Position numbers and translations under genes: made by a program. From Planotetraspora silvatica (lineage in GTDB: Bacteria; Actinomycetota; Actinomycetes; Streptosporangiales; Streptosporangiaceae): a stretch of DNA of 64,000 bases. Positions 1 to 64,000 of this stretch are shown here, one piece after another. The first letter of the stretch is position 1. The number at the start of each line of letters is the position of its first letter. The DNA is taken from assembly GCF_016863315.1 (NCBI RefSeq), contig NZ_BOOQ01000045.1, positions 1-64,000 on the forward strand, in the 5' to 3' direction. The notes below the pieces were generated by a model that worked only from the letters and a program-made list of their open reading frames with translations, was not told where the DNA came from and ran no database searches.

Positions 1-114
1 TTTTCATTTCCCCCGGCAAAGTCCCCCGCAAAGACGAACACCCCCCGCTACACCGCAATAGCCGGCGAGCACCCGGAGACGCGGGTCGGGAGTCACACCA
101 TGGTGATCTGCCCG

Positions 115-126
115 TAGGCTGACAAC
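115..126 (+). promoter_or_regulatory. Putative leaderless promoter of folC
   Basis: A TAnnnT-type -10 hexamer (TAGGCT, 115-120) ends six bases before the GTG start of folC at 127, the spacing expected if transcription begins at or next to the start codon. There is no Shine-Dalgarno-like sequence in front of the GTG. No convincing -35 box is seen. Bases 1-114 hold no gene that I can support. Confidence 0.4.
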
Positions 127-1440
127 GTGGAATACCGTGCCGTCGAGCAAGCGATCATGGATAGAGGAGTCGAGTGGGACTTCGATCCCACCCTCGACCG
201 GGTCAGGGCCCTGATGGAGCTCCTCGGCGACCCTCAGAAATCCTTCCCCGTCATCCATATCGCCGGGACCAACGGCAAGACGAGCACCGCGCGGATGACG
301 GAGTCGCTGCTCCGGGCGCGTAATCTCCGGGTCGGCCGCTACACGAGCCCGCACCTGTCCTCCATCAGGGAGCGCATCTCCGTCGACGGTGAACCGCTGT
401 CCGAGGAGCGCTTCACCGAGGTCTACCTGGACGTCGCCCCGTACCTGGAGATCATCGACGCCAAGACCGGCAGGCTCAGCTTCTTCGAGGTCCTGACCGC
501 CATGGCGTTCGCGGCTTTCGCGGACGCGCCCGTGGACATCGCCGTCATCGAGACGGGTATGGGCGGCACCTGGGACGCCACCAACGTCGCGGACGGCGCC
601 GTCGCCGTCATCACGCCGATCTCGCTGGACCACACCGAGTACCTGGGCCCGGACGTCGAGACGATCTCCAAGGAGAAGGCCGGCATCATCAAGCCGGGGG
701 CGACGGCCATTCTCGGGCAGCAACCGCTTCCCGCGGCCGAGGTCCTGGTGAGGCGGGCGGCCGAGGTGGGCGCCACGGTGGCCCGGGAGGGGCTGGAGTT
801 CGGCGTCCTGCACCGCGAGCTGGGCATGGGCGGGCAACTGCTCCAGCTCAGAGGGCTCAACGGGGTCTACGAAGACGTCTTCCTCCCTTTGTACGGCGAG
901 CACCAGGCGAGTAACGCGGCCACGGCGCTCGCGGCGGTCGAGGCCCTGTCGGCCGGCGGCGACCCCCTCGGAGACGAACTCGTCAGGCAGGCGTTCGCGG
1001 AGGTCACCAGCCCGGGACGGCTGGAGATCGTCAAACGTGGCCCCACGGTGGTTCTCGACGCCGCACACAACCCCGGCGGCATGGAGGCCACCGTGGACGG
1101 CCTGACCGAGTCGTTCGGGTTCACCCGGCTCGTCGCCGTCGTCGCGATGATGGCGGACAAGGACATCGACACCATCCTCGAATTGCTGGAGCCGGTCGTC
1201 GAGGAACTGGTGGTCACGAGGAACTCTTCTCCTCGGTCGATGGAGCCGGAGGAACTGGCGGCCAGGGCCGAGAGCGTGTTCGGCACCGACCGGGTCCACG
1301 TGGCCGAGCGTCTCGACGACGCCATCGACATCGCCGTCGGGCTCGCGGACCAGGGTGACGAGTTCGGCTCCGGCGTCCTGATCACGGGATCCGTCGTCAC
1401 GGCGGGCGACGCCCGCGTGCTTCTGAAGGGCGGCAAGTGA
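127..1440 (+). CDS. folC: Dihydrofolate synthase / folylpolyglutamate synthase
   Basis: Cytoplasmic Mur-ligase-family enzyme that adds glutamate to dihydropteroate and/or to reduced folates using ATP. The 437-residue product has the usual length. The P-loop HIAGTNGKTSTA lies near residues 45-56, the folate-loop region RYTSPHLSSIRERI near 71-84, and the Mur-type segment ETGMGGTWDATN near 142-153. LDAAHNPGG in the C-terminal domain is also characteristic. The GTG start is chosen because it gives the normal N-terminus and sits directly behind a -10-like element, so translation is probably leaderless. The stop overlaps the region of the next gene (DUF4233), a pairing commonly seen in actinobacteria. 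In this phylum valS usually lies just upstream, outside the window. Confidence 0.96.
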   Translation: MEYRAVEQAIMDRGVEWDFDPTLDRVRALMELLGDPQKSFPVIHIAGTNGKTSTARMTESLLRARNLRVGRYTSPHLSSIRERISVDGEPLSEERFTEVYLDVAPYLEIIDAKTGRLSFFEVLTAMAFAAFADAPVDIAVIETGMGGTWDATNVADGAVAVITPISLDHTEYLGPDVETISKEKAGIIKPGATAILGQQPLPAAEVLVRRAAEVGATVAREGLEFGVLHRELGMGGQLLQLRGLNGVYEDVFLPLYGEHQASNAATALAAVEALSAGGDPLGDELVRQAFAEVTSPGRLEIVKRGPTVVLDAAHNPGGMEATVDGLTESFGFTRLVAVVAMMADKDIDTILELLEPVVEELVVTRNSSPRSMEPEELAARAESVFGTDRVHVAERLDDAIDIAVGLADQGDEFGSGVLITGSVVTAGDARVLLKGGK

Positions 1441-1472
1441 TCGCGGAGCAGCCGGCGACGAAGGAGGGCCGC

Positions 1473-1811
1473 ATGTTCGAGGTGACACCCGGCATGCGGC
1501 GGCTCGGTTCGAGCGTGCTCGGCATGGAGGCCATCGTCGTCGCGCTCACCACGCCGGTCGCCATCGTCATCAATCACGTACAGGCGGCGCTCGCGGTGGC
1601 GGTCGGCATCGGCCTGGCCGTACTGTGCGTGGTCGTCGCGGGCATGCTCAAGCGTCCCTCCGCCTACATAGCCGGCAGCGTCATCCAGGTCCTGGCCATC
1701 GCGACAGGCTTCCTGGTCCCCGTGATGTTCTTCCTCGGGGTGATCTTCGCGGCCCTGTGGATAACTGCCATATTCGTCGCTCGCCGTGTCGAGGGGACGA
1801 CTAAGCGCTAA
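1473..1811 (+). CDS. DUF4233 family membrane protein
   Basis: Small integral membrane protein (112 residues) of unknown function, conserved beside folC in many actinobacteria. The sequence has three to four hydrophobic segments, for example around GMEAIVVALTTPVAIVI, AALAVAVGIGLAVLCVVV and VLAIATGFLVPVMFFLGVIF, and a basic C-terminal tail. I start it at ATG 1473 because a strong AAGGAGG lies at 1461-1467. An in-frame GTG at 1437 that overlaps the folC stop would add 12 residues and would suit translational coupling. The context suggests cotranscription with folC, but no biochemical role can be read from the sequence. Confidence 0.85.
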   Translation: MFEVTPGMRRLGSSVLGMEAIVVALTTPVAIVINHVQAALAVAVGIGLAVLCVVVAGMLKRPSAYIAGSVIQVLAIATGFLVPVMFFLGVIFAALWITAIFVARRVEGTTKR

Positions 1812-1822
1812 AGTCGGCAACC

Positions 1823-3436
1823 ATGGCCGTCCCTCCCGTTCCGCAGGCTCGGACCGCTGTCATGGTCAAAGCCGTCCGCGTCCCTGTCTTCCTCGACGTC
1901 GTCGTCGGGCTGCTGACCGCGGTCGCGCTGCCCCTGGCGGTCGTCGCGATCCCCAACACCATCTCGATCGTGGCCGCGCTGCTGCCGCCGGACATCCCGC
2001 CCGTGTCGATGATGCGGGCGCACGGTCTGGCGTTGCCGGCGATGTTGCTGACGGTCCCGCTCGCGGCGATCGCCGTCCGGCGGTTCCGCGCGGCGCCGGT
2101 GCTGGTCGCCGGGCTCACGCTGCTGGCACTGGCCGACGTCGCCGGAGGCTACGCGGAGTCGACCTGGCTGGTCGGCGTCCTGCGGGTGCTCCACGGGATC
2201 GGCGCGGGCATGCTGGTGCCCGGCACGCTCGCGGCCGTCCTCGAGCGACCGCGGAAGAACGTCCTGCTGCCCATCTGGGCGGGCATGCTCGCGGCGAGCC
2301 TGCTCTCGGCGCAGGCCCTGGCCCTGTGGCCGCTCGACAAGGTCGAGTCGTGGCGGGTGACCCTCCAGCCCTATCCCCTGCTGACGGGGATCGCGCTGGC
2401 CCTCGCCGCCGCCTATCTCGTGCTCTGGCTGATCGGAGGCGACGCCGAGCGCGCCTCCGCGTCGTCCGACGACACGGCGGCATCCGCCGACCAGGACGCC
2501 GAGACCGCCACCGGGTCCACGGCCGCGCAGGGGGAGGCCGCGGGGAACCGGTCCACGCGCGTGGAGCGGGTCAGGCTCGCGCGTACGGCCGTGCCCTCCG
2601 CGGGCATCGCCGTCCTCGCGATCGGCATGACGTTCGACTGGTCGCCGAACCTCGTCGTCATCGCGGCCGCCCTGGCCCTGGTCGTGATGCTGGGACTCGT
2701 CGCGACCGGGACGTTCGACGAGCCGGGCGGGCGGACGCTGGCCTTCACCAACGTGGCGGTCGGGCTGGTCGTCCTGCCGACGGTGGCGCAGACCACCTAT
2801 CTCGAGCTGGGCGGGGTCGGCGGGCCGGGCCTGTCCGGGATCTGGCTGCCGTTCGTGCTGGCGGCCGTGGCCGCCGTGCTGGCCGCGCTCCTGGCCGGAC
2901 GCGCCCCGCTGTCGATGGTCTTCCGGCTCACCAACGGCGGTCTGGCCGTGGTCGTGGCCGGGCTCTGCGCGATCAGGCTGCTCGTGCCGCAGCCGTATGG
3001 TCCGCCGCTCGTGGTGCCGTTCGTCCTGCTCGCCGTCGGAGCCGCCGTAGCGCTGGTCAGCGCGCTCAGGCTCGCGGGCCAGGGGTCGGCGCTCCTCGGC
3101 CTGTCGCTGTGCGTCCCCGCCGTGATGGCGGGCTTCCTCCTCGGCTCGGGGATCCAGTTCCTCCTCCTCCAGGAGGTCAGCCGTTCCACCGATCCCAGTC
3201 AGCAGGCCGTCCTCGGCGGGTTCGTCGACGCGCTCCACACCGGGGCGCTGGCCGGTGGCTTCGTCGTGGTGGTCGTCATCGTGCTCGCGTCCGTCCTGGC
3301 ACGCCGGGACGCGGCCTCCGGCACGGCCTTCGCCCACGGCGGTGCCGTACGGGGTGAGCAGGTGGTGATCCCGGCTCCGACGCCTTCGCCCGAGGGGGAG
3401 GACGGCGCGACCGGAGAGTCGCTTACGGACCGGTAA
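1823..3436 (+). CDS. MFS-type polytopic membrane protein
   Basis: A 537-residue protein with roughly 12-14 predicted hydrophobic helices, resembling 14-helix major facilitator transporters. The stretch RVLHGIGAGMLVPGTLAAV near residues 120-138 resembles the MFS motif C region. A long hydrophilic, Asp/Ala/Thr-rich loop (about residues 208-250) divides the two halves. It lies between DUF4233 and ndk in the same direction and just 11 bp after the former, so it may share the transcript. ATG 1823 lacks a clear ribosome-binding site. ATG 1862 (MVKAVRVPVFLD) is an alternative that removes only the polar N-terminus. Substrate is unknown. Charged motif A of MFS carriers is weak, so the function as a transporter is inferred. 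Confidence 0.75.
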   Translation: MAVPPVPQARTAVMVKAVRVPVFLDVVVGLLTAVALPLAVVAIPNTISIVAALLPPDIPPVSMMRAHGLALPAMLLTVPLAAIAVRRFRAAPVLVAGLTLLALADVAGGYAESTWLVGVLRVLHGIGAGMLVPGTLAAVLERPRKNVLLPIWAGMLAASLLSAQALALWPLDKVESWRVTLQPYPLLTGIALALAAAYLVLWLIGGDAERASASSDDTAASADQDAETATGSTAAQGEAAGNRSTRVERVRLARTAVPSAGIAVLAIGMTFDWSPNLVVIAAALALVVMLGLVATGTFDEPGGRTLAFTNVAVGLVVLPTVAQTTYLELGGVGGPGLSGIWLPFVLAAVAAVLAALLAGRAPLSMVFRLTNGGLAVVVAGLCAIRLLVPQPYGPPLVVPFVLLAVGAAVALVSALRLAGQGSALLGLSLCVPAVMAGFLLGSGIQFLLLQEVSRSTDPSQQAVLGGFVDALHTGALAGGFVVVVVIVLASVLARRDAASGTAFAHGGAVRGEQVVIPAPTPSPEGEDGATGESLTDR

Positions 3437-3598
3437 GCTGCCGTTGCGCCGGCTCTGCCGTAGCACTGAGGCCTCGGAGAACGCGGCCGCCGGGAGATCC
3501 GGTGGCCCGAACGCGGGACATCCGCGGCCGAGGCCGTCTGTGCGACCGCGCGACCCTGCGCAACCATGTCACCGAGCACTTGAACGAGGAGAGAATCC

Positions 3599-4009
3599 GT
3601 GTCCGAGCGTACCCTTGTCCTGATCAAGCCGGACGGTGTCCGTCGTGGCCTCATCGGCGACGTCATCGGCCGCATCGAGCGCAAGGGCCTCACGATCGTG
3701 GCGATGGACCTGCGCACGCTCGACGCCGAGACGGCCAAGGCCCACTACGCCGAGCACTCCGAGCGCCCGTTCTTCGGGGAGCTGGTCACCTTCATCACGT
3801 CCGCGCCGCTGGTCGCGCTCGTCGTCGAGGGCCCGCGGGCGGTTGAGGCGTTCCGTGCGCTCGCCGGCCTGACCGACCCGGTGAAGTCGCCTCCCGGGAC
3901 CATCCGCGGCGATCACGCGCTGGAGATCGGCGAGAACATCGTGCACGGCTCCGATTCGCCGGAGTCCGCGGCCCGTGAGATCAAGATCTTCTTTCCGGAC
4001 CGTTTCTAG
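3599..4009 (+). CDS. ndk: Nucleoside-diphosphate kinase
   Basis: Transfers the gamma-phosphate between nucleoside tri- and diphosphates through a phospho-histidine. The 136-residue length is standard. The N-terminus [18 protein letters not shown], the central RPFF segment and the active-site region NIVHGSDS (His near residue 117) are all present, as is the C-terminal FFPDRF-type end. The GTG start is preceded by GAGGAGAG at a suitable distance. The gene has about 160 bp of upstream sequence without another gene and is followed by a strong intrinsic terminator, so it is probably a single-gene unit or the end of the folC cluster. Confidence 0.97.
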
Positions 4010-4020
4010 TCCTTGCCCCG

Positions 4021-4057
4021 CCTGAGGCCCCGGCCAAACCGGGGCCTCAGGTGTTTT
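4021..4057 (+). terminator. Intrinsic terminator after ndk
   Basis: A perfect 13-bp inverted repeat (CCTGAGGCCCCGG at 4021-4033 with its complement at 4039-4051, loop CCAAA) is followed by TGTTTT. It separates ndk from the mre cluster. Confidence 0.88.
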
Positions 4058-4203
4058 CCAAGGTGGTGGCACATCCCTGGCCCGGGAAGCGCAGATTTTC
4101 CCCGTGCCTGATAGCTCGATGTGCCCAGTCATGGGTACATCGCGTTACGATTCGAGTGCGATGCGTTATCCCGCCAACCACCTGAAGGAAGGCTTCCTTC
4201 CGC

Positions 4204-5235
4204 ATGGGCAGCAAGCTGACATTCCTGGGCCGTGACATGGCGGTTGACCTTGGCACGGCGAACACCCTGGTCTACGTGCGAGGGCGCGGAATCGTGCTCA
4301 ACGAGCCGTCCGTCGTCGCCATCAACGTCACTACCGGCAAGATCGTGGCGGTCGGGATCGAAGCGAAGCGGATGATCGGGCGCACGCCCGGCAACATCGT
4401 CGCCATCCGTCCACTGAGGGACGGGGTCATCGCGGACTTCGACGTGACCGAACGCATGCTGAGGTACTTCATCCAGAAAGTCCACAAGCGCCGGCACTTC
4501 GTCCGGCCCCGCATCATCGTGGCGGTTCCCAGCGGCATCACGGGAGTCGAGCAGCGCGCGGTGAAGGAAGCGGGATATCAGGCAGGAGCACGGCGGGTCT
4601 ACATCATCGAGGAGCCCATGGCGGCCGCGATCGGTGCCGGCCTGCCCGTCCACGAGCCCACCGGCAACATGGTGGTGGACATCGGGGGCGGCACCACCGA
4701 GGTGGCGATCATCTCCATGGGCGGCATCGTCACGAGCCAGTCGATCCGCGTCGCGGGCGACGAACTCGACGACGCGGTCATGTCCTTCGCGAAGAAGGAG
4801 TACTCCCTGATGCTGGGGGAGCGCACGGCGGAGGAAGTGAAGATCGCAATAGGGTCCGCGTACGCGCTGGGCGAGGATTTCCACGCCGAGATCCGCGGCA
4901 GGGACCTGGTGACCGGGCTCCCGAAGACGGTCGTCATCTCAGCCGAGGAGATCCGCAGGGCGACCGCCGAGCCGGTCAACGTGATCGTCGACGCGGTCAA
5001 GTCCACGCTGGACAAGTGCCCGCCGGAGCTCTCCGGTGACCTCATGGACAGGGGCATCGCCCTGACAGGCGGAGGCGCCCTGCTCAGGGGCATGGTCGAT
5101 CGGCTCAGGGAGGAGACCGGCATGCCGGTCCACCTCGCTGACAACGCGCTCGATTCGGTCGCGCTCGGCTCCGGAAGGTGCGTGGAGGACTTCGAGGCGC
5201 TCCAACAGGTCCTCGTCCAGGAGCCTCGCAACTAA
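4204..5235 (+). CDS. mreB: Rod shape-determining protein MreB
   Basis: Actin-like ATPase that forms membrane-associated filaments and organises wall synthesis, in sporulating actinomycetes mainly that of the spore wall. The 343-residue product has phosphate-1 motif [15 protein letters not shown] near residue 16, the hinge [15 protein letters not shown], phosphate-2 [14 protein letters not shown] near 158, and the adenosine motif [14 protein letters not shown] near 281. AAGGAAGG lies 9 bases before the ATG. It is the first gene of the mreB-mreC-mreD-mrdA-rodA cluster and is read independently of ndk behind the terminator. Confidence 0.97.
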
Positions 5236-5245
5236 GGAGCCGTTC

Positions 5246-6412
5246 ATGAGAGACACCCGCCGCGCCCGTCTCGTGATCGGAGTCCTTCTGGCGGCCGCGT
5301 TGATCCTCATCACTGTGGATCACCGGGCCGCCAACGGGACCCTCCTGGCTCCAGTGCGCGACGTAGCGTCCTCGGTGTTCGGGAGCGTCGAAGGGGCCAC
5401 TGCGACCGTCACCGGGCCGATCACCGGCTTCTTCAAGACGATCAGCAACGCGCCGGGCGCGGAGCGGGCCATCACCGCGCTCCGCAAGGAGAACGCACAA
5501 CTGAAGAGCGACCTGGACGCGCAGCGCCTGAACCGGGATCGGGTCGTGAAACTCGACCGGATGCTCGGACTGGCGGGTCTCGGCCGCTACCGGATCGTGC
5601 CCGCCCAGGTCGTCGCCCGCCGTGCCTCGCCCGGCTTCGAGGACGCCGTCGAGATCGACATCGGCACCGGCGACGGTGTGCGGACCGACATGACGGTGCT
5701 CAGCGGTGAGGGCCTGGTCGGTCGCGTCGTCCACGCGGGCCCGAGCACGTCGACCGTCGTCCTGCTGACCGATCCCGCGCTTGCGGCGGGCGCCCGGATG
5801 GAGGGCGGCAACGAGCTCGGCGTCGTGAACGGCCTCGGGGAGGCCGGAGGCAATGACAACCTCATCAAGTTCCGGATGCTCGACTCTTCGTCTCCGGTGC
5901 AGGTGGGGCGCAGAATCGTCTCCTTCGGCTCCCAGGGAAGCGCGCCGTACGTGCCGGGTGTGCCGATCGGGGTGATCGAGCGGGTGGACACCACGCCCGG
6001 AGAGCTCACCAGGACCGCCTATGCCCGGCCGTTCGCGGACTTCTCGTCGATCGACGTCGTGGGAGTGGTGACCGAGGCGCCCAAGCGTGACCCGCGTGAC
6101 TCGGTGCTGCCGCCGGTTCCCAAGCCCGCGGTCTCGCGCCAGGCGAAGCCCGTTGAGCGGCCCAGACTGCTGCCCGCGCCGAGGCCGGTCGAGACGAGTC
6201 AGGCCGAGACGCGTGAGACCGATCAGACGGTGGAACAGCCCGCCGCGGCGGCCCCGGGCGCGAACGCGCGTTTGAGGCAGTCCGAGCCGCCGAGGTCGGG
6301 GCACGAACCGCGGGAACAGACCCGTCTCGCGCCGTCGCCAACGCCGGAGCGCGCGGCGCCGGGACAAGTGGGACAGGCGGGGGATCAGCGGAGACAGGAC
6401 AGGGGGGCCTGA
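5246..6412 (+). CDS. mreC: Rod shape-determining protein MreC
   Basis: Bitopic membrane protein that links the MreB filament and the elongasome synthases. An N-terminal anchor (RLVIGVLLAAALILITV, about residues 8-24) is followed by a coiled coil (about 68-100, ERAITALRKENAQLKSDLD) and the two-barrel MreC domain containing GLVGRVVHAGPSTSTVVLLTD (about 151-171). The last 110 residues or so are Pro/Arg/Glu-rich and probably disordered, longer than in rod-shaped model bacteria but usual in actinomycetes. It starts 10 bp after mreB with an AAGGAG Shine-Dalgarno (5233-5238). Confidence 0.94.
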   Translation: MRDTRRARLVIGVLLAAALILITVDHRAANGTLLAPVRDVASSVFGSVEGATATVTGPITGFFKTISNAPGAERAITALRKENAQLKSDLDAQRLNRDRVVKLDRMLGLAGLGRYRIVPAQVVARRASPGFEDAVEIDIGTGDGVRTDMTVLSGEGLVGRVVHAGPSTSTVVLLTDPALAAGARMEGGNELGVVNGLGEAGGNDNLIKFRMLDSSSPVQVGRRIVSFGSQGSAPYVPGVPIGVIERVDTTPGELTRTAYARPFADFSSIDVVGVVTEAPKRDPRDSVLPPVPKPAVSRQAKPVERPRLLPAPRPVETSQAETRETDQTVEQPAAAAPGANARLRQSEPPRSGHEPREQTRLAPSPTPERAAPGQVGQAGDQRRQDRGA

Positions 6413-6417
6413 TCCTG

Positions 6418-6933
6418 ATGTTTCGCAACCTCGTCGCGGCCTTGCTCATCCTCGCCGCTCTGGTGCTTCAGGTCGGCCTGGTGAACAGGGTGTCGCCCAG
6501 GATCGCGCCTGACCTGGTGCTTCTCGTGGTCCTCAGTCTGGCGGCGCTGCGCGGGGCGGCCGTGCCGGGGGCGGTGATCGGCTTTTGCGGTGGTCTCGCC
6601 TACGACCTCCTGCCGCCCTCGGACCATGCGCTCGGACAGTGGGCGCTGGTGATGTGCGTCCTGGGATTCCTGGCGGGCCGGGCCGGCGGGCAGTTGTCCC
6701 TGCTCGTCGTGGCGTTGTGCGCGGTCATCGCTCCCGGCCTGGCGGCCGGGATCGGCGCGTTGCTCGGTGATCCGGGAGTGACCTGGACCGTCCTCAGGAC
6801 GGCGTGGCTCTGGGTCGGCCTGTGCAATCTCGTGTTCGCCCCCGTGGTGCTCTGGGCGGTGTCGGCACTTCAGCCCAAGCGGCGGGCCAGAGGGTCGGAG
6901 TTCGTGACGAGCTACAGACGGGGGACGGCATGA
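6418..6933 (+). CDS. mreD: Rod shape-determining protein MreD
   Basis: Integral membrane component of the elongation complex, 171 residues with five or so hydrophobic helices (for example NLVAALLILAALVLQVGLVN at the N-terminus and ALVMCVLGFLAGRAGGQLSLL in the middle). It begins 5 bp after mreC and its TGA overlaps the ATG of mrdA (ATGA at 6930-6933), which implies translational coupling. Sequence conservation in MreD is low, so the call rests on length, topology and position between mreC and the PBP2 gene. Confidence 0.92.
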   Translation: MFRNLVAALLILAALVLQVGLVNRVSPRIAPDLVLLVVLSLAALRGAAVPGAVIGFCGGLAYDLLPPSDHALGQWALVMCVLGFLAGRAGGQLSLLVVALCAVIAPGLAAGIGALLGDPGVTWTVLRTAWLWVGLCNLVFAPVVLWAVSALQPKRRARGSEFVTSYRRGTA

Positions 6934-8993
6934 CACGGTTGAGGGGGCGACTCTTCGTCCTGCAGGTGCTCGTCGTCGCACTGCTCGTGGTGCTGGTCGT
7001 GCGCCTCTGGCAGGTCCAGATGGTGCAGGGCAAGCAGTTCGTGGCGGTGGCCACGGAGACACGCACCCGGGAGGTGCGTGTACCCGCCCTCAGGGGGGCG
7101 ATCCTCGACTCGACCGGTCACCCGCTCGTCCGCAACCGTCCCAGCCTGGTCGTCTCGATCGACCCGGCCCGGTTCGAGCGGATGCCCGACGGCGGCGACT
7201 CCGTGCTCAGGAAACTGTCCGCGGTTCTCGGGGTGCAGTTCCAGGCGCTGAAGCAGCGGATCCGCCCCTGCGGGCCCGGGATCTCCCGGCCGTGCTGGCC
7301 GGGCTCGCCGTACCAGCCGACTCCCGTCGCCGACCACGTCACCAGCCGCCAGGCCTTGCAGATCCTGGAGCGTCAGGAGGACTTCCCCGGCGTCACCGCG
7401 GAGATCCAGGCGATTCGCAACTACCCGTACGGCAAGAACGCGGCGCAGCTGCTCGGCTACCTCCAGCCGGTCACGAAGGAGGAGTTGGAGCGGCGCGAGG
7501 GACTCAAGGCCAGCTACTCGGGCGTCGACCTGATGGGCCGCGACGGGCTCGAGGCGGAGTACGACGCCGCGCTCAGAGGCCAGCCCGGTGTGCGCCGGGT
7601 CCAGGTCGACCGCATGGGCAAGACCATCGCGGTGCAGCAGCAGGCGGCACCGACTCCCGGCGACATCCTCATCACCAGCATCGACGCGAAGGTCCAGGCG
7701 ATCACCGAGAAGGCGGTCTCCGACGCGATGCGGGACAACCCGCAGGCGGACAGCGCCGCGGGCGTGGTCCTCGACGTCAAGACCGGCCGGGTCATCGCGA
7801 TGGCCAGCAGGCCCACCTATGACCCCTCGGTCTGGACGGGCGGCATCGCCGAGAAGGACTACAGGCACCTGCTGTCCGACAAGTCCGGCAAGCCGCTGGT
7901 GTCGCGGGCGATCAAGGGCACGTACGCCCCCGGATCGACTTTCAAGATCAGCTCGGTCGCGGCCATGGTCGCGGACGGCCAGCCGTTGCACGGCACCTAC
8001 GAGTGCCCGAGCGCGTACAACGTCGAAGGCCGGGCGTTTCCCAACGCCGGTGGCATGAGCCTGGGCTCCATCTCTCTGCACACGGCGCTGGTGAAGTCGT
8101 GTGACACGGTCTTCTACCGCGCCGGATACGAGGAGTGGCTGCGCGACGGAGGGAAGACGGCCAAGTCGAAGGTCAAGGAGCCCATGTCGAACATGGCCCG
8201 CTCCTTCGGCTTCGGCAAGCTCACGGGCGTCGACCTGCCGGGCGAGTCGGCGGGCCTGATCCCCAACCGCGCCTGGAAGCGCGACCTGTGGAACGCCACC
8301 AAGGACCAGATGTGCCGGCGGGCCAAGACCGGCTACCCGGAGATCAAGGACGAGGCCCGAGCGGCGTTCTCCAAGCGCCTGGCCAACGAGAACTGCCTCG
8401 AGGGCTACATGCTCCACGCCTACGAGGCGGCCAACTTCTCCATCGGCCAGGGCGACGTGCAGGTCACCCCGCTCCAGCTCGCCCGGGCGTACGCCGCTCT
8501 GGTGGGCGACGGGAAGCTGCGCAGCCCGCGGCTCGGCTGGGCGCTGGTCAAGCCTGACGGCACGCTCGTCAAGGAGATCCCGGTGCCGGTGGTGGGCAAG
8601 CTGCCGATCAACACCGAGACCCGCGACTACATCCGCAAGGCGCTCAGCGAGGTGCCCTCGGACGGCACGGCGGCGGGCGCGTTCGCCGGGTTCCCGATGG
8701 GCGTCGTGAAGATCGGCGGCAAGACCGGTACGGCGGAGGTCTTCGGCAAGGCCGACACCTCGTGGTTCGCCTCGTTCGCCCCCGCCGACAACCCGCGCTT
8801 CGTGGCCGTCGTGCTGGTCTCGCAGGGTGGATTCGGCGCCTCGGCGGCGGCTCCCGCCGTCCGGCAGATCTGGGAGGGGATCTTCGGCCTCGGCAAGGGC
8901 GACGACGGCAAGGCGGTCAAGGCGGCGCTCCCCGATGGGAAGCCCGCGAGCCGTCTCCCGGTGATCAGGCCTGACGGGACCGTGGGCCGGTGA
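6930..8993 (+). CDS. mrdA: Penicillin-binding protein 2 (class B transpeptidase)
   Basis: Peptidoglycan DD-transpeptidase that works with RodA in elongation or spore-wall synthesis. The 687-residue protein has an N-terminal anchor (LFVLQVLVVALLVVLVVRLW), a dimerisation/pedestal region with RGAILDSTG, and a C-terminal transpeptidase domain. Its active-site motifs are STFK (in APGSTFKISS, about residue 335), SCD (in LVKSCDTVFYRAG) and KTGT (in GGKTGTAEVFGK). The start at 6930 is chosen because MTRLRGRL gives the expected N-terminus and overlaps the mreD stop. An upstream in-frame start at 6804 would only read mreD sequence in another frame. A Cys-containing insertion near residues 111-125 (PCGPGISRPCWPGSP) could form a disulfide outside the cell. 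Confidence 0.96.
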   Translation: MTRLRGRLFVLQVLVVALLVVLVVRLWQVQMVQGKQFVAVATETRTREVRVPALRGAILDSTGHPLVRNRPSLVVSIDPARFERMPDGGDSVLRKLSAVLGVQFQALKQRIRPCGPGISRPCWPGSPYQPTPVADHVTSRQALQILERQEDFPGVTAEIQAIRNYPYGKNAAQLLGYLQPVTKEELERREGLKASYSGVDLMGRDGLEAEYDAALRGQPGVRRVQVDRMGKTIAVQQQAAPTPGDILITSIDAKVQAITEKAVSDAMRDNPQADSAAGVVLDVKTGRVIAMASRPTYDPSVWTGGIAEKDYRHLLSDKSGKPLVSRAIKGTYAPGSTFKISSVAAMVADGQPLHGTYECPSAYNVEGRAFPNAGGMSLGSISLHTALVKSCDTVFYRAGYEEWLRDGGKTAKSKVKEPMSNMARSFGFGKLTGVDLPGESAGLIPNRAWKRDLWNATKDQMCRRAKTGYPEIKDEARAAFSKRLANENCLEGYMLHAYEAANFSIGQGDVQVTPLQLARAYAALVGDGKLRSPRLGWALVKPDGTLVKEIPVPVVGKLPINTETRDYIRKALSEVPSDGTAAGAFAGFPMGVVKIGGKTGTAEVFGKADTSWFASFAPADNPRFVAVVLVSQGGFGASAAAPAVRQIWEGIFGLGKGDDGKAVKAALPDGKPASRLPVIRPDGTVGR

Positions 8994-9002
8994 GGCGGCG
9001 CC

Positions 9003-10172
9003 ATGCCTGAGGCGCTCAGGGTCGGCAGACGATCCCTCGTCAAGCGCACGGTCGGCCAAGGTTCGCCGATCTGGCGGATGGACGGCGTGCTCTTCGCGGC
9101 GATGATCGCCCTCAGCGTCATCGGGACGCTGCTGGTGTGGTCCTCCACCCGGACCTGGATCTCCAACGAACCGACCGCGCTGGCCAAGAAGCACGTGCTC
9201 AACCTGTGCGTGGGCCTGGTGCTCTATTTCGTGGTCGCGATGGCCGACTATCGCTGGCTGCGGACCTACGCGCCGGTCGTGTACGGCGTCGCGATCCTGA
9301 TGCTCCTGCTCGTCATCACGCCCATGGGCTCGACGATCAACGGCCACCATTCGTGGATCATGGTCGGGGGCGGCTTCGCCGTACAGCCGGCGGAGCTGGT
9401 CAAACCGGCGTTGATCGTGATGATGGCCCGCCTGCTCGCGCGGCACACCGAGGGGAAGAAGAAGGACCGGCCGCGGCCGCTCGACGTGGCGTTGTGCCTC
9501 GCCGCCGCGGGCGTCGCGGCGGCCCTGGTCATGCTCCAGCCCGACCTCGGCACCACGATGGTCCTCATGGTGATCACCGGAGGGGTCATCGTGTTCGCGG
9601 GGCTGCGCAAGCGCTGGATCGCCCTGGCGCTGGTCGCGGCCGTCGCCTGCGGGTCGGCGGTGTGGTCGCTCGGGCTCATGAAGCCCTACCAGGTGGCCCG
9701 GTTCACCGCGCTGATCAACCCGGCGAGCGACCCCCGCGGTGTCGGCTACAACAGCACCCAGGCGCTGGTCGCGATCGGGTCGGGCGAGCTGTTCGGCAAG
9801 GGCCTGTTCCACGGCGGGCAGACCACCGGGCGTTTCGTGCCGGAGCAGCACACCGACTTCATCTTCACGGTGGCGGGCGAGGAGTTCGGCTTCGTGGGGA
9901 CGGTCACGGTGGTGGCCCTGCTCGGGGTGGTCTTGATGCGCGGCCTGCGGATCGCGCGGATGTGCGAGGACCGCTTCGGCGCCCTGGTCGCAGGCGGGAT
10001 CGTCACCTGGATGGGGTTCCAGACCCTGGTGAACGTCGGCATGACCATCGGCATCATGCCGATCACCGGCGTGCCCCTGCCGTTCGTGTCGTACGGAGGT
10101 ACGGCCGCGTTCGCCAACATGGCCTCGCTCGGCATTCTCCAGGCGATCCACATCCGGGAGAGATGGACCTGA
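9003..10172 (+). CDS. rodA: Rod shape-determining protein RodA (SEDS glycosyltransferase)
   Basis: Polymerises lipid II into glycan strands as partner of PBP2. The 389-residue protein has about ten membrane helices and the SEDS signature near the C-terminus, PLPFVSYGGTAAFANMASLG (about 358-377). The loop GFVGTVTV and the segment QPDLGTTMVLM, in which the Asp is a conserved functional residue of the family, are present. It begins 9 bp after mrdA and closes the mre operon, with a hairpin immediately after the stop. FtsW is the paralogue in division; the position next to mrdA favours RodA. Confidence 0.94.
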   Translation: MPEALRVGRRSLVKRTVGQGSPIWRMDGVLFAAMIALSVIGTLLVWSSTRTWISNEPTALAKKHVLNLCVGLVLYFVVAMADYRWLRTYAPVVYGVAILMLLLVITPMGSTINGHHSWIMVGGGFAVQPAELVKPALIVMMARLLARHTEGKKKDRPRPLDVALCLAAAGVAAALVMLQPDLGTTMVLMVITGGVIVFAGLRKRWIALALVAAVACGSAVWSLGLMKPYQVARFTALINPASDPRGVGYNSTQALVAIGSGELFGKGLFHGGQTTGRFVPEQHTDFIFTVAGEEFGFVGTVTVVALLGVVLMRGLRIARMCEDRFGALVAGGIVTWMGFQTLVNVGMTIGIMPITGVPLPFVSYGGTAAFANMASLGILQAIHIRERWT

Positions 10173-10173
10173 C

Positions 10174-10200
10174 GACGGCCCGGAGCGCTTCCGGGCCGTC
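10174..10200 (+). terminator. Hairpin after rodA
   Basis: An inverted repeat (GACGGCCCGG at 10174-10183 with its complement at 10191-10200, extendable by an A-T pair) starts directly behind the rodA stop. There is no T tract, as is common in GC-rich actinobacteria, so termination efficiency is uncertain. Confidence 0.65.
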
Positions 10201-10250
10201 CCATCCGGCGACCGAGCTGGGGTGCCTGCCGGAGCCGATACCCTGGACGC

Positions 10251-12173
10251 ATGTCTGTCGAGTCATTGTTTCCTCGCCTGGAAGCGCTCCTGCCCAAGGT
10301 GCAGAAGCCGATCCAGTACGTCGGGGGTGAGCTCAACTCGACGGTCAAGGACTGGGACGAGGCGACCGTCCGCTGGGCGTTGATGTACCCGGACGCCTAC
10401 GAGGTCGGCCTGCCCAACCAGGGCGTGCAGATCCTCTACGAGATCCTCAACGAGCTGCCCGAGACGATGGCCGAGCGCACCTACGCGGTCTGGCCCGATC
10501 TCGAGGCGCTGATGAGGTCGGAGGGCGTCCCTCAGTTCACCGTCGACGCCCACCGGCCGGTGCGCGCCTTCGACGTCCTCGGGGTGTCCTTCTCCACCGA
10601 GCTGGGTTACACCAACCTGCTGACGGCCCTGGATCTGGCGGGGATCCCGCTGGACGCGGTGGACCGGACCGATGACGACCCGATCGTCCTGGCCGGGGGC
10701 CACGCCGCCTTCAACCCCGAACCGATCGCCGACTTCCTCGACGCCGCCGTCCTCGGCGACGGAGAGCAGATCGCCATCGCGATCTCCGAGGTCATCCGCG
10801 AGTGGAAGGGCGAGGGCGCGCCCGGCGGCCGCGACGAGTTGCTCATGCGCCTCGCCTCCACGGGAGGCGTCTACGTCCCGAAGTTCTACGACGTCGAGTA
10901 CCACCCCGACGGCCGCATCAAGCGCGTCGTCCCCAATCGTTCCGGCGTCCCCTCCCGTGTCTTCAAGCACACGGTGATGGACCTGGACGAGTGGCCCTAT
11001 CCGAAGAAGCCGCTGGTCCCGCTCGCCGAGACCGTCCACGAGCGGTTCAGCGTGGAGATCTTCCGCGGCTGCACCCGGGGCTGCCGCTTCTGCCAGGCGG
11101 GGATGATCACCCGTCCGGTCCGGGAGCGGTCGATCACCACGATCGGCGACATGGTGGAGGCCGGCCTCAAGGAGTCCGGCTTCAGCGAGGTCGGCCTGCT
11201 GTCGTTGTCCAGCGCCGACCACTCGGAGATCGGTGAGGTCGCGAAGGGGCTCGCCGACCGGTACGAGGGCACCCAGACGGGTCTTTCGCTGCCGTCCACG
11301 CGGGTGGACGCGTTCAACATCGATCTCGCGAACGAGTTCTCTCGCAACGGCCGCAGGTCCGGGCTCACCTTCGCGCCCGAGGGCGGCTCCGAGCGCATGC
11401 GCAAGGTGATCAACAAGATGGTCACCGAGGAGGATCTGATCCGCACCGTCACCACGGCCTACAGCCAGGGGTGGCGGCAGGTGAAGCTCTACTTCATGTG
11501 CGGCCTGCCGACCGAGGAGGACATCGACGTCCTCGGCATCGCCGACCTGGCCAAGAAGGTCATCAAGGCGGGGCGTGAGGCGACCGGTTCCCGGGACGTG
11601 CGCTGCACCGTGTCCATCGGCGGGTTCGTGCCGAAGCCGCACACCCCGTTCCAGTGGGCCGCCCAGTGCGACCACGAGACGGTCGACCGCCGCCTGCGTG
11701 AGCTCCGCAACGCCCTGCGGGGCGACAAGGAGTACGGCAAGGCGATCGGATACCGCTACCACGACGGCAAGCCGTCGATCGTGGAGGGCCTGTTGTCGCG
11801 CGGCGACCGCCGCGTCGGCTCGGTCATCCGGGCGGTCTGGGAGGACGGCGGCCGGTTCGACGGCTGGAGCGAGCACTTCTCCTACGAGCGCTGGATGACC
11901 GCCGCGGAACGGGTGTTCTCCGGCGGCGCGGTGGACGTCGACTGGTACACCACGCGGGAGCGTGAAGAGCACGAGGTGCTCCCCTGGGACCACCTCGACG
12001 CGGGTCTCGACCGTGAGTGGCTCTGGCAGGACTGGCAGGACGCCGTGAGCGACGTCGAGGTCGAGGACTGCCGCTGGACGCCCTGCTACGACTGCGGTGT
12101 CTGCCCCACCATGGGGACGGAGATCCAGATCGGCCCGACCGGCAAGAAACTGCTCCCGCTCACTGTGGTCTGA
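10251..12173 (+). CDS. TIGR03960-type B12-binding/radical SAM protein
   Basis: The 640-residue product combines an N-terminal cobalamin-binding-like region (SFSTELGYTNLLTALDLAGI, with the following DDPIVLAGGHAAFNPEP) with a radical SAM domain. The cluster motif CxxxCxxC is RGCTRGCRFCQAGM near residues 273-286, and downstream FAPEGGSERMRKVINK is typical of the group. A Cys-rich C-terminus (CRWTPCYDCGVCP) probably binds a second metal centre. The family is nearly always followed by a DUF2344 protein and RNase E/G in actinobacteria, as here. Its reaction is not established; a role in RNA or ribosome modification has been supposed only from context. Confidence 0.92.
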   Translation: MSVESLFPRLEALLPKVQKPIQYVGGELNSTVKDWDEATVRWALMYPDAYEVGLPNQGVQILYEILNELPETMAERTYAVWPDLEALMRSEGVPQFTVDAHRPVRAFDVLGVSFSTELGYTNLLTALDLAGIPLDAVDRTDDDPIVLAGGHAAFNPEPIADFLDAAVLGDGEQIAIAISEVIREWKGEGAPGGRDELLMRLASTGGVYVPKFYDVEYHPDGRIKRVVPNRSGVPSRVFKHTVMDLDEWPYPKKPLVPLAETVHERFSVEIFRGCTRGCRFCQAGMITRPVRERSITTIGDMVEAGLKESGFSEVGLLSLSSADHSEIGEVAKGLADRYEGTQTGLSLPSTRVDAFNIDLANEFSRNGRRSGLTFAPEGGSERMRKVINKMVTEEDLIRTVTTAYSQGWRQVKLYFMCGLPTEEDIDVLGIADLAKKVIKAGREATGSRDVRCTVSIGGFVPKPHTPFQWAAQCDHETVDRRLRELRNALRGDKEYGKAIGYRYHDGKPSIVEGLLSRGDRRVGSVIRAVWEDGGRFDGWSEHFSYERWMTAAERVFSGGAVDVDWYTTREREEHEVLPWDHLDAGLDREWLWQDWQDAVSDVEVEDCRWTPCYDCGVCPTMGTEIQIGPTGKKLLPLTVV

Positions 12174-12344
12174 GGTGTCCTGGGCCGGAATGCGGTCCTT
12201 CGCGCCCGTGCGGGGGAGGCTCTCCCGCGATACCACAGGGCCGTTCCAGGACCTGGAGCGGCCTATCCTGAAATTCGATGGACCGAGATTCGGAAGGACG
12301 GCGGAACTCTGAAACCCGTTCCCGATGGGCCGACACCCCCGCCC

Positions 12345-13079
12345 GTGGTGCAGCGCCTCCGAGTGCGTTACGCCAAGCGGGGGCGACTGCGCTTCACCAG
12401 CCACCGTGACATCTCCCGTGCCGTCGAAAGGGCGGTACGGCGAGCCGGCATCCCGGTGGCGTTCAGCGCGGGCTTCAGCCCTCATCCGAAGATCTCCTAC
12501 GCGGGTGCCGCCCCCACTGGGGTGGCGAGCGAGGCCGAGTATCTCGAGATCGGAGTGAGCCGGCCCTGCGATCCCGACCGGATCCGGGCCGACCTCGACG
12601 TCTCGCTGCCGCCGGGACTGGACGTGCTCGAGGTGATCGAGGCGCGTGCCGGGAGCCTGGCCGACAGGCTGGAGGCTTCGGTGTGGCAACTGCGGCTGCC
12701 GGGGGCCGATGTGGCCGCGGCGGAGCAGGCGGTGAAGGAGTTCGAGGCGGCCGACCGCGTCGAGGTCGAACGCCTGACGAAGAAGGGAATGCGGCGATTC
12801 GACGCCCGCCAGGCGGTGCGGTCGATGGCCGTCATGGACGACAGGGAGAGAACGGCAGGTCAGGAGCCGGGCCCGCCGTGTGTCATACTTCGTATGGTTG
12901 TTCGGCATGAAACACCTGCCGTTCGACCCGATGACGTACTCATGGGTCTGCGTCTCGTGGCAGGCTTCGCGCCGCCGTCACCTCCCGAGGTGACCAGGCT
13001 GGCGCAGGGGCCGCTCGACGCAACGACCGGTGAGCCCGCCGATCCGTTCGATGTCGAACGGGCAGACGGGGACCTATAA
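12345..13079 (+). CDS. TIGR03936/DUF2344 radical SAM-associated protein
   Basis: A 244-residue soluble protein whose N-terminal half carries the DUF2344 pattern: LRVRYAKRGRLRFTSHRDISRAVERA, then RRAGIPVAFSAGFSPHPKISYA and GVASEAEYLEIGV. This family accompanies, or in some bacteria is fused to, the B12/radical SAM protein encoded just upstream, so the two are likely partners. GTG 12345 or GTG 12348 are both possible starts and no strong ribosome-binding site decides between them. The end of the gene lies about 100 bp before the RNase E/G start. Confidence 0.88.
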   Translation: MVQRLRVRYAKRGRLRFTSHRDISRAVERAVRRAGIPVAFSAGFSPHPKISYAGAAPTGVASEAEYLEIGVSRPCDPDRIRADLDVSLPPGLDVLEVIEARAGSLADRLEASVWQLRLPGADVAAAEQAVKEFEAADRVEVERLTKKGMRRFDARQAVRSMAVMDDRERTAGQEPGPPCVILRMVVRHETPAVRPDDVLMGLRLVAGFAPPSPPEVTRLAQGPLDATTGEPADPFDVERADGDL

Positions 13080-13182
13080 GACTTGCCGCCGCGGCCCCAA
13101 ACAGGAGGCAGCGGCGGACGTGAGGACAAGAGCCTCCGCGCGGCGCGGAAACGTGCCCGGAGGCCGACGGGAGAGCGCCCGC

Positions 13183-16077
13183 ATGCTCGAGAACGACCCT
13201 GCCGACGGGGCTGTGCGCCTCGACGGTGAAACGACCAACGAAGGCCGGGAGCAGGACTCCGGGACCGGAACGACGCAGGTGACCAGCGGTGTCGTGGTGA
13301 CCTCACCACGCCGTCGTGCGGCCAGCCGACCGGCCGGGCCGCCGCCCGAGCCGGACGAGACCGAGGCCAGGCCGGCGATCACCACGACGACCGCCGCGGC
13401 CGCGGCGGTCCAGCCGCCCGCGGACACACCCGCGGAGCAGGCCCCTGCCGAGGTGGCGGAAAAGCCCAAGCGGGCCACCCGCCGTCGTGCCTCGGCCAAG
13501 GCCACTCCGGTGGAATCCGACGAGCCCGCCACGACCGGCGTGGCAGCCGATGCCGGTGCCCCCGCGGCCGATGTCGCCGCCCCCGCGGCCGGTGACGTGG
13601 TGGCCGAGGCCAAGCCGGCGCGCCGTACCCGCACCAGGAAGGCGGCCGAGGAACCGGCCGCCGCATCCGCTCCCGACGCCGAGGAGGCGCCCCCGAGCAG
13701 GCGGCGCCGTACCCGCAAGAAGGACGAGAGCGTCCCCGAGCGGTCCAGCGCGATGAGCGCGGCCGAGGCCGAGGTGGCCGCCGCCCTCCGATTCGGCCGG
13801 ACCGACGAGCGCCCGCAGGCCGATGACCTGCTCGACGTCGAACCGCTCGACGACGAGCAGGCGCCCGCCGACGAGCAGGCGCCCGCCGACGCGGCCGTCG
13901 ACCTCGCCGAGGACGCGGATGAGGACGCCCGCGAGACGATCGACGAGCCGGCCGCCCAGACCAGGGTCGTCGCCGACCCGTTCGGGACGTTCGAGCGCGA
14001 GTCCGCGCCGCCGTCGGTGACGTTCCAGCCTCCCGCGGCGATCTTCCAGCCACTCTTCCAGGCCCCCGACCCGTTCGCGGCCGCGCCGGCCCGGCCTCAG
14101 CCCGCCGTACCGGCCGCGTGGCCGGAGGAGCAGGACGAGGCGGAGGAGACGGACGAGGCGCAGGACGTCGGCGACGACGAGGACGGCGCCGACGGTGACG
14201 CCGACGGCGACGGCTCGACCCGCAGGCGCCGCCGCCGCCGCGGCGGCCGGGGCCGGGGAGCCCGGTCCAAGGACGCGGAGGAGGGCGAGGAGTCCGAGGC
14301 CGAAGAGGCTCAGGTCTCCGCCGCCGAGGAGGACGACGAGCAGTCCGCGGAGGACGCCGACGGCGACCAGGGCGGTTCACGTCGCCGTCGCCGCCGTCGC
14401 CGCCGCGGGGGAGACGAGGCCGAGGCCACGGTCGACGACCCGCCGAACACGGTGGTCCGCATCCGCGCGCCCCGCGCCACGCGGAGCACCTCGGTCGACG
14501 AGGTCCAGAGCGTGCGCGGGTCGACCAGGCTCGAGGCCAAGAAGCAGCGCCGCCGCGAAGGCCGTGAGCTGGGACGGCGCCGCCCGCCGATCATCACCGA
14601 GTCGGAGTTCCTGGCCCGGCGCGAGTCGGTCGAGCGCGTCATGGTCGTCCGGCGCCGTCACGGTCGCACCCAGATCGCGGTGCTCGAGGACGGCGTGCTG
14701 GTCGAGCACTACGTCGACCGGGAGTCGAGCCAGTCGTACGTCGGGAACGTGTACCTGGGCAAGGTGCAGAACGTGCTGCCCTCGATGGAGGCGGCGTTCG
14801 TCGACATCGGCAAGGGCCGCAACGCCGTGCTGTACGCCGGTGAGGTCAACTTCGACACCGCCGGTCTCGAGGGGCAGCCCAAGCGGATCGAGGCGGCGCT
14901 GAAGTCCGGCCAGTCCGTGCTCGTCCAGGTCACCAAGGACCCGATGGGGCACAAGGGTGCGCGGCTGACCTCCCAGGTCAGCCTTCCGGGCCGCTACCTG
15001 GTCTACGTGCCCGACGGCTCGATGACCGGGATCTCCAGGAAGCTCCCCGACAAGGAGCGGACGAGGCTCAAGCAGATCCTCCGCAGGGTCATGCCCGAGA
15101 ACGCGGGCGTGATCGTGCGCACCGCCGCCGAGGGCGCCTCCGAGGAGGAACTCAGCCGCGACGTCGCGAGGCTCTCCGCGCAGTGGGAGAACATCCAGCG
15201 CAAGGCCAAGTCGGCCAGCCCGCCCGAGTTGCTCTCCGGTGAGCCGGACCTGACGGTCCGGGTCGTCCGCGACGTGTTCAACGAGGACTTCTCCTCGCTG
15301 GTCGTCGAGGGTGACGAGGTGTGGCAGACCGTGGACGACTACGTCCGCTACGTCGCGCCCCATCTCGCCGAGAGGCTCTCGAAGTGGGACGGCGACGGCG
15401 ACGTCTTCGGGGCCTACCGGGTGGACGAGCAGATCGCCAAGGGCCTCGACCGCAAGGTGTGGCTGCCCTCGGGCGGCTCCCTGGTGATCGACAGGACCGA
15501 GGCGATGACCGTCGTCGACGTCAACACCGGGAAGTTCACCGGTCAGGGCGGCAACCTGGAGGAGACGGTCACCCGCAACAACCTGGAGGCGGCGGAGGAG
15601 ATCGTCCGCCAGCTCCGGCTGCGGGACATCGGTGGCATCATCGTCATCGACTTCATCGACATGGTGCTGGAAGGCAACCGTGACCTGGTGCTCCGGCGGC
15701 TGCTGGAGTGCCTGGCCCGGGACCGGACCAAGCACCAGGTGGCGGAGGTCACCTCGCTGGGCCTGGTCCAGATGACCCGCAAGCGGGTCGGCCAGGGCCT
15801 GCTGGAGGCCTTCTCCACGCCCTGTGAGTGCTGCAACGGACGAGGCCTGATCCTCTCCACCGATCCGGTGGAGGCCAAGCCTGAGCCGCGGGGCACGCAG
15901 GGCAAGATGGCCATCGAGAAGTCGGTGGCCGAAAAGCTCGGGGCGAGCGAGGGTGCGGTCGTCGCGGCGTCCGTCAACGGACGGGACGGCGTCACCGACG
16001 CCATGGCCGACGACGACGACACCCCACCCGCCCACTCGCGGGGACGTCGCCGTTCCCGCAGGAAGCAGGCCGAATAA
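13183..16077 (+). CDS. rne: Ribonuclease E/G family endoribonuclease
   Basis: Single-strand endoribonuclease for rRNA maturation and mRNA decay. From ATG 13183 the product is 964 residues. The first 440 or so are a low-complexity Ala/Pro/Glu/Asp tract interrupted by Arg-rich blocks (for example [12 protein letters not shown] and [10 protein letters not shown]), expected to be disordered and RNA-binding. Then come the S1-type domain ([20 protein letters not shown], followed by [15 protein letters not shown]), the DNase-I-like catalytic part with [10 protein letters not shown] and IIVIDFIDM carrying the metal-binding Asp residues, and the zinc-link CECCNGRG. The long N-terminal extension is typical for actinobacterial RNase E. 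An in-frame start at 13030 would overlap the preceding gene and lacks support; GGGAG precedes ATG 13183. Confidence 0.95.
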
Positions 16078-16274
16078 GCCGCTTGACGGCAAGTTCGCCT
16101 CCCCGGTGTTCCGCCCGGTTCGACCTGGGTGCCGCTAATCCGGTACCCTTGTCATCCGGTGCGCCCGCTGGCGCGCCTGGCTTTGCGCGCCCGCCCGGAT
16201 CGCCGGTCGTGTCATCGACAGCAGCTGGATGCGGGGCGCGCATCTACGCATTTAGCCAGAAGAAGGGTTCCGCG
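16078..16274 (+). promoter_or_regulatory. Promoter and 5' leader of rplU-rpmA
   Basis: This 197-bp gap between rne and rplU contains a plausible -10 (TACCCT, 16144-16149) with a weak TTCGAC upstream, leaving an untranslated leader of about 120 nt. Ribosomal protein L21 leaders can be autoregulatory, but I cannot confirm a conserved structure by eye. The assignment is positional. Confidence 0.3.
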
Positions 16275-16589
16275 GTGTACGCGATCGTTCGTTGCGGCGG
16301 CAGGCAGCAGAAGGTCTCCGTCGGGGACGTCCTCGAGGTGGACAAGGTCACCGGCGAGGTGGGTTCCTCGGTGGCGCTGCCGGCGCTCCTCGTCGTCAAC
16401 GACGGCGATGTCACCACCGACGCCGCCACGCTTGGCAAGTTCCAGGTGACCGCCGAGATTCTCGGTGAGACCAAGGGCCCCAAGATCCGCATTCTCAAGT
16501 ACAAGAACAAGACCGGTTACAAGAAGCGCCAGGGTCACCGCCAGCGGTACACCCAGGTGAAGGTAACCGGCATCAACCCCGGGAAGTAG
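16275..16589 (+). CDS. rplU: 50S ribosomal protein L21
   Basis: Large-subunit protein binding 23S rRNA near L20. The 104-residue product begins [18 protein letters not shown] and ends with the rRNA-binding block [18 protein letters not shown], both diagnostic. The start is GTG 16275; reading frames open further upstream only extend into the leader. It precedes rpmA by 6 bp in the order rplU-rpmA-obgE found in most bacteria. Confidence 0.97.
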
Positions 16590-16595
16590 TGAATC

Positions 16596-16853
16596 ATGGC
16601 ACACAAGAAGGGCGCCTCGTCCACCCGGAACGGCCGTGACTCGAACGCTCAGCGGCTCGGCGTCAAGCGCTTCGGTGGCCAGCTCGTGAACGCAGGCGAG
16701 ATCATTCTCCGCCAGCGCGGCACGCACTTCCACCCGGGTGACAACGTCGGCCGTGGTGGCGACGACACGCTGTTCGCACTGGCCGCCGGTCACGTGCAGT
16801 TCGGCACCAAGCGCGGTCGTCGCGCAGTCAGCATCATCCCGATCGCGGAGTAG
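16596..16853 (+). CDS. rpmA: 50S ribosomal protein L27
   Basis: The 85-residue protein begins [19 protein letters not shown] and contains [22 protein letters not shown], the family signature. The N-terminal Lys-rich tail reaches the peptidyl-transferase centre. There is no cleavable N-terminal extension of the kind seen in Firmicutes. It is followed by a strong terminator before obgE. Confidence 0.97.
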
Positions 16854-16876
16854 ATCCGCCCGGGACAAACGTTGCA

Positions 16877-16917
16877 GATGAGGCGGACCGAGCACTCGGT
16901 CCGCCTCATCGTTTTTA
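16877..16917 (+). terminator. Intrinsic terminator between rpmA and obgE
   Basis: A perfect 16-bp inverted repeat (GATGAGGCGGACCGAG at 16877-16892 with its complement at 16895-16910) is followed by GTTTTTA. It lies only about 20 bp before obgE, so obgE probably depends on read-through or on a promoter within this hairpin region. Confidence 0.9.
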
Positions 16918-16933
16918 TAGGGGGAAGCGGCAG

Positions 16934-18286
16934 ATGGCCGATTTCGTGGACTACGTCGTCCTGCACACCAAGGCGGGTGACGGCGGAAACGGCTGCGCCT
17001 CCGTCCATCGCGAGAAGTTCAAGCCGCTCGGCGGCCCGGACGGCGGAAACGGCGGCCGGGGCGGCGATGTGATCCTCGAGGTGGATGCGAACACCTCGAC
17101 GCTGCTCGAGTACCACCACCGGCCCCACCGGCACGCGGGGAACGGCAAGCAGGGCATGGGCTCCAACCGTGACGGCGCCAACGGCGAGGACATCGTCCTC
17201 ACGGTCCCCAACGGCACCGTGGTGAAGGACGCGCGGACGGGCGAGGTCCTGGTCGACCTCGTCGGTGCGGGCACCCGTTACGTCGCCGCTCAGGGCGGCT
17301 TCGGCGGCCTCGGCAACGCCGCACTGGCCAACGCCAAGCGCAAGGCCCCCGGGTTCGCGCTCCTCGGCGAGCCCGGCGACGAGGCCGAGATCGCGCTGGA
17401 GCTGAAGACCATCGCCGACGTGGCGCTGGTCGGCTTCCCCAACGCCGGCAAGTCGTCGCTCGTCGCGGCGCTCTCGGCGGCCCGGCCGAAGATCGCGGAC
17501 TATCCGTTCACCACGCTGATCCCCAACCTCGGCGTGGTCACGGCGGGGGAGACGGTCTTCACGGTCGCCGACGTGCCGGGACTGATCCCCGGCGCCTCCG
17601 AGGGCAAGGGGCTCGGGCACGAGTTCCTGCGCCATGTGGAGCGCTGCTCGACGATCGTGCACGTCCTCGACTGCGCCACGATCGAGCCCGGGCGTGACCC
17701 GCTCACCGACGTCGACGTGATCGAGGCGGAACTGGCCGCATACGGCGAGCTGCAGGACCGGCCCCGGCTGGTCGTGCTCAACAAGGTCGACGTCCCCGAC
17801 GGCCGGGATCTCGCGGACATCGTCCGGCCCCTTCTGGAGGAGCGGGGCCTGCGGGTCTTCGAGATCTCCGCCGCCACCCACGAGGGCCTCCGGCAGCTCA
17901 CGTACGCCATGGGCGAGATGGTGACCCAGGCGCGGGCGGCGGCCCCGGTCGAGGAGCCCACCCGACTGGTCATCCGGCCGAAGCAACTCGGCGATACCGG
18001 GTTCGCCGTCCGGCGGGTCGACGAGAACACCTTCCAGGTGACCGGGGAGAAGCCGGAGCGCTGGATCCGCCAGACCGACTTCACCAACGACGAGGCCGTC
18101 GGATACCTGGCCGACCGCCTGGAGCGTCTCGGCATCGAAGAGGCGCTGATCAAGGAGGGTGCCCAGATGGGCGCGGAGGTCGTGATCGGCCCGATGGAGG
18201 GCGGTTACCTCTTCGACTGGCAGCCTTCCGAGGGCACCAGGACCCGCGTGGGCGGGCCCCGGGGCACCGACAACAGACTGGTGTAG
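16934..18286 (+). CDS. obgE: GTPase ObgE/CgtA
   Basis: Essential ribosome-associated GTPase, 450 residues. The glycine-rich Obg fold fills residues 1-160 ([20 protein letters not shown] and [15 protein letters not shown]). The G domain has G1 [11 protein letters not shown]3 [16 protein letters not shown] and G4 NKVD. A C-terminal OCT domain (about 340-425, ending near [13 protein letters not shown]) is present, as in Gram-positive Obg. GGGGGAAGCGG lies before the ATG. proB and proA follow closely, a usual arrangement. Confidence 0.97.
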
Positions 18287-18308
18287 GTCCGACGGGCAAA
18301 GGAGCGGC

Positions 18309-19430
18309 GTGGCAGGCAGGGAGCGGATCCGGGAGGCTTCGCGGCTGGTCGTCAAGGTGGGCTCGTCATCCCTGACGACCCCGCAGGGCATGATCGACGT
18401 GGATCGCGTCGACGCGCTCGTCGACGTGCTCGGCGCGCGGCGCCAGGCCGGCACGCAGCTCGTGCTGGTCTCCTCCGGGGCCATCGCCGCCGGCCTCGGA
18501 CCGCTCGGCCTCCGGGCCCGGCCCAAGGACCTCGCCACCCAGCAGGCCGCGGCCTCGCTGGGCCAGGGCGTGCTGATCGCCCGCTACACCTCCTCCTTCG
18601 CGCGGTACGGCCTGCGCGTCGGGCAGGTGCTGCTGACCGCCGACGACATGATGCGGCGATCGCACCACCGCAACGCCCAGCGGACGCTGACGAGGCTCCT
18701 GGAGCTCGGCATCGTCCCCGTGGTCAACGAGAACGACACCGTGGCCACCGACGAGATCCGCTTCGGCGACAACGACCGGCTCGCCGCCCTGGTGACCCAT
18801 CTCGTCCACGCGGACGCGATGGTGCTGCTCTCGGACGTGGACGCCCTCTACGACGGCGACCCGCGCCGGGAGGGCGCCACGCGGATCGCCGACGTCCGCG
18901 GGCCCGAAGACCTCGAAGGTGTCGAGCTCGGCACGTCGGGCCGGGTCGGGACCGGCGGCATGATCACGAAGGTGCAGGCCGCCAAGATCGCCACCGGTGC
19001 GGGAGTGCCCGTGGTGCTCACCGCGGCGGCCCACGCGGCGCAAGCCCTGACGGGGGCCGACGTCGGCACCTACTTCCACCCGGGGGGCCGCCACCCGGGC
19101 ACCCGCCTGCTGTGGCTCGCCCATGCCGCCACAGGCCGGGGCCGGCTGCACCTGGACGCCGGAGCGGTCGACGCCGTGGTGGGCCGGCGCATGTCACTGC
19201 TCCCCGCCGGCGTGGTCAAGGTCGAGGGCGACTTCGCCGCCGGCGACCCCGTCGACCTGTGCGGACCGCAGGGCAGCCCGGTGGCCCGCGGCCTGGTCAA
19301 CTACGACGCCTCCGAGATCCCCGAACTGCTGGGCCGGTCCACGCGCGAGCTGGCGAGCGCGCTCGGGCCGGAGTACGAGCGAGAGCTGATCCATCGGGAC
19401 GACATCGTCATATTGGAGCCGGAGGGGTAA
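18309..19430 (+). CDS. proB: Glutamate 5-kinase
   Basis: First enzyme of proline synthesis, phosphorylating L-glutamate with ATP. The 373-residue protein has the amino-acid-kinase domain (VVKVGSSSLT, VLVSSGAIAAG, NENDTVATDEIRFGDND and GTGGMITKVQAA) and a C-terminal PUA domain (LPAGVVKVEGDFAAGDPVDL). The GTG start is preceded by AAAGGAG. Its TAA is directly followed by the proA ATG, so the two are surely cotranscribed. Confidence 0.97.
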   Translation: MAGRERIREASRLVVKVGSSSLTTPQGMIDVDRVDALVDVLGARRQAGTQLVLVSSGAIAAGLGPLGLRARPKDLATQQAAASLGQGVLIARYTSSFARYGLRVGQVLLTADDMMRRSHHRNAQRTLTRLLELGIVPVVNENDTVATDEIRFGDNDRLAALVTHLVHADAMVLLSDVDALYDGDPRREGATRIADVRGPEDLEGVELGTSGRVGTGGMITKVQAAKIATGAGVPVVLTAAAHAAQALTGADVGTYFHPGGRHPGTRLLWLAHAATGRGRLHLDAGAVDAVVGRRMSLLPAGVVKVEGDFAAGDPVDLCGPQGSPVARGLVNYDASEIPELLGRSTRELASALGPEYERELIHRDDIVILEPEG

Positions 19431-20702
19431 ATGGAGCGCGAGGCCATGGCTGAGGCGGAGGAGTTCCTGGCGGTCGCCCAGGCGGCCAAGGACGCCACGA
19501 CGGTGCTCGCGCCGCTGCCGCGAGCTCCCAAGGACGCGGCGCTCCGGGCGATCGCCGACGCACTGGTCGCGGCGACGGACGAGATCGTCACGGCCAACGC
19601 CGCCGACGTCGAGCAGGCCCGGCGGAACGGCACGTCCGAGGCGATGATCGACCGGCTCAGGCTCGACGCGGGGCGGGTGGAGAAGATCGCGGCAGCCGTA
19701 CGGCAGGTGGCCGACCTGCCCGACCCGATCGGCGAGGTCGTGCGGGGGAGCACGCTTCCGAACGGCCTCGAACTGCGCCAGGTCCGGGTTCCGCTGGGCG
19801 TCATCGGGATCATCTACGAGGGCCGGCCGAACGTGACCGTCGACGCGGCCGTGTTGTGCCTGAAGAGCGGCAACGCCGTTCTGCTCCGGGGCTCCTCCAG
19901 CGCCCACTCCTCCAACCGCGTCCTCGTGCGGATCATGCAGGAGGCGCTGGAGGGGACCGAGGTGCCGGCGGGAGCCGTACAGCTCGTGCCGGGCGTGACC
20001 CGCGAGTCGGTCAAGCACCTGCTGCGGGCCCGCGGGCTGGTCGACGTGCTGATTCCGCGCGGCGGCGCGTCGCTGATCAAGAGCGTCGTGGAGGAGTCGT
20101 CCGTTCCGGTGATCGAGACCGGCGTGGGCAACTGCCACGTCTACGTGGACGCCGGCGCCGACGTCGAGATGGCTCTCAAGATCCTCGTCAACGCCAAGGC
20201 GCAGCGCCCGTCGGTGTGCAACGCGGCCGAGACGTTCCTGGTGCACGCCGACATCGCTCCGGAGTTCGTCCCGAGGGCGCTCGCGGCGCTCAAGGACGTG
20301 GGGGTGACCGTCCACGGAGACGAGCGCATCCGTTCCTACAGCGCCGACGTCGAGCCCGCCACCGAGGACGACTTCACCGTGGAGTACGTCTCGCTGGACA
20401 TCGCGGCGGCGGTCGTCGACTCGCTGGACGAGGCGGTGGCGCACATCAGGCGGTACGGCTCCGCGCACACCGACGCCATCGTCACGCGCTCCCAGGCGGC
20501 GGCGCGGCGGTTCGTGGCCACCGTGGACTCGGCGGCCGTGGCGGTGAACGCCTCGACGCGGTTCACCGACGGCGGCGAGTTCGGGTTCGGCGCGGAGATC
20601 GGGATCTCCACCCAGAAGCTCCACGCGCGGGGCCCGATGGGCCTGCCCGAGCTCACGTCCACCAAGTGGATCTACGTCGGCGACGGGCACGTACGCCTGT
20701 AG
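19431..20702 (+). CDS. proA: Glutamate-5-semialdehyde dehydrogenase (gamma-glutamyl phosphate reductase)
   Basis: Reduces gamma-glutamyl phosphate with NADPH. The 423-residue protein shows the aldehyde-dehydrogenase-like fold with [20 protein letters not shown], the glycine-containing [10 protein letters not shown] region, and the catalytic Cys in [14 protein letters not shown] (about residue 263). The C-terminal [20 protein letters not shown] is diagnostic. ATG 19431 directly abuts the proB stop; ATG 19446 ([12 protein letters not shown]) is an alternative start with a better fit to family length. Confidence 0.97.
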
Positions 20703-20776
20703 CGCCGGCGGACAAGCGCCGCGTCTCCGGGGCCGGGAAGCGGCGCGCCTCCGGGGAAATGTCGGAGGCGCCCGCT

Positions 20777-22534
20777 ATGGTAGGCGCTCCTATGTCTGGA
20801 CGTCTCGGGCGGGTCGGCCCGTACACGCTCCTGGAGCGCTTGGGCCGAGGCGGAATGGGCGAGGTCTACCTCGCCGCCAACCGCCGGGGCGAGCATGTCG
20901 CGGTCAAGATGCTCCGCGAGCCGATCGAGGCCGACTCCGACGCACGGTTACGGCTCGACCGGGAGATCCGCGCGTTGCGGAGGGTCGAGAGCCCCTACGT
21001 CGCCGAGGTGATCGACGCCGATCTCTCCGGTGACCGGCCCTACCTCGTGATGGAGTACATCGAGGGCGAGACCCTGCTCGAAGCCGTCCAGCGGGGCGGC
21101 GCCATGGAGGAATCCGACCTGATCCCCCTGGCCCAGGGGCTGGCCACCGCTCTGGCGATCATCCACGCCGGAGGTGTGGTGCATCGCGATGTGAAGCCCG
21201 CCAACGTGCTGGTGCGCGAGGACGAGCCGATCCTGATCGACTTCGGGATCGCCCAGATGCTCGACGCCACCCGGCTGACCCTGACGGGCACCTTCCTCGG
21301 CACTCCCGGCTACGCCGCGCCGGAGTTGTTCGCCGACGAGGTGGTGGGCGAACCCGCCGACGTGCACGCCTGGGCCGCCACTGTGGCGTTCGCGGCCACC
21401 GGCCGCCACACGTTCGGGCGGGGGACCGTGCAGTCCCAGATGTACGCCGTTCTCAACGGGAAGGCCGATCTCGCCGGCGTTCCCGCCTCTCTGCTGCCGC
21501 TCGTCAGGGCGGCCCTCCATCGCGACCCGGCCAGGCGGCCCACCGCGGCGCTGCTGTCCGACCGGCTGGCCAGGCTCGCCCGCGTGTCCGGCGACACACC
21601 CCGTGGCACCGCGACGCAGCGCCGTACCCGGCCGGACAAGGCCGGGACGGAGGCGGACGTTCCCGAGGGGGAGGACCAGGAGGCGGACGGCACGGGCGGA
21701 GGCCGGCGGGTTCGCCCGAAGAAGGGCGGCACCACGAAGGCCAAGGCGGCGAAGACCAGAGGGGCGAACGGCGCCGCGGTGAACGGCGGCTCCCCGGGCG
21801 GCTCGGCGGGTGGCGCCGGGGGCGGCTCCCCGAGTGGTTCCGCCGGAGGCTCGTCGGGCGCGGGTTCGGTGAACGGAGGTTCGGCGAGCGGCGGTTCCAA
21901 GAACGGCAAGGGGGCCAGGGCGGGAAGCGGCGCCTCGGCGGCCCGGCGGCCGAGGGCGGGCGACAGGGCCGAATCGGCTCTGGCGGTCGAGGCACCCGTC
22001 GCCGGGACCGGTGCGGGCATCCCCACGGGCGGCACGGTCCTGCTCGCGCTGGGGCTGCTCGGTGTGCCGTGCGTGGTGGTGTCGGTGGTCGAACCGCTGG
22101 CCACGTTCGCGATCAGCGGAGCCTTCGCGGTCGTGACCAGAGCGGCCTGGGTGACTCACTGGATCGTGCGGAACCGCCGGTCGCACCGCACGCGGGGGCT
22201 CCTCGGCGTCCTCAGCTATCCGGTGACGCTGGTGGGCTCGCTGGTGTCCGGAGTCGTGTGGCCGGGGGCGCCCGCGGCCGCGGCGGCCTTCCTCGCACTC
22301 TGGCTGACCGCCGGGACGCATCTGGAGGCCGAGTGGTGGACTCAGGTGGCCCCCGTCACCGTCGCCGGAGCCGTCTTCGGCGTCGTCGTCGGCGGGATCA
22401 TCGGCCGGGAGATCGAGCGGATGGGCGCGAGGATGCCCGAGCTCAGGAGGGAGCCGCTGCGGGCGCTGGCCGTGTTCGGCGGGTTCGTCGCTCTGTGCGC
22501 GGGAGCCGTACAGGCGGTGTCCCTGTTCTTCTAG
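20777..22534 (+). CDS. Ser/Thr protein kinase with C-terminal polytopic membrane domain
   Basis: Hanks-type kinase, 585 residues from ATG 20777, which has GGAGG at 20764-20768. The kinase domain (about 15-265) has the glycine loop LGRGGMGEVYLA, catalytic Lys in VAVKML, HRDVKPANVLV, DFGIAQ and GYAAPELF, so it appears active. A basic region and a Gly/Ser-rich linker of about 100 residues follow. The last 180 residues contain about five hydrophobic helices (for example TVLLALGLLGVPCVVVSVV and LRALAVFGGFVALCAGAVQA). There are no PASTA or sensor repeats. Signalling input is unknown. It is separate from proA (75 bp gap) and convergent with the M48 peptidase gene. Confidence 0.9.
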   Translation: MVGAPMSGRLGRVGPYTLLERLGRGGMGEVYLAANRRGEHVAVKMLREPIEADSDARLRLDREIRALRRVESPYVAEVIDADLSGDRPYLVMEYIEGETLLEAVQRGGAMEESDLIPLAQGLATALAIIHAGGVVHRDVKPANVLVREDEPILIDFGIAQMLDATRLTLTGTFLGTPGYAAPELFADEVVGEPADVHAWAATVAFAATGRHTFGRGTVQSQMYAVLNGKADLAGVPASLLPLVRAALHRDPARRPTAALLSDRLARLARVSGDTPRGTATQRRTRPDKAGTEADVPEGEDQEADGTGGGRRVRPKKGGTTKAKAAKTRGANGAAVNGGSPGGSAGGAGGGSPSGSAGGSSGAGSVNGGSASGGSKNGKGARAGSGASAARRPRAGDRAESALAVEAPVAGTGAGIPTGGTVLLALGLLGVPCVVVSVVEPLATFAISGAFAVVTRAAWVTHWIVRNRRSHRTRGLLGVLSYPVTLVGSLVSGVVWPGAPAAAAAFLALWLTAGTHLEAEWWTQVAPVTVAGAVFGVVVGGIIGREIERMGARMPELRREPLRALAVFGGFVALCAGAVQAVSLFF

Positions 22535-22564
22535 GGGCGCCCGCGTCTTCTAGGGGCGCCCGCG
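22527..22564. repeat. 19-bp tandem duplication over the kinase stop codon
   Basis: Two exact copies of a 19-bp unit (22527-22545 and 22546-22564) start with TCTTCTAGGGG, so the kinase TAG stop is present twice. The unit lies between two convergent genes and contains GGGGCGCCC, which could fold. Confidence 0.85.
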
Positions 22565-22582
22565 TCGACCGTGGCACCCCTG

Positions 22583-23593
22583 TCAGTTCTCCCTGCGCGC
22601 GAACCTGTTGAAGATGCGCTCGCCCGCGTGGACCGCGCCTTCGGCCACGTCGCGGAGGACGCCGATGAAGGGATCCTGCGACTGTGCCCAGGACTCGCGG
22701 TAGGAGTTCGCCGCGGCCTTGATCTCCTCAGTGATCTTCGTGTTCGCGTCGTCCTCCCGGCGAGGGTAGGTGCCGCCGAGGATCGCGTCGTAGCTGCCCG
22801 AGCGCCGCCAGCGGTCGAGCTCCGCGACCCGGGTGACCGCGAACGGGTGTGTGGTGCCGAGGAGGTTGAGGACCTTGAGCAGGCCGTCGCGGACGTCGCC
22901 CGCGGTGTCGTACTCCCTGGCCTGGTCGAGGAAGGCCTCGATGTTCATCTCATGCAGGCGCGATCCGCCGGCCAGCTTCATGAGGGCCCGCAGCGCCGCC
23001 TCGGGGTCCTGCCCGGCGAGCAGTCCGCCGCGGTCTGCCGACATCTCGGCCTTGCGCTGCCATTCCTCGAGGGCCGCCACGATCACACGCAGGCCGATGT
23101 AGCCGAGCGGGATCCAGGCCACCCGGGTGGCGAGGCGGGTGAGGACGGCGAGCATCGTGCCGTAGACCGCGTGCCCGGAAAGGATGTGCGAGGTCTCGTG
23201 GCCGATGACGAACCGCAACTCCTCCTCGTCCATGAGATCGAGCAGGCCGGTGGACACGATGATGAACGGCTCGTCGAAGCCGACCGCCATGGCGTACGCC
23301 TTCGGGTCCTGCTGCACGTAGATCTCCGGGATCCGGTGCAGGTCAAGGATGTAGGCGCTGTCGCGGCCCATGTCGTAGAGCGCGCGGAACTGGGTCTCGT
23401 CGGTGCGAACCGCGGACGCCAGGAACATCAGTCGCAGGCGGCGCTCGCTGAACAGCCCCGACATGCGCTTCAGCACCGAGTCGAACCCGCTGAGCGAACG
23501 CATCGCCACCAACGCTGAGCGGTCGGCGGGGTGTTCGTATGCTCGGGAGCTGATGCCGGGCAGCTGCACGCGATTGCGATCCGGAGTGGTCAT
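22583..23593 (-). CDS. M48 family zinc metallopeptidase
   Basis: A 336-residue protein with the zinc-binding motif HETSH (in [15 protein letters not shown], about residue 152) and a downstream [14 protein letters not shown] that supplies the third ligand in this family. Hydrophobic stretches around [28 protein letters not shown] suggest membrane association near the active site. There is no signal peptide. M48 enzymes degrade or process membrane proteins, but the target here is unknown. It is transcribed toward the kinase gene and divergently from nadD, with about 115 bp between the two starts. Confidence 0.9.
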
Positions 23594-23709
23594 GTCCGCA
23601 TGCTATGCCTCGTCGGCTGGGCGTGCGCGGGGCGGCGGATCCCCGGGAGGTGGCGCTGAGAGAGGGGTGGTGTCCGATTACTCCCGGTATGCAGGTTAGG
23701 GTCCGTCCC

Positions 23710-24321
23710 ATGAGAAATGGGGCTCCGACGCGGCGTCTCGGCATCATGGGCGGCACCTTCGACCCGATCCACCACGGGCACCTGGTGGCCGCCAGCGAGG
23801 TCGCCCACCACTTCGATCTGGACGAGGTGGTGTTCGTCCCGACCGGACAGCCGTGGCAGAAGGCCGAGAAGACGGTGTCCGCGCCTGAGGACCGCTATCT
23901 GATGACGGTGATAGCGACGGCCTCCAACCCGCGCTTCTCCGTCAGCAGAGTCGACATCGACCGCCCAGGCCCCACCTACACCATCGATACGCTGCGTGAC
24001 GTCGGGGCGGCGTACGGGCCGGGCGTGGAGCTGTACTTCATCACGGGTGCCGACGCCCTCGCCCAGATCCTGAGCTGGCGGGACGTCGAGGAGCTGTTCA
24101 CGATCGCCCACTTCGTCGGTTGCACCAGGCCCGGACACACCCTCCAGGACCCCGGCCTGCCCGACGGCAAGGTCAGCCTGATCGAGATCCCCGCCCTGTC
24201 GATCAGCTCCTCGGAGTGCCGCGAGCGCGTGGCGGACGGCCAGCCGATCTGGTACCTCGTCCCCGACGGCATCGTGCAGTACATCAACAAGCGCGGCCTC
24301 TACCAGGACGGCAATCACTGA
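23710..24321 (+). CDS. nadD: Nicotinate-nucleotide adenylyltransferase
   Basis: Makes nicotinate adenine dinucleotide from NaMN and ATP in NAD synthesis. The 203-residue product has [15 protein letters not shown] (nucleotide-binding HxGH motif, about residues 14-28) and the C-terminal [10 protein letters not shown] equivalent of ISSTxIR. ATG 23710 gives the family N-terminus; ATG 23689 in the same frame would add seven residues. The last 13 codons (from INKRGLYQ onward) coincide with a 40-bp sequence repeated twice downstream, so the 3' end of this gene is an integration target and may have been replaced by an element's copy. In actinobacteria nadD is normally close to rsfS; here about 12.7 kb lies between them. 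Confidence 0.96.
24282..24321 (+). repeat. att-like direct repeat 1 (nadD 3' end)
   Basis: The 40 bp ending in the nadD stop codon recur at 27354-27393 (one mismatch) and 31562-31601 (a few mismatches, stop TAG instead of TGA). The core GACCTCTACCAGG/GGCCTCTACCAGGACGG is shared by all three. All copies are in the same orientation, as expected for attL/attR sites left by site-specific integration into a gene's 3' end. Confidence 0.85.
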
Positions 24322-24763
24322 CGAGCGTGGATGGTGTGCCGGCAGAGATGCAGTCCGGTTCCTCGGAGATGCCAGCCGCGTCGGCAGCCGGGCGCCAGAT
24401 GCCGCTCCAGGTTCCTCGCTTGATCGGCGTGCCGCGTGAGGTCGTGAACACCAGGCCGGCGTCACGAAGCATCGGCCTACGCGGGTTGGTCCGATCCTCG
24501 ATCTGTATCAGCGCCGGCGGGAGCGCCGCCAGGTGCTCTGACAACGCAGCCAACACGCCATCAGAGAGGGGAATCGTCCTGAAACTCTTGGGTGTCTTGG
24601 GGGGTCCCAGATAGGCCACATTGCCCTTAGCCGAACTCGTGATCAACTGCTGCTCGACCCTAAGGACCTTGCGGCGAAAATCGATCTTTTCGACTTCCAG
24701 TCCGAAGATCTCCGATGGTCGCAGACCCGTTCCAACCGCCACCAGGGCAATAGACGACAGACG
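24322..24763 (-). pseudogene. Tyrosine recombinase (integrase) fragment
   Basis: An open frame on the minus strand encodes the middle of a phage/ICE-type tyrosine recombinase: VGTGLRPSEIFGLEVEKIDF holds the first catalytic Arg, and LGPPKTPKSFRTIPL the beta-hairpin Lys. VFTTSRGTPIKRGTW is also typical. The N-terminal arm-binding and core-binding parts are missing beyond a stop at 24764-24766. The frame runs into att repeat 1 without the HxLRH box or the nucleophilic Tyr. It is therefore truncated at both ends and not functional. Its place beside att repeat 1, reading toward nadD, is that of the integrase of an element inserted here. Confidence 0.8.
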
Positions 24764-25248
24764 TCAGCTCTTCCGAGGCGTTTCATTACTATGGCATCGA
24801 AATGCCGCATTCGATGAAGAAGCTGCGGCCAGCTCCGTTCATCGGAGCTGGCCTTTCTTGGCGAGCGGCTGCCGCGGCCTCGTAGTTCCACGCCGAGAGG
24901 CTCGCTTGCTCTGAAGTTCCTTCGACGTAGCCGCTCGTCGAGTGCGACCTCATGTCGCAGCAAGGTCCACATCCTTCGCTGGACATTCATGCCAGGTTTG
25001 CTCGCCATTAGGCGGGTCCGCGCACGATCGGCGTGATCGCTTCCCGCCGGGGAGAAGCGAAGGCCCAATTCCGCATCCTCACTTTTCCCGCTGATCGATT
25101 CATGCAGTCACAACCGAAGCGTTGGCGACACCTGCTCTGGTATCGACCACGCAAGGGAGATCCCAGCAGCCCAAATGGAGCGTTCCTTCACCGGTCTATC
25201 GAACACTCGAACATGCCGGCCCAAATCGATCTGATCAAGGAAGATCCC
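24764..25248. other. Non-coding or decayed stretch with hairpins
   Basis: I see no credible gene in these 485 bp. They contain the hairpin at 24827-24859 and a smaller one (GGCAT/ATGCC near 24793-24806). Lower GC than the flanking core and short, unmatched open frames suggest leftover sequence from a mobile element. The end of the stretch must hold the promoter of the RTX-type gene that starts at 25249. Confidence 0.5.
24827..24859 (+). terminator. Orphan intrinsic terminator in islet 1
   Basis: A perfect 11-bp inverted repeat (GGCCAGCTCCG at 24827-24837 with its complement at 24843-24853, loop TTCAT) is followed by TTTCTT. No intact plus-strand gene ends just before it, so the transcript it once served has probably been lost, or an unrecognised small RNA lies upstream. 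Confidence 0.75.
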
Positions 25249-27138
25249 ATGGGACGAATTCTTGTGAGGCCACGAAAAGCCGCCCAAGCGCTGGCGTTGG
25301 CCACGGCGCTGGCCACGACGATGGTGGTCCAGGCGGCTCCAGCGTCGGCCGCCGGAGGCCCCGACCTCGCGGCTGTCCGGAGCCTGCCCCTTCCGGTGGC
25401 AACGGTCTACCAGCCCGAATATATCGGCCCCAACTGGCTCTCATTCCTTACATCGGGGAGCCCCGATATCAGCGCCGACGGCAACGTTATCGGCTACACC
25501 GTGAATGGTCCTGGTGGCCGCTGCGACGTCGCGTCGTACGTGGTGAACCGGAAGACCGGAGAGACGAAGACTGTCGGTACCCCTGGTCCCACCACCACCA
25601 TCACGGATCTAAGTGAGAACGGCAGCCAGGCCGTCTATATCAAGGGATGCAATGGCAGCGACGGCGTCTACGTGCAGGATCTGGCGACGGATGTCGTCAC
25701 CCGGGTGGATGTGAGCAGCACCGGTCAACTGCCAGGCGGGTACCAATCCATTAGAGGGGTTGAGTTCGACGGGGTGCGTACCGTCGTGTTCGGATCATTC
25801 GCCACGGGTTTGGCCCCAGGCGCGCCGCTGAACATGGAAAACCTGTACCTCCACGATCTCGTGACCGGCGAGACCCAATGGCTCAGGGATCCTCAGGCCC
25901 CGATCAATTCCTTCGTCTACTCCGCTGCGGGGGTGAGCCCGGGTGGCCGGTACATCGCCTTCCTGTGGCGGGACCCGACGAATGTGACGGTCACGCTGTC
26001 GGTCTTCGACCAGGTCACCGGACGCTACTCCCGGGTCATCAGCACGCCCAACGCTTCGGCGATATGGACCTCCCCGTCCATCAGCAACAGCGGCAAGCTG
26101 GTGTTCGCCACCAAGGAACGGTTACTGCCGCAGGACACCGACAACCTGCCCGACGTCTATCTCCGGGATCTCGTGAGCGGGACGACCACATTGGTCAGCG
26201 CCGATGAGAATGGAGCGGCTGCTGGAACGGGCGCCGCACCGGAGATCACTGCCGACGGCAGGTACGTCGTCTACACGAGCCCGGGACCTGAATTCAAGCT
26301 GATGTTCCGGAATGTCATTACAGGGAGTCAGCGGGTGCTGACCGGCTTGGACGGCACTCCGCTGCAGTACCCCACCACGGACCCCGTTGAAGTCCCCTTC
26401 GTCAAGTTCGGTTTGTCCCGGACCGGCCGCTACCTCACGGTCCAGGCGAACGCCGAGAACGGGTTTCCGGCCATCGTCCTGCGTGACCAGGCTCAGGACT
26501 GTGCCGGTGACTTCGCCACGAGCACGGGCTCCGGCACCATCTACGGCTCGCCCGGGGACGATGTCATCTACGGTTCACCCGGCCCGGACACGATCTATGG
26601 CGGCTACGGCGGCAGCGACGTCATCTGCGGCATGGGCGGTGACGACACCATCGACGGCGGCCTCGGCGACGACGCCATCTATGGCGGCGAAGGCACCGAC
26701 CGGGTCGAAGGCAACGAGGGCAATGACGTGGTCGACGCGGGGTCCGGCGCGGACTCGGTGAACGGCGGCACCGGGACCGACGCTCTGCTGTATCGCTCGG
26801 CCACCGCCGGGGTGGACGTGAGCCTCAGCCGGGTGACTCCCAACGGGATGCCGGGCGAGGGCGATCAGGTCTTCAACGACTTCGAGGCGATCTTCGGGTC
26901 GGCCTACAACGACACGCTGAGCGGCCGTGAGACCGCTGAGTGGCTGTTCGGCCTGGGCGGTGACGACACGCTGCTCGGCATGGACGGCAACGACGAACTG
27001 TACGGCGGGGACGGCAAGGACGTCCTCGTGGGCATGGCCGGCGACGACTACCTCAATGGCGGACCCGGCTCGTCGAACTCGTGCGCCGGCGGCCCCGGCA
27101 TCAACACCTTCAACGACTGCAAATACATTTCCGGCTAG
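25249..27138 (+). CDS. Secreted beta-propeller protein with RTX calcium-binding repeats
   Basis: A 629-residue exported protein. The signal peptide is about residues 1-36 (basic N-terminus, hydrophobic ALALATALATTMVV, then APASAA). Residues 50-410 or so show PD40/TolB-like propeller units such as SPDISADGNVIGYTVNG and EITADGRYVVYTS. The C-terminal 200 residues hold hemolysin-type nonapeptide repeats (GSPGDDVIYGSPGPDTIYGG; later GGDGKDVLVGMAGDDYLNGG), which bind calcium and fold after secretion. ATG 25249 has AAGGAAG just upstream and places the signal peptide correctly. It is the only intact gene between att repeats 1 and 2. The function is unknown: a surface or matrix protein, or an adhesin, is more likely than an enzyme, since no catalytic domain is seen. 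Confidence 0.85.
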   Translation: MGRILVRPRKAAQALALATALATTMVVQAAPASAAGGPDLAAVRSLPLPVATVYQPEYIGPNWLSFLTSGSPDISADGNVIGYTVNGPGGRCDVASYVVNRKTGETKTVGTPGPTTTITDLSENGSQAVYIKGCNGSDGVYVQDLATDVVTRVDVSSTGQLPGGYQSIRGVEFDGVRTVVFGSFATGLAPGAPLNMENLYLHDLVTGETQWLRDPQAPINSFVYSAAGVSPGGRYIAFLWRDPTNVTVTLSVFDQVTGRYSRVISTPNASAIWTSPSISNSGKLVFATKERLLPQDTDNLPDVYLRDLVSGTTTLVSADENGAAAGTGAAPEITADGRYVVYTSPGPEFKLMFRNVITGSQRVLTGLDGTPLQYPTTDPVEVPFVKFGLSRTGRYLTVQANAENGFPAIVLRDQAQDCAGDFATSTGSGTIYGSPGDDVIYGSPGPDTIYGGYGGSDVICGMGGDDTIDGGLGDDAIYGGEGTDRVEGNEGNDVVDAGSGADSVNGGTGTDALLYRSATAGVDVSLSRVTPNGMPGEGDQVFNDFEAIFGSAYNDTLSGRETAEWLFGLGGDDTLLGMDGNDELYGGDGKDVLVGMAGDDYLNGGPGSSNSCAGGPGINTFNDCKYISG

Positions 27139-27163
27139 CCCTGACCGACACTAGACGGCGCAA

Positions 27164-27190
27164 GCGTCTCCCGGTGGTGCCGGGAGACGC
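27164..27190 (+). terminator. Hairpin after the RTX-type gene
   Basis: A perfect 11-bp stem (GCGTCTCCCGG at 27164-27174, complement at 27180-27190, loop TGGTG) lies 25 bp after the stop. No T tract follows. Confidence 0.7.
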
Positions 27191-27224
27191 AGCGCCATGT
27201 CCAATTGGCTTCGCATCGAAGAGG

Positions 27225-27318
27225 TCAGGGCACACCGAGGGCACATGACCACCAGAAACCGTGGACATCAACGAGAGACGTTGAAAGGCGAAACTACGGC
27301 CTGACCAGCATCGATCCG
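27225..27318 (+). repeat. Diverged 90-bp repeat, copy A
   Basis: Roughly three quarters of the bases match 32804-32898, beginning around GGGCACACCGAGGG and ending around CCAGCATCG. In this copy the short frame that starts at ATG 27245 (MTTRNRGHQRETLKGE) closes after 19 codons, whereas copy B stays open. This copy ends about 35 bp before att repeat 2, so it may mark the end of an ancient element. Confidence 0.6.
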
Positions 27319-27353
27319 TATCACGCCTGGTCAGGTGACCAGCGTGCGCGCTA

Positions 27354-27393
27354 CATCAACAAGCGCGGCCTCTACCAGGACGGCAACCACTGA
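27354..27393 (+). repeat. att-like direct repeat 2
   Basis: This is a copy of the nadD 3' end including its TGA, with a single difference from repeat 1 (AACCAC for AATCAC). Similarity continues for several bases beyond the stop (TGACCAGCG versus TGACGAGCG). It separates islet 1 (RTX-type gene) from islet 2 (ferric-reductase-like gene). Confidence 0.85.
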
Positions 27394-27533
27394 CCAGCGC
27401 AGGTGTGCGTCCGCTGGTAACGCTCCAGCACTCCGGTCCCTCCACCCCGCATGATCGACTCGGTGGTGTCCTCAGGGAGCGTCGACATGCGGCTTGATCC
27501 GGACGGATGATCAATAGGCGCCCGCAGGGTCGA

Positions 27534-28937
27534 TCAGAAGTCGAACTGCTCCAAATGAATGCGGCGATCAGGCACACCGGCGCGACGTAGGGCCTGCCGG
27601 GCCGCGGTCGTCATCCCGGCGGGACCGCACAGGTACACGTCGTGCATGGCCAGGCTGGGAATGAGGGCCCTCAGTGACCGTCCGGTCAGCGGTACGGCAC
27701 GGCCGCGCCGTGATCCGGGTGTCTCGTCGACGGTGTAAAGGACCTTGGCGCCCCGCGCTGCCGCGATGGCGTCCAGCTCGTTGCGCAGGATCAGGTCCTC
27801 GTCCCGGCGAGCCAGGTAGACCAGCGTCACCTGGCCCGGCAAGGTCTCGAAAAGCGCGCGCAGCGGGCTGATGCCCACGCCACCGCCCACCAGCAGCACC
27901 TGGGGACGCCGCCGGCGAGCCGCGGTCAGCGCGCCGTACGGACCCTCGGCCCACACCCGGACACCAGGCCGCAGACCGGCGAGTGCGCGGCTGTGGTGGC
28001 CGACCGCCTTTACGGTGATCCGCAGGAAGCGGGGGTTGGGCGGAGCGGATAACGAGTAGGGATTGGCGGTCCACCACAAGCCCCGAGTCAGGAATCGCCA
28101 GCGGAAGAACTGCCCGGGCTCGGCGCCCAGCTCGCGGAGGTGCTCGCCGATCAGATAGACCGACACCACGCCGGGCGACTCCCTGCGGATCTCGGCCACC
28201 GTGAGACGGTGACGCAGACCCCGGCGCACGGGCGTGAGGAAGCGATACCAGATCAGCAGGATGGCGGCAGACGCGTAAAGAGCCAGCCACAGGGCTGTGG
28301 CCAGTGGGTCGCCGAGGAAGTCCGGCCCGAGCAACTGGTGCCCGTACGCCAGAAAGATCCCGGCGTAGGTGACGAAATGCAGGTAATGCCAGAGCTCGTA
28401 GGGCAGCCGGCGCCGCACCTTCCGGACCGAGACGATCCCGACGCCGACGAGGAGCGCCAGACCGACCGTCGCCTCCGGCAACTCGGGCCCGTCCACGATC
28501 AGTCTCACGGAGCCGCCCAGCAGGCCCGCTCCGGAGCCGTCGATGCGGGCAGCGGTCGCGAAAACCATGTGCGCGAGCGAGAGCACGATCGTGTACCGGG
28601 CGATCACCGCGTGCCAGCGGGCCAGGCGGTCCGAGCCGATCCCCCGGTCCAGCAGCGGCGTCCGCGACACCAGCGTCACGAGAATCGCGCAGGCATATCC
28701 GGCGAGCAGGCCGGTGAGCCGGCCCGCCCAGGCGAGCCAGCCGTCCAGCCCGTTCACCGAGCCCATCCCCGACCAGCATCCGGAGGTCGCGGCGACGGCG
28801 CCTCCGGCGATCAGGATGAGCACGACCAGCGGATGCGCGTGCGGCGCCGCTGCCCGTTGAGGCATCCTGCGCCGCCTGGGCGCGGTGGGAACGGCTTTGC
28901 CGTCGTGAACGGGTCGCACGGCCGCGGCGTTCCTCAC
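27534..28937 (-). CDS. Ferric-reductase-like transmembrane flavoprotein
   Basis: A 467-residue membrane oxidoreductase. The N-terminal half has about six helices with His residues suited to two hemes (RWHAVIARYTIVLSLAHMVF and YELWHYLHFVTYAGIFLAYGH). The C-terminal half is a ferredoxin-NADP reductase module: FAD-binding NPYSLSA, and NAD-binding LLVGGGVGISPLRALFE with a terminal YLCGPAGM. It should move electrons from NAD(P)H across the membrane to an external acceptor. The GTG start overlaps the stop of the DUF305 gene (GTGA), so the two are translationally coupled. The usual FMN-binding periplasmic partner is not encoded nearby. The acceptor is unknown; metal ions are possible. Confidence 0.9.
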   Translation of the reverse strand: MRNAAAVRPVHDGKAVPTAPRRRRMPQRAAAPHAHPLVVLILIAGGAVAATSGCWSGMGSVNGLDGWLAWAGRLTGLLAGYACAILVTLVSRTPLLDRGIGSDRLARWHAVIARYTIVLSLAHMVFATAARIDGSGAGLLGGSVRLIVDGPELPEATVGLALLVGVGIVSVRKVRRRLPYELWHYLHFVTYAGIFLAYGHQLLGPDFLGDPLATALWLALYASAAILLIWYRFLTPVRRGLRHRLTVAEIRRESPGVVSVYLIGEHLRELGAEPGQFFRWRFLTRGLWWTANPYSLSAPPNPRFLRITVKAVGHHSRALAGLRPGVRVWAEGPYGALTAARRRRPQVLLVGGGVGISPLRALFETLPGQVTLVYLARRDEDLILRNELDAIAAARGAKVLYTVDETPGSRRGRAVPLTGRSLRALIPSLAMHDVYLCGPAGMTTAARQALRRAGVPDRRIHLEQFDF

Positions 28938-29551
28938 TGCCCGACGCCTTCGAGCCCGGTGAGCTCACCCGCGTGAGCCTCGGCCATCGTCGCGGCGAAC
29001 GCCTTGGTGTCCGCGTCGGCCCCCTCGTCCTGCTCTCCCTGCGCCACCAGCACGGACTGCCTGAGGAAGTCGCGCGCGTGCTGGGCGAAGAGCCGGTCGA
29101 ACGCCGCGCCGTCGGCCGCGTTGATCGCTTCGAGATCGGCCGCCGTCACCATGCCCGGCATGTTGTGTCCCTCGTGCACGTTCACGTACGGCACGCCTGA
29201 CCGGTCGAGCAGGCTGTGCAGGCGCCCCAGCTCGGCGCGATGCGCGGCGCCGAGGGTCATGGACAACGACACGATCTCCGGGTTGGAGGTCTTGTCCGGG
29301 GCCAGATCGAAGAGCCGCACGGCCTGCTCGGTCATCGGGATCATCAGTTGCAACCACGCGACGTCGGTCGCGTTGAAGGAGTCCGACGAGGTGACCGCTG
29401 GTGCCGGCGCGCCGCCCGGAATCGGCTGCACGGCCTGCGCCTGCGCTGCCAGATGGCTCGAATGGGCGGCCGGCCCGGCGGCGACGCACCGCGTGACGAG
29501 CAACACCGCGACCACTGCGAGGATCGGCGCACCGATCGTGCCCGCTCGCAT
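28934..29551 (-). CDS. DUF305 family exported protein
   Basis: A 205-residue protein with an N-terminal hydrophobic signal or anchor (IGAPILAVVAVLLVT) followed by an Ala/Pro-rich linker and a DUF305 four-helix domain. The domain shows VAWLQLMIPMTEQAVRLF, then HRAELGRLHSLL, and HARDFLRQSVLVAQGEQ near the C-terminus. His/Met-rich DUF305 proteins are often found with copper or redox genes. ATG 29551 is chosen because AGAGGAG stands just before it; a longer frame upstream has no signal peptide. It is the first gene of a two-gene unit with the ferric-reductase-like gene, suggesting that they act on the same metal or redox partner. Confidence 0.85.
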   Translation of the reverse strand: MRAGTIGAPILAVVAVLLVTRCVAAGPAAHSSHLAAQAQAVQPIPGGAPAPAVTSSDSFNATDVAWLQLMIPMTEQAVRLFDLAPDKTSNPEIVSLSMTLGAAHRAELGRLHSLLDRSGVPYVNVHEGHNMPGMVTAADLEAINAADGAAFDRLFAQHARDFLRQSVLVAQGEQDEGADADTKAFAATMAEAHAGELTGLEGVGQ

Positions 29552-29960
29552 GTCAGCTCCTCTCGCTAGGGCCGCTCGGATCTCGGAAGAAGCGAGGCCC
29601 AGATACGAGCGAACGCATGAGATCTCCTCACAAGCAGGCGACACCGGATCTGCTCGGTCTCAGACCGTGAGGCCATGACGAGAACGCTCTCCGTACAGAG
29701 AGTCCTTTCTTTATGGAGACGCTGTGGAGACTCGCCGAATCACAGAAAAATCGAGCCGAATGCGATTGGCAACGAACCACACGACATGGGAACGATCCAC
29801 AAAGACTCCCTGGGAACGCGACATCATTCCCTTGCGGAAATATGCCAGCCGTGATCTTTCGTGCGCCCAGCAGGACGGCGCTGACGACGTGACATTGCGG
29901 CGGATCTTTGTGTCCGTAAGCTCGTCGCCTGCCGGTGGAAGTCCCGTCCGGGTACCTCCA
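29552..29960. other. Intergenic region between the DUF305 and DUF1996 genes
   Basis: About 400 bp without a supportable gene. It should hold the promoter of the minus-strand DUF305 gene. The section 29700-29830 is less GC-rich than the surroundings. I see no clear operator or RNA element. Confidence 0.5.
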
Positions 29961-30001
29961 CCGTGCCGGTGACCCCGCGAATCGCGGAATCACCGGCACG
30001 G
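29961..30001 (-). terminator. Long hairpin after the DUF1996 gene
   Basis: A 12-bp perfect outer stem (CCGTGCCGGTGA at 29961-29972 with its complement at 29990-30001) encloses a second stem (CCGCG/CGCGG). It lies 20 bp after the minus-strand stop at 30022 and is well placed to end that transcript. Confidence 0.75.
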
Positions 30002-30021
30002 TCGTGCGAAGTGGGGATCGG

Positions 30022-31185
30022 TCAGCTGTTCCAGCCGGGGGTGGTGCCGCACTTGGCGTCCGCGTTGATGCAGATCTTCACCAGCGCGCCGAGCTTCTCC
30101 GGCTTCCATGCGTTCATGAAGTCCCCGTGCATCGAGGACGCCATGCCCGACGACAGCTTCAGGCCGTTACCGCCGAGGGAGTTGTAGCCGACCATGAGCG
30201 AGATGTTGGGGACCGCTACCGGATACTTGCCGGAGCACTTGCCGTTGGTGGCCGGCCCCATGTGCGACTTGTGGTCGGGCGAGTCGATGTGCTTGCCGTC
30301 CCAGCAGTCCTCGAACGTCACCTGACGAATCAGATTGCCGCCCTTCGCGCAGACCGGCCAGTTGCCGTCGGCGCTGCGTCCGATCTCCGCGCTGCCGGCG
30401 CACCAGAACTGGCCGGAGGCGCCCTTCGGCGTCGCCACCTGTCGCTTGGCGTCGCCGGTCACCATGACCAGACCCGGGGGGAACGGCACGACCGTCGACG
30501 GGTCCTTGAGCCGGGAGCCGTAGTACACGCGGAAGTTCTTCATTGGGACCGGCTTGCCGTCACGCAGCAGTTGCGGAACCCAGTAGGCGCTGTGGTCCCC
30601 GGGCGCGTTGCAGGTCGTGGGGCTCGTGAACAGCTTGGCCGGCGTGGTGGTGGCATTCACTTTCGGACCGAAGAAAGTGTGCATGTGGGAGGCGCCAGGC
30701 AGACCGGGCAGCACGATCGGGTCGTCCGCCGCCCGGGCGGACATCGAGCAGTCGGTGTGGAACTCGGGGACTCGCACGATTCCCGCGGGGACCTTCTTGG
30801 GTGCGACCTTGTGGTAGACGTCCAGGGCCTGCTTCCATGCGGCCTGGTTCACCGGCACCCAGCCGCCGCGAACGGCGCCGGCCGCCGCACTGCGCGACGG
30901 TGTCGGCGAGGACGGTGCCGACGGCTTGGGGGGCTTGGCCGACGTCGACGGCTTGGCCGGCGTGGACGGCGTGGCCGGCTTGGCCGGCGTGGACGGCGTG
31001 GACATTGCGGCCCCCGCGGCCGAGACGGTATCCGTATCGGTTGCTGACTCGAGACCGGTGGACTGGGACGAACCGGAGACGCCGGGGGGCGCCGCCTGGC
31101 TGTTGCAACCGGTGGTCAGGGCCACGGTGAGCAGCAGGACGGCAGCCACAGGTGGGAGTTTACTTACGCTGTTTTGCCAATTCAT
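30022..31185 (-). CDS. DUF1996 family lipoprotein
   Basis: Predicted lipoprotein of 387 residues. A signal sequence (PPVAAVLLLTVALTTGC) ends in a lipobox Cys near residue 27. A low-complexity Pro/Ser/Thr/Ala/Lys linker with repeated TPAKPATPS-like units spans about 45-105. The DUF1996 domain follows, with GLPGASHMHTFFGP, EDCWDGKHIDSPDHKSHM and GYNSLGGNGLKLSSGMAS. DUF1996 proteins occur in fungi and actinomycetes, sometimes beside carbohydrate-binding modules, but their activity is not known. ATG 31185 is preferred; GTG 31197 and TTG 31218 in the same frame would extend the N-terminus. It is a single-gene unit inside islet 2. Confidence 0.85.
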   Translation of the reverse strand: MNWQNSVSKLPPVAAVLLLTVALTTGCNSQAAPPGVSGSSQSTGLESATDTDTVSAAGAAMSTPSTPAKPATPSTPAKPSTSAKPPKPSAPSSPTPSRSAAAGAVRGGWVPVNQAAWKQALDVYHKVAPKKVPAGIVRVPEFHTDCSMSARAADDPIVLPGLPGASHMHTFFGPKVNATTTPAKLFTSPTTCNAPGDHSAYWVPQLLRDGKPVPMKNFRVYYGSRLKDPSTVVPFPPGLVMVTGDAKRQVATPKGASGQFWCAGSAEIGRSADGNWPVCAKGGNLIRQVTFEDCWDGKHIDSPDHKSHMGPATNGKCSGKYPVAVPNISLMVGYNSLGGNGLKLSSGMASSMHGDFMNAWKPEKLGALVKICINADAKCGTTPGWNS

Positions 31186-31561
31186 CGAGGGGCGCACCTT
31201 TCTCTCGGGGAGGAACAATACAGCCCCGTGACCCTCTCTTTGGAAGGTAATGGTTAGGTCTACTTCGACCCACCCGCATTGCGTCCGACCTGCCGCGTCA
31301 GTCCGATGTACTTTTCCTTAAATTCTCAAAAAACTGTTATCCGACGATGATCCAGAGCGTCAGCACAATTGCCGGTTCCTTTGACTCGCAGGACAGTCCG
31401 ACGTACGCATTGGACGGGCGCACCTTTTCGTTCGAGCGCGTGCTGGCCGCGCCCGGGACGTCGTCTGGCGGCATTGGGTCGACTCGGACCTGCTGGCGTC
31501 CTGGGGCCCCGCCGCCGATGACGGTCACCGACTGCGCTCTCGAGCCGCAGGCGGGCGGGCG
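31186..31561. other. AT-richer spacer before att repeat 3
   Basis: About 375 bp hold the promoter region of the DUF1996 gene (relatively AT-rich near 31230-31340) and then sequence leading into att repeat 3. An open plus-strand frame that ends in the repeated nadD tail is an artefact of the repeat. No gene is supported. Confidence 0.5.
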
Positions 31562-31601
31562 CATCAACAAGCGCGACCTCTACCAGGACGGCAACCACTA
31601 G
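31562..31601 (+). repeat. att-like direct repeat 3
   Basis: The third copy of the nadD 3' end encodes INKRDLYQDGNH in one frame and has TAG in place of TGA. It differs from repeat 2 by a Gly-to-Asp codon change and the stop. It is the right-hand border of islet 2. Confidence 0.82.
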
Positions 31602-31640
31602 ATGTTCCGGCGGTGCGCCCGACCGTCGCGCCGCCGACGG

Positions 31641-32111
31641 CTAAGGGACGGTGCCCTCGCAGGTGACGATTGAGTGTGGGCCCGACGAGGTGTTCTCGCT
31701 GATCACGTCTCCGTCAACGTAGATCTGGCAGGTCACCTCGCCGGACTCGCCGCAGTTCTGCAGCTGGACGTAGGTGAAGTCGCCGGAGCTCATCTCGTAG
31801 CTGATTCCCTGCGGCAGGGTCGCGTTCGACGTCTGCTCGGCCCCGGCCGGGCTCTGCATCACCACGTCGACCGTCTCCGCGGTGCCGCCGATCGAGTAGT
31901 GCACGTAGTGCGGGCGTTCCCCGATGGGGACGGAGGTGGGAATGTCGTCGGCGGCGGGCGGCGGCGCTTCGCCCCGGCTGAGGACGGCGATGACGACCGC
32001 TGCCAGGAGGACGGCGCCGACGATCAGCATGATCCGTCCGTGGTACGCCTGGGGAGGTGCGGGCTCGGCCGGTGGGGCCGTCAGCTGCCTCTCGGGTTCA
32101 GGAGTTGACAT
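31641..32111 (-). CDS. MmpS-like membrane-anchored protein
   Basis: A 156-residue protein with a Pro-rich cytoplasmic N-terminus, one membrane helix (IMLIVGAVLLAAVVIAVL, about residues 28-45) and an extracytoplasmic beta domain resembling MmpS accessory proteins (VHYSIGGTAETVDVVMQSPAG, FTYVQLQNCGESGEVTCQIY and VISENTSSGPHSIVTCEGT). Two Cys pairs could form disulfides. In mycobacteria MmpS works with MmpL exporters, but no MmpL gene is nearby, so the role here is open. ATG 32111 (MSTPEPERQ) is the likely start; longer in-frame extensions look non-coding. Confidence 0.75.
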   Translation of the reverse strand: MSTPEPERQLTAPPAEPAPPQAYHGRIMLIVGAVLLAAVVIAVLSRGEAPPPAADDIPTSVPIGERPHYVHYSIGGTAETVDVVMQSPAGAEQTSNATLPQGISYEMSSGDFTYVQLQNCGESGEVTCQIYVDGDVISENTSSGPHSIVTCEGTVP

Positions 32112-32367
32112 GGATCGCTCGCCACGCTTCTTCGATCGCTCAGTGCGCCGGCCTATTGCCGCATGGTGCGCTTCGAGGGAGCGCTCCGCGAGCGAGAGAG
32201 ACCGCATTGTTACTCACGTGAGCGGTATCCGGTAGTCCAAACCGGTCAGTCGTACCTCCTGCGAAACGACGGACCTCGCCCTCCTCTGAGCAGGTGCGCG
32301 GGAAGGCCGGGAAGCGCTGATCGAGGAACACCTCGACGATGTCGCCGGCGCACGGCAGGATCGAGGG

Positions 32368-32709
32368 GTGACGCACTTTCTCATCTCCTTCCCCAGCGCC
32401 GCCATGGTGATCTCGGACGAGGATTTTCCTGACGTGGTACGCGACTCCCACGCGGTCATCCAGGAGGCCAAGGATGCCGGCGTGTACGTCTTCGGCGGCG
32501 GGATAGACGAAGCCGTCGCCCCCGTCCTCGTGGCCGGTGACGGCACGGTGACGGACGGCACCTATCCGCAGACCACGCAGTTGAACGGCGGGTACACCAT
32601 CTTGGACCTGCCCTCCCGCGAGGCGGCGCTGGAGTGGGCGAAGAAGATCGCGGCCTCCTGCCGCTGCTCGCAGGAGGTTCGGGCGTTCCAGTACGACCCG
32701 CTCACCTGA
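32368..32709 (+). CDS. YciI-like (YCII-related) domain protein
   Basis: A 113-residue soluble protein of the ferredoxin-like YCII superfamily. GYTILDLPSREAALEWAKKIAASC is the characteristic second half, preceded by QEAKDAGVYVFGGGI and a DG-rich turn. Such proteins are common in actinobacteria, often near ECF sigma factors, and their function is unclear. GTG 32368 is the start, with weak upstream ribosome-binding signals. It stands alone between a divergent MmpS-like gene and the TraB-like gene. Confidence 0.82.
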   Translation: MTHFLISFPSAAMVISDEDFPDVVRDSHAVIQEAKDAGVYVFGGGIDEAVAPVLVAGDGTVTDGTYPQTTQLNGGYTILDLPSREAALEWAKKIAASCRCSQEVRAFQYDPLT

Positions 32710-32803
32710 CCGCGTACGGCCACCCCCGCGCCGTCGGCATGTCCCGCCTTCTCACATGCGGGCGGTGCGGACGCGGTCGGTCGGCGTCGATGCTCATCGG
32801 GCC

Positions 32804-32898
32804 GAGGGCACACCGAGGGGCGCATGACCGTCGAAAACCGCGGAGAGCAGCGAAAGCCATTGAAAGTCGAAATCGCTGCCTGGCCAGCATCGTTCCTG
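32804..32898 (+). repeat. Diverged 90-bp repeat, copy B
   Basis: Partner of 27225-27318. Here the frame starting at ATG 32824 (MTVENRGEQRKPLKVEIAAW) stays open for about 110 codons but runs into the TraB-like gene in another frame, so only the first 40-50 codons could be genuine. It may be the remnant of a small gene of unknown function. Confidence 0.55.
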
Positions 32899-33007
32899 GT
32901 CCCGTTGGATGGAAAGGGCTCACTCGAATGGCCTGATCGACGGTTCGGAACTCCTGGGCGAGCGGTGATCGTTGAGCTGCCTGACGGCCCTGCTGCGGGA
33001 GGCGTTC

Positions 33008-33667
33008 ATGCAGTTCATCGAGAGCAGCATCATCGGGGTCCGATCCGCTGTCCTGACGTTCCGGCAGCCGGGCTCACCGATGAGATTCCTCCTCGTCCCG
33101 ATGCTGCATGTCGCCGAACAGGCATTCTACGATCAGGTGTCGGAGCGGCTGCGCGAGTGTGACCTCATCGTCGCCGAAGGGCAGCCCTATGCCGATCTTC
33201 CCTTGCATCGGAGGCTCGCCAGGATCCGCGCCGACGGCCTCGTCCACCAGCTGGTCGGCCTTGAGGTCGAATCGCTCGATATTCCCGTCCTTTGGCCTGA
33301 CGAGGACGATGAGACCAAGCCTGCCAGGTGGCTCAACATCGTCATCGACACTGTCGCCGCGGTGCCGGACTGGCTGATGGCCATCAGGTGGCCGGGACGC
33401 GCCATCGACATCACCGACCTCACCGGACATGATGGGTGGGCCGGCGGGCGCGCGAAGACGGCCTGGCGCAGGGCCATCCTTCATGACCGCGACAAGCAGC
33501 TCCTCGACTGCCTCGCGCGGATCCACCAGGAGCGAGGCAAGGAGCCGATCACGGTGGGCGTGCCGTGGGGCGCGGCCCACATGATCGCTGTGGCCGGCTA
33601 CCTCTTCTCCGAGCTCGGTTACCGCGTGGTTGCGGCGGAGTGGCTGAACGTCCGCACCGCTCGCTGA
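33008..33667 (+). CDS. Hypothetical protein, TraB/EreA-like
   Basis: A 219-residue protein without signal peptide. The opening MRFLLVPMLHVAEQAFYDQV followed by CDLIVAEG, and the late ITVGVPWGAAHMIAVAGYL followed by ELGYRVVAAEW, recall the TraB/EreA/ChaN-like fold in which His and Glu residues of two internal repeats line a putative active site. I recognise the pattern by eye only and cannot assign a reaction. ATG 33008 is chosen because GGGAGG lies five bases upstream; ATG 33080 (MRFLLVPML) is also possible. It is downstream of repeat B in the variable region. Confidence 0.6.
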   Translation: MQFIESSIIGVRSAVLTFRQPGSPMRFLLVPMLHVAEQAFYDQVSERLRECDLIVAEGQPYADLPLHRRLARIRADGLVHQLVGLEVESLDIPVLWPDEDDETKPARWLNIVIDTVAAVPDWLMAIRWPGRAIDITDLTGHDGWAGGRAKTAWRRAILHDRDKQLLDCLARIHQERGKEPITVGVPWGAAHMIAVAGYLFSELGYRVVAAEWLNVRTAR

Positions 33668-33820
33668 AGGCGCCCTGCCTTCGGTGCTGTTCGTGAACAT
33701 ACGGTGGGAGAGGGCGGCGACATCTGCCTGAGCTTCGAGGGTGTTCGCCGGCAGTTGATCCGGGCGAAAGGCATCCGGGGTACCTGGCGGGGCTGTCGAT
33801 CCGGGGGAACGGCCCGATGG

Positions 33821-34045
33821 CTACGCCGGGCCGCGATTCCTCCAGTCCTTCCGAAGGACGAGGACCAGACTCGCGAATGCCTTCACCAGTCCCAGGCCGC
33901 CGAGGACCACCGCGATGGTGAATGCGTACGACCACGGCAGGTTCGCGAAGTCGGGGCTGAACATCACGACAGCGGCCAGCCACCCGAGCCCGACCAGCCC
34001 GACGCCGCGCACGATCCTGCGCCAGGAAGACTGCGGAGGTTGCAT
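33821..34045 (-). CDS. Small two-helix membrane protein
   Basis: A 74-residue protein with two hydrophobic helices (GVGLVGLGWLAAVVMF and AFTIAVVLGGLGLVKAFASLVLVL), a basic N-terminus and a basic C-terminus (RKDWRNRG). GGGAG lies about nine bases before the ATG. It sits behind the RCC1-repeat gene but past a hairpin, so it may have its own promoter. I do not recognise the family. Confidence 0.6.
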   Translation of the reverse strand: MQPPQSSWRRIVRGVGLVGLGWLAAVVMFSPDFANLPWSYAFTIAVVLGGLGLVKAFASLVLVLRKDWRNRGPA

Positions 34046-34079
34046 GCCGCATACTCTCCCAGATCCAGGTACGGCAGAA

Positions 34080-34103
34080 GCCGCCCTCCGATCGGAGAGC
34101 GGC
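34080..34103 (-). terminator. Hairpin after the RCC1-repeat gene
   Basis: An inverted repeat with one mismatch (GCCGCCCTCCGA at 34080-34091 facing TCGGAGAGCGGC at 34092-34103) lies 22 bp past the minus-strand stop. Confidence 0.6.
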
Positions 34104-34125
34104 CTCTGTGTTCGAGCGGTGACGG

Positions 34126-35298
34126 TCAGAAGACGACGCTGTGCGCTCCGCCACCGGAGATGGAGACGATCCCGATGCGGCCGGTCCGGATGCCGACGGG
34201 AACGGTGCGGTTGGTGGTGCTGCCGTCGCCGAGCTGACCGGAGAGGTTGTCTCCCCAGGTCGTGACCGGTCCGGCGCTCGGGTAGGCGAGGCTGTGGAAA
34301 TTGCCCGCGCTGATCAGGGCGATCCCGGTGAGGCCGAGGACGGCCACCGGGGCAGACCGGTTGGTCGTCGTCCCGTCGCCGAGCTGGCCGGAGCTGTTCA
34401 GGCCCCAGGAGCGGACGGTGCCGTTCGTCAGCAGGGCCAGGCTGTGGAAGCCGCCCCCTTCGACGGCCTGCACGTTGGTGAGGGCGAGAACGCTCACCGG
34501 AACCGTGCTCATGGTGTTCGTCCCGTTGCCGAGCTGGCCGAAGTCGTTGCGCCCCCAGGACCGTGCGGTGCCGTCCGTCCGTACGGCCAGGCTGTGGAAC
34601 CCGCCTGCGGCGATGGATCGGACGGCGGTCAGGCCGGAGACCGCGACGGGGAGCGAGCTGCTGATCAGCGTGCCGTCGCCGAGCTGGCCGAAGACGTTGG
34701 ACCCCCAGGTCCGGACGGTGCCGTCGGACAGGAGCGCCATGCTGTGGTCGATGCCCGCGGCGATGGCGACCACGCCCGTGAGGTTGAGGACCGGCACGGG
34801 AAGCGCCCTGTCGATGTTCGTGCCGTCCCCGAGCTGGCCGTTGTCGTTGTTCCCCCAGGCCATGACGGTGCCGTTGGACAGCAGCGCGAGGCCGTGGTTG
34901 GCGCCCGCGGCGATCGCGCGGACGCCGAGCAGGTTCGCCACGGTGCCGGGCGTGGAGTGGCCGACCCCGCTGCCGTCGCCGAGTTGGCCGTCGCTGTTCA
35001 GCCCCCAGGCCTCGACGGTGCCGTTCGTCAGTAGCGCCAGGGTGTGAGACTCCCCGGCCGACACCTGCGAGACGTCGGCGCCGGTCTCCCCGGCCGCGGT
35101 CGCCGGCGTGTGCCGTTCGTTCAGTGTGGCGTCGCCGAGTTGGCCGGAGCTGTTGAGGCCCCAGGCCTTGACCCGGTCGGTCGGCGCGGCCGAGGCCGGG
35201 CACGCGCCCAGGGTCACGACCATGGTCACGAGCGTCACCCCGATTCCGGCGGCGGCCCGGCGCGCCCAGGCGGTGGGCGCAACGGAAAGCGAATGCAT
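34126..35298 (-). CDS. Secreted RCC1-repeat beta-propeller protein
   Basis: A 390-residue exported protein. The signal peptide is about residues 1-37 (RRAAAGIGVTLVTMVVTLGA, then PASAAP). The rest is seven RCC1 units of about 50 residues, each with a version of WGxNxxGQLGDGT (for example AWGLNSSGQLGDA, SWGRNDFGQLGNG and TWGDNLSGQLGDG) and an AGxxHSLAL element. Seven blades close a complete propeller. No enzyme domain or wall anchor is visible, so the protein may bind a ligand or partner outside the cell. ATG 35298 (MHSLSVAPT) is preceded by GGGGGA. The DNA repeats are near-identical in places, which allows blade number to change by recombination. Confidence 0.88.
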   Translation of the reverse strand: MHSLSVAPTAWARRAAAGIGVTLVTMVVTLGACPASAAPTDRVKAWGLNSSGQLGDATLNERHTPATAAGETGADVSQVSAGESHTLALLTNGTVEAWGLNSDGQLGDGSGVGHSTPGTVANLLGVRAIAAGANHGLALLSNGTVMAWGNNDNGQLGDGTNIDRALPVPVLNLTGVVAIAAGIDHSMALLSDGTVRTWGSNVFGQLGDGTLISSSLPVAVSGLTAVRSIAAGGFHSLAVRTDGTARSWGRNDFGQLGNGTNTMSTVPVSVLALTNVQAVEGGGFHSLALLTNGTVRSWGLNSSGQLGDGTTTNRSAPVAVLGLTGIALISAGNFHSLAYPSAGPVTTWGDNLSGQLGDGSTTNRTVPVGIRTGRIGIVSISGGGAHSVVF

Positions 35299-35490
35299 AG
35301 ATCCCCCGAAGAACACACATGGAGATTCGCCGGGACTGCGCATCACGCGCCTCCGGCGTACCCGAGATGATCAGGACGGTACCAAAGGCGCCTGTGACCA
35401 GCGGGGACGCGTGAAGTCGCTCGCGTGCCGCGTCCTAGGACGGTTCGAGCCGCCTGCGGAGCCTCCGGGGGAGGAGCCTCAGCGCGGGCG

Positions 35491-36750
35491 TCACTGCTCC
35501 TTGAGGCGGTCGGCCACGGAGTCGTAGCGCCTGAACGCACGGACGGAGAGACCCGTGATCAGGACGAGCACGGCGCAGGCCACTCCGCCGCCCGCCCACG
35601 CGGGAACGAGCCCGAACGCGCTTGCCGTCGCGCCCGCCCGCAGATCCCCGAGCCGGGGACCGCCCGCGACCACGACCATGAACACTCCCTGCATGCGCCC
35701 GCGCATCTCGTCGGGCGCGTAGGTCTGCAGGATCGTCTGCCGCCACACGGCGGAGACCAGGTCGGCGGCGCCGCCCATGGCCAGCAGGACGACGACCAGC
35801 CACAACTGCTGGGCGAACGCCGCCGCGGCCACGGTGAGGCCCCACACCGCGATGACGAAGGTCAGCGCCATTCCCTGGCGGCGCACGCGTCCCATCCATC
35901 CCGAGAACACGCCGGCCGTGACCGAGCCGATCGCGATGCTCGCCGACAGCCACCCGAAGGCGACGGTGGATCCGTCGAACCGCTCAGCCGCCATCTGGGG
36001 GAACAGTGCCCGGGGCATCGCGAACGCCATGGCGATGATGTCCACGGCGAAGGACATCATCACGATGGGCTTGCTCACGATGTAGCTCAGCCCGTCGACC
36101 ACCGAGCGCAGGCCCGGCCGGGAGATCTCACCCAGCGGTTCGAGGCGCGGCAGCCGTATGGCGGCGTAGAAGCCCGCGCCGAACAGGATGCCGTCGACCA
36201 GGTACGCCGTGCCGTAGCCGCCCTGCACGAGCACCACGCCGGCCAGCAGCGGGCCCAGGACCGAACCGAGGCTGCTCACCAGGAAGTTGAGCGTGTTGGC
36301 CGCGGCGACGCGCTCCCTCGGGAGCAGCCTCGGGATGATCGCGCCGCGCGTCGGCGAGGTGATCGAGAATCCGATCGACTGCAGGACGACCGCGACCAGG
36401 ATGAGATAGACGTTCTTCAGCCCGGCCCACGTCTGGATGAGCAGGGCCAGCGTGGCCAGCCAGGCGACGACCGACCCGGCGAGCAGGAGTTTGCGGCGGT
36501 CGACGGCGTCGGCGATGGCGCCGCCCCAGAGCCCGAAGATCACCAGTGGGATGAGGTTCGCGGGGCCGAGCAGGCCCACCCACAACGATGATTTCGTGAT
36601 GTCGTAGATCTCGGCGCTGACGGCCACGGACGTGAGCTGGAAGCCGATGAACGACACTCCCTGGCCCACGAGCAGCCGACGGTAGGCGGGGATCTTCAGT
36701 GGACGGACATCGAGCGCGACACGTCTCAGGCCTGACTCGACCTCCGTCAT
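35491..36750 (-). CDS. MFS transporter (EntS/drug-exporter-like)
   Basis: A 419-residue protein with about twelve helices. The N-terminal RRLLVGQGVSFIGFQLTSVAV and the motif-A-like LWGGAIADAVDRRKLLLAG are typical for the EntS/macrolide-efflux branch of the major facilitator superfamily. TSPTRGAIIPRLLPRERVAAAN resembles the central motif of that group. ATG 36750 (MTEVESGLRR) is preferred; the upstream in-frame ATG has no coding character. It is divergent from rsfS and marks the end of the variable region. Its substrate cannot be deduced. Confidence 0.88.
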   Translation of the reverse strand: MTEVESGLRRVALDVRPLKIPAYRRLLVGQGVSFIGFQLTSVAVSAEIYDITKSSLWVGLLGPANLIPLVIFGLWGGAIADAVDRRKLLLAGSVVAWLATLALLIQTWAGLKNVYLILVAVVLQSIGFSITSPTRGAIIPRLLPRERVAAANTLNFLVSSLGSVLGPLLAGVVLVQGGYGTAYLVDGILFGAGFYAAIRLPRLEPLGEISRPGLRSVVDGLSYIVSKPIVMMSFAVDIIAMAFAMPRALFPQMAAERFDGSTVAFGWLSASIAIGSVTAGVFSGWMGRVRRQGMALTFVIAVWGLTVAAAAFAQQLWLVVVLLAMGGAADLVSAVWRQTILQTYAPDEMRGRMQGVFMVVVAGGPRLGDLRAGATASAFGLVPAWAGGGVACAVLVLITGLSVRAFRRYDSVADRLKEQ

Positions 36751-36999
36751 CCCCAACCCCGCCGATCTAGGACATATGTAATATCGGGGCACTTTACCGA
36801 TATGACCTGGGCCGCCACCCACCGGGCAGGAGCTCCAAGCCGGAATCGGTGGTCACCGCTACGCGTTGAAATGTCTACGCCTGGGGATAACTCGGGATTG
36901 TCGGCGTGTCCCGATAGGGTCACTCCGGGAAACAGGTTGTGGGGACCACCATGGAGTGGGCACCCTGGAGATGCCGTCAAAGGAGGACAGAGCCGCATC

Positions 37000-37404
37000 G
37001 TGACCGCATCTGAGAGATCAATACAGCTGGTGAAGGTCGCAGCCGAGGCCGCCGCTGAGAAGCTGGCCGACGACATCATCGCCTACGACGTGAGCGACCA
37101 GCTCGTCATCACCGACGCGTTCCTACTCTGCTCCGCGTCCAACGACCGTCAGGTCCGCGCCGTGGTAGATGAGATCGAGGACCGCCTGCGCATCGAGGCC
37201 GACGCCAAGCCGGTTCGCCGGGAGGGCGAGCGGGAGGGCCGCTGGGTGCTCCTCGACTACCTCGACATCGTGGTGCACGTCCAGCACGAAGAGGACCGCA
37301 CCTTCTACGCCCTGGAGCGGCTGTGGAAGGACTGCCCCTCGATCCCGCTTCCGGAGAGCGTCACCCAGGTGGCCGCCCAGCGCTCCCGCGGGGCTGGTCA
37401 GTGA
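37000..37404 (+). CDS. rsfS: Ribosome silencing factor RsfS
   Basis: Binds L14 of the 50S subunit and blocks subunit joining in starvation. The 134-residue product has LADDIIAYDVSDQLVITDAFL followed by CSASNDRQVRAVVDEIEDRL and the C-terminal RWVLLDYLDIVVHVQHEEDR, all characteristic. It starts at GTG 37000; AGGAGG at 36981-36986 is somewhat far (13 nt) but is the only candidate. In most actinobacteria this gene follows nadD closely, so its position here shows where the core genome resumes. The stop falls inside the first unit of an 18-bp repeat. Confidence 0.95.
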   Translation: MTASERSIQLVKVAAEAAAEKLADDIIAYDVSDQLVITDAFLLCSASNDRQVRAVVDEIEDRLRIEADAKPVRREGEREGRWVLLDYLDIVVHVQHEEDRTFYALERLWKDCPSIPLPESVTQVAAQRSRGAGQ

Positions 37405-37454
37405 CGCAGCGGTACTCGGTGACGCAGCGGAATTCAGTGACGCAGCGGTACGAG
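37401..37454 (+). repeat. Three 18-bp tandem repeats between rsfS and the phosphatase gene
   Basis: Units GTGACGCAGCGGTACTCG, at 37401, 37419 and 37437, differ at two or three bases each. Each begins with a GTG that could act as a start, and the first contains the rsfS TGA. The array ends at the GAGGAGG that serves the next gene. Confidence 0.85.
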
Positions 37455-37462
37455 GAGGCGGA

Positions 37463-38098
37463 GTGAGCCGCCGGATCGTCTGCCTCCGTCACGGCCAGAC
37501 CGTGTGGAACGTCGAGAGGCGCTTCCAGGGGCACACCGACATCGCCCTCGATGAAACCGGTGTCGCGCAGGCGGCCCGGGCGGCGTCCCTGCTCGCGGCA
37601 CTGCAGCCCACGATGATCGTCTCGTCCGACCTGCGCCGGGCGTACGACACCGCCTCCGCTCTCGGACGCGTCAGCGGTCTCGAGGTCGTGGTCGACAAGG
37701 ACCTACGGGAACGTGGTGGCGGCGAGTGGGAGGGCCTCACCCGGGAGGAGATCAAGGCCGGGTGGCCCGCCGAGTTCGAGGCGTGGGACGCACCCGGCGG
37801 CGAGCACGTGACCGACGTGGCCGAGCGCGTCTCGGAGGCGATCCTCCGGTGGTCTGCGAGGACCGGTGACGACGGTCTGCTGGTCGTGGCATCGCACGGC
37901 GCGGCCCTCCGCCTTGGCATCGTCCGTCTCATGGGCCTGCCGCAGGAGTTGTGGCCGGCCCTGGGCGGCCTCGGCAACTGCGCGTGGTCCGTCCTGGAGC
38001 AGGGCCGTAAGGGCTGGCGTCTCCTGGAGCACAATGCGGGCACCCTGCCCGAGCCTGTGATCAGCGACGACAGTCCGGCCGCCACCGCCGACGCCTGA
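37463..38098 (+). CDS. Histidine phosphatase family protein
   Basis: A 211-residue protein of the phosphoglycerate-mutase-like superfamily. The catalytic VCLRHGQTVWN is at the N-terminus (His about residue 9), ERGGGEWEGLT holds the acid, and the second catalytic His is in LVVASHGAALRLG. Genes of this type follow rsfS in most actinobacteria; substrates of these broad-specificity enzymes (phosphosugars, nucleotides or other phosphomonoesters) cannot be told from sequence. GTG 37463 follows GAGGAGG at close distance. A GTG at 37401 in the rsfS end is in frame but would read the repeat array. Confidence 0.9.
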   Translation: MSRRIVCLRHGQTVWNVERRFQGHTDIALDETGVAQAARAASLLAALQPTMIVSSDLRRAYDTASALGRVSGLEVVVDKDLRERGGGEWEGLTREEIKAGWPAEFEAWDAPGGEHVTDVAERVSEAILRWSARTGDDGLLVVASHGAALRLGIVRLMGLPQELWPALGGLGNCAWSVLEQGRKGWRLLEHNAGTLPEPVISDDSPAATADA

Positions 38099-38205
38099 TC
38101 GCGCCACGCCGCCGGGGATCACACTGGCGCGGACCACATCGGTGCTCCGCGCCGGTGTGGTGAGCGCTCCCGAGCCGTTCGACTGAGCCGTCCCCCCGGA
38201 TGCCT

Positions 38206-38322
38206 TGTGCGGGCCGCACCCGCGAGCCGTCCCCGGGCTGATTCACGCAGCCGTACCCGCGAGCCGTCCCACGGGGCGCCGTGTGCGGGCCGTGCCAGCG
38301 CCGTGTGCGGGCCGTGCCAGCG
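38206..38322. repeat. Short direct repeats upstream of the ABC exporter
   Basis: The 244-bp gap before the exporter holds a 16-bp direct repeat (ACCCGCGAGCCGTCCC at 38218 and 38255) and a tandem 22-bp unit at 38279-38322. The motif TGTGCGGGCCG occurs three times. No gene is supported here. Confidence 0.8.
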
Positions 38323-38342
38323 GAAGTCGTGATCGTGGGCGC

Positions 38343-39350
38343 ATGACTTCTCCACCATCGAATTCCGTACAGTCGGCTTCCGCGCGGCCCAACGCGATCG
38401 AGGCCGAAGGCCTGGTCAAGCGCTACGCCGAGACGACAGCACTGGCCGGCCTCGATCTGGCCGTCCCGCCGGGAAGCGTGTGGGGCCTGCTGGGGCCCAA
38501 CGGCGCCGGCAAGACCACAGTGATCCGCATCCTCTCGACACTGCTGCGCCCGGACGCGGGCCACGCCTCGGTCTGCGGCGTCGACGTCCTGCGGCGCCCC
38601 GAGCAGGCGCGCGCTCTGATCGGGCTGACGGGCCAGTTCGCGGCTGTGGACGAGGCGCTGACCGGGTTCGAGAACCTGCTGCTCGTCGCCCGTCTGCTCG
38701 AGTTTCCCGGACGGCGGGCGCGGGAGCGGGCGGGCGAGTTGCTCGAGCGCTTCGGGCTGGCGGAGGCGGGTGGCCGCCTGGTCAGGACGTACTCGGGAGG
38801 CATGCGCCGCCGGCTGGACGTCGCCGCGAGCCTGGTCGGGACCCCGGCGGTGTTGTTCCTCGACGAGCCGACGACGGGGCTGGACCCCCGGTCGCGGGGT
38901 GACGTGTGGGACCTGGTGCGCGGCCTGGCGGCCGGCGGCACGACGGTGCTGCTGACCACGCAGTACCTCGAAGAGGCCGACCAGTTGTCCCAGGGGATCT
39001 CGGTGATCGACCACGGCCGGGTCGTGGAGACCGGCACACCGGCGCAGCTGAAGGCGAAGGTGGGACGGCAGACGATCGAGTTGCGGCCGGTCGAGCGCGA
39101 CCGAGCCGGGGACGTCGAGGAGATCGTGGCCGATGTCACCGGGGTGCCGGTCGTACGGGACCGAGAAGGGGGTCTGGTCTCGGCGGCGCTGCCGCTCGGC
39201 AGCCGAGCCGGAGCTGTGCTGGCCGCGGTCGCGGCCCGGCTGGAGATCGCGGGGATCGAAGTGGCCGAGATCGGCGTGCGACTGGCCAGCCTGGACGAGG
39301 TGTTCCTGGCTCTGACCGGGCCCGACGCTCCGGTGGAGGCCGCACGATGA
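38343..39350 (+). CDS. ABC transporter ATP-binding protein (DrrA type)
   Basis: A 335-residue ATPase. Walker A is GPNGAGKTTVIRILSTLLRP, the signature is YSGGMRRRLDVAASL and Walker B is VLFLDEPTTGLDP. A C-terminal extension of about 100 residues (VGRQTIELRPVERD onward) is typical of the daunorubicin-resistance DrrA family. The ATG at 38343 overlaps nothing and the stop overlaps the start of the permease gene (ATGA at 39347-39350). The pair exports lipids, antibiotics or other amphiphiles in known cases; the substrate here is unknown. The large regulator gene at 40163 is convergent. Confidence 0.93.
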   Translation: MTSPPSNSVQSASARPNAIEAEGLVKRYAETTALAGLDLAVPPGSVWGLLGPNGAGKTTVIRILSTLLRPDAGHASVCGVDVLRRPEQARALIGLTGQFAAVDEALTGFENLLLVARLLEFPGRRARERAGELLERFGLAEAGGRLVRTYSGGMRRRLDVAASLVGTPAVLFLDEPTTGLDPRSRGDVWDLVRGLAAGGTTVLLTTQYLEEADQLSQGISVIDHGRVVETGTPAQLKAKVGRQTIELRPVERDRAGDVEEIVADVTGVPVVRDREGGLVSAALPLGSRAGAVLAAVAARLEIAGIEVAEIGVRLASLDEVFLALTGPDAPVEAAR

Positions 39351-40111
39351 ACCCCATGCGGACGGCCCGCCACAGCGTGACGCTCGCGTGGCGCGACATC
39401 GTGAAGTTCCGGCACACCCCGGATCAGCTGCTGGACATCCTGCTGATGCCGGTGACGTTCGTCCTGACGTTCGTCTTCCTGTTCGGCAACGCGGTCTCGG
39501 GTGACTGGCACGCCTACCTGCGGTTCGTGATCCCGGGCATCGCGATCCAGGCGCTGATGTTCGCCTCGCTCGGCAGCGCGCTCGCACTCAACACCGATCT
39601 GCGCGACGGGGTCTACGACCGGTTCCGCAGCATGCCCATCGCCCGGTCGGCGCCCCTGATCGGACACATCCTCGGCGACTCGGTCAAGTACGCGCTGTCC
39701 GTCGTGCTGGTGTTCGCGATCGGGGCGGCGTTGGGCTTCCGGTTCGGCGGTGGCGTGCCGGCGGTGGCGGGCGCGGCCGGGCTGATGATGGCGTTCGCGC
39801 TCGCCACCTGCTGGATCGGCGTGCTGATCGGCGTGGTGGCGAGGACCGCGGAGACCGTCCAGGCGCTCAGCATGGTCCTGATCTTCCCGCTCACCTTCGG
39901 GAGCAACGTCTTCGTCCCGACCGCGAAGCTGCCCGGCTGGCTGCAGGCGTGGGTGAGGATCAACCCGGTCACCCAGGTGTCGGACGCGGTGCGGTCCCTG
40001 ACGCTCGGCCTGCCCGCGGCCGGATCGGTGCCGTCATCGCTCGCCTGGTCAGCGGGCATCGTGGTGGTCTTCGCGCCGCTGGCCGTGCTCGCCTACAGGC
40101 GCCGGGGCTGA
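39347..40111 (+). CDS. ABC-2 type permease (DrrB type)
   Basis: A 254-residue membrane protein with six helices (for example LLDILLMPVTFVLTFVFLF, IAIQALMFASLGSALAL and LIFPLTFGSNVFVPT). It has the ABC-2 family pattern NPVTQVSDAVRSLTLGLP in its last extracellular loop. It overlaps the ATPase gene by 4 bp, so the two form one transporter. No terminator is obvious in the 50 bp before the convergent regulator gene. Confidence 0.92.
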   Translation: MNPMRTARHSVTLAWRDIVKFRHTPDQLLDILLMPVTFVLTFVFLFGNAVSGDWHAYLRFVIPGIAIQALMFASLGSALALNTDLRDGVYDRFRSMPIARSAPLIGHILGDSVKYALSVVLVFAIGAALGFRFGGGVPAVAGAAGLMMAFALATCWIGVLIGVVARTAETVQALSMVLIFPLTFGSNVFVPTAKLPGWLQAWVRINPVTQVSDAVRSLTLGLPAAGSVPSSLAWSAGIVVVFAPLAVLAYRRRG

Positions 40112-40162
40112 TCGTCGGGAAGGTCGCGGGCGGAGTCGGCGAAGGGCCGGCCGGCGCCGGGG

Positions 40163-43100
40163 CTAGCCGGCGGACACGGACTCACGGAGCCGGTCCAGGG
40201 CGACGGCGGCGTCGAGTGAGGCCGCGGCCGCGTACTCGTCGTCGAAGACCTCGCCGAGCTCGGCGCGGGCACGTCGTTCGCTGTCGAGGACGTCGGGATT
40301 GCCGCGGTCGGGGGTGCCGCGCAGGGCCGCGGCGAGGCCGAGCGACGTGGCGGCGGAGCCGGGGCGATGCTCGGCCAAGGCCACATCGGCCAGCGCCTCG
40401 GCCACTCCGGCCGCTCCCAAACGCGCCGCCCCGCCCGCGTTGAGGTCTCCGGCGGCGTCACGCAGGTGGGCGCGCGCCTCCTCCAAGTCTCCCGACAGGA
40501 TCGCGAGCCGGCTCAGCTCGACCAGGGCGAGGACGCGCATCTGGGTCTCGGCCCATCTCTCCCCCCGCAGGCCCGCGATCACCTGGGCGAGCGACCCCCT
40601 CGCACCCCTGTGATCTCCGGCGGTACGGGCGGCGGTGGCCAGCCCGATCCGCACCGTGGCGACCACGGTGATGAACCGGCCTGCCAGCCCGGCGCGTTCG
40701 GCGTTCGTCAGATCAACGAGAGCCTCCGCCGCCTGCCCGGCGCGCAGCCGGTGGAGGCCGCGTTGCGCCTCCATCCAGGCGGCGTCGGACGTCGCACCCA
40801 GGGCTCGCATCAGGTCAAGCGCCTCGCCGGCGGCTTCGATGGCCGCGCTGTGCCTGCCGGACATGCCGTGGAAGCCGGCCAGGATGCTCGCGGCCGAGGC
40901 GATGCCCCACCTGTCGCCGGTCGCGGTGAACCTCGCGTGCGCGCTTTCGTAGTGCGTTCCGGCCGCGTCGAGGCGGCCGTCGTTCTGTGCGGCGTACCCG
41001 GCCAGCAATTCGGCCTGGGCCGAGATCCAGTCGTCCGGATGCGTGGTCAGGCGTCCGTCGCGGGCCCCGCCGTGGAGTTCGCCCAAGATCATGACCATGA
41101 AGGCGACGGCGGGATGCCACAGACGTTCGTCGTCGCCGGCCAGCGCACGCGCCGTGGCCGCCGACGAGGCGCTCCGGGGGGGATCGCCGCCGCTCTGGTA
41201 CAGGGCGTGGTACGCGTACGCGGTGGCCAGGGTGCGGCCGGGGACGGCGGCATGGCTGGGAGCGGGGGCACGGCTGAGGGCGGCGGCGTGACTGGGAGTG
41301 GCGGTGGGAGCGGGGGCGTGGCTGAGGGCGGCGGCGGTGCGGCGACTGAGGGCGGTGGCGTGCCCGCCCGGCGGGTCCAGCACGCGGCGCAGCCATCCGA
41401 CCGCGTCGTCGTGGGTGTCGCGCAATACCCAGAACCATCCGAGTGCGGCGGTCAGCCGGACCGCGGTCCGTTCGTCGCCGCTGTCCACGGCCCAGCGCAG
41501 GGCGGCGGTCAGGTTGCCGTACTCCCGGTCGAACCAGGCCAGGTGCTCCAATTGGGCGCCGGCCCGCAGGCCGGGCTCCGCGGTCTCGGCCCGCGCCAGG
41601 TAGAACGCGGCGTGCGCCCGCCGCGCCCGATCCGCCTCGCCGGAGTCCGCGAGCCTCCCGGCCGCGAAGGCGGCGATGGTGTCGAGCATCCGATATCGCG
41701 ACGGCAGTCCGGGGGTCTCGACCATCTCGACGAGCGACTTGTCCACCAGCGCCGAGACCGCCTCGGCGATCTCGTCCTGGCTGACGCTTCCCGCGCATAC
41801 GGCCTGGGCCGCGTCCATCGTCGCGCCTCCGGTGAAGACCGCCAGCCCACCGGCCACGGTGCGCTCGGCCTCCGTCAGGAGCCGCCAGCTCCACTCGACC
41901 ACGGCCAGCAGGGTCTGGTGGCGCGGCAGCGCCGTCCGGCTGCCCCCGGTGAGCAGCCGGAACCGGTCGGAGAGCCGGGTGGCGATCTCCGCGGGGCTCA
42001 GCGACCGCAGGCGGGTGCAGGCCAGCTCGATGGCCAGCGGCAGACCGTCGAGGCGCCGGCAGATGTCGAGGACGTGGGGCAGGTCGCCCGGAGTGAGCGT
42101 GAATCCCGGGCGCACGGCCGCGGCACGGTCGAGGAACAAGCGCACCGCCGGATAGCCGGCGGCGCCGGCGAGCTCCACGTCCTCCGGCGGCAGCCGGAGC
42201 GGCCCGACCGGATGGAGGAACTCGCCGGAGATGCCGAGCGGCTCCCGGCTCGTCGCGATGATCCGGACACCGGGGCAGCCGGCGAGGACGCGGTCGGCCA
42301 GGCGGGCGCACGCCTCGATGAGGTGCTCGCAGTTGTCCAGCACCAGGAGCGTGTGCCGGTCGCCGATGCGCGCGGCGAGCCTGGCCGCCGCGCCGTCGGT
42401 CCTGCCGTCGTCTCCGGCGTCGGTCCCGCCTCCCGCGTCGGTTCCGTCTCCGGTTCCGCCGCGCAGGCCGGCCTCCCGCAGCCCGAGCGCGCGGGACACC
42501 GCGGCGGGCAGCCATTCCGGGTCGCGGACGTCGGCGAGCTCGATCGACCACACGCCGTCGGCGTACTGAGCGGCAAGCGTCGCGGCGATCTCCTCCGCGA
42601 GCCGGGTCTTGCCCGCGCCGCCCGGCCCGACCAGCGTCAGGAGCCGGGCCTCGCCGAGGACGTCGCCGACCCGGGCCACGTCGTCCTCACGCCCCACGAA
42701 GCTCGTCACCGGCGCGCGGAGATTGCCGCGCCGATCGCCGCGCCAGCCGCCGCGCCAGTCGCCGTGCCGCCCGGCGCCGTCCGGTGCTCGATCGCCTGCT
42801 CGATCGCCTGCGCGGACGTCCGCCCGGACGCCTGGCCGTACGGCACGGCCGTGCGCACCCTCGGATGCGCCCAGCGGTACGGCAGGCGCCGGGGTGCCCC
42901 GCAGGATCGCGGTGTGCACCTCGCGGACGGCGGGGGAGGGGTCGGCGCCCAGCTCGTCGGCCAGAACCCCGCGCAGCTCCTCGAACACCAGGAGCGCCTC
43001 GGACGGCCGGCCCGCGGCCGCGAGCGCCCGCATGCGCAGCGCGCTCAGTCGTTCCCGCAGCGGGTGCGCCGCGGCCAGGGCTGCGAGCTCGGTCGCCAGG

Positions 43101-43627
43101 TCCGCCGGGTCCCCGCCGGTCGCCAGCTCCACCTCGGCGCGGTCCTCGACGATCCGCAGCCGGAGCTCGCCGAGGCGGGCGGAGGCGGCCGCGCCGAACC
43201 CGGTCGACGCCAGATCGGGAAGCGGTCCGCCCCGCCAGAGCCGCAACGCCTGGTCGAACAGGTCGCCGGCGGCCGTCAGGTCACCGGCGTCGCGCCACGC
43301 CCGCCCGTCGGCGGCCAGCCGTTCGAACACTGGGACGTCGACGTCTTCGGCGGGCACGGCCAGCCGGTAACCCGTGGGCAGCAGCTCCAGGAGGCCCTCG
43401 GCGGGAAGGACGCGCCGCAGCCGCGACACCAGGGTCTGCAGGGCGTTCGCCCCGCCCGCCGGAGGCCGGCCGTCCCAGACGGCCTCGACGAGCTCCGCGC
43501 CGGAGACCGCCCGGCCGGGATCCAGCGCGAGCCGGGCCAGCAGGGCGCGCAGACGTGTTCCCGGGATGTCGACGGTCCGGCCGGTGTCGTCGAGGACCTC
43601 CAGAGGTCCCAGCAGCCTGATCCGCAT
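40163..43627 (-). CDS. SARP/AfsR-type transcriptional regulator with NB-ARC and TPR regions
   Basis: A 1154-residue regulator. The N-terminal OmpR-like winged helix (MRIRLLGPLEVLDDTGRTVD, then ANALQTLVSRLRRVL) and bacterial transcriptional activation domain (about 98-250) are followed by a NB-ARC ATPase (P-loop LVGPGGAGKTRLAEEI near 330, and TLLVLDNCEHLIEACARLAD). The C-terminal 500 residues are TPR-like. Low-complexity insertions (residues about 265-310, 395-415 and 755-800) are rich in Arg/Asp/Gly or Ala/Pro and have local DNA repeats. AfsR-like proteins activate secondary metabolism or morphological genes. No biosynthetic cluster is adjacent; the ABC exporter on the other strand is the nearest possible target. 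Confidence 0.92.
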   Translation of the reverse strand: MRIRLLGPLEVLDDTGRTVDIPGTRLRALLARLALDPGRAVSGAELVEAVWDGRPPAGGANALQTLVSRLRRVLPAEGLLELLPTGYRLAVPAEDVDVPVFERLAADGRAWRDAGDLTAAGDLFDQALRLWRGGPLPDLASTGFGAAASARLGELRLRIVEDRAEVELATGGDPADLATELAALAAAHPLRERLSALRMRALAAAGRPSEALLVFEELRGVLADELGADPSPAVREVHTAILRGTPAPAVPLGASEGAHGRAVRPGVRADVRAGDRAGDRAPDGAGRHGDWRGGWRGDRRGNLRAPVTSFVGREDDVARVGDVLGEARLLTLVGPGGAGKTRLAEEIAATLAAQYADGVWSIELADVRDPEWLPAAVSRALGLREAGLRGGTGDGTDAGGGTDAGDDGRTDGAAARLAARIGDRHTLLVLDNCEHLIEACARLADRVLAGCPGVRIIATSREPLGISGEFLHPVGPLRLPPEDVELAGAAGYPAVRLFLDRAAAVRPGFTLTPGDLPHVLDICRRLDGLPLAIELACTRLRSLSPAEIATRLSDRFRLLTGGSRTALPRHQTLLAVVEWSWRLLTEAERTVAGGLAVFTGGATMDAAQAVCAGSVSQDEIAEAVSALVDKSLVEMVETPGLPSRYRMLDTIAAFAAGRLADSGEADRARRAHAAFYLARAETAEPGLRAGAQLEHLAWFDREYGNLTAALRWAVDSGDERTAVRLTAALGWFWVLRDTHDDAVGWLRRVLDPPGGHATALSRRTAAALSHAPAPTATPSHAAALSRAPAPSHAAVPGRTLATAYAYHALYQSGGDPPRSASSAATARALAGDDERLWHPAVAFMVMILGELHGGARDGRLTTHPDDWISAQAELLAGYAAQNDGRLDAAGTHYESAHARFTATGDRWGIASAASILAGFHGMSGRHSAAIEAAGEALDLMRALGATSDAAWMEAQRGLHRLRAGQAAEALVDLTNAERAGLAGRFITVVATVRIGLATAARTAGDHRGARGSLAQVIAGLRGERWAETQMRVLALVELSRLAILSGDLEEARAHLRDAAGDLNAGGAARLGAAGVAEALADVALAEHRPGSAATSLGLAAALRGTPDRGNPDVLDSERRARAELGEVFDDEYAAAASLDAAVALDRLRESVSAG

Positions 43628-43666
43628 GTGTCCAGCGTCTCACGCGCCCTGCCGGACGCCCTCCCG

Positions 43667-46666
43667 TCAGCCGACAGTGATCTTGTCGACGTTCGGCCCG
43701 CCGTGGCCTGACGTCGCGGTGGCCCTCACCGTGTTCGTCCCGGCCCTGAGATTCGCCGTGACCACCCGGTCTGCCCAGGTGTCCCAGCCGCCGGTGCCGT
43801 TGAAGGCGACCTTCGAGGCCACCACTTTGCCGTTGACGGAGATGTCCATCGGGCGGTTCGCCGTGGTCCCGTTGGCGTACCGGATGGTGAGCGGCGTGGG
43901 TCCCGCCGCGGCGGCGTCGACGGTCCACTCCACGTAGCCCTTGGCCCTGTCGCCGTAGTCGACGAAGCCTGAGCCGGTGTACCCGGTGTGGTCGGTGGAC
44001 GCCCCGGCCATCGACAACCGCGCGTCCTCCGCCTGGTAGACCTTCGACGGGGACGGGCCCGTCCCGCCGAACGTCACCGTCTGTGTCGAGGTGTTCCACC
44101 CGGTGACGCGAACGCCCGCGGCGGAGCCCCGGTAGGTGACGGTGAGCGTCTTCGACTCACCCGGCCAGAGGCTGATCGCGTTGTCCGACCACTGGGCGGG
44201 CAGGACCGGGGTCCCGGACGCGTCGACCACGTGGGCGTCGAGGTAGAACGCGGGGACCTTCCCCGTGCCTGTGTTCTTCACCGTGACCGTCGCGGTGCCC
44301 GCCGACGCCGACGTGGCGGTGACCGAGATCGGTGCCTGCGCCATGCCCGTCAGGCCCTTGAGGTCCGCGTACGACGTGGTCGGCGTGTAGTACCAGTCGC
44401 TGTCGTCGTAGTCGAGCGTGTCGTTCGCGGTCGACAACCAGTAGACGTTCCGGTCGATCTCGCCGGACTTGTCGCTCAGCGTCAGCCGCAACAGGTAGGT
44501 GGAGGGGAGGCCGCTGATCGAGGGGATGGTGACCGCGGTGGCCCGGCCGCCGTCGGCGGGTGCGGTGACCTTCGCGGTGTTGCTGTACTTGTTCGTGCCG
44601 TCGAGGGCGAAGACGTCGGTCTTCACGGTCAGCCTCGCGGCGGGCGTGTGGGTCGAGTTGACGACGACCACGGACTTGTCGTCGTAGGAGTACTGCACGT
44701 GGAGCGGCGCCGTGGCCTTCTTGGTCCCCCAGTAGGCGCCGCCCTGGTCGAGGTAGGTGTCGAACAACTGCCAGTGCAGCGAGCTCCAGCCGCTGTTGAG
44801 CATCCAGTAGATGACGCCGGTCGAGGGGTCGGACGCGTCGGTGAAGTTGCGCCCGAACGCCTCGAACTGGGCGCGCACGTTCTCGTACTGGGCGAGCTGG
44901 GCCTTGCGCACGTAGTCGTCGAGGCCGGTGGGCGCGCCGTACCGGCCCACGAGGGCGTTGTTGAACAAGGTGAGGTCGTCGAAGGTTCTCGACGGAGAGC
45001 GGTGGTACTGGGCGGCGTTCAGGTTCTGCCAGAGCGTGTTCTGCTCGTCGGGGGAGAGCATCCGCTTCAGCGAGTCGACCGTGGGGATGTCAGGCCCCGC
45101 GCTGACTTCGGACGCGAAGCCCGAGGCTCCGCCGAGCCGCTTGTCATACCAGTAGTTCGGCGGGATCCAGTCGTAGGGCCCCTCCATCTTCATGCCGGAG
45201 TCGCCCAGCTGGGGTGAGGAGTTGTCCGAGGCCGCCGCGACGACGGGCGTGTTCCAGTCGGCCGCGTCCAGCGCACTGAGGTAGTCGGCTTCCTGCGTGG
45301 CGTTCGGCGCGAAGTCGCTGCCGATGAGGAAGGTGAACACGCTCGGGTGGTCGCGCAGCCGCGCCGCCTCCGCGGCCATGGAGGCCTTGGCGATCGGATA
45401 GTCGGCCGCGGTCCACGGGTCGCCAGATTCGCCGCCGTTGGTCTGGCCCTCCCACTTGTCGCAACACTCCCAGCCGGCCATCACGAGGATGCCCATCCGG
45501 TCGGCCATGTCGAACAGCTCGTCCGACTCCAGGTGGCCCTCCAGCCGGATCGTGTTCAGGCCCATGTCCCGGACGTACTTCAACTTGTCCTGGACGTACG
45601 TGGCGTCCCAGCGCAGGAAGATGTCCGAGGACCAGCCGCCGCCGCGGATCAGGATCGGGCGGCCGTTGATCTTGTAGAGGCGGTGGCCGCTCGCGTCGAG
45701 CGACGAGGTCACCGAGCGGATGCCGTACTTCGACGATGAGGAGTCCGTCACGGCGCCGTTCACCGTGGAGGTCACGTTGAGGTCGTAGAGCGGCTGGCCG
45801 CCCATGCCGTACGGCCACCAGACCCGGGGGTGGGTGACGGTGAGCGGGAAGGACACCGTCTTCGTCTCGTGGGCGGCGAGCGACACGGCCTGGCGGAATC
45901 TCCGCGAGCCGGCCGTGCCGGCGATCGTGGCGGTGACCGGGGAGGAGGAGTCGTTGCGCGCGTCGACCTTGACCGTCAGGTCGGCGCGGTTCAGCGCGCT
46001 GTTGAGTGAGGTCACGACGTGGGCGTTCCGCAGGGCGACCGAGGCGCTGCGCCGGACGAGGACGTCGCGGAAGATGCCCATGTTCCGGTCGGGCGGGTTC
46101 TGCACCCAGTCGATCCAGCCGAGCGTCAGCTGTTTGTTCGGGTCGTTCGGGTTGACCTTGAAGGCGACCGAGTTGGTCCCGGGGTGCACCAGCGAGGTCA
46201 CGTCGATCTCGTTGCGCGTGTACGCCCCGGCGAGCCCGGTGGCCACCTGGGTTCCGTTCACCCAGACGTCGCCGCCCGAGATCAGCCCGGTGAAGTCCAG
46301 GAACGTGCTCAGCCCGGTCTCCGGCCCGAGCGTGAAGTCCGAGCGGTACCACCAGGGCACGGTGAAGGCCGACGCCGGAACGTTCTTCATGTTGGTGGAG
46401 TAGAAGGGGTCGGGGTACACGCCGTCCGCGACCAGGGCGGCGAAGACGGTCGAGCGGGGTCCGGCGGCGTACCAGCCCGGCGCGGCGTAACCGGGCGAGG
46501 AGATCGTCGCGCCGGTGTCCGGGGTCACCGACGACGACTGGATCTTGTAGCCGGGAAGGACGATCGGCTGGGTGGCCGCCTGCGAGGCGGCGGCGGGCAG
46601 TGCCGTCAGGCCGGCGAATGTCAGGGCGAGCGCGGCGAGTGATCGGAGCAGGGTCCGGGGGCGCAC
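43667..46666 (-). CDS. Secreted glycoside hydrolase family 2 protein (exo-beta-D-glucosaminidase-like) with CBM35-type module
   Basis: A 999-residue exported enzyme. After a signal peptide (LRSLAALALTFAGLTALPAA, then SQA) come a GH2 sugar-binding domain, the immunoglobulin-like domain and the catalytic barrel with DMGLNTIRLEGHLESDELFD and AGWECCDKWEGQ. The proposed acid is Asp451 (FLIGSDFAPN) and the nucleophile Glu520 (GFASEVSAGPD). This Asp/Glu pair and the CCDKW segment match exo-beta-D-glucosaminidases such as CsxA, which release glucosamine from chitosan. A C-terminal carbohydrate-binding module begins near residue 875 (YQAEDARLSMAGASTDHTGY). GTG 46666 follows AGGAGG by four bases; the upstream reading frame runs through the operator and is not coding. 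Confidence 0.9.
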   Translation of the reverse strand: MRPRTLLRSLAALALTFAGLTALPAAASQAATQPIVLPGYKIQSSSVTPDTGATISSPGYAAPGWYAAGPRSTVFAALVADGVYPDPFYSTNMKNVPASAFTVPWWYRSDFTLGPETGLSTFLDFTGLISGGDVWVNGTQVATGLAGAYTRNEIDVTSLVHPGTNSVAFKVNPNDPNKQLTLGWIDWVQNPPDRNMGIFRDVLVRRSASVALRNAHVVTSLNSALNRADLTVKVDARNDSSSPVTATIAGTAGSRRFRQAVSLAAHETKTVSFPLTVTHPRVWWPYGMGGQPLYDLNVTSTVNGAVTDSSSSKYGIRSVTSSLDASGHRLYKINGRPILIRGGGWSSDIFLRWDATYVQDKLKYVRDMGLNTIRLEGHLESDELFDMADRMGILVMAGWECCDKWEGQTNGGESGDPWTAADYPIAKASMAAEAARLRDHPSVFTFLIGSDFAPNATQEADYLSALDAADWNTPVVAAASDNSSPQLGDSGMKMEGPYDWIPPNYWYDKRLGGASGFASEVSAGPDIPTVDSLKRMLSPDEQNTLWQNLNAAQYHRSPSRTFDDLTLFNNALVGRYGAPTGLDDYVRKAQLAQYENVRAQFEAFGRNFTDASDPSTGVIYWMLNSGWSSLHWQLFDTYLDQGGAYWGTKKATAPLHVQYSYDDKSVVVVNSTHTPAARLTVKTDVFALDGTNKYSNTAKVTAPADGGRATAVTIPSISGLPSTYLLRLTLSDKSGEIDRNVYWLSTANDTLDYDDSDWYYTPTTSYADLKGLTGMAQAPISVTATSASAGTATVTVKNTGTGKVPAFYLDAHVVDASGTPVLPAQWSDNAISLWPGESKTLTVTYRGSAAGVRVTGWNTSTQTVTFGGTGPSPSKVYQAEDARLSMAGASTDHTGYTGSGFVDYGDRAKGYVEWTVDAAAAGPTPLTIRYANGTTANRPMDISVNGKVVASKVAFNGTGGWDTWADRVVTANLRAGTNTVRATATSGHGGPNVDKITVG

Positions 46667-46682
46667 AGATCCTCCTGAGCTT

Positions 46683-46705
46683 TTGTTAATAAGGGTTATT
46701 AACAA
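46683..46705. promoter_or_regulatory. Palindromic operator before the GH2 gene
   Basis: Perfect 10-bp arms, TTGTTAATAA and TTATTAACAA, flank a GGG spacer. The site lies about 17-40 bp before the GH2 start and between it and the divergent ybdK-type gene. The AT-rich arms stand out in GC-rich DNA. The layout fits a repressor of the ROK or GntR kind; the regulator is not identifiable in the window. It differs clearly from the LacI-type sites near 50-58 kb. Confidence 0.75.
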
Positions 46706-46776
46706 ATTGCCCAGATCGTAGGACGCGTTCAAGATCGCGTCAAGGGTATTCCGCGTGACGTGGGTAGTGAGCTGGC

Positions 46777-47871
46777 ATGACGCTGAGAAGACCGGTGGGT
46801 GTGGAAGAGGAGTTCCTCGTCGTCGACCTGGAGTCGCGGCGGCTGACTCCGCTGGCCCAGGCGATGCTCGATCGCCTGCCGGGGGAGGGGTTCGCCGCCG
46901 AGCTGCAGCGCTCGGTGGTGGAGACCAACAGCACGCCGTGCGAGGACCTGATGGACGTGCGGGCCGAGCTCGTACGGCTCCGCGGCGCGCTCAGGGCGGC
47001 CGCCGAGCCGCTGGGGGTCGGCATCATCGCGTCGGGGACGACTCCGCTGGCCGGCGTGGACGGTTTCACCATCTCGCCGGGCCGGCGGTACCAATACCTG
47101 TCCGACTCCTACCAGTTCCTCGCCCAGGAGCAACTCATCTGCGGAGCCCAGGTCCACGTGGAGATCGATGACCGGGACGTGGCCGTGCTCGCCGTCCAGC
47201 GGGTGGAGCCGTGGCTTCCCGCGCTGCTGGCGCTGAGCGCGAGCTCGCCGTACTGGCAGGACGCCGACAGCGGGTACGCCAGCAGCCGGGCACTGGCGTG
47301 GCAGCGGTGGCCGACGGCTGGCCCCGTCGGGCCGTTCGGCAGCGCCGCCGAGTACGACCGGGCCGCGGACGACCTGGTCGCCTCCGGCGTCATCGAGGAC
47401 ACCGGCATGGTCTACTTCGACATCCGGCTCAGCGCCCACGTGCCGACGGTCGAGCTGCGGGTCTGCGACTCGTGCCCCCTGGTGGACGACGTGGTGCTGC
47501 TCGGGGGACTGTTCCGGGCGCTGGTCGTGAGGGAGAGCGAGGCCGTGGTGAAGGGCATGCCCCCGGCGGGCGAGGACCGCGTCGCGCTCCTGCGGGCCGC
47601 GAACTGGCGGGCGGCGCGCTCGGGTCTCGAAGGCGACCTGTTGTCGCCGCTGAACAGCCGGCCGATGAGCGCCCCCAAGCTGATCACCTGGCTGCTCGAC
47701 GACCTCCGGCCGACGCTGGAGGAGCTGGGGGACTGGGAGGTCGTGTCCGAGCTCGCCGACGAGGCGCTGCGCAGGGGCAGCTCGGCCTCGCGCCAGCGCG
47801 GCGCCCACGCCCGGGACGGCCGCCCGCAGGACGCCGTCGACCTCCTGCTCCAGGAGACGCGCAGGTCATAG
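46777..47871 (+). CDS. YbdK-type carboxylate-amine ligase (GCS2 family)
   Basis: A 364-residue ATP-dependent ligase-like enzyme of glutamate-cysteine ligase family 2. The N-terminus VGVEEEFLVVD holds the metal-binding Glu cluster, QRSVVETNSTPCEDL and CGAQVHVEIDDRD are further conserved elements, and VPTVELRVCDSCPLVDD lies in the second half. Members make gamma-glutamylcysteine weakly or act on other amines; several actinobacterial homologues have unknown substrates. The gene starts about 70 bp from the GH2 operator and is followed by small membrane-protein genes. Confidence 0.9.
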   Translation: MTLRRPVGVEEEFLVVDLESRRLTPLAQAMLDRLPGEGFAAELQRSVVETNSTPCEDLMDVRAELVRLRGALRAAAEPLGVGIIASGTTPLAGVDGFTISPGRRYQYLSDSYQFLAQEQLICGAQVHVEIDDRDVAVLAVQRVEPWLPALLALSASSPYWQDADSGYASSRALAWQRWPTAGPVGPFGSAAEYDRAADDLVASGVIEDTGMVYFDIRLSAHVPTVELRVCDSCPLVDDVVLLGGLFRALVVRESEAVVKGMPPAGEDRVALLRAANWRAARSGLEGDLLSPLNSRPMSAPKLITWLLDDLRPTLEELGDWEVVSELADEALRRGSSASRQRGAHARDGRPQDAVDLLLQETRRS

Positions 47872-47968
47872 GAGTGCTCCGCCCGTCCCTCGCCCTGCGT
47901 CACGGACGGCGGGACCGGGCCGATAATCTACTGGCCATGTCCCCGACGTTCCCGGCCTTCGGCGCGCG

Positions 47969-48322
47969 ATGACGGCCGCCTATTCGGGGTGGGTCATCGC
48001 CGCCGCACTGCTCCTCGCCCTGGCCGGGATCGTCACGGCCGTCCGTGACCGGACCATGGGCGTGGTCCTGCTGGGGGGCCTCGCGCTGCTCGAAGTGGCG
48101 CTGCTGGTGCAGGCGGGCATCGCCCTGTCCGGGATCGGGCACGTGCGGGAGAAGGCGACCTTCATCGGCTACCTGGCCGGAACGCTCGTCATCCCGCCGG
48201 CCGCCGTCTGGTGGGGGATGGCCGAGCGCACCCGCTGGGGGCCCGGCGTCATCGCGGTGGCGGGCTTCACCGTCGCCGTCATGACCGGCAGGCTGATGCA
48301 GATCTGGAACGGGGCCGCATGA
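47969..48322 (+). CDS. Small four-helix membrane protein
   Basis: A 117-residue protein with four hydrophobic helices (WVIAAALLLALAGIVTAV, MGVVLLGGLALLEVALLVQ, ATFIGYLAGTLVIPPAAVWW and GVIAVAGFTVAVMTGRL). It overlaps the next gene by ATGA at 48319-48322. A conserved pair of membrane genes in actinobacteria is likely, but I cannot name a function. Confidence 0.8.
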   Translation: MTAAYSGWVIAAALLLALAGIVTAVRDRTMGVVLLGGLALLEVALLVQAGIALSGIGHVREKATFIGYLAGTLVIPPAAVWWGMAERTRWGPGVIAVAGFTVAVMTGRLMQIWNGAA

Positions 48323-48717
48323 CCCAGGGTGAGCCGCAGGTCAGGTCCGGGCCGGGGCGTCTGCTCGTGGCGGTCTACGGGGTGTTCGCCCTCGCCGCCA
48401 CCTCGCGGGCCGGCGTCCAGATCGCCACGAAGTTCGCCGAGGCGCCGCTCGCCTATCTGCTGTCGGCCTTCGCGGCGGTCGTCTACATCGTGCTCACGGT
48501 GGCGCTGGCCAGGAACAACCGCCGTGTGGCGCTGGCCGCGTGCTCGATCGAGCTGGCCGGGGTCCTGATCGTCGGAACGCTGAGCCTCGCGGACTCCCAG
48601 GCCTTCCCCGACGCGACCGTGTGGTCCGGCTACGGCAGCGGCTACGGGTTCGTGCCCCTCCTGTTGCCGGTGCTCGGCCTGGTCTGGCTGCTGCGCCGCC
48701 GCCGTCCCGCCGCCTAG
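48319..48717 (+). CDS. Small four-helix membrane protein
   Basis: A 132-residue protein with four helices (LLVAVYGVFALAATSRAGVQ, LAYLLSAFAAVVYIVLTVAL, ALAACSIELAGVLIVGTLSL and YGFVPLLLPVLGLVWLLRR) and a Pro/Arg-rich terminus. The ATG overlaps the previous stop, so the two products are made together and probably form a complex. The segment WSGYGSGYGFVPL is a recognisable motif but has no known role. Confidence 0.8.
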   Translation: MTQGEPQVRSGPGRLLVAVYGVFALAATSRAGVQIATKFAEAPLAYLLSAFAAVVYIVLTVALARNNRRVALAACSIELAGVLIVGTLSLADSQAFPDATVWSGYGSGYGFVPLLLPVLGLVWLLRRRRPAA

Positions 48718-48818
48718 CGACCCGGGGGACCCCCTCACCGCGTGGAATATCCTCGTTGGTACGGTTGTCGAAACATGGGATGACTGGACAACCCTTTCGA
48801 ACGGGAGTGAACACCGGC

Positions 48819-50111
48819 ATGAGTGCCGTCGCCGCACACAGACAAGGCAACAGGTCGATGGCCTGGCTGATCGCAGCGGGAATCGCCCTGGCGGCGCTCA
48901 ACCTGCGGACGGCCGTGACCAGCGTGGGACCGGTGCTCGACCAGGTCAGCGCGAGTCTCGGCATGTCAGGCGTGGCGACCGGCCTGCTCACGACGCTGCC
49001 GGTGTTGTCGTTCGCCGTGTTCGGAGCCGTCACGCCCGCGCTGTCCCGCGTCATGGGCGAGCGCCGGTTGCTCCTGGTCGCGCTCGCCCTGCTCGGCGTC
49101 GGCCTCACCGTACGCGCCCTGGTGGGGAGCACACCGGTGTTCCTGGCCGCGAGCGTGGTGGCGCTGTCCGGCGGCGCGATCGGCAACGTCGTGATCCCGA
49201 CCCTCATCAAGCAACATTTCCCCCGCCGTGCGGGTGCCATGACGACCGTCTACTCGACGGCTCTCGCGGTCGGAACGATGGTCGCCGCAGCGGCGACCGT
49301 GCCCATTCAGCGGGCAGCCGACGGCAACTGGCACATCGCGCTGGGAGTGTGGGCGGCCTTGGCCGCTGTCGCCGCCATTCCGTGGCTTGCGCTGTCGCGC
49401 AATGAGCCGGAGCGGTCCCGCACCCTCGCGCACACGGGATCCGGCGATCTCGTCCGCACCAAGCTGGCCTGGGCCATCGCCGGTTACTTCGGATCCCAGT
49501 CGCTCATCGCGTACGTGATGTTCGGCTGGCTCCCCGAGATCCTCCGGGACAACGGGTACACCTCGGGTCAGGCGGGGACCGTCCTGGCCGTCTTCACCGG
49601 CCTGGGCATCCCGATCTCCATGGTCGTGCCCTCGCTGGCGGCGCGCCTGCGCGACCAGCGCCCCCTCGTCGCCGGATTCGCCGTCCTCTACGCGGTGGGG
49701 TTCGCGGGCCTGATGACGGGCCACGCGCTCTGGGTGTGGTCGCTCGTCGTGGCCGTCGCCATGGGCACCTTCCCGCTGGCGTTGTCGATGCTCGCCCTGC
49801 GCACCCGTACGCCCGAGGCCACCAGCGCGCTGTCCGCGTTCGGGCAGAGCATCGGATACCTCATCGCGGGTGCGGGACCGCTGGCGTTCGGCGTGCTGCA
49901 CCAGGTGAGCGGCGGGTGGACGGTGCCGTTCGTACTGCTGTTCGCGGTCGTGGCCGGGCAGGTCGTCACCGGCTGGTACGCGGGCGCCGACCGGACCGTC
50001 GAGGACGAGTACCGCGGACCCCGCGGCGGCAGGCGCGGCGCGCACAGGGCCACCCCGGACAGGTCGCCGTTCCACGACGAGCAGGACGCGTCCCTCCAGG
50101 TGGCCGCCTGA
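48819..50111 (+). CDS. MFS transporter, CynX/NimT-like
   Basis: A 430-residue carrier with about twelve helices. LAALNLRTAVTSVGPVLDQV at the N-terminus and GLLTTLPVLSFAVFGAVTPAL resemble cyanate/nitroimidazole transporters of the CynX/NimT branch. GQSIGYLIAGAGPLAFG in the C-terminal half also fits. A soluble tail of about 50 residues is Arg/Asp/Pro-rich. ATG 48819 (MSAVAAHRQ) is used; ATG 48780 (MTGQPFRTG) in frame is possible and neither has a good ribosome-binding site. The gene is followed by a long regulatory gap. Confidence 0.88.
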   Translation: MSAVAAHRQGNRSMAWLIAAGIALAALNLRTAVTSVGPVLDQVSASLGMSGVATGLLTTLPVLSFAVFGAVTPALSRVMGERRLLLVALALLGVGLTVRALVGSTPVFLAASVVALSGGAIGNVVIPTLIKQHFPRRAGAMTTVYSTALAVGTMVAAAATVPIQRAADGNWHIALGVWAALAAVAAIPWLALSRNEPERSRTLAHTGSGDLVRTKLAWAIAGYFGSQSLIAYVMFGWLPEILRDNGYTSGQAGTVLAVFTGLGIPISMVVPSLAARLRDQRPLVAGFAVLYAVGFAGLMTGHALWVWSLVVAVAMGTFPLALSMLALRTRTPEATSALSAFGQSIGYLIAGAGPLAFGVLHQVSGGWTVPFVLLFAVVAGQVVTGWYAGADRTVEDEYRGPRGGRRGAHRATPDRSPFHDEQDASLQVAA

Positions 50112-50292
50112 CCACGGAGTCAGCCATCGAGTGATCCCAACAGAGAGGCGTGCGCCACCGCGGGGGCGGCGCAAGCCTCACGGGACCACCTTCCGGGGCG
50201 AGGGCCGGCGATCACGGCCTCCCCCACCCCAGACGCGCCTCCCCGGGCCGCGGTGAAATCCGCGACTGGGGGTGTCGCCGCGTCGGTTCCCT

Positions 50293-50334
50293 CGGTACGG
50301 CCCGCACCGCTACAGCGGAGTGCGGGCCGTACCG
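50293..50334 (+). terminator. Strong hairpin upstream of the glycosidase operon
   Basis: A perfect 15-bp stem (CGGTACGGCCCGCAC at 50293-50307 with its complement at 50320-50334) encloses a smaller CGCT/AGCG stem. It lies about 180 bp after the MFS gene and just before the first LacI-type operator. The sequence CGGTACGG recurs in the hairpin after the GH43 gene. Confidence 0.75.
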
Positions 50335-50349
50335 AAGGCATGTTAAAGA

Positions 50350-50365
50350 GTGTTATCGCAAACAC
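50350..50365. promoter_or_regulatory. LacI-type operator 1
   Basis: GTGTTATCGCAAACAC, an imperfect palindrome with GTGTT/AACAC arms around a central CG. It is identical base for base with the site in front of the LacI repressor gene (56685-56700). Confidence 0.85.
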
Positions 50366-50461
50366 ATTCTCCATCACCACTCCACCTCCTTTTAGGGCTG
50401 GCATATTCCCTGGTCAGGGCCATTTTCCGTATTAGTGGAAAAGTGGGTCTTGACGAGGTTG

Positions 50462-50477
50462 CTGTTACCGCAAACAC
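50462..50477. promoter_or_regulatory. LacI-type operator 2
   Basis: CTGTTACCGCAAACAC matches operator 1 at 14 of 16 positions. It lies about 130 bp before the GH127-type start and 96 bp after operator 1, so looping between bound dimers is possible. Confidence 0.78.
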
Positions 50478-50551
50478 TCGGGGAAACCTCACTGAAACAC
50501 GCTCCGCGGGTGTGCCGCGAGCGGAATCGCAAGGAGTGCCCAGGCCTACAG

Positions 50552-50567
50552 TTGTTAACGCTAACGC
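50552..50567. promoter_or_regulatory. LacI-type operator 3
   Basis: TTGTTAACGCTAACGC matches operator 1 at 12 of 16 positions and has the core GTTAACGCTAAC. A second inverted repeat (CTAACGC at 50561-50567 and GCGTTAG at 50574-50580) overlaps it. The site lies about 40 bp before the gene, suited to blocking the promoter. Confidence 0.65.
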
Positions 50568-50606
50568 AAGCAAGCGTTAGGTTGATAAGGAGTGGAGAGG
50601 TGATCC

Positions 50607-53039
50607 ATGACCTTCGACCGTCGTGACTTCATCAAGGTGGCGGGAGGGACGGTGGCCGGCCTGATCGCCGCCGGAATCGTGCCGGCCACCGCGAACGCCG
50701 CCGCCAGGACCGACTTCGGGGTATCGGTGTTCCCGTTCCCGTTGTCCCAGGTCACCCTGCTCGACGGCCCCTTCAGAAGCAACATGGGCCGCACCGCGGG
50801 CTACTTGTCCTTCGTCGACGCCGACCGGCTGCTGCACACGTTCCGGCTCAACGCCGGCCTCGCCTCCTCCGCCACCCCCTGCGGCGGATGGGAGTCGCCG
50901 ACGACCGAGTTACGCGGGCACTCCACCGGCCACCTGCTGTCGGCCCTCGCCCAGTCCTACGCCAACACCGGTACGGCGGCGCACAAGACCAAGGGCGACT
51001 ACCTCGTCGCCGAACTCGCGAAATGCCAGAAGGCCAGCGGTTACCTGTCGGCCTTCCCGGAGAGCTTCTTCGACCGGCTGGAGAGCGGCCAGTCGGTGTG
51101 GGCGCCGTACTACACGATCCACAAGATCATGGCCGGCCTGCTCGACCAGTACCTCCTTGCGGGCAACGCCCAGGCGCTCACCGTCGTGCAGCGGATGGCG
51201 GCCTGGGTGAACACCCGCACCGCCCGGCTCACGACCGCGCAGATGCAGGCCAGCCTGCAGACCGAGTTCGGCGGGATGCCGGAGGTGCTGGCCAACCTCT
51301 ACCAGGCCACCGGGGACGCCGCCGTCCTCACCACCGCGCAGCGGTTCGACCACGCGGTGATCCTCAACCCGCTGGCGAACCGGCAGGACCAACTCGCGGG
51401 CAAGCACGCCAACACCCAGATCCCGAAGATCATCGGGGCGATCCGCGAGTACCACGCCACCGGGACCCAGCGGTACCGCGACATCGCGACCTACTTCTGG
51501 GACACCGTCCTCGCCCGCCACAGCTACGTGATCGGCGGCAACAGCAACGGGGAGTACTTCCAGCAGCCCGACGCCATCGCCTCGCAGCTCAGCGACACGA
51601 CCTGTGAGGTCTGCAACACCTACAACATGCTGAAGCTGGGCCGTCAGCTCTTCTTCACCGACCCCACCCGCGCCGACTACCTCGACTACTACGAGAAGGC
51701 CCTGTTCAACCAGGTGCTCGGCCAGCAGGACCCGCAGTCGGCGCACGGTTTCGTCACCTACTACACGCCCCTGCGGGCGGGCGGCCACAAGACCTACAGC
51801 AACGACTACAACGACTTCACCTGCGACCACGGCTCGGGGATGGAGAGCAACACCAAGTACGCCGACACGATCTACTTCTTCTCCGGCGAGACGCTGTACG
51901 TCAACCTCTTCATCGCCTCCCAGCTCAACTGGGCCGCCCGCGGCATCTCCGTACGGCAGGACACGACCTTCCCCGAGCAGGCCTCGACCCGGCTGACCAT
52001 CACCGCCGGCGGCGGCCACATCGCCCTGAAGATCCGGATCCCCTCCTGGGCCTCCGGAGCCCAGGTGCGGGTCAACGGCGCGGTCCAGGCGGGGGCCACA
52101 CCCGGCTCCTACCTGACCGTCGACCGCACGTGGGCCACCGGCGACGTCGTCGACGTCAGCCTGCCGATGGCGATCACGCTGGAGCGCACCCCCGACAACG
52201 CGTCGGTCCAGGCCGTGAAGTACGGCGGGATCGTCCTGGCCGGGCAGTACGGCTCGGCCACGCTGAGCGCGCTGCCATCGCTGGACCCTGCCACGATCGC
52301 GCCAACCTCGACGCCGCTGCAGTTCACCGCGCGCGCGAACGGTGCCAACGTCACGCTCGCACCCTTCTACAAGACGCACCACCAGAACTACACCGTCTAC
52401 TGGTCGGTGACCGCCGCACGGCCGCCTCTCCTCGCGTGGTACCGCTTCGACGAGACCAGCGGAACCACGGCGGCCGACGCCTCCGGCAGCGGCAACCCGG
52501 GCACGTTGTCCGGCGGCACCACCTGGGTGGCCGGCCGTACGGGCAACGCGGTCAACCTCGCCGGTTCCAACGGATACGTCCGCCTGCCGAACGGCGTGCT
52601 GTCCGGCGTCGGCGACTTCACCGTGGCGTGCTGGGTGCGCCTGACCACGCTGTCCGCCTGGTCGCGGATCTTCGACTTCGGCACCGGCGCCACCGCCAAC
52701 ATGTTCCTCACCCCGAGCAGCGGGTCCGGCACCGCCCGCTTCGCCATCACCACCGGGGGGGCGGGCGCCGAGCAGCGCGTGGACGCGCCGTCGGCCCTGC
52801 CCACCGGCGTCTGGACGCACGTCGCCGTCACCCTCTCGGGCAACCTCTGCATCCTCTACGTCAACCGCGCGGAGGTGGCCCGCAACACCGCCGTCACCCT
52901 GCGCCCCAGCGGGCTCGGCGCGACCACCGCCAACTACCTCGGCCGGTCGCAGTACGCCGACCCGTACCTGAACGGCCAACTCGACGACTTCCGGCTCTAC
53001 AGCCGCGCTCTTTCCGCCGCAGAAATCGGAGCACTGTGA
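50607..53039 (+). CDS. Tat-exported GH127/GH146-type glycosidase (beta-L-arabinofuranosidase-like) with LamG domain
   Basis: An 810-residue secreted enzyme. A twin-arginine signal (DRRDFIKVAGG, residues 4-14) opens the protein. The all-helical catalytic part (about 45-590, formerly DUF1680) has GGWESPTTELRGHSTGHLLS and the zinc-thiolate residues Glu334 and Cys336 (TTCEVCNTYN) and Cys406 (FTCDHGSGMES). Position 407 is Asp where family members usually have a second Cys. The C-terminal 200 residues form a LamG/concanavalin-like module (AWYRFDETSGTTAADASGSG). The enzyme should release beta-linked L-arabinofuranose from glycans. AGGTGATCC lies directly before the ATG. The stop overlaps the GH43 gene start, so they form an operon under LacI-type operators. 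Confidence 0.9.
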   Translation: MTFDRRDFIKVAGGTVAGLIAAGIVPATANAAARTDFGVSVFPFPLSQVTLLDGPFRSNMGRTAGYLSFVDADRLLHTFRLNAGLASSATPCGGWESPTTELRGHSTGHLLSALAQSYANTGTAAHKTKGDYLVAELAKCQKASGYLSAFPESFFDRLESGQSVWAPYYTIHKIMAGLLDQYLLAGNAQALTVVQRMAAWVNTRTARLTTAQMQASLQTEFGGMPEVLANLYQATGDAAVLTTAQRFDHAVILNPLANRQDQLAGKHANTQIPKIIGAIREYHATGTQRYRDIATYFWDTVLARHSYVIGGNSNGEYFQQPDAIASQLSDTTCEVCNTYNMLKLGRQLFFTDPTRADYLDYYEKALFNQVLGQQDPQSAHGFVTYYTPLRAGGHKTYSNDYNDFTCDHGSGMESNTKYADTIYFFSGETLYVNLFIASQLNWAARGISVRQDTTFPEQASTRLTITAGGGHIALKIRIPSWASGAQVRVNGAVQAGATPGSYLTVDRTWATGDVVDVSLPMAITLERTPDNASVQAVKYGGIVLAGQYGSATLSALPSLDPATIAPTSTPLQFTARANGANVTLAPFYKTHHQNYTVYWSVTAARPPLLAWYRFDETSGTTAADASGSGNPGTLSGGTTWVAGRTGNAVNLAGSNGYVRLPNGVLSGVGDFTVACWVRLTTLSAWSRIFDFGTGATANMFLTPSSGSGTARFAITTGGAGAEQRVDAPSALPTGVWTHVAVTLSGNLCILYVNRAEVARNTAVTLRPSGLGATTANYLGRSQYADPYLNGQLDDFRLYSRALSAAEIGAL

Positions 53040-54466
53040 TGAGACGCCACATGAGACGACTCTGCGCCGCCGTACTCACGCTCGGCCTGGTCCTGCTCGC
53101 CGCGGGCCCCGCGTTCGGGGCCGCCCCGATCACCACGTCGATCTACACCGCCGACCCCGCCGCACTGGTGGTCGGGAACACCCTCTACCTCTACACGGGT
53201 CATGACGAGGCGGCCACCGGCGGCACCAACTTCGTCATGCGGGACTGGCACGTCTTCTCCTCGACCGACGCGACCGCCTTCACCGACCAGGGGGTCAAGC
53301 TGTCCCTCGCGGACTTCCCCTGGGCCGGCGGCGACGCCTGGGCGGGCGAGGTCGAGCCGCACGGAGGCAAGTACTACTGGTACGTCCCGGTCAACGGCAG
53401 GGGCGCCGGCTGGATGGACATCGGCGTGGCGGTCGGCGACACCCCGCTCGGCCCGTTCCACGACGCCAAGGGCGGCCCGCTGATCAGCGACAGCACGCCG
53501 AACTCCTCGCCGCTCAACATCGACCCGACCGTCTTCACCGACGACGACGGCCAGGTCTACATGTACTGGGGCTCCTACAACGGGGTGCGGGCCGCCAAAC
53601 TCAACTCCGACATGATCTCGCTGAACGGATCCGTCATCACCCCGCAGGGCGTCACGAACTTCTGGGAGGCGCCCTGGATGTTCAAGCGGAACGGCGTCTA
53701 CTACCTGGCCTACTCGGCCAACGACTCGGGCTGCTCCGCCCCCGGGTACGCCTGCATCAGGTACGCCACCGCGAGCAACCCGCTCGGCCCGTGGACCCAG
53801 CGCGGCGTGGTCCTCGACCAGGTCACCTCGACCACCAACCACCCGGCGATCATCGAGTTCAACGGCCAGTGGTACATGGTGTACCACAACGCGAACGCTC
53901 CGGGAGGGGGCAACTTCCGCAGGTCGGTCACGCTCGACAAGCTGTACTGGAACGCCGACGGCACCATGCAGAAGGTCGTCCAGACGACCACCGGCGGCGG
54001 TGGTGGTGGCGGTGGCGGGCAGCCGTCCGGCGTCAACCTCGCGACGAGCGCCACGGCCTCCACGTCGTACGTCTCCTCCTGGGAGACGCTGAACGCGGTC
54101 AAGGACGGGTTCGTCCCCACGAGTTCGGCCGACCACTCCCACGGGGCGTACGGGAACTGGAACCACCAGGGCACCGAATGGCTCGAGTACCGCTGGGCGA
54201 CCGCCCAGAACGTCAACCGGGTCGCGACCTACTGGTTCGACGACAACCAGGGCCTCGACCTGCCGGCCTCCTGCCAGGTGCAGTACTGGAACGGCAGCGC
54301 GTACGTGGCGGTGCCCGGCCAGTCGGCGTGCGGCGTCGCGGGCAACACCTACAACGTCACGACGTTCTCCTCGGTCAGCACCACCCGGCTGCGGCTGAAC
54401 ATCACCTCCAGAACCGGCTTCTCGACCGGCGTGCTCGAATGGATGGCCCTGAGGACGGGGTCGTGA
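53039..54466 (+). CDS. Secreted GH43-type glycosidase with C-terminal discoidin-like module
   Basis: A 475-residue exported enzyme. The signal peptide is residues 1-28 (LCAAVLTLGLVLLAAG, then PAFGA). The five-blade propeller has the catalytic base Asp39 (YTADPAALV), modulating Asp162 (NIDPTVFTDDDG) and acid Glu210 (FWEAPWMFKR), fitting alpha-L-arabinofuranosidase or beta-xylosidase activity. A run of nine Gly after residue 315 links to an F5/8-type carbohydrate-binding domain (NLATSATASTSYVSSWETLN). The ATG at 53039 shares its A with the preceding TGA. It probably acts with the GH127-type enzyme on an arabinose-containing polymer. Confidence 0.9.
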   Translation: MRRHMRRLCAAVLTLGLVLLAAGPAFGAAPITTSIYTADPAALVVGNTLYLYTGHDEAATGGTNFVMRDWHVFSSTDATAFTDQGVKLSLADFPWAGGDAWAGEVEPHGGKYYWYVPVNGRGAGWMDIGVAVGDTPLGPFHDAKGGPLISDSTPNSSPLNIDPTVFTDDDGQVYMYWGSYNGVRAAKLNSDMISLNGSVITPQGVTNFWEAPWMFKRNGVYYLAYSANDSGCSAPGYACIRYATASNPLGPWTQRGVVLDQVTSTTNHPAIIEFNGQWYMVYHNANAPGGGNFRRSVTLDKLYWNADGTMQKVVQTTTGGGGGGGGGQPSGVNLATSATASTSYVSSWETLNAVKDGFVPTSSADHSHGAYGNWNHQGTEWLEYRWATAQNVNRVATYWFDDNQGLDLPASCQVQYWNGSAYVAVPGQSACGVAGNTYNVTTFSSVSTTRLRLNITSRTGFSTGVLEWMALRTGS

Positions 54467-54486
54467 GCGGCATCTAAACAGCGGTC

Positions 54487-54520
54487 CGGTACGGCGTGCG
54501 CCCGGGTGCACGCCGTACCG
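54487..54520 (+). terminator. Hairpin after the GH43 gene
   Basis: A perfect 13-bp stem (CGGTACGGCGTGC at 54487-54499, complement at 54508-54520) followed by TGTATT. It closes the glycosidase operon. Confidence 0.8.
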
Positions 54521-54641
54521 TGTATTCCGATATATATCCGTATGTGGCCGTAAATTTATTTGCGAGTGTTATGATAGGAAAATAATCATTTTGTCGTGAG
54601 TAGCATCACCGGCGTATCTCCCAGAGAAAGGGAATTCGCCC

Positions 54642-55391
54642 GTGTGCTACGAATCAGACGCCGTGCCGCCTGTGGCCGCGTCGCCAGTCGCCGTCACCAC
54701 CTCGGGGCACGTCGCGCTGCCCTCGGCCGACGGAACCGAGGTCGCCGCCTTCCACGCGGAGCCCGCCGACGTGTCCGGGGTGGGAGTCCTCGTCCTCCCG
54801 GACAACCGCGGACTGTCGGGGTTCTACGAGCAGCTTTCGGTGCGGCTTGCCGAACATGGCCACCCGGCGGTCGCGATCGACTACTTCTCCCGGACGTCGC
54901 GGCTGGACGAGCGGGGAACCGACTTCCCGTTCATGGACCACCTCGGCAAGCTCACCAGGGACGGCCTCTACGACGACTTCACCGCGGGCGCCGACTGGCT
55001 CCGCTCACGCGGGTGCGAGACCGTCGTGTCGCTGGGCTTCTGCATGGGTGGCCGGTTCGCGTTCACGACCGCGCTGGAGCGGTTCGGCCTGGCCGGCGTC
55101 ATCGGCCTGTACGGCTATCCCGACGAGTTGTTCGGGGCGGCGGGCCCGACCCAGCTCGCCCCCGGCTTCACCGCGCCCGTCCTCGGCATGTTCGGGGGCG
55201 GCGACGAGGGCATCTCCCCAGAGGCCGTCGACGCGTTCGGCCACGCGCTCGAGGACGCCGGCGTGGCCCATGAGTTCGTCACCTATCCCGGAGCGCCGCA
55301 CGGGTTCTTCGAGTTGGGGAACGAGGAGTTCGCCGACGCCTCGGCCGACGCCTGGCGGCGGATCCTGGCCTTCCTCGCGCAGCGGGCCTGA
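54642..55391 (+). CDS. Dienelactone hydrolase family protein
   Basis: A 249-residue alpha/beta-hydrolase with the Cys nucleophile in GFCMGGRFAF (about residue 126), Asp in GGGDEG and His in APHGFFE. The N-terminal MCYESDA segment is widespread in this group of actinobacterial proteins. The substrate is unknown; family members hydrolyse lactones or esters. Start at GTG 54642, with AGAGAAAGGG upstream. The preceding spacer (54521-54641) is unusually AT-rich, with a TATGAT-like -10. It interrupts the sugar regulon and has no visible LacI operator, so it may be independently regulated. Confidence 0.88.
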   Translation: MCYESDAVPPVAASPVAVTTSGHVALPSADGTEVAAFHAEPADVSGVGVLVLPDNRGLSGFYEQLSVRLAEHGHPAVAIDYFSRTSRLDERGTDFPFMDHLGKLTRDGLYDDFTAGADWLRSRGCETVVSLGFCMGGRFAFTTALERFGLAGVIGLYGYPDELFGAAGPTQLAPGFTAPVLGMFGGGDEGISPEAVDAFGHALEDAGVAHEFVTYPGAPHGFFELGNEEFADASADAWRRILAFLAQRA

Positions 55392-55498
55392 CTCGCACGA
55401 GTGGCCGCCCGAGGCGACCTGACCTCGCCTCGGGCGACCACCCTGCAAGGGTAGGCGCCCTCCGCCGATATCGGAATCTCCCTCACCGCACGGGCTGT

Positions 55499-55504
55499 TA
55501 GAGT
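55499..55504 (+). promoter_or_regulatory. -10 box for a leaderless leader peptide
   Basis: TAGAGT ends six bases before ATG 55511. This is the same arrangement as at folC and points to transcription starting at the ATG. No clear -35 is seen. Confidence 0.45.
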
Positions 55505-55510
55505 CCCGGC

Positions 55511-55546
55511 ATGCGATTGATCGTCTCTCCGCCGCCCGCGTCCTAG
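55511..55546 (+). CDS. Putative leader peptide MRLIVSPPPAS
   Basis: An 11-codon frame reads MRLIVSPPPAS, followed by TAG. There is no ribosome-binding site because the -10 box is immediately upstream. The three proline codons (CCG CCG CCC, 55529-55537) overlap the 5' arm of the first hairpin (55532-55539). A ribosome slowed there would open this stem. I infer a translation-controlled attenuator or upstream regulator of the EamA transporter gene; a chance frame cannot be excluded. Confidence 0.45.
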   Translation: MRLIVSPPPAS

Positions 55547-55588
55547 CGGGCGGACCTCCTCTCACGAACCGGGCCGGCGACGGCCCGG
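55532..55588 (+). promoter_or_regulatory. Paired hairpins in the EamA leader
   Basis: Stem 1 is CCGCCCGC (55532-55539) with GCGGGCGG (55546-55553). Stem 2 is CCGGGCCG (55569-55576) with CGGCCCGG (55581-55588), closed by a GCGA tetraloop. Between them the segment CCTCCTCTC can pair with the GAGAGAG that precedes the EamA gene. The order fits a leader whose folding depends on translation. Confidence 0.5.
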
Positions 55589-55649
55589 CCGGTGGTCTGC
55601 GCCCGCGTACGGGGCCCTGATCGACCACTCACCCGAGAGAGACGTCACG

Positions 55650-56528
55650 ATGACGCGCGTTCACACCCTGTCCGTACGGCAGGGCTTCTGTTATGTCCTC
55701 GTCGCCGCGATCGCCTGGGGAACCGGCGGTGCAGCCGGGGCGCTCCTCACCCGCACCGGTGACCTCGGCCCGGCGGCCGTGTCCTTCTGGCGGTTCGCGA
55801 TCGGTGCTGCTCTGCTCGTCGCGGTCCGCCGCCTCGGCCGCCGGTCCCGGTCGGGCCGGACCGACTGGCGCGACGCCGCCATGGCCGGTCCGCTGATGGC
55901 GGTGTGCCAGGTGGCGTACTTCGCCGCGATCGCCGACACCGGTGTCGCACTCGCCACGATGATCACCATGGGCGCGACGCCGGTGCTGGTCGCGCTCGGC
56001 GGCCGGGCGTTCCTGCGCGAACCGCTGGGCCGGGCCGAGGTGGCCGCCGTCGGCCTGTCCGTGGCCGGACTGCTCCTGATGACCGGAGGAGGCGGGACCT
56101 TCTCCCCGGTGGGGGTGGCCTGGGCGCTGCTGTCGGCCGCGGCCTACGCGGCGACGACGCTGCTCGCGAAGGCGTCGGCGGGCGACCCGTACGGCCGGGC
56201 GGTCGGAGGGTTCTGCGCCGGCGCCCTGTGCCTGCTCCCCGTGGCGGCGGTGTCGGGACTGGTGCCGTCGCACGCGGACCTGCCGGTTCTGGCATACCTC
56301 GGGGCGATCCCGACCGCGCTGGCCTACGGGCTGTTCTTCACGGGCCTGACCCGGGTCGGCGCGACGACCGCCTCGGTGGTCGTGCTCCTGGAGCCACTGG
56401 TCGCGGCCGTCATCGGCGTGGCCGCGCTGGGGGAGCGCCCGACTCCCGGCCAGATCGCGGGCGGCGTCCTGCTCCTGGCCACCGTGGCCGTTTTGGCCCG
56501 CGCACAAGTAGGCGAACGGTCCCGATGA
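55650..56528 (+). CDS. EamA/DMT family transporter
   Basis: A 292-residue permease with ten helices in two EamA repeats (VLVAAIAWGTGGAAGALL at the start; LLSAAAYAATTLLAKAS in the second). The terminal helices show VLLEPLVAAVIGVAALGERPT, typical of drug/metabolite transporters. Such proteins export amino acids, purines or other metabolites. GAGAGAGACG lies before ATG 55650. The 5' leader carries a possible leader peptide with prolines, which hints at an amino-acid-related control, and this is inference only. Confidence 0.9.
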   Translation: MTRVHTLSVRQGFCYVLVAAIAWGTGGAAGALLTRTGDLGPAAVSFWRFAIGAALLVAVRRLGRRSRSGRTDWRDAAMAGPLMAVCQVAYFAAIADTGVALATMITMGATPVLVALGGRAFLREPLGRAEVAAVGLSVAGLLLMTGGGGTFSPVGVAWALLSAAAYAATTLLAKASAGDPYGRAVGGFCAGALCLLPVAAVSGLVPSHADLPVLAYLGAIPTALAYGLFFTGLTRVGATTASVVVLLEPLVAAVIGVAALGERPTPGQIAGGVLLLATVAVLARAQVGERSR

Positions 56529-56541
56529 TTTGAAGGCCTTC

Positions 56542-56564
56542 CGGCGGCGTGGACCACGCCGCCG
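56542..56564 (+). terminator. Hairpin after the EamA gene
   Basis: An 11-bp stem CGGCGGCGTGG (56542-56552) and its complement (56554-56564) leave a minimal loop and are followed by AAAAGGTTT. It separates the transporter from the LacI gene. Confidence 0.7.
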
Positions 56565-56581
56565 AAAAGGTTTCTGTTTGC

Positions 56582-56594
56582 GTTATCAGATAAC
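56582..56594. promoter_or_regulatory. Perfect small palindrome GTTATC-A-GATAAC
   Basis: Two 6-bp arms around one base lie about 90 bp before the LacI operator 4. The half-site GTTATC is also present in the operators (GTTATCGC), so it may be an auxiliary site of the same repressor. Confidence 0.4.
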
Positions 56595-56684
56595 TTACCA
56601 AGCGATTCGCCGGATTACGACCGGACCGTATTCGTTGTTCCCCAGGTCGCACGGTTAATCAAATTGTGCCCTTGACGGGAATAA

Positions 56685-56700
56685 GTGTTATCGCAAACAC
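56685..56700. promoter_or_regulatory. LacI-type operator 4 (autoregulatory)
   Basis: GTGTTATCGCAAACAC, identical to operator 1, lies 26 bp before the repressor start. A TTGTGC at 56664-56669 and TGTTAT at 56686-56691, spaced by 16 bp, could be the promoter that the operator overlaps. Confidence 0.82.
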
Positions 56701-56725
56701 TCGGGAAACCGAGAAAGGGAAACAC

Positions 56726-57766
56726 ATGACGACTCCCCCGCACCGTGGCGACGCCCCCCATCGGCCGAAGGTGGCCGTGATGGAGGATGTGGCCGAACTC
56801 GCCGGTGTCTCGGCGATGACGGTGTCGCGGGTGCTCAACGCGCCGGAGAAGGTGCGGCCCGAGACCCGGGCACGCGTCCTGGCCGCTGTGCAGGAGCTGG
56901 GATATCGGCCCAACTCGGCGGCGCGGGTCCTGGTCACCGGCAGGTCCGGCGTCCTGGGTGTGGTCAGCTTCGACACCACCCAGTACGGACCCGCCTCCAC
57001 GTTGTACGCCATCGAGCGGGCGGCGAGGCAGAACGAGTACTCGGTCAGCATCGCGAGCCTGGACGCGCTCAACCGCAGGTCCATCGCCGAGGGCGTCGGA
57101 CGGCTCACCTCCCAGTCGGTGGACGGCGTCATCATCGTGGCCCCGCACGAGTCCGCGACGGACGGGCTGCGGCACCTGCCGCCGGACCTGCCCGTGGTCG
57201 CGGTCGACGCGGGCGACGGAGTCCCGTTCCCCGTCGTGATGGTCGACCAGCACGCGGGGGCCGCGCGGGCGACCCGGCACCTCCTCAGCCTCGGTCACCG
57301 GACGGTGTGGCATCTGTCCGGCCCGGCCAACTGGGTGGACGCCAGCGCACGCGTCGCCGGATGGCGGTCGGTGCTGGAGGCCGAGGGCCGTGAGGTCCGC
57401 GAGCCTCTGGCGGGGGACTGGTCCGCCCGCTCGGGCCATGAACTCGGCCGGCGCCTGGCCCTCGAGGACGACCTGACCGCGATATTCGTGGCCAACGACC
57501 AGATGGCCATGGGGCTGCTCAGAGCGCTGAGGGAGGCGGGGCTGCGGGTTCCCGAGGACGTCAGCGTGGTCGGCTTCGACGACATCCCGGAGGCGGCCTA
57601 CTTCTGGCCGCCGCTGACCACCGTCCGCCAGGACTTCGCCACGGTCGGCCGGCTGGCCTTCCAGCTCGTGCTCGACCGGATCGACGGCGTCCTGGGGGAG
57701 CGGAGGCTCAAGGTCGAGCCCGAGCTCGTCGTAAGAGAGAGCGCGGGCGTGCGTCCCCCCGGCTGA
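56726..57766 (+). CDS. LacI family transcriptional regulator
   Basis: A 346-residue repressor. The helix-turn-helix with hinge helix is VMEDVAELAGVSAMTVSRVL followed by ELGYRPNSAARVL (about residues 18-68), and the rest is a periplasmic-binding-protein-like sensor (GVLGVVSFDTTQYGP, then AIFVANDQMAMGLLRAL and VSVVGFDDIPEAAYFWPPLT). ATG 56726 has AAGGGA upstream. It sits between its own operator and the importer genes that have operator 5, and the same sites precede the glycosidase operon. It is thus very probably the local repressor responding to the imported furanose or its phosphate. Confidence 0.93.
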   Translation: MTTPPHRGDAPHRPKVAVMEDVAELAGVSAMTVSRVLNAPEKVRPETRARVLAAVQELGYRPNSAARVLVTGRSGVLGVVSFDTTQYGPASTLYAIERAARQNEYSVSIASLDALNRRSIAEGVGRLTSQSVDGVIIVAPHESATDGLRHLPPDLPVVAVDAGDGVPFPVVMVDQHAGAARATRHLLSLGHRTVWHLSGPANWVDASARVAGWRSVLEAEGREVREPLAGDWSARSGHELGRRLALEDDLTAIFVANDQMAMGLLRALREAGLRVPEDVSVVGFDDIPEAAYFWPPLTTVRQDFATVGRLAFQLVLDRIDGVLGERRLKVEPELVVRESAGVRPPG

Positions 57767-57802
57767 GACGTGGTCCGTGCTCAGGGATGCGCACGGCCAC
57801 AA

Positions 57803-57818
57803 ATGTTAGCGCAAACAC
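57803..57818. promoter_or_regulatory. LacI-type operator 5
   Basis: ATGTTAGCGCAAACAC matches operator 1 at 14 of 16 positions. It lies 115 bp before the binding-protein gene, in the 166-bp gap after the repressor gene. Confidence 0.8.
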
Positions 57819-57932
57819 AACCAAATGCTAGATCAAGTCGATCCACCGCTCTCCACGGGCCGAGGCCCGCGGAGGACGGCTGGACGGACGTACTCCTCCA
57901 CCACCCCCCTGAGAAGAAGCAAGGAGAGAGTA

Positions 57933-58904
57933 ATGAACAGGAAGCTGCCGGCAGTGCTGCTCGGCGCCGCCATGGCATTCGTCCTCGCCGCCTGTGGAAG
58001 CGGATCCGGTGGATCCGGCGGGGACGACGGAAAGATCACGCTGGGCTTCTCGCAGGTCGGCTCGGAGAGCGGCTGGCGTGAGGCGAACACCAAGTCGATC
58101 AAGGAGTCGGCGCAGACCGCGGGGATCGACCTGAAGTTCTCCGACGCGCAGCAGAAGCAGGAGAACCAGATCGCCACGATCCGGTCCTACATCCAGCAGA
58201 AGGTCGACGTCATCGCGTTCTCGCCGGTCGTCGTCACCGGCTGGGACGCGGTGCTCAAGGAGGCGCAGGCGGCCAAGATCCCGGTCGTCCTCACCGACAG
58301 GGCCGTCGACTCCGACCCGTCGCTGTACGTGTCCTTCCTCGGCTCCGACTTCGTCAAGGAGGGCGAGGCGATCGGAGACTGGACCCTCAACGAGTACAAG
58401 GACGCCACCGCGCCGGTGAACATCGTCCAACTCGAGGGCACGGTCGGGTCGGCGCCCGCGATCGACCGCAAGAAGGGCTTCGAGAGCAAGATCGCCTCGA
58501 ACCCGAACCTCAAGGTGATCGCCTCGCAGAGCGGGGACTTCACCCGGGCGGACGGCAAAGAGGTCATGACGGCGATCCTCAAGGCCAACCCCAAGATCGA
58601 CCTGCTGTTCGCGCACAACGACGACATGGGCATCGGCGCGATCCAGGCGATCGAGGAGGCCGGCAAGAAGCCGGGAGCGGACATCAAGATCGTCACGATC
58701 GACGCGGTCCACGACGGGATGCAGGCCCTGGCCGACGGAAAGATCAACTTCATCGCGGAGTGCAGCCCGCTCCTCGGCGACCAGCTCATGGACATCGTGA
58801 AGAAGATCAAGGCCGGTCAGCCGGTGGAGAAGCGGATCATCACGGAGGAGACCACCTTCACCCAGCAACAGGCCTCCGAGGCGTTGCCGAACCGCAAGTA
58901 CTGA
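57933..58904 (+). CDS. YtfQ-like sugar-binding lipoprotein of an ABC importer
   Basis: A 323-residue lipoprotein: the signal sequence ends at LAAC (Cys about residue 21), followed by a Gly/Ser linker. The binding domain is very close to the galactofuranose-binding YtfQ pattern: ITLGFSQVGSESGWREANTK, then DAQQKQENQIATIRSYIQQK, FSPVVVTGWDAVLKEA, and SQSGDFTRADGKEVM with AHNDDMGIGAIQAI. AAGGAG precedes ATG 57933. It captures a furanose sugar outside the cell and is the first gene of the importer operon, under operator 5. Arabinofuranose is the likely ligand given the co-regulated enzymes. Confidence 0.93.
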   Translation: MNRKLPAVLLGAAMAFVLAACGSGSGGSGGDDGKITLGFSQVGSESGWREANTKSIKESAQTAGIDLKFSDAQQKQENQIATIRSYIQQKVDVIAFSPVVVTGWDAVLKEAQAAKIPVVLTDRAVDSDPSLYVSFLGSDFVKEGEAIGDWTLNEYKDATAPVNIVQLEGTVGSAPAIDRKKGFESKIASNPNLKVIASQSGDFTRADGKEVMTAILKANPKIDLLFAHNDDMGIGAIQAIEEAGKKPGADIKIVTIDAVHDGMQALADGKINFIAECSPLLGDQLMDIVKKIKAGQPVEKRIITEETTFTQQQASEALPNRKY

Positions 58905-58927
58905 GATACGACCACTGAGACCAGACT

Positions 58928-58949
58928 GCGAGGGGACGGGGCCCCTCGC
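58928..58949 (+). terminator. Intercistronic hairpin after the binding-protein gene
   Basis: A perfect 8-bp GCGAGGGG/CCCCTCGC stem lies between the binding-protein and ATPase genes. Such hairpins attenuate transcription or stabilise the upstream message so that binding protein is made in excess. Confidence 0.65.
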
Positions 58950-58972
58950 CTTCTCTCTGAGAGGAGCCCAGC

Positions 58973-60484
58973 ATGCCCGGAGCCGTGCTGGAGATGATCG
59001 GCGTCAGCAAGGGATTTCCGGGAGTGCGGGCGCTGGCGGACGTCGACTTCCGGCTGTTCCCCGGAGAGATCCACGCCCTGATGGGCGAGAACGGGGCCGG
59101 GAAGTCCACCCTCATCAAGGTGCTGACCGGAGTGCACGCCGCCGACGCGGGGGAGGTGCGGCTCGGCGGTGACCGGGTGTCGGTCACCGGCCCGCAGCAC
59201 GCGCAGACCCTCGGCATCAGCACCGTCTACCAGGAGGTGAACCTCTGCCCGAACCTGACCGTGGCGGAGAACGTCTTCATCGGCCGCGAGCCGTCGAAGG
59301 CCGGCGCGATCCGCTGGCGTGAGATCCGCCGCCGGGCCGCCGAACTGCTCACCCGCTTCCACGTCGACGTCGACCCGGGTGTGCGGCTCGGCGCGTGTTC
59401 CCTGGCGATCCAGCAACTCGTGGCCATCGTCCGCGCGGTCGACATCTCGGCCAAGGTGCTGATCCTCGACGAGCCGACGTCCAGCCTGGACCGCGACGAG
59501 GTCGAGCAACTGTTCACGGTCATGCGCAGGCTCCGCGACGACGGGGTGGCGATCCTGTTCGTCTCGCACTTCCTCGATCAGGTCTACGAGGTGAGCGACC
59601 GGATGACGGTGCTGCGCAACGGCCGTCTGGTCGGGGAGTTCCCTACGGCGGACCTGAGCCGGATCGACCTCGTCGGCCACATGACCGGCCGGATGCTCAG
59701 CACGCTCGAGCAACTGCACGTCCCCGAGGAGACGGCCCGCGTCCAGGCCGAGCCGGTCCTGAAGGCCCAGGGCGTCGGCCGCCGGGGCTCGATCGCGCCG
59801 TTCGATCTGGAGATCCATCCCGGCGAGGTGGTCGGTCTCGCCGGGCTGCTCGGCTCGGGCCGTACGGAGGCGGTACGGCTCATGTTCGGCGCGGACGTCG
59901 CCGACTCGGGCACGGTCGCCCTCGGTGGAAAGCCCGTTTCGCTGCGCGGTCCGAACATCGCGATCGACCACGGCGTCGCGTTCTGCCCGGAGAACCGTAA
60001 GAGCGAGGGACTCATCGAGGACCTGACCGTCGGCGAGAACATCGTGCTCGCGCTGCAGGCCGCCAACGGCTGGCTGCGCCCGCTGTCACAGGCCAAGCGC
60101 CAGGAACTGGTCGGGCGCTACATGACCGCGCTCCGGATCAACCCGGCCGACCCGGACATGCCGGCGCGGAACCTCAGCGGCGGCAACCAGCAGAAGGTGC
60201 TGCTCGCCCGCTGGCTCATCACCCAGCCGAAACTGCTCATCCTCGACGAGCCGACCCGCGGCATCGACGTCGGCGCCAAGGCGGAGATCCAGAAGCTCGT
60301 CGTCTCACTGGCGGAGGACGGGGTCGCCGTGCTCTTCGTCTCCGCCGAGCTCGAAGAGGTCCTGCGGATCAGTCACAAGATCGAGGTCCTGCGGGACCGC
60401 CGCCTGATCGCTGAGATCGGCAACATCGGCTCCGTCACGCCCGAGGGGATCTTGGAGATCATCGCGAACGGAACGACATCATGA
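58973..60484 (+). CDS. Sugar ABC transporter ATPase (YtfR/RbsA type)
   Basis: A 503-residue protein with two tandem ABC domains. The first has Walker A GENGAGKSTLIKVL and Walker B LILDEPTSSLD. The second has a degenerate P-loop (GLLGSGRTEAVR), the signature LSGGNQQKVLLARW and LILDEPTRGIDVG. This is the carbohydrate-uptake CUT2 pattern. GAGAGGAG precedes the ATG, and the stop overlaps the permease start by ATGA. It energises import of the sugar bound by the YtfQ-like protein. Confidence 0.95.
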   Translation: MPGAVLEMIGVSKGFPGVRALADVDFRLFPGEIHALMGENGAGKSTLIKVLTGVHAADAGEVRLGGDRVSVTGPQHAQTLGISTVYQEVNLCPNLTVAENVFIGREPSKAGAIRWREIRRRAAELLTRFHVDVDPGVRLGACSLAIQQLVAIVRAVDISAKVLILDEPTSSLDRDEVEQLFTVMRRLRDDGVAILFVSHFLDQVYEVSDRMTVLRNGRLVGEFPTADLSRIDLVGHMTGRMLSTLEQLHVPEETARVQAEPVLKAQGVGRRGSIAPFDLEIHPGEVVGLAGLLGSGRTEAVRLMFGADVADSGTVALGGKPVSLRGPNIAIDHGVAFCPENRKSEGLIEDLTVGENIVLALQAANGWLRPLSQAKRQELVGRYMTALRINPADPDMPARNLSGGNQQKVLLARWLITQPKLLILDEPTRGIDVGAKAEIQKLVVSLAEDGVAVLFVSAELEEVLRISHKIEVLRDRRLIAEIGNIGSVTPEGILEIIANGTTS

Positions 60485-61533
60485 AGGCGGTCACCGGGCA
60501 CCGTCTCTTCTGGCCGGCCGCCGTGCTGGTCGTCATGCTGCTGGCGAACCTGGTCGTCACCCCGGGGTTCTTCTCCATCCAGGTGCGGAACGGTCACCTC
60601 TACGGAAGCCTGATCGACATCCTGCTGCTCGGCTCGCCCCTCATGCTCGTCGCACTGGGGATGACCGTCGTGATCGCCACCGGCGGGATCGATCTGTCGG
60701 TCGGTGCGGTCGTGGCGATCTCGGGGGCGCTCGCCTGCTACCTCATCAGCGGGCAGGAGGACCAGGGCGCGGTCTCCGGGGTGCTGGTCGCCGTCGCGCT
60801 CGCACTGGTGCTGTCCGCGGTCCTCGGGTTCTGGAACGGGCTGTTCGTGGCGCGCGTCGGCATCCAGCCGATCATCGCCACGCTGATCCTGATGGTCGCC
60901 GGACGCGGGGTCGCCCAGCTGATCACGTCGGGGAAGAACATCAACGTCAACAGCCCGCCGTACAAGCTGATAGGCGGCGGCTACTGGCTGACGCTGCCGT
61001 TCGCGGTCATCGTCGTGGCCGTGGTGGTGGCCCTCACCGGCCTCGCCGTACGGCGGACCGCCCTCGGCATGTTGCTGGAGGCGATCGGCGGCAACGCGGA
61101 GGCGTCCCGGCTGGTCGGCATCCGCTCCCGGCGGCTCATCGTCCTGGCGTACACCTTCTGCGGGGTGTGCGCGGGCATCGCCGGGCTCATGATCAGCTCC
61201 AACATCTCCACGGCGGACGGCAACAACGCGGGGCTGTGGATGGAACTGGACGCGATCCTCGCGGTGGTGATCGGCGGCACGGCGCTGACCGGCGGCCGTT
61301 TCACCCTGGCGGGCACCGTGCTGGGCGCACTGGTCATCCAGACGTTGTCCACCACGATCTACACCACCGGCGTCCCCCCGCAGGTGACGCTCGTGTTCAA
61401 GGCGGTCGTCGTGGCGATCGTCTGCCTGATCCAGTCGCCGGCCTTCCGGGCGAAGGTGTTCCGACGCCGAGCCAGGCCCGCTGCACCTCCGCCGGCCTCA
61501 CCGGCCGCGGCGGACGTGGAGGTGAACGCATGA
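60481..61533 (+). CDS. Sugar ABC transporter permease 1 (YtfT type)
   Basis: A 350-residue CUT2 permease with about eight to ten helices. The characteristic segment TGGIDLSVGAVVAISGALA lies near residues 62-80, and VVIGGTALTGGRFTLAGTVLG near 262-282. A basic, Ala/Pro-rich tail ends the protein. It overlaps both neighbours by 4 bp. As in E. coli YtfT/YjfF, two different permease genes are present, so the channel is presumably a heterodimer. Confidence 0.94.
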   Translation: MKAVTGHRLFWPAAVLVVMLLANLVVTPGFFSIQVRNGHLYGSLIDILLLGSPLMLVALGMTVVIATGGIDLSVGAVVAISGALACYLISGQEDQGAVSGVLVAVALALVLSAVLGFWNGLFVARVGIQPIIATLILMVAGRGVAQLITSGKNINVNSPPYKLIGGGYWLTLPFAVIVVAVVVALTGLAVRRTALGMLLEAIGGNAEASRLVGIRSRRLIVLAYTFCGVCAGIAGLMISSNISTADGNNAGLWMELDAILAVVIGGTALTGGRFTLAGTVLGALVIQTLSTTIYTTGVPPQVTLVFKAVVVAIVCLIQSPAFRAKVFRRRARPAAPPPASPAAADVEVNA

Positions 61534-62519
61534 CCACGCTCGGTATGAGAGGCCCCGTGCGGATCCGGCGGGAGCACGCCGCCGTCCTGGTCACCTTCGG
61601 GCTGCTGGTCGCCATGTTCGCGGCCGGTTCGATCGTGTACCCGGGGTTCGGGTCCGGCCAGGTCGTGGTCGACCTGTTCATCGACAACGGCTTCCTGCTG
61701 GTCATCGCGATCGGCATGACGTTCGTCATCCTCACCGGAGGCATCGACCTGTCGGTGGGCGCGGTGGCGGCGCTGTCGGCCATGTTGTGCGCCTTCTTAC
61801 TGGAACAGTGGCACTGGCCGGTGGCGGCCGTGCTGCCGCTCGTGCTCCTGGTGGGAATCGGGTTCGGGTTCGGGATGGGCTACGTCATCCACCATTTCGA
61901 GATCCAGCCGTTCATCGCGACGCTGGCCGGGATGTTCCTCGCCCGTGGCCTGTGCTTCGTCATCAGCATCGACCAGATCTCGATCACGAACCCGTTCTTC
62001 ACCGAGTGGGCGCAGACGCGGATCCCGCTGGGGGAGGAGACGAACCTCACGCCGACGGTGCTCATCGGGCTCGCCGTCCTCGCCGGCGCGTTCTGGACGT
62101 TGCACTACACGCGCTTCGGCCGGGCCGTGTACGCCATCGGCGGCAGCGCGCAGTCGGCGCTGCTGATGGGCCTGCCGGTGGCCAGGACCAGGATCGGCGC
62201 CTACATGGTCAGCGGCCTGTGCTCCTCGCTCGGCGGCCTCCTGTTCGCCTTCTACACGATCTCCGCGAGCGGGTTGCACGAGGTGGGGACGGAACTCGAC
62301 GCCATCGCCGCCGTGGTGATCGGCGGCACGCTGCTCACCGGCGGCTCCGGCTATGTGGTCGGCACCGCGCTGGGCGTCATGCTGCTCGGGACCATCCAGA
62401 CCATGCTCAGGTTCCAGGGCACGCTGAGCTCGTGGTGGACGCGGATCGCCATCGGCGTCCTGCTGCTGCTGTTCATCCTGCTCCAGCGCCTGCTCGGGTC
62501 GTCGAGGACCAGACGCTGA
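61530..62519 (+). CDS. Sugar ABC transporter permease 2 (YjfF type)
   Basis: A 329-residue permease. LTGGIDLSVGAVAALSAMLC and VVIGGTLLTGGSGYVVGTALG are the same motifs as in its partner, with IHHFEIQPFIATLAGMFLAR in the third part, which resembles YjfF. ATG 61530 is set by the ATGA overlap and family length; the longer upstream frame only reads the first permease gene in another register. It is the last importer gene, with about 70 bp to the convergent sigma factor gene. Confidence 0.94.
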   Translation: MTTLGMRGPVRIRREHAAVLVTFGLLVAMFAAGSIVYPGFGSGQVVVDLFIDNGFLLVIAIGMTFVILTGGIDLSVGAVAALSAMLCAFLLEQWHWPVAAVLPLVLLVGIGFGFGMGYVIHHFEIQPFIATLAGMFLARGLCFVISIDQISITNPFFTEWAQTRIPLGEETNLTPTVLIGLAVLAGAFWTLHYTRFGRAVYAIGGSAQSALLMGLPVARTRIGAYMVSGLCSSLGGLLFAFYTISASGLHEVGTELDAIAAVVIGGTLLTGGSGYVVGTALGVMLLGTIQTMLRFQGTLSSWWTRIAIGVLLLLFILLQRLLGSSRTRR

Positions 62520-62591
62520 TCCCATGCCCCGTACCGGCGGGCCGGCACCGATCAGGGGCGCCGCCGGTGCGGTCGGGGGAGCGCGGGTCGC

Positions 62592-63506
62592 TCACGTCAC
62601 TCCGGACGCGGGCGGCCCGGGGAGATGGTCGATCTTGTCGGGGTTGGCGATGAGGTAGACGGTCTCGATCAGCCCTCCGCTGATCACGAGGGAGATGACC
62701 GTGATCACGCGGCCGTCCGCGCTCAGGACCACACCCGGGGCGCCGTTCACATCGGTGATCTCCATGCCGATGTCCGTGGTGAGCGGGGCGCCGATCGACT
62801 GGAGGAAACGGATGATGCCGTCCTCGGTCGCGATGGCGGTCAGGAAGGCGGCGACGTTGCGGGAGCCGTCGAGGACCCGCAGTGGCGCTCTGGCCTTGCC
62901 TCCGCCGTCGCCGACCAGCGTGACCTCGCCCGCCAGCATCTTCATGAGACCGTCGAGATCGCCACCGGTGCACGCGCCGATGAACCGCTCGGTCACCTGC
63001 CTGCGCCGCGCCCTGTCGACGTCGAAACGCGGCCGCCGCTCGCGCACGTGGTCACGCGCCCGCCTCGCGAGCTGCCGTACGGCGGGCTCGCCCCGGCCGA
63101 TCATCTCGGCGATCTCGGCGTGGGAGAACCCGAACGCCTCCCTCAGCACGAAGACCGCGCGTTCGAGCGGCGACAACGTCTCCAGCACCACCAGCAGGGC
63201 GAGTTCCACGCTGTCGGCCACCTCGGCCCGCTCCGCGACGTCCGGCGCCGTGATGATCGGTTCGGGCAGCCACGGGCCGACATAGGTCTCCCGCCGCGAC
63301 TTGACCTTGCGCAGCCTGTCGATCGCGAGGTTGGTCGTCATGCGGACGAGGTACGCCTTCGCGTTGCCGATCTCCGCCGAGTCGACCTCCGACCACCGCA
63401 GCCAGGTCTCCTGGACCACGTCCTCGGCGTCGGCGGCGCTCCCGAGGATCCGGTAGGCCACGCCGGTGAGGAGATCGCGGTGCTCGTTGAACCGTTCAGT
63501 GGTCAT
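62592..63506 (-). CDS. ECF sigma factor, SigJ/ECF41-like
   Basis: A 304-residue sigma factor with region 2 (ILGSAADAEDVVQETWLRWS) and region 4 (LSPLERAVFVLREAFGFSHA). A C-terminal extension of about 130 residues folds like SnoaL/NTF2. The extension shows GDGGGKARAPLRVLDG and a terminal NPDKIDHLP, matching the DGGGR/K and NPDKL signatures of the ECF41 group. In that group the extension acts as a built-in regulator in place of a separate anti-sigma factor. The usual partner gene (carboxymuconolactone decarboxylase-like, oxidoreductase or epimerase) is not adjacent in the window. Confidence 0.92.
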   Translation of the reverse strand: MTTERFNEHRDLLTGVAYRILGSAADAEDVVQETWLRWSEVDSAEIGNAKAYLVRMTTNLAIDRLRKVKSRRETYVGPWLPEPIITAPDVAERAEVADSVELALLVVLETLSPLERAVFVLREAFGFSHAEIAEMIGRGEPAVRQLARRARDHVRERRPRFDVDRARRRQVTERFIGACTGGDLDGLMKMLAGEVTLVGDGGGKARAPLRVLDGSRNVAAFLTAIATEDGIIRFLQSIGAPLTTDIGMEITDVNGAPGVVLSADGRVITVISLVISGGLIETVYLIANPDKIDHLPGPPASGVT

Positions 63507-63611
63507 ATGCGATCAGATGTATCACAGGGGCCCGTATGCCACATCTCTCCGGCGAGACTCCTTCGATTACCGGCTCCCGCGCGGAGTCCTATATAGTTTC
63601 ACTCGTTGCAA

Positions 63612-63684
63612 GGGGCTATAGCGCAGCTGGTAGCGCACCTCCATGGCATGGAGGGGGTCTGGGGTTCGAGTCCCCATAGCTCCA
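63612..63684 (+). tRNA. tRNA-Ala (anticodon GGC)
   Basis: A full cloverleaf is visible by eye: acceptor GGGGCTA with TAGCTCC and discriminator A, D stem GCGC/GCGC, anticodon stem CCTCC/GGAGG with loop ATGGCAT (anticodon GGC), variable GGGTC, and T arm TGGGG-TTCGAGT-CCCCA. The 3' CCA is not encoded. Confidence 0.95.
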
Positions 63685-63692
63685 CTCGTGAC

Positions 63693-63740
63693 AGGGACTT
63701 GCCGGTCGCCATTCTCAGATGGCTTCCGCAGGTCCCTTTG
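63693..63740 (+). terminator. Hairpin after tRNA-Ala
   Basis: AGGGACTTGC (63693-63702) pairs, with one G-U, with GCAGGTCCCT (63728-63737) and is followed by TTGTCGTT. An inner GCCAT/ATGGC stem is nested. It is suited to ending the tRNA transcript. Confidence 0.65.
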
Positions 63741-63968
63741 TCGTTCAACCGGGGAGTCTCCGGAGCCCTCGGCGGGCTGTCGGCGCATCCGCGAAGCCGA
63801 GACGATCGACTTCGACCAGGACAGCGTGCCCGACGCGTACAAGACCACTCAGGTGTTCAGGTCACACCGCCGAAAGGCGAACGGGCGGAGCCGGCAGGCG
63901 CGTCGGCGGCGGATAGAGTCGCCGGACGGCTGTTCGCGGAAGCGCCGGCAGAGTCGGCAGGAGACCGG
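63741..63968. other. Spacer without a supported gene
   Basis: Open plus-strand frames here have no recognisable domain and an unusual Arg-rich composition that fits non-coding GC-rich DNA. The end of the stretch should hold the promoter of the next gene. Confidence 0.4.
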
Positions 63969-64000
63969 ATGAAGGACCAGGACGGGGCGCGGCGGGGCGC
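63969..64000 (+). CDS. Possible start of a gene truncated by the window end
   Basis: ATG 63969 follows AGGAGA (63959-63964) at good spacing and begins MKDQDGARRG before the window ends. Only the start signals support it. Confidence 0.3.
   Translation, partial: MKDQDGARRG

Follow-up and report, generated by a model that had tools for sequence, protein, structure and literature searches.

The 3' end of nadD, an essential gene of NAD synthesis, can with high confidence be regarded as the attB, or attachment site, used by a tyrosine integrase clade of Streptosporangiaceae, and behind the gene lie stacked elements that have decayed. The analysis concerns a stretch of 64,000 nucleotides from the soil bacterium Planotetraspora silvatica, here called the window. 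An earlier note, made from this sequence alone, had proposed that nadD is the attachment gene of two tandemly accreted islets that have lost their integrase. This role of nadD is very likely because an unoccupied site, element ends, an integrase clade and sister elements with repeated gene tails were found. Both parts of the proposal, nadD as attachment gene and accretion with loss of the integrase, are supported. The gene and its repeated tail lie in the window as follows.

23605..24321, + strand: nadD, proposed attachment gene, NCBIfam nicotinate-nucleotide adenylyltransferase
24280..24304, + strand: first copy of the core: left attachment site (attL) of islet A (40-bp repeat at 24282-24321)
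27352..27376, + strand: second copy of the core: right attachment site (attR) of islet A, also the left end of islet B (40-bp repeat at 27354-27393)
31562..31601, + strand: third copy, a truncated and mutated core fused to the shortened right end of islet B

The copies of the 40-bp nadD tail start at 24282, 27354 and 31562, copy 1 being the end of nadD. Copy 2 differs from copy 1 at one of 40 bases, and copy 3 from copy 2 at three of 40 (one inside the core, plus TAG for TGA). Self-BLAST of a 21-kb stretch gave E = 8e-16 for copies 1/2, 2e-10 for 1/3 and 2e-11 for 2/3; therefore the repeats are not due to chance. Sequence comparison and self-BLAST thus confirm the three copies with few mismatches that had been reported. 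The repeats are real, but the unit of 40 bp does not stand: the stretch common to five Planotetraspora genomes, the window's genome included, is only the 25-bp core TACATCAACAAGCGCGGCCTCTACC, with one mismatch in two far copies. This core encodes YINKRGLY, the conserved end of NadD; the last residues of the protein (QDGNH and the stop) fall outside it, and the sequence 3' of it varies among the genomes. The three 40-bp repeats are integration scars, and copies 1 and 2 are a true left and right pair.

The strongest single result is that the presence/absence difference for islet A falls precisely at the core. Its flanks, joined at the core, align with the sister genome G004 over 1025 of 1025 bases at 98.4% identity and with no gaps. 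G004 has an exact unoccupied site, with islet B straight after nadD and no islet A, and the tail that follows nadD in G004 is borne by copy 2 in the window. The precise presence/absence polymorphism at a repeat that marks an integrative element is therefore seen for islet A against G004, and direct repeats of the target gene end are found at both ends in islet A and in G003, G004, G001 and G341. Islet A keeps both cores and its right arm pair; the left arm pair and most of the integrase are absent.

24368..24742, - strand: tyrosine integrase remnant, middle of the catalytic domain, reading towards nadD; C-terminus and left arm pair lost
25213..27138, + strand: cargo of islet A, a protein bearing RTX calcium-binding repeats; the longest ORF spans 25033-27138
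27226..27245, + strand: right arm pair CAGGGCACACCGAGGGCACA of islet A, 126 bp before the core
27301..27309, + strand: conserved CTGACCAGC, 42 bp before the core

Comparison of nadD loci with and without the insert in related genomes, as the earlier note had advised, showed that insertion polymorphism exists. The region behind nadD differs among the five Planotetraspora genomes. In G003 a 3.9-kb islet is bracketed by two copies that are 98% matched over 62 bp, the islet behind nadD in G001 measures 0.8 kb, and G002 has a left end with an integrase stub at nadD; no second core was found in the 13 kb read behind nadD in G002, where it lies on another contig. The MFS/rsfS region is met again further on in four genomes, and in G002 is absent from the 13 kb read. 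In the window the variable stretch between nadD and rsfS also encodes, at 34126-35346, a protein of seven RCC1 repeats (150-bp DNA repeats).

36802..37404, + strand: rsfS, on the far side of the variable region; in G341 rsfS closely follows nadD

Two core copies are present in 5/5 Planotetraspora genomes versus 6 of the 336 other family genomes. Among these six, the same arrangement was established for G341 alone, a member of another genus, in which nadD is followed by 280 bp including an element end, the second core and then rsfS. In G261 and G262 the second core lies more than 400 kb away and its start is different, and in G098 the copies are on two contigs with no arm pair nearby. The two tails of G341 differ (QKKGA versus REVRP before the stop), as expected if the element supplied the near tail; in G003 and G001 near and far tails are alike, and the delivered copy cannot be told there.

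The copies point in one direction and all lie within 7.3 kb of nadD, as they would if the nadD tail had been duplicated locally with no recombinase involved. However, the far copies are preceded by a common element end and not by nadD sequence, the arrangement recurs in G341, and integrase remnants abut nadD in three genera; a duplication taking in more of nadD, which had been named as evidence against insertion, was not seen. Local duplication is therefore given almost no credence, and site-specific integration at nadD is the reading followed below.

Two features mark the right ends: a pair of GAGGGCACA-like sites at 126 bp, and CTGACCAGC at 42 bp, ahead of the core. Such an end is common to the window, G003, G004, G341 and G000:C8, another contig of the window's own genome, and CTGACCAGC stands exactly 42 bp before the core in 5/5 of them. 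Allowing two mismatches, six of the 11 right-type ends examined have the arm pair at -126 or -125, namely copy 2 of the window, G003 and, away from nadD, G000:C8, G239, G129 and G238; it is absent in copy 3 of the window, G004, G001, G341 and G002:C3. At left ends the pair, under the same threshold, is found at +71 from the core start in four of eight (G003, G002, G069, G243) and is absent in the window, G004, G001 and G341; on our reading of the frame it lies in G003 inside the last integrase codons. Among 30 nadD loci, an arm pair with up to four mismatches occurs within 400 bp of the core only in G002 and G003, and four positions in 235,630 scanned on one strand reach this threshold, true sites included.

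A search of 341 genomes for the element-end pattern with up to three mismatches gave matches in 20, and the reversed control matched 24, so three-mismatch matches mean little alone. Nine of the 21 places were credited, having 0-1 mismatch or a visible element end: G000 (two), G003, G004, G001, G341, G239, G238 and G129. Two others (G206, G282) are nadD itself, and the remaining 10 were put down to chance. In the stretches read, no nadD adjoins the core-bearing right ends of G000:C8, G238, G239 and G129, which counts against the proposed integration at nadD.

32805..32896, + strand: relic of another element right end, without a core

The end in the window's own genome (G000:C8:32602-32767, L127) is near IS21- and ISL3-type transposase genes, and the tail after its core is not that of nadD. 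A similar arm-pair end in G002 (G002:C53:40550-40614, L129) lies beside sequence resembling a tRNA 3' end, in which ARAGORN detected no whole tRNA; this hints that a related integrase uses a different target. A second direct-repeat pair in G238 (L176, 8915-8972 and 11805-11861) brackets an integrase fragment and has an arm pair about 121 bp before its right copy; it may mark a further element built to the same plan around a different core.

The truncated tyrosine recombinase that had been noticed at the first copy is real: window positions 24284-24742 (- strand) match Pfam Phage_integrase with E = 4e-10 over profile positions 31-126 of 172. G003 keeps the integrase C-terminus and G002 a stub, so that remnants lie against nadD in three Planotetraspora genomes, and they do so in two other genera. 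With 12 candidates scored in each of 341 family genomes, the best integrase matches outside Planotetraspora were in G069 (62%) and G243 (58%), and both abut nadD; by our reading, that of G069 has a complete-looking catalytic domain and lacks the N-terminus. In a tree of 17 rows and 123 columns, for which the G002 stub was too short, the four nadD-side rows formed one clade (91/91), recovered in 90% of 200 bootstrap trees, with 0 of 500 shuffles as low. Support for the clade is moderate. The expectation that related integrases would be found at nadD elsewhere is thus borne out by the G069 and G243 remnants, and such remnants next to nadD outside Planotetraspora suggest repeated use of this insertion site.

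Only remnants are present at nadD, and no intact nadD-side integrase was seen in the 341 family genomes with 12 candidates scored per genome; a contig scan of close relatives returned only the Planotetraspora remnant in G003. Searches with the window remnant revealed no intact nadD element in phages (best listed identity 29.9%) or plasmids (best listed identities 35-42%, partial matches), nor was a nadD element found with the G131 integrase, one of the sister enzymes described below, whose best identities among the matches listed were 30.6% in plasmids and 32.0% in phages. None was seen in IMG/VR either, where eight contigs have an exact arm pair: in L169 an integrase adjoins two pairs, in L172 the integrase is more than 2 kb off, and the other six of the eight gave no integrase match.

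Islet B carries three predicted cargo genes.

27534..28937, - strand: ferric-reductase-like protein
28934..29644, - strand: DUF305 protein
30022..31218, - strand: DUF1996 protein

The view that copies 2 and 3 bound islet B as a clean element is not supported, as its right part in G004 (about 760 bp, with element end and core) is missing from the window, where the right end of the islet is joined directly to a core without its first bases. Copy 3 is read as a deletion scar and not as a clean attachment site, because the TA and the element end found before copy 2 are missing. Islet B is 97.8% identical to its counterpart in G004, 97.7% in G002 and 97.3% in G003, and the nadD-side flanks are 95.4%, 89.9% and 89.2% identical, respectively. 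Since the islet exceeds the flank in identity, it has moved recently between species. It follows nadD in the window and G004, whereas G002 and G003 have it at other loci, with flanks that are unlike between the two; in G001, genes about 82% identical to those of islet B are split over two contigs. The left end of the G002 and G003 copies has the core or part of it with a QDGNH tail, which differs from the nadD tail of those hosts.

How islet B spread is evenly balanced between this integrase and mainly homologous or illegitimate recombination, with the link to the core being passive. The copies away from nadD have imprecise ends, starting about 24 bp before the core in G002 and inside it in G003 and ending at different places, and the genes beside them also occur in different surroundings in other genomes, which agrees with recombination of the latter kind. 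Because of these differing surroundings, no clean unoccupied site for them was obtained in G002 or G003. Against it, islet B in G004 is flanked by a full core on one side and by a core-bearing right end on the other, and the G003 junction is inside the core, where the integrase would be expected to cut.

Two genes were also noted. A phosphotransferase (APH-family) gene in G003 (G003:C35, L128, 8242-9252) has counterparts of 96-97% identity in all four of the remaining Planotetraspora genomes. Its context in G003 differs from each of theirs, G000 and G004 having one context in common; the shared sequence stops no more than about 50 bp from the gene, and end repeats are not visible. A gene for a peptidoglycan-binding-domain protein beside the ectopic islet B (G002:C3, reverse strand 3415-4633, L132) is about 91% identical in G004 and G000, whose copies have the same surroundings as each other, unlike that of G002:C3.

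For the elements at nadD we infer strand exchange at the core, a role for the arm pair, and an order and agents of loss, as follows. The nadD 3' end would serve as attB for the Streptosporangiaceae integrase clade. A circular element would recombine within the 25-bp core, supplying its own last codons and stop; the essential gene would stay whole, and its former tail would move to the far end, behind the duplicate core. Repeated integrations would stack elements behind nadD. Islet A, lying between nadD and islet B, would most simply be a later insertion, with its loss from G004 also possible, and would afterwards have been reduced to an integrase fragment with no left arm pair; islet B would have lost its right end by the deletion that formed copy 3.

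Present mobility, in cis or in trans through the remaining cores and the integrase of another element, is a different matter. Islet A retains both cores and the right arm pair, and islet B is found, at 97-98% identity, in loci of three kinds, but islet A has no left arm pair, islet B has no right end, and other integrase matches in the window's own genome are at most 40% identical to the remnant. The suggestion of elements still mobilisable like CIMEs (cis-mobilisable elements), which keep both attL and attR, is accordingly considered very improbable. Islet A looks dead, its left arm site and most of its integrase being lost, as does islet B, whose right end is lost. Very likely nadD is a recurring attachment site with a recognisable integrase clade, of which the window shows fossils.

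Among 12 other integrases examined, nine are end to end with a convergent protein gene: yajQ (DUF520) in five cases, and genes for ThiD, a helicase, an aldehyde dehydrogenase and a response regulator in one each; those of G092, G009 and G052 are not. A second gene tail was found 6-11 kb away in four of seven checked: yajQ in G131 (6.4 kb, E = 1.5e-4) and G012 (10.4 kb, E = 0.007), thiD in G138 (11.1 kb, E = 5e-11) and the helicase gene in G082 (9.1 kb, E = 3e-5). By itself the G012 match is weak (G349 has an internal match with E = 0.002); it relies on a perfect arm pair located 125 bp ahead of it. In G131 a perfect pair precedes the second tail by 123 bp, and in G082 a variant pair does so by about 126 bp. 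No second yajQ tail was found in G349, nor within about 9 kb in G212. RepSA is encoded in G131, G012 and G138, an FtsK-type protein in G012 and G138, and a GntR/UTRA regulator in G131 and G138; G082 carries a phage capsid protein.

With repeat loci left aside, a tRNA-Tyr gene lies within five of these loci (G235, G212, G131, G012, G349) and was considered as the target. It was rejected because the gene abutting the integrase end in all five is yajQ and a second yajQ tail is present in two of three yajQ elements (G131 and G012, not G349). The G082 element (G082:C25, L208), at the helicase gene 3' end with its integrase, an AAA protein and the capsid protein, is possibly a phage satellite.

The balance of probability leans slightly towards an actinobacterial integrase family specialised in the 3' ends of conserved protein genes (nadD, yajQ, thiD and the helicase gene) with one attP plan, in which the right arm pair is about 126 bp before the core, the left pair is within the last int codons and the core changes with each gene. 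If so, these elements would form a retargeting series made by nature, in which the C-terminal end of an essential enzyme would be rewritten again and again by insertion. AICE-like or satellite-like parents are the probable origin of the elements at nadD, a step that stays inferential because no gene of these kinds was found there.

The nadD site adds to the bacterial attachment genes one with a searchable signature, consisting of the arm pair, its fixed spacing and the 25-bp core, and the sister elements at yajQ and thiD offer natural material on change of target gene with the same arm sites. Insertions at nadD would explain the variable gene content behind it in Planotetraspora and part of the variation of the NadD C-terminus.

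Several known systems resemble these elements. The sister integrases recall pSAM2-type AICEs, since they occur in RepSA elements, two with FtsK-type proteins (PMC3218068, PMC9513070). According to the available text of these papers, outside the pSLS subfamily tRNA genes serve as target for most tyrosine integrases of AICEs (PMC3218068), and accretion and protein-gene targets such as rlmN have been described (PMC9513070); that text contains 0 mentions of nadD and yajQ. The window islet ORFs scanned include no AICE genes (RepSA or Prim-Pol, FtsK-type transfer). No report of nadD as an attachment site was found in the literature searched, mostly outside subscription papers. Many attB sites lie in protein-coding genes, and nadD may be listed in the large attB database described in the accessible part of PMC12884075. 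The loss of integration and transfer genes and the stacking at one target gene are shared with CIMEs and tandem accretion, as far as described in the available text of PMC5704250; CIMEs keep attL and attR, whereas in the window neither islet keeps both ends complete. The closest precedent found is PAISt of Streptomyces turgidiscabies, which according to the available text of PMC4057263 is an actinobacterial island at the 3' end of a protein gene (bacA), where three copies of the gene tail delimit two modules and a tyrosine recombinase lies at one end. PAISt is 674 kb long and has an 8-bp palindromic core, an active integrase and demonstrated excision, whereas the nadD relics are 3-4 kb long, with a 25-bp core and no active integrase. 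The mechanism is ordinary for integrative elements; new are the target gene, the integrase clade and the apparent attP plan common to several protein genes.
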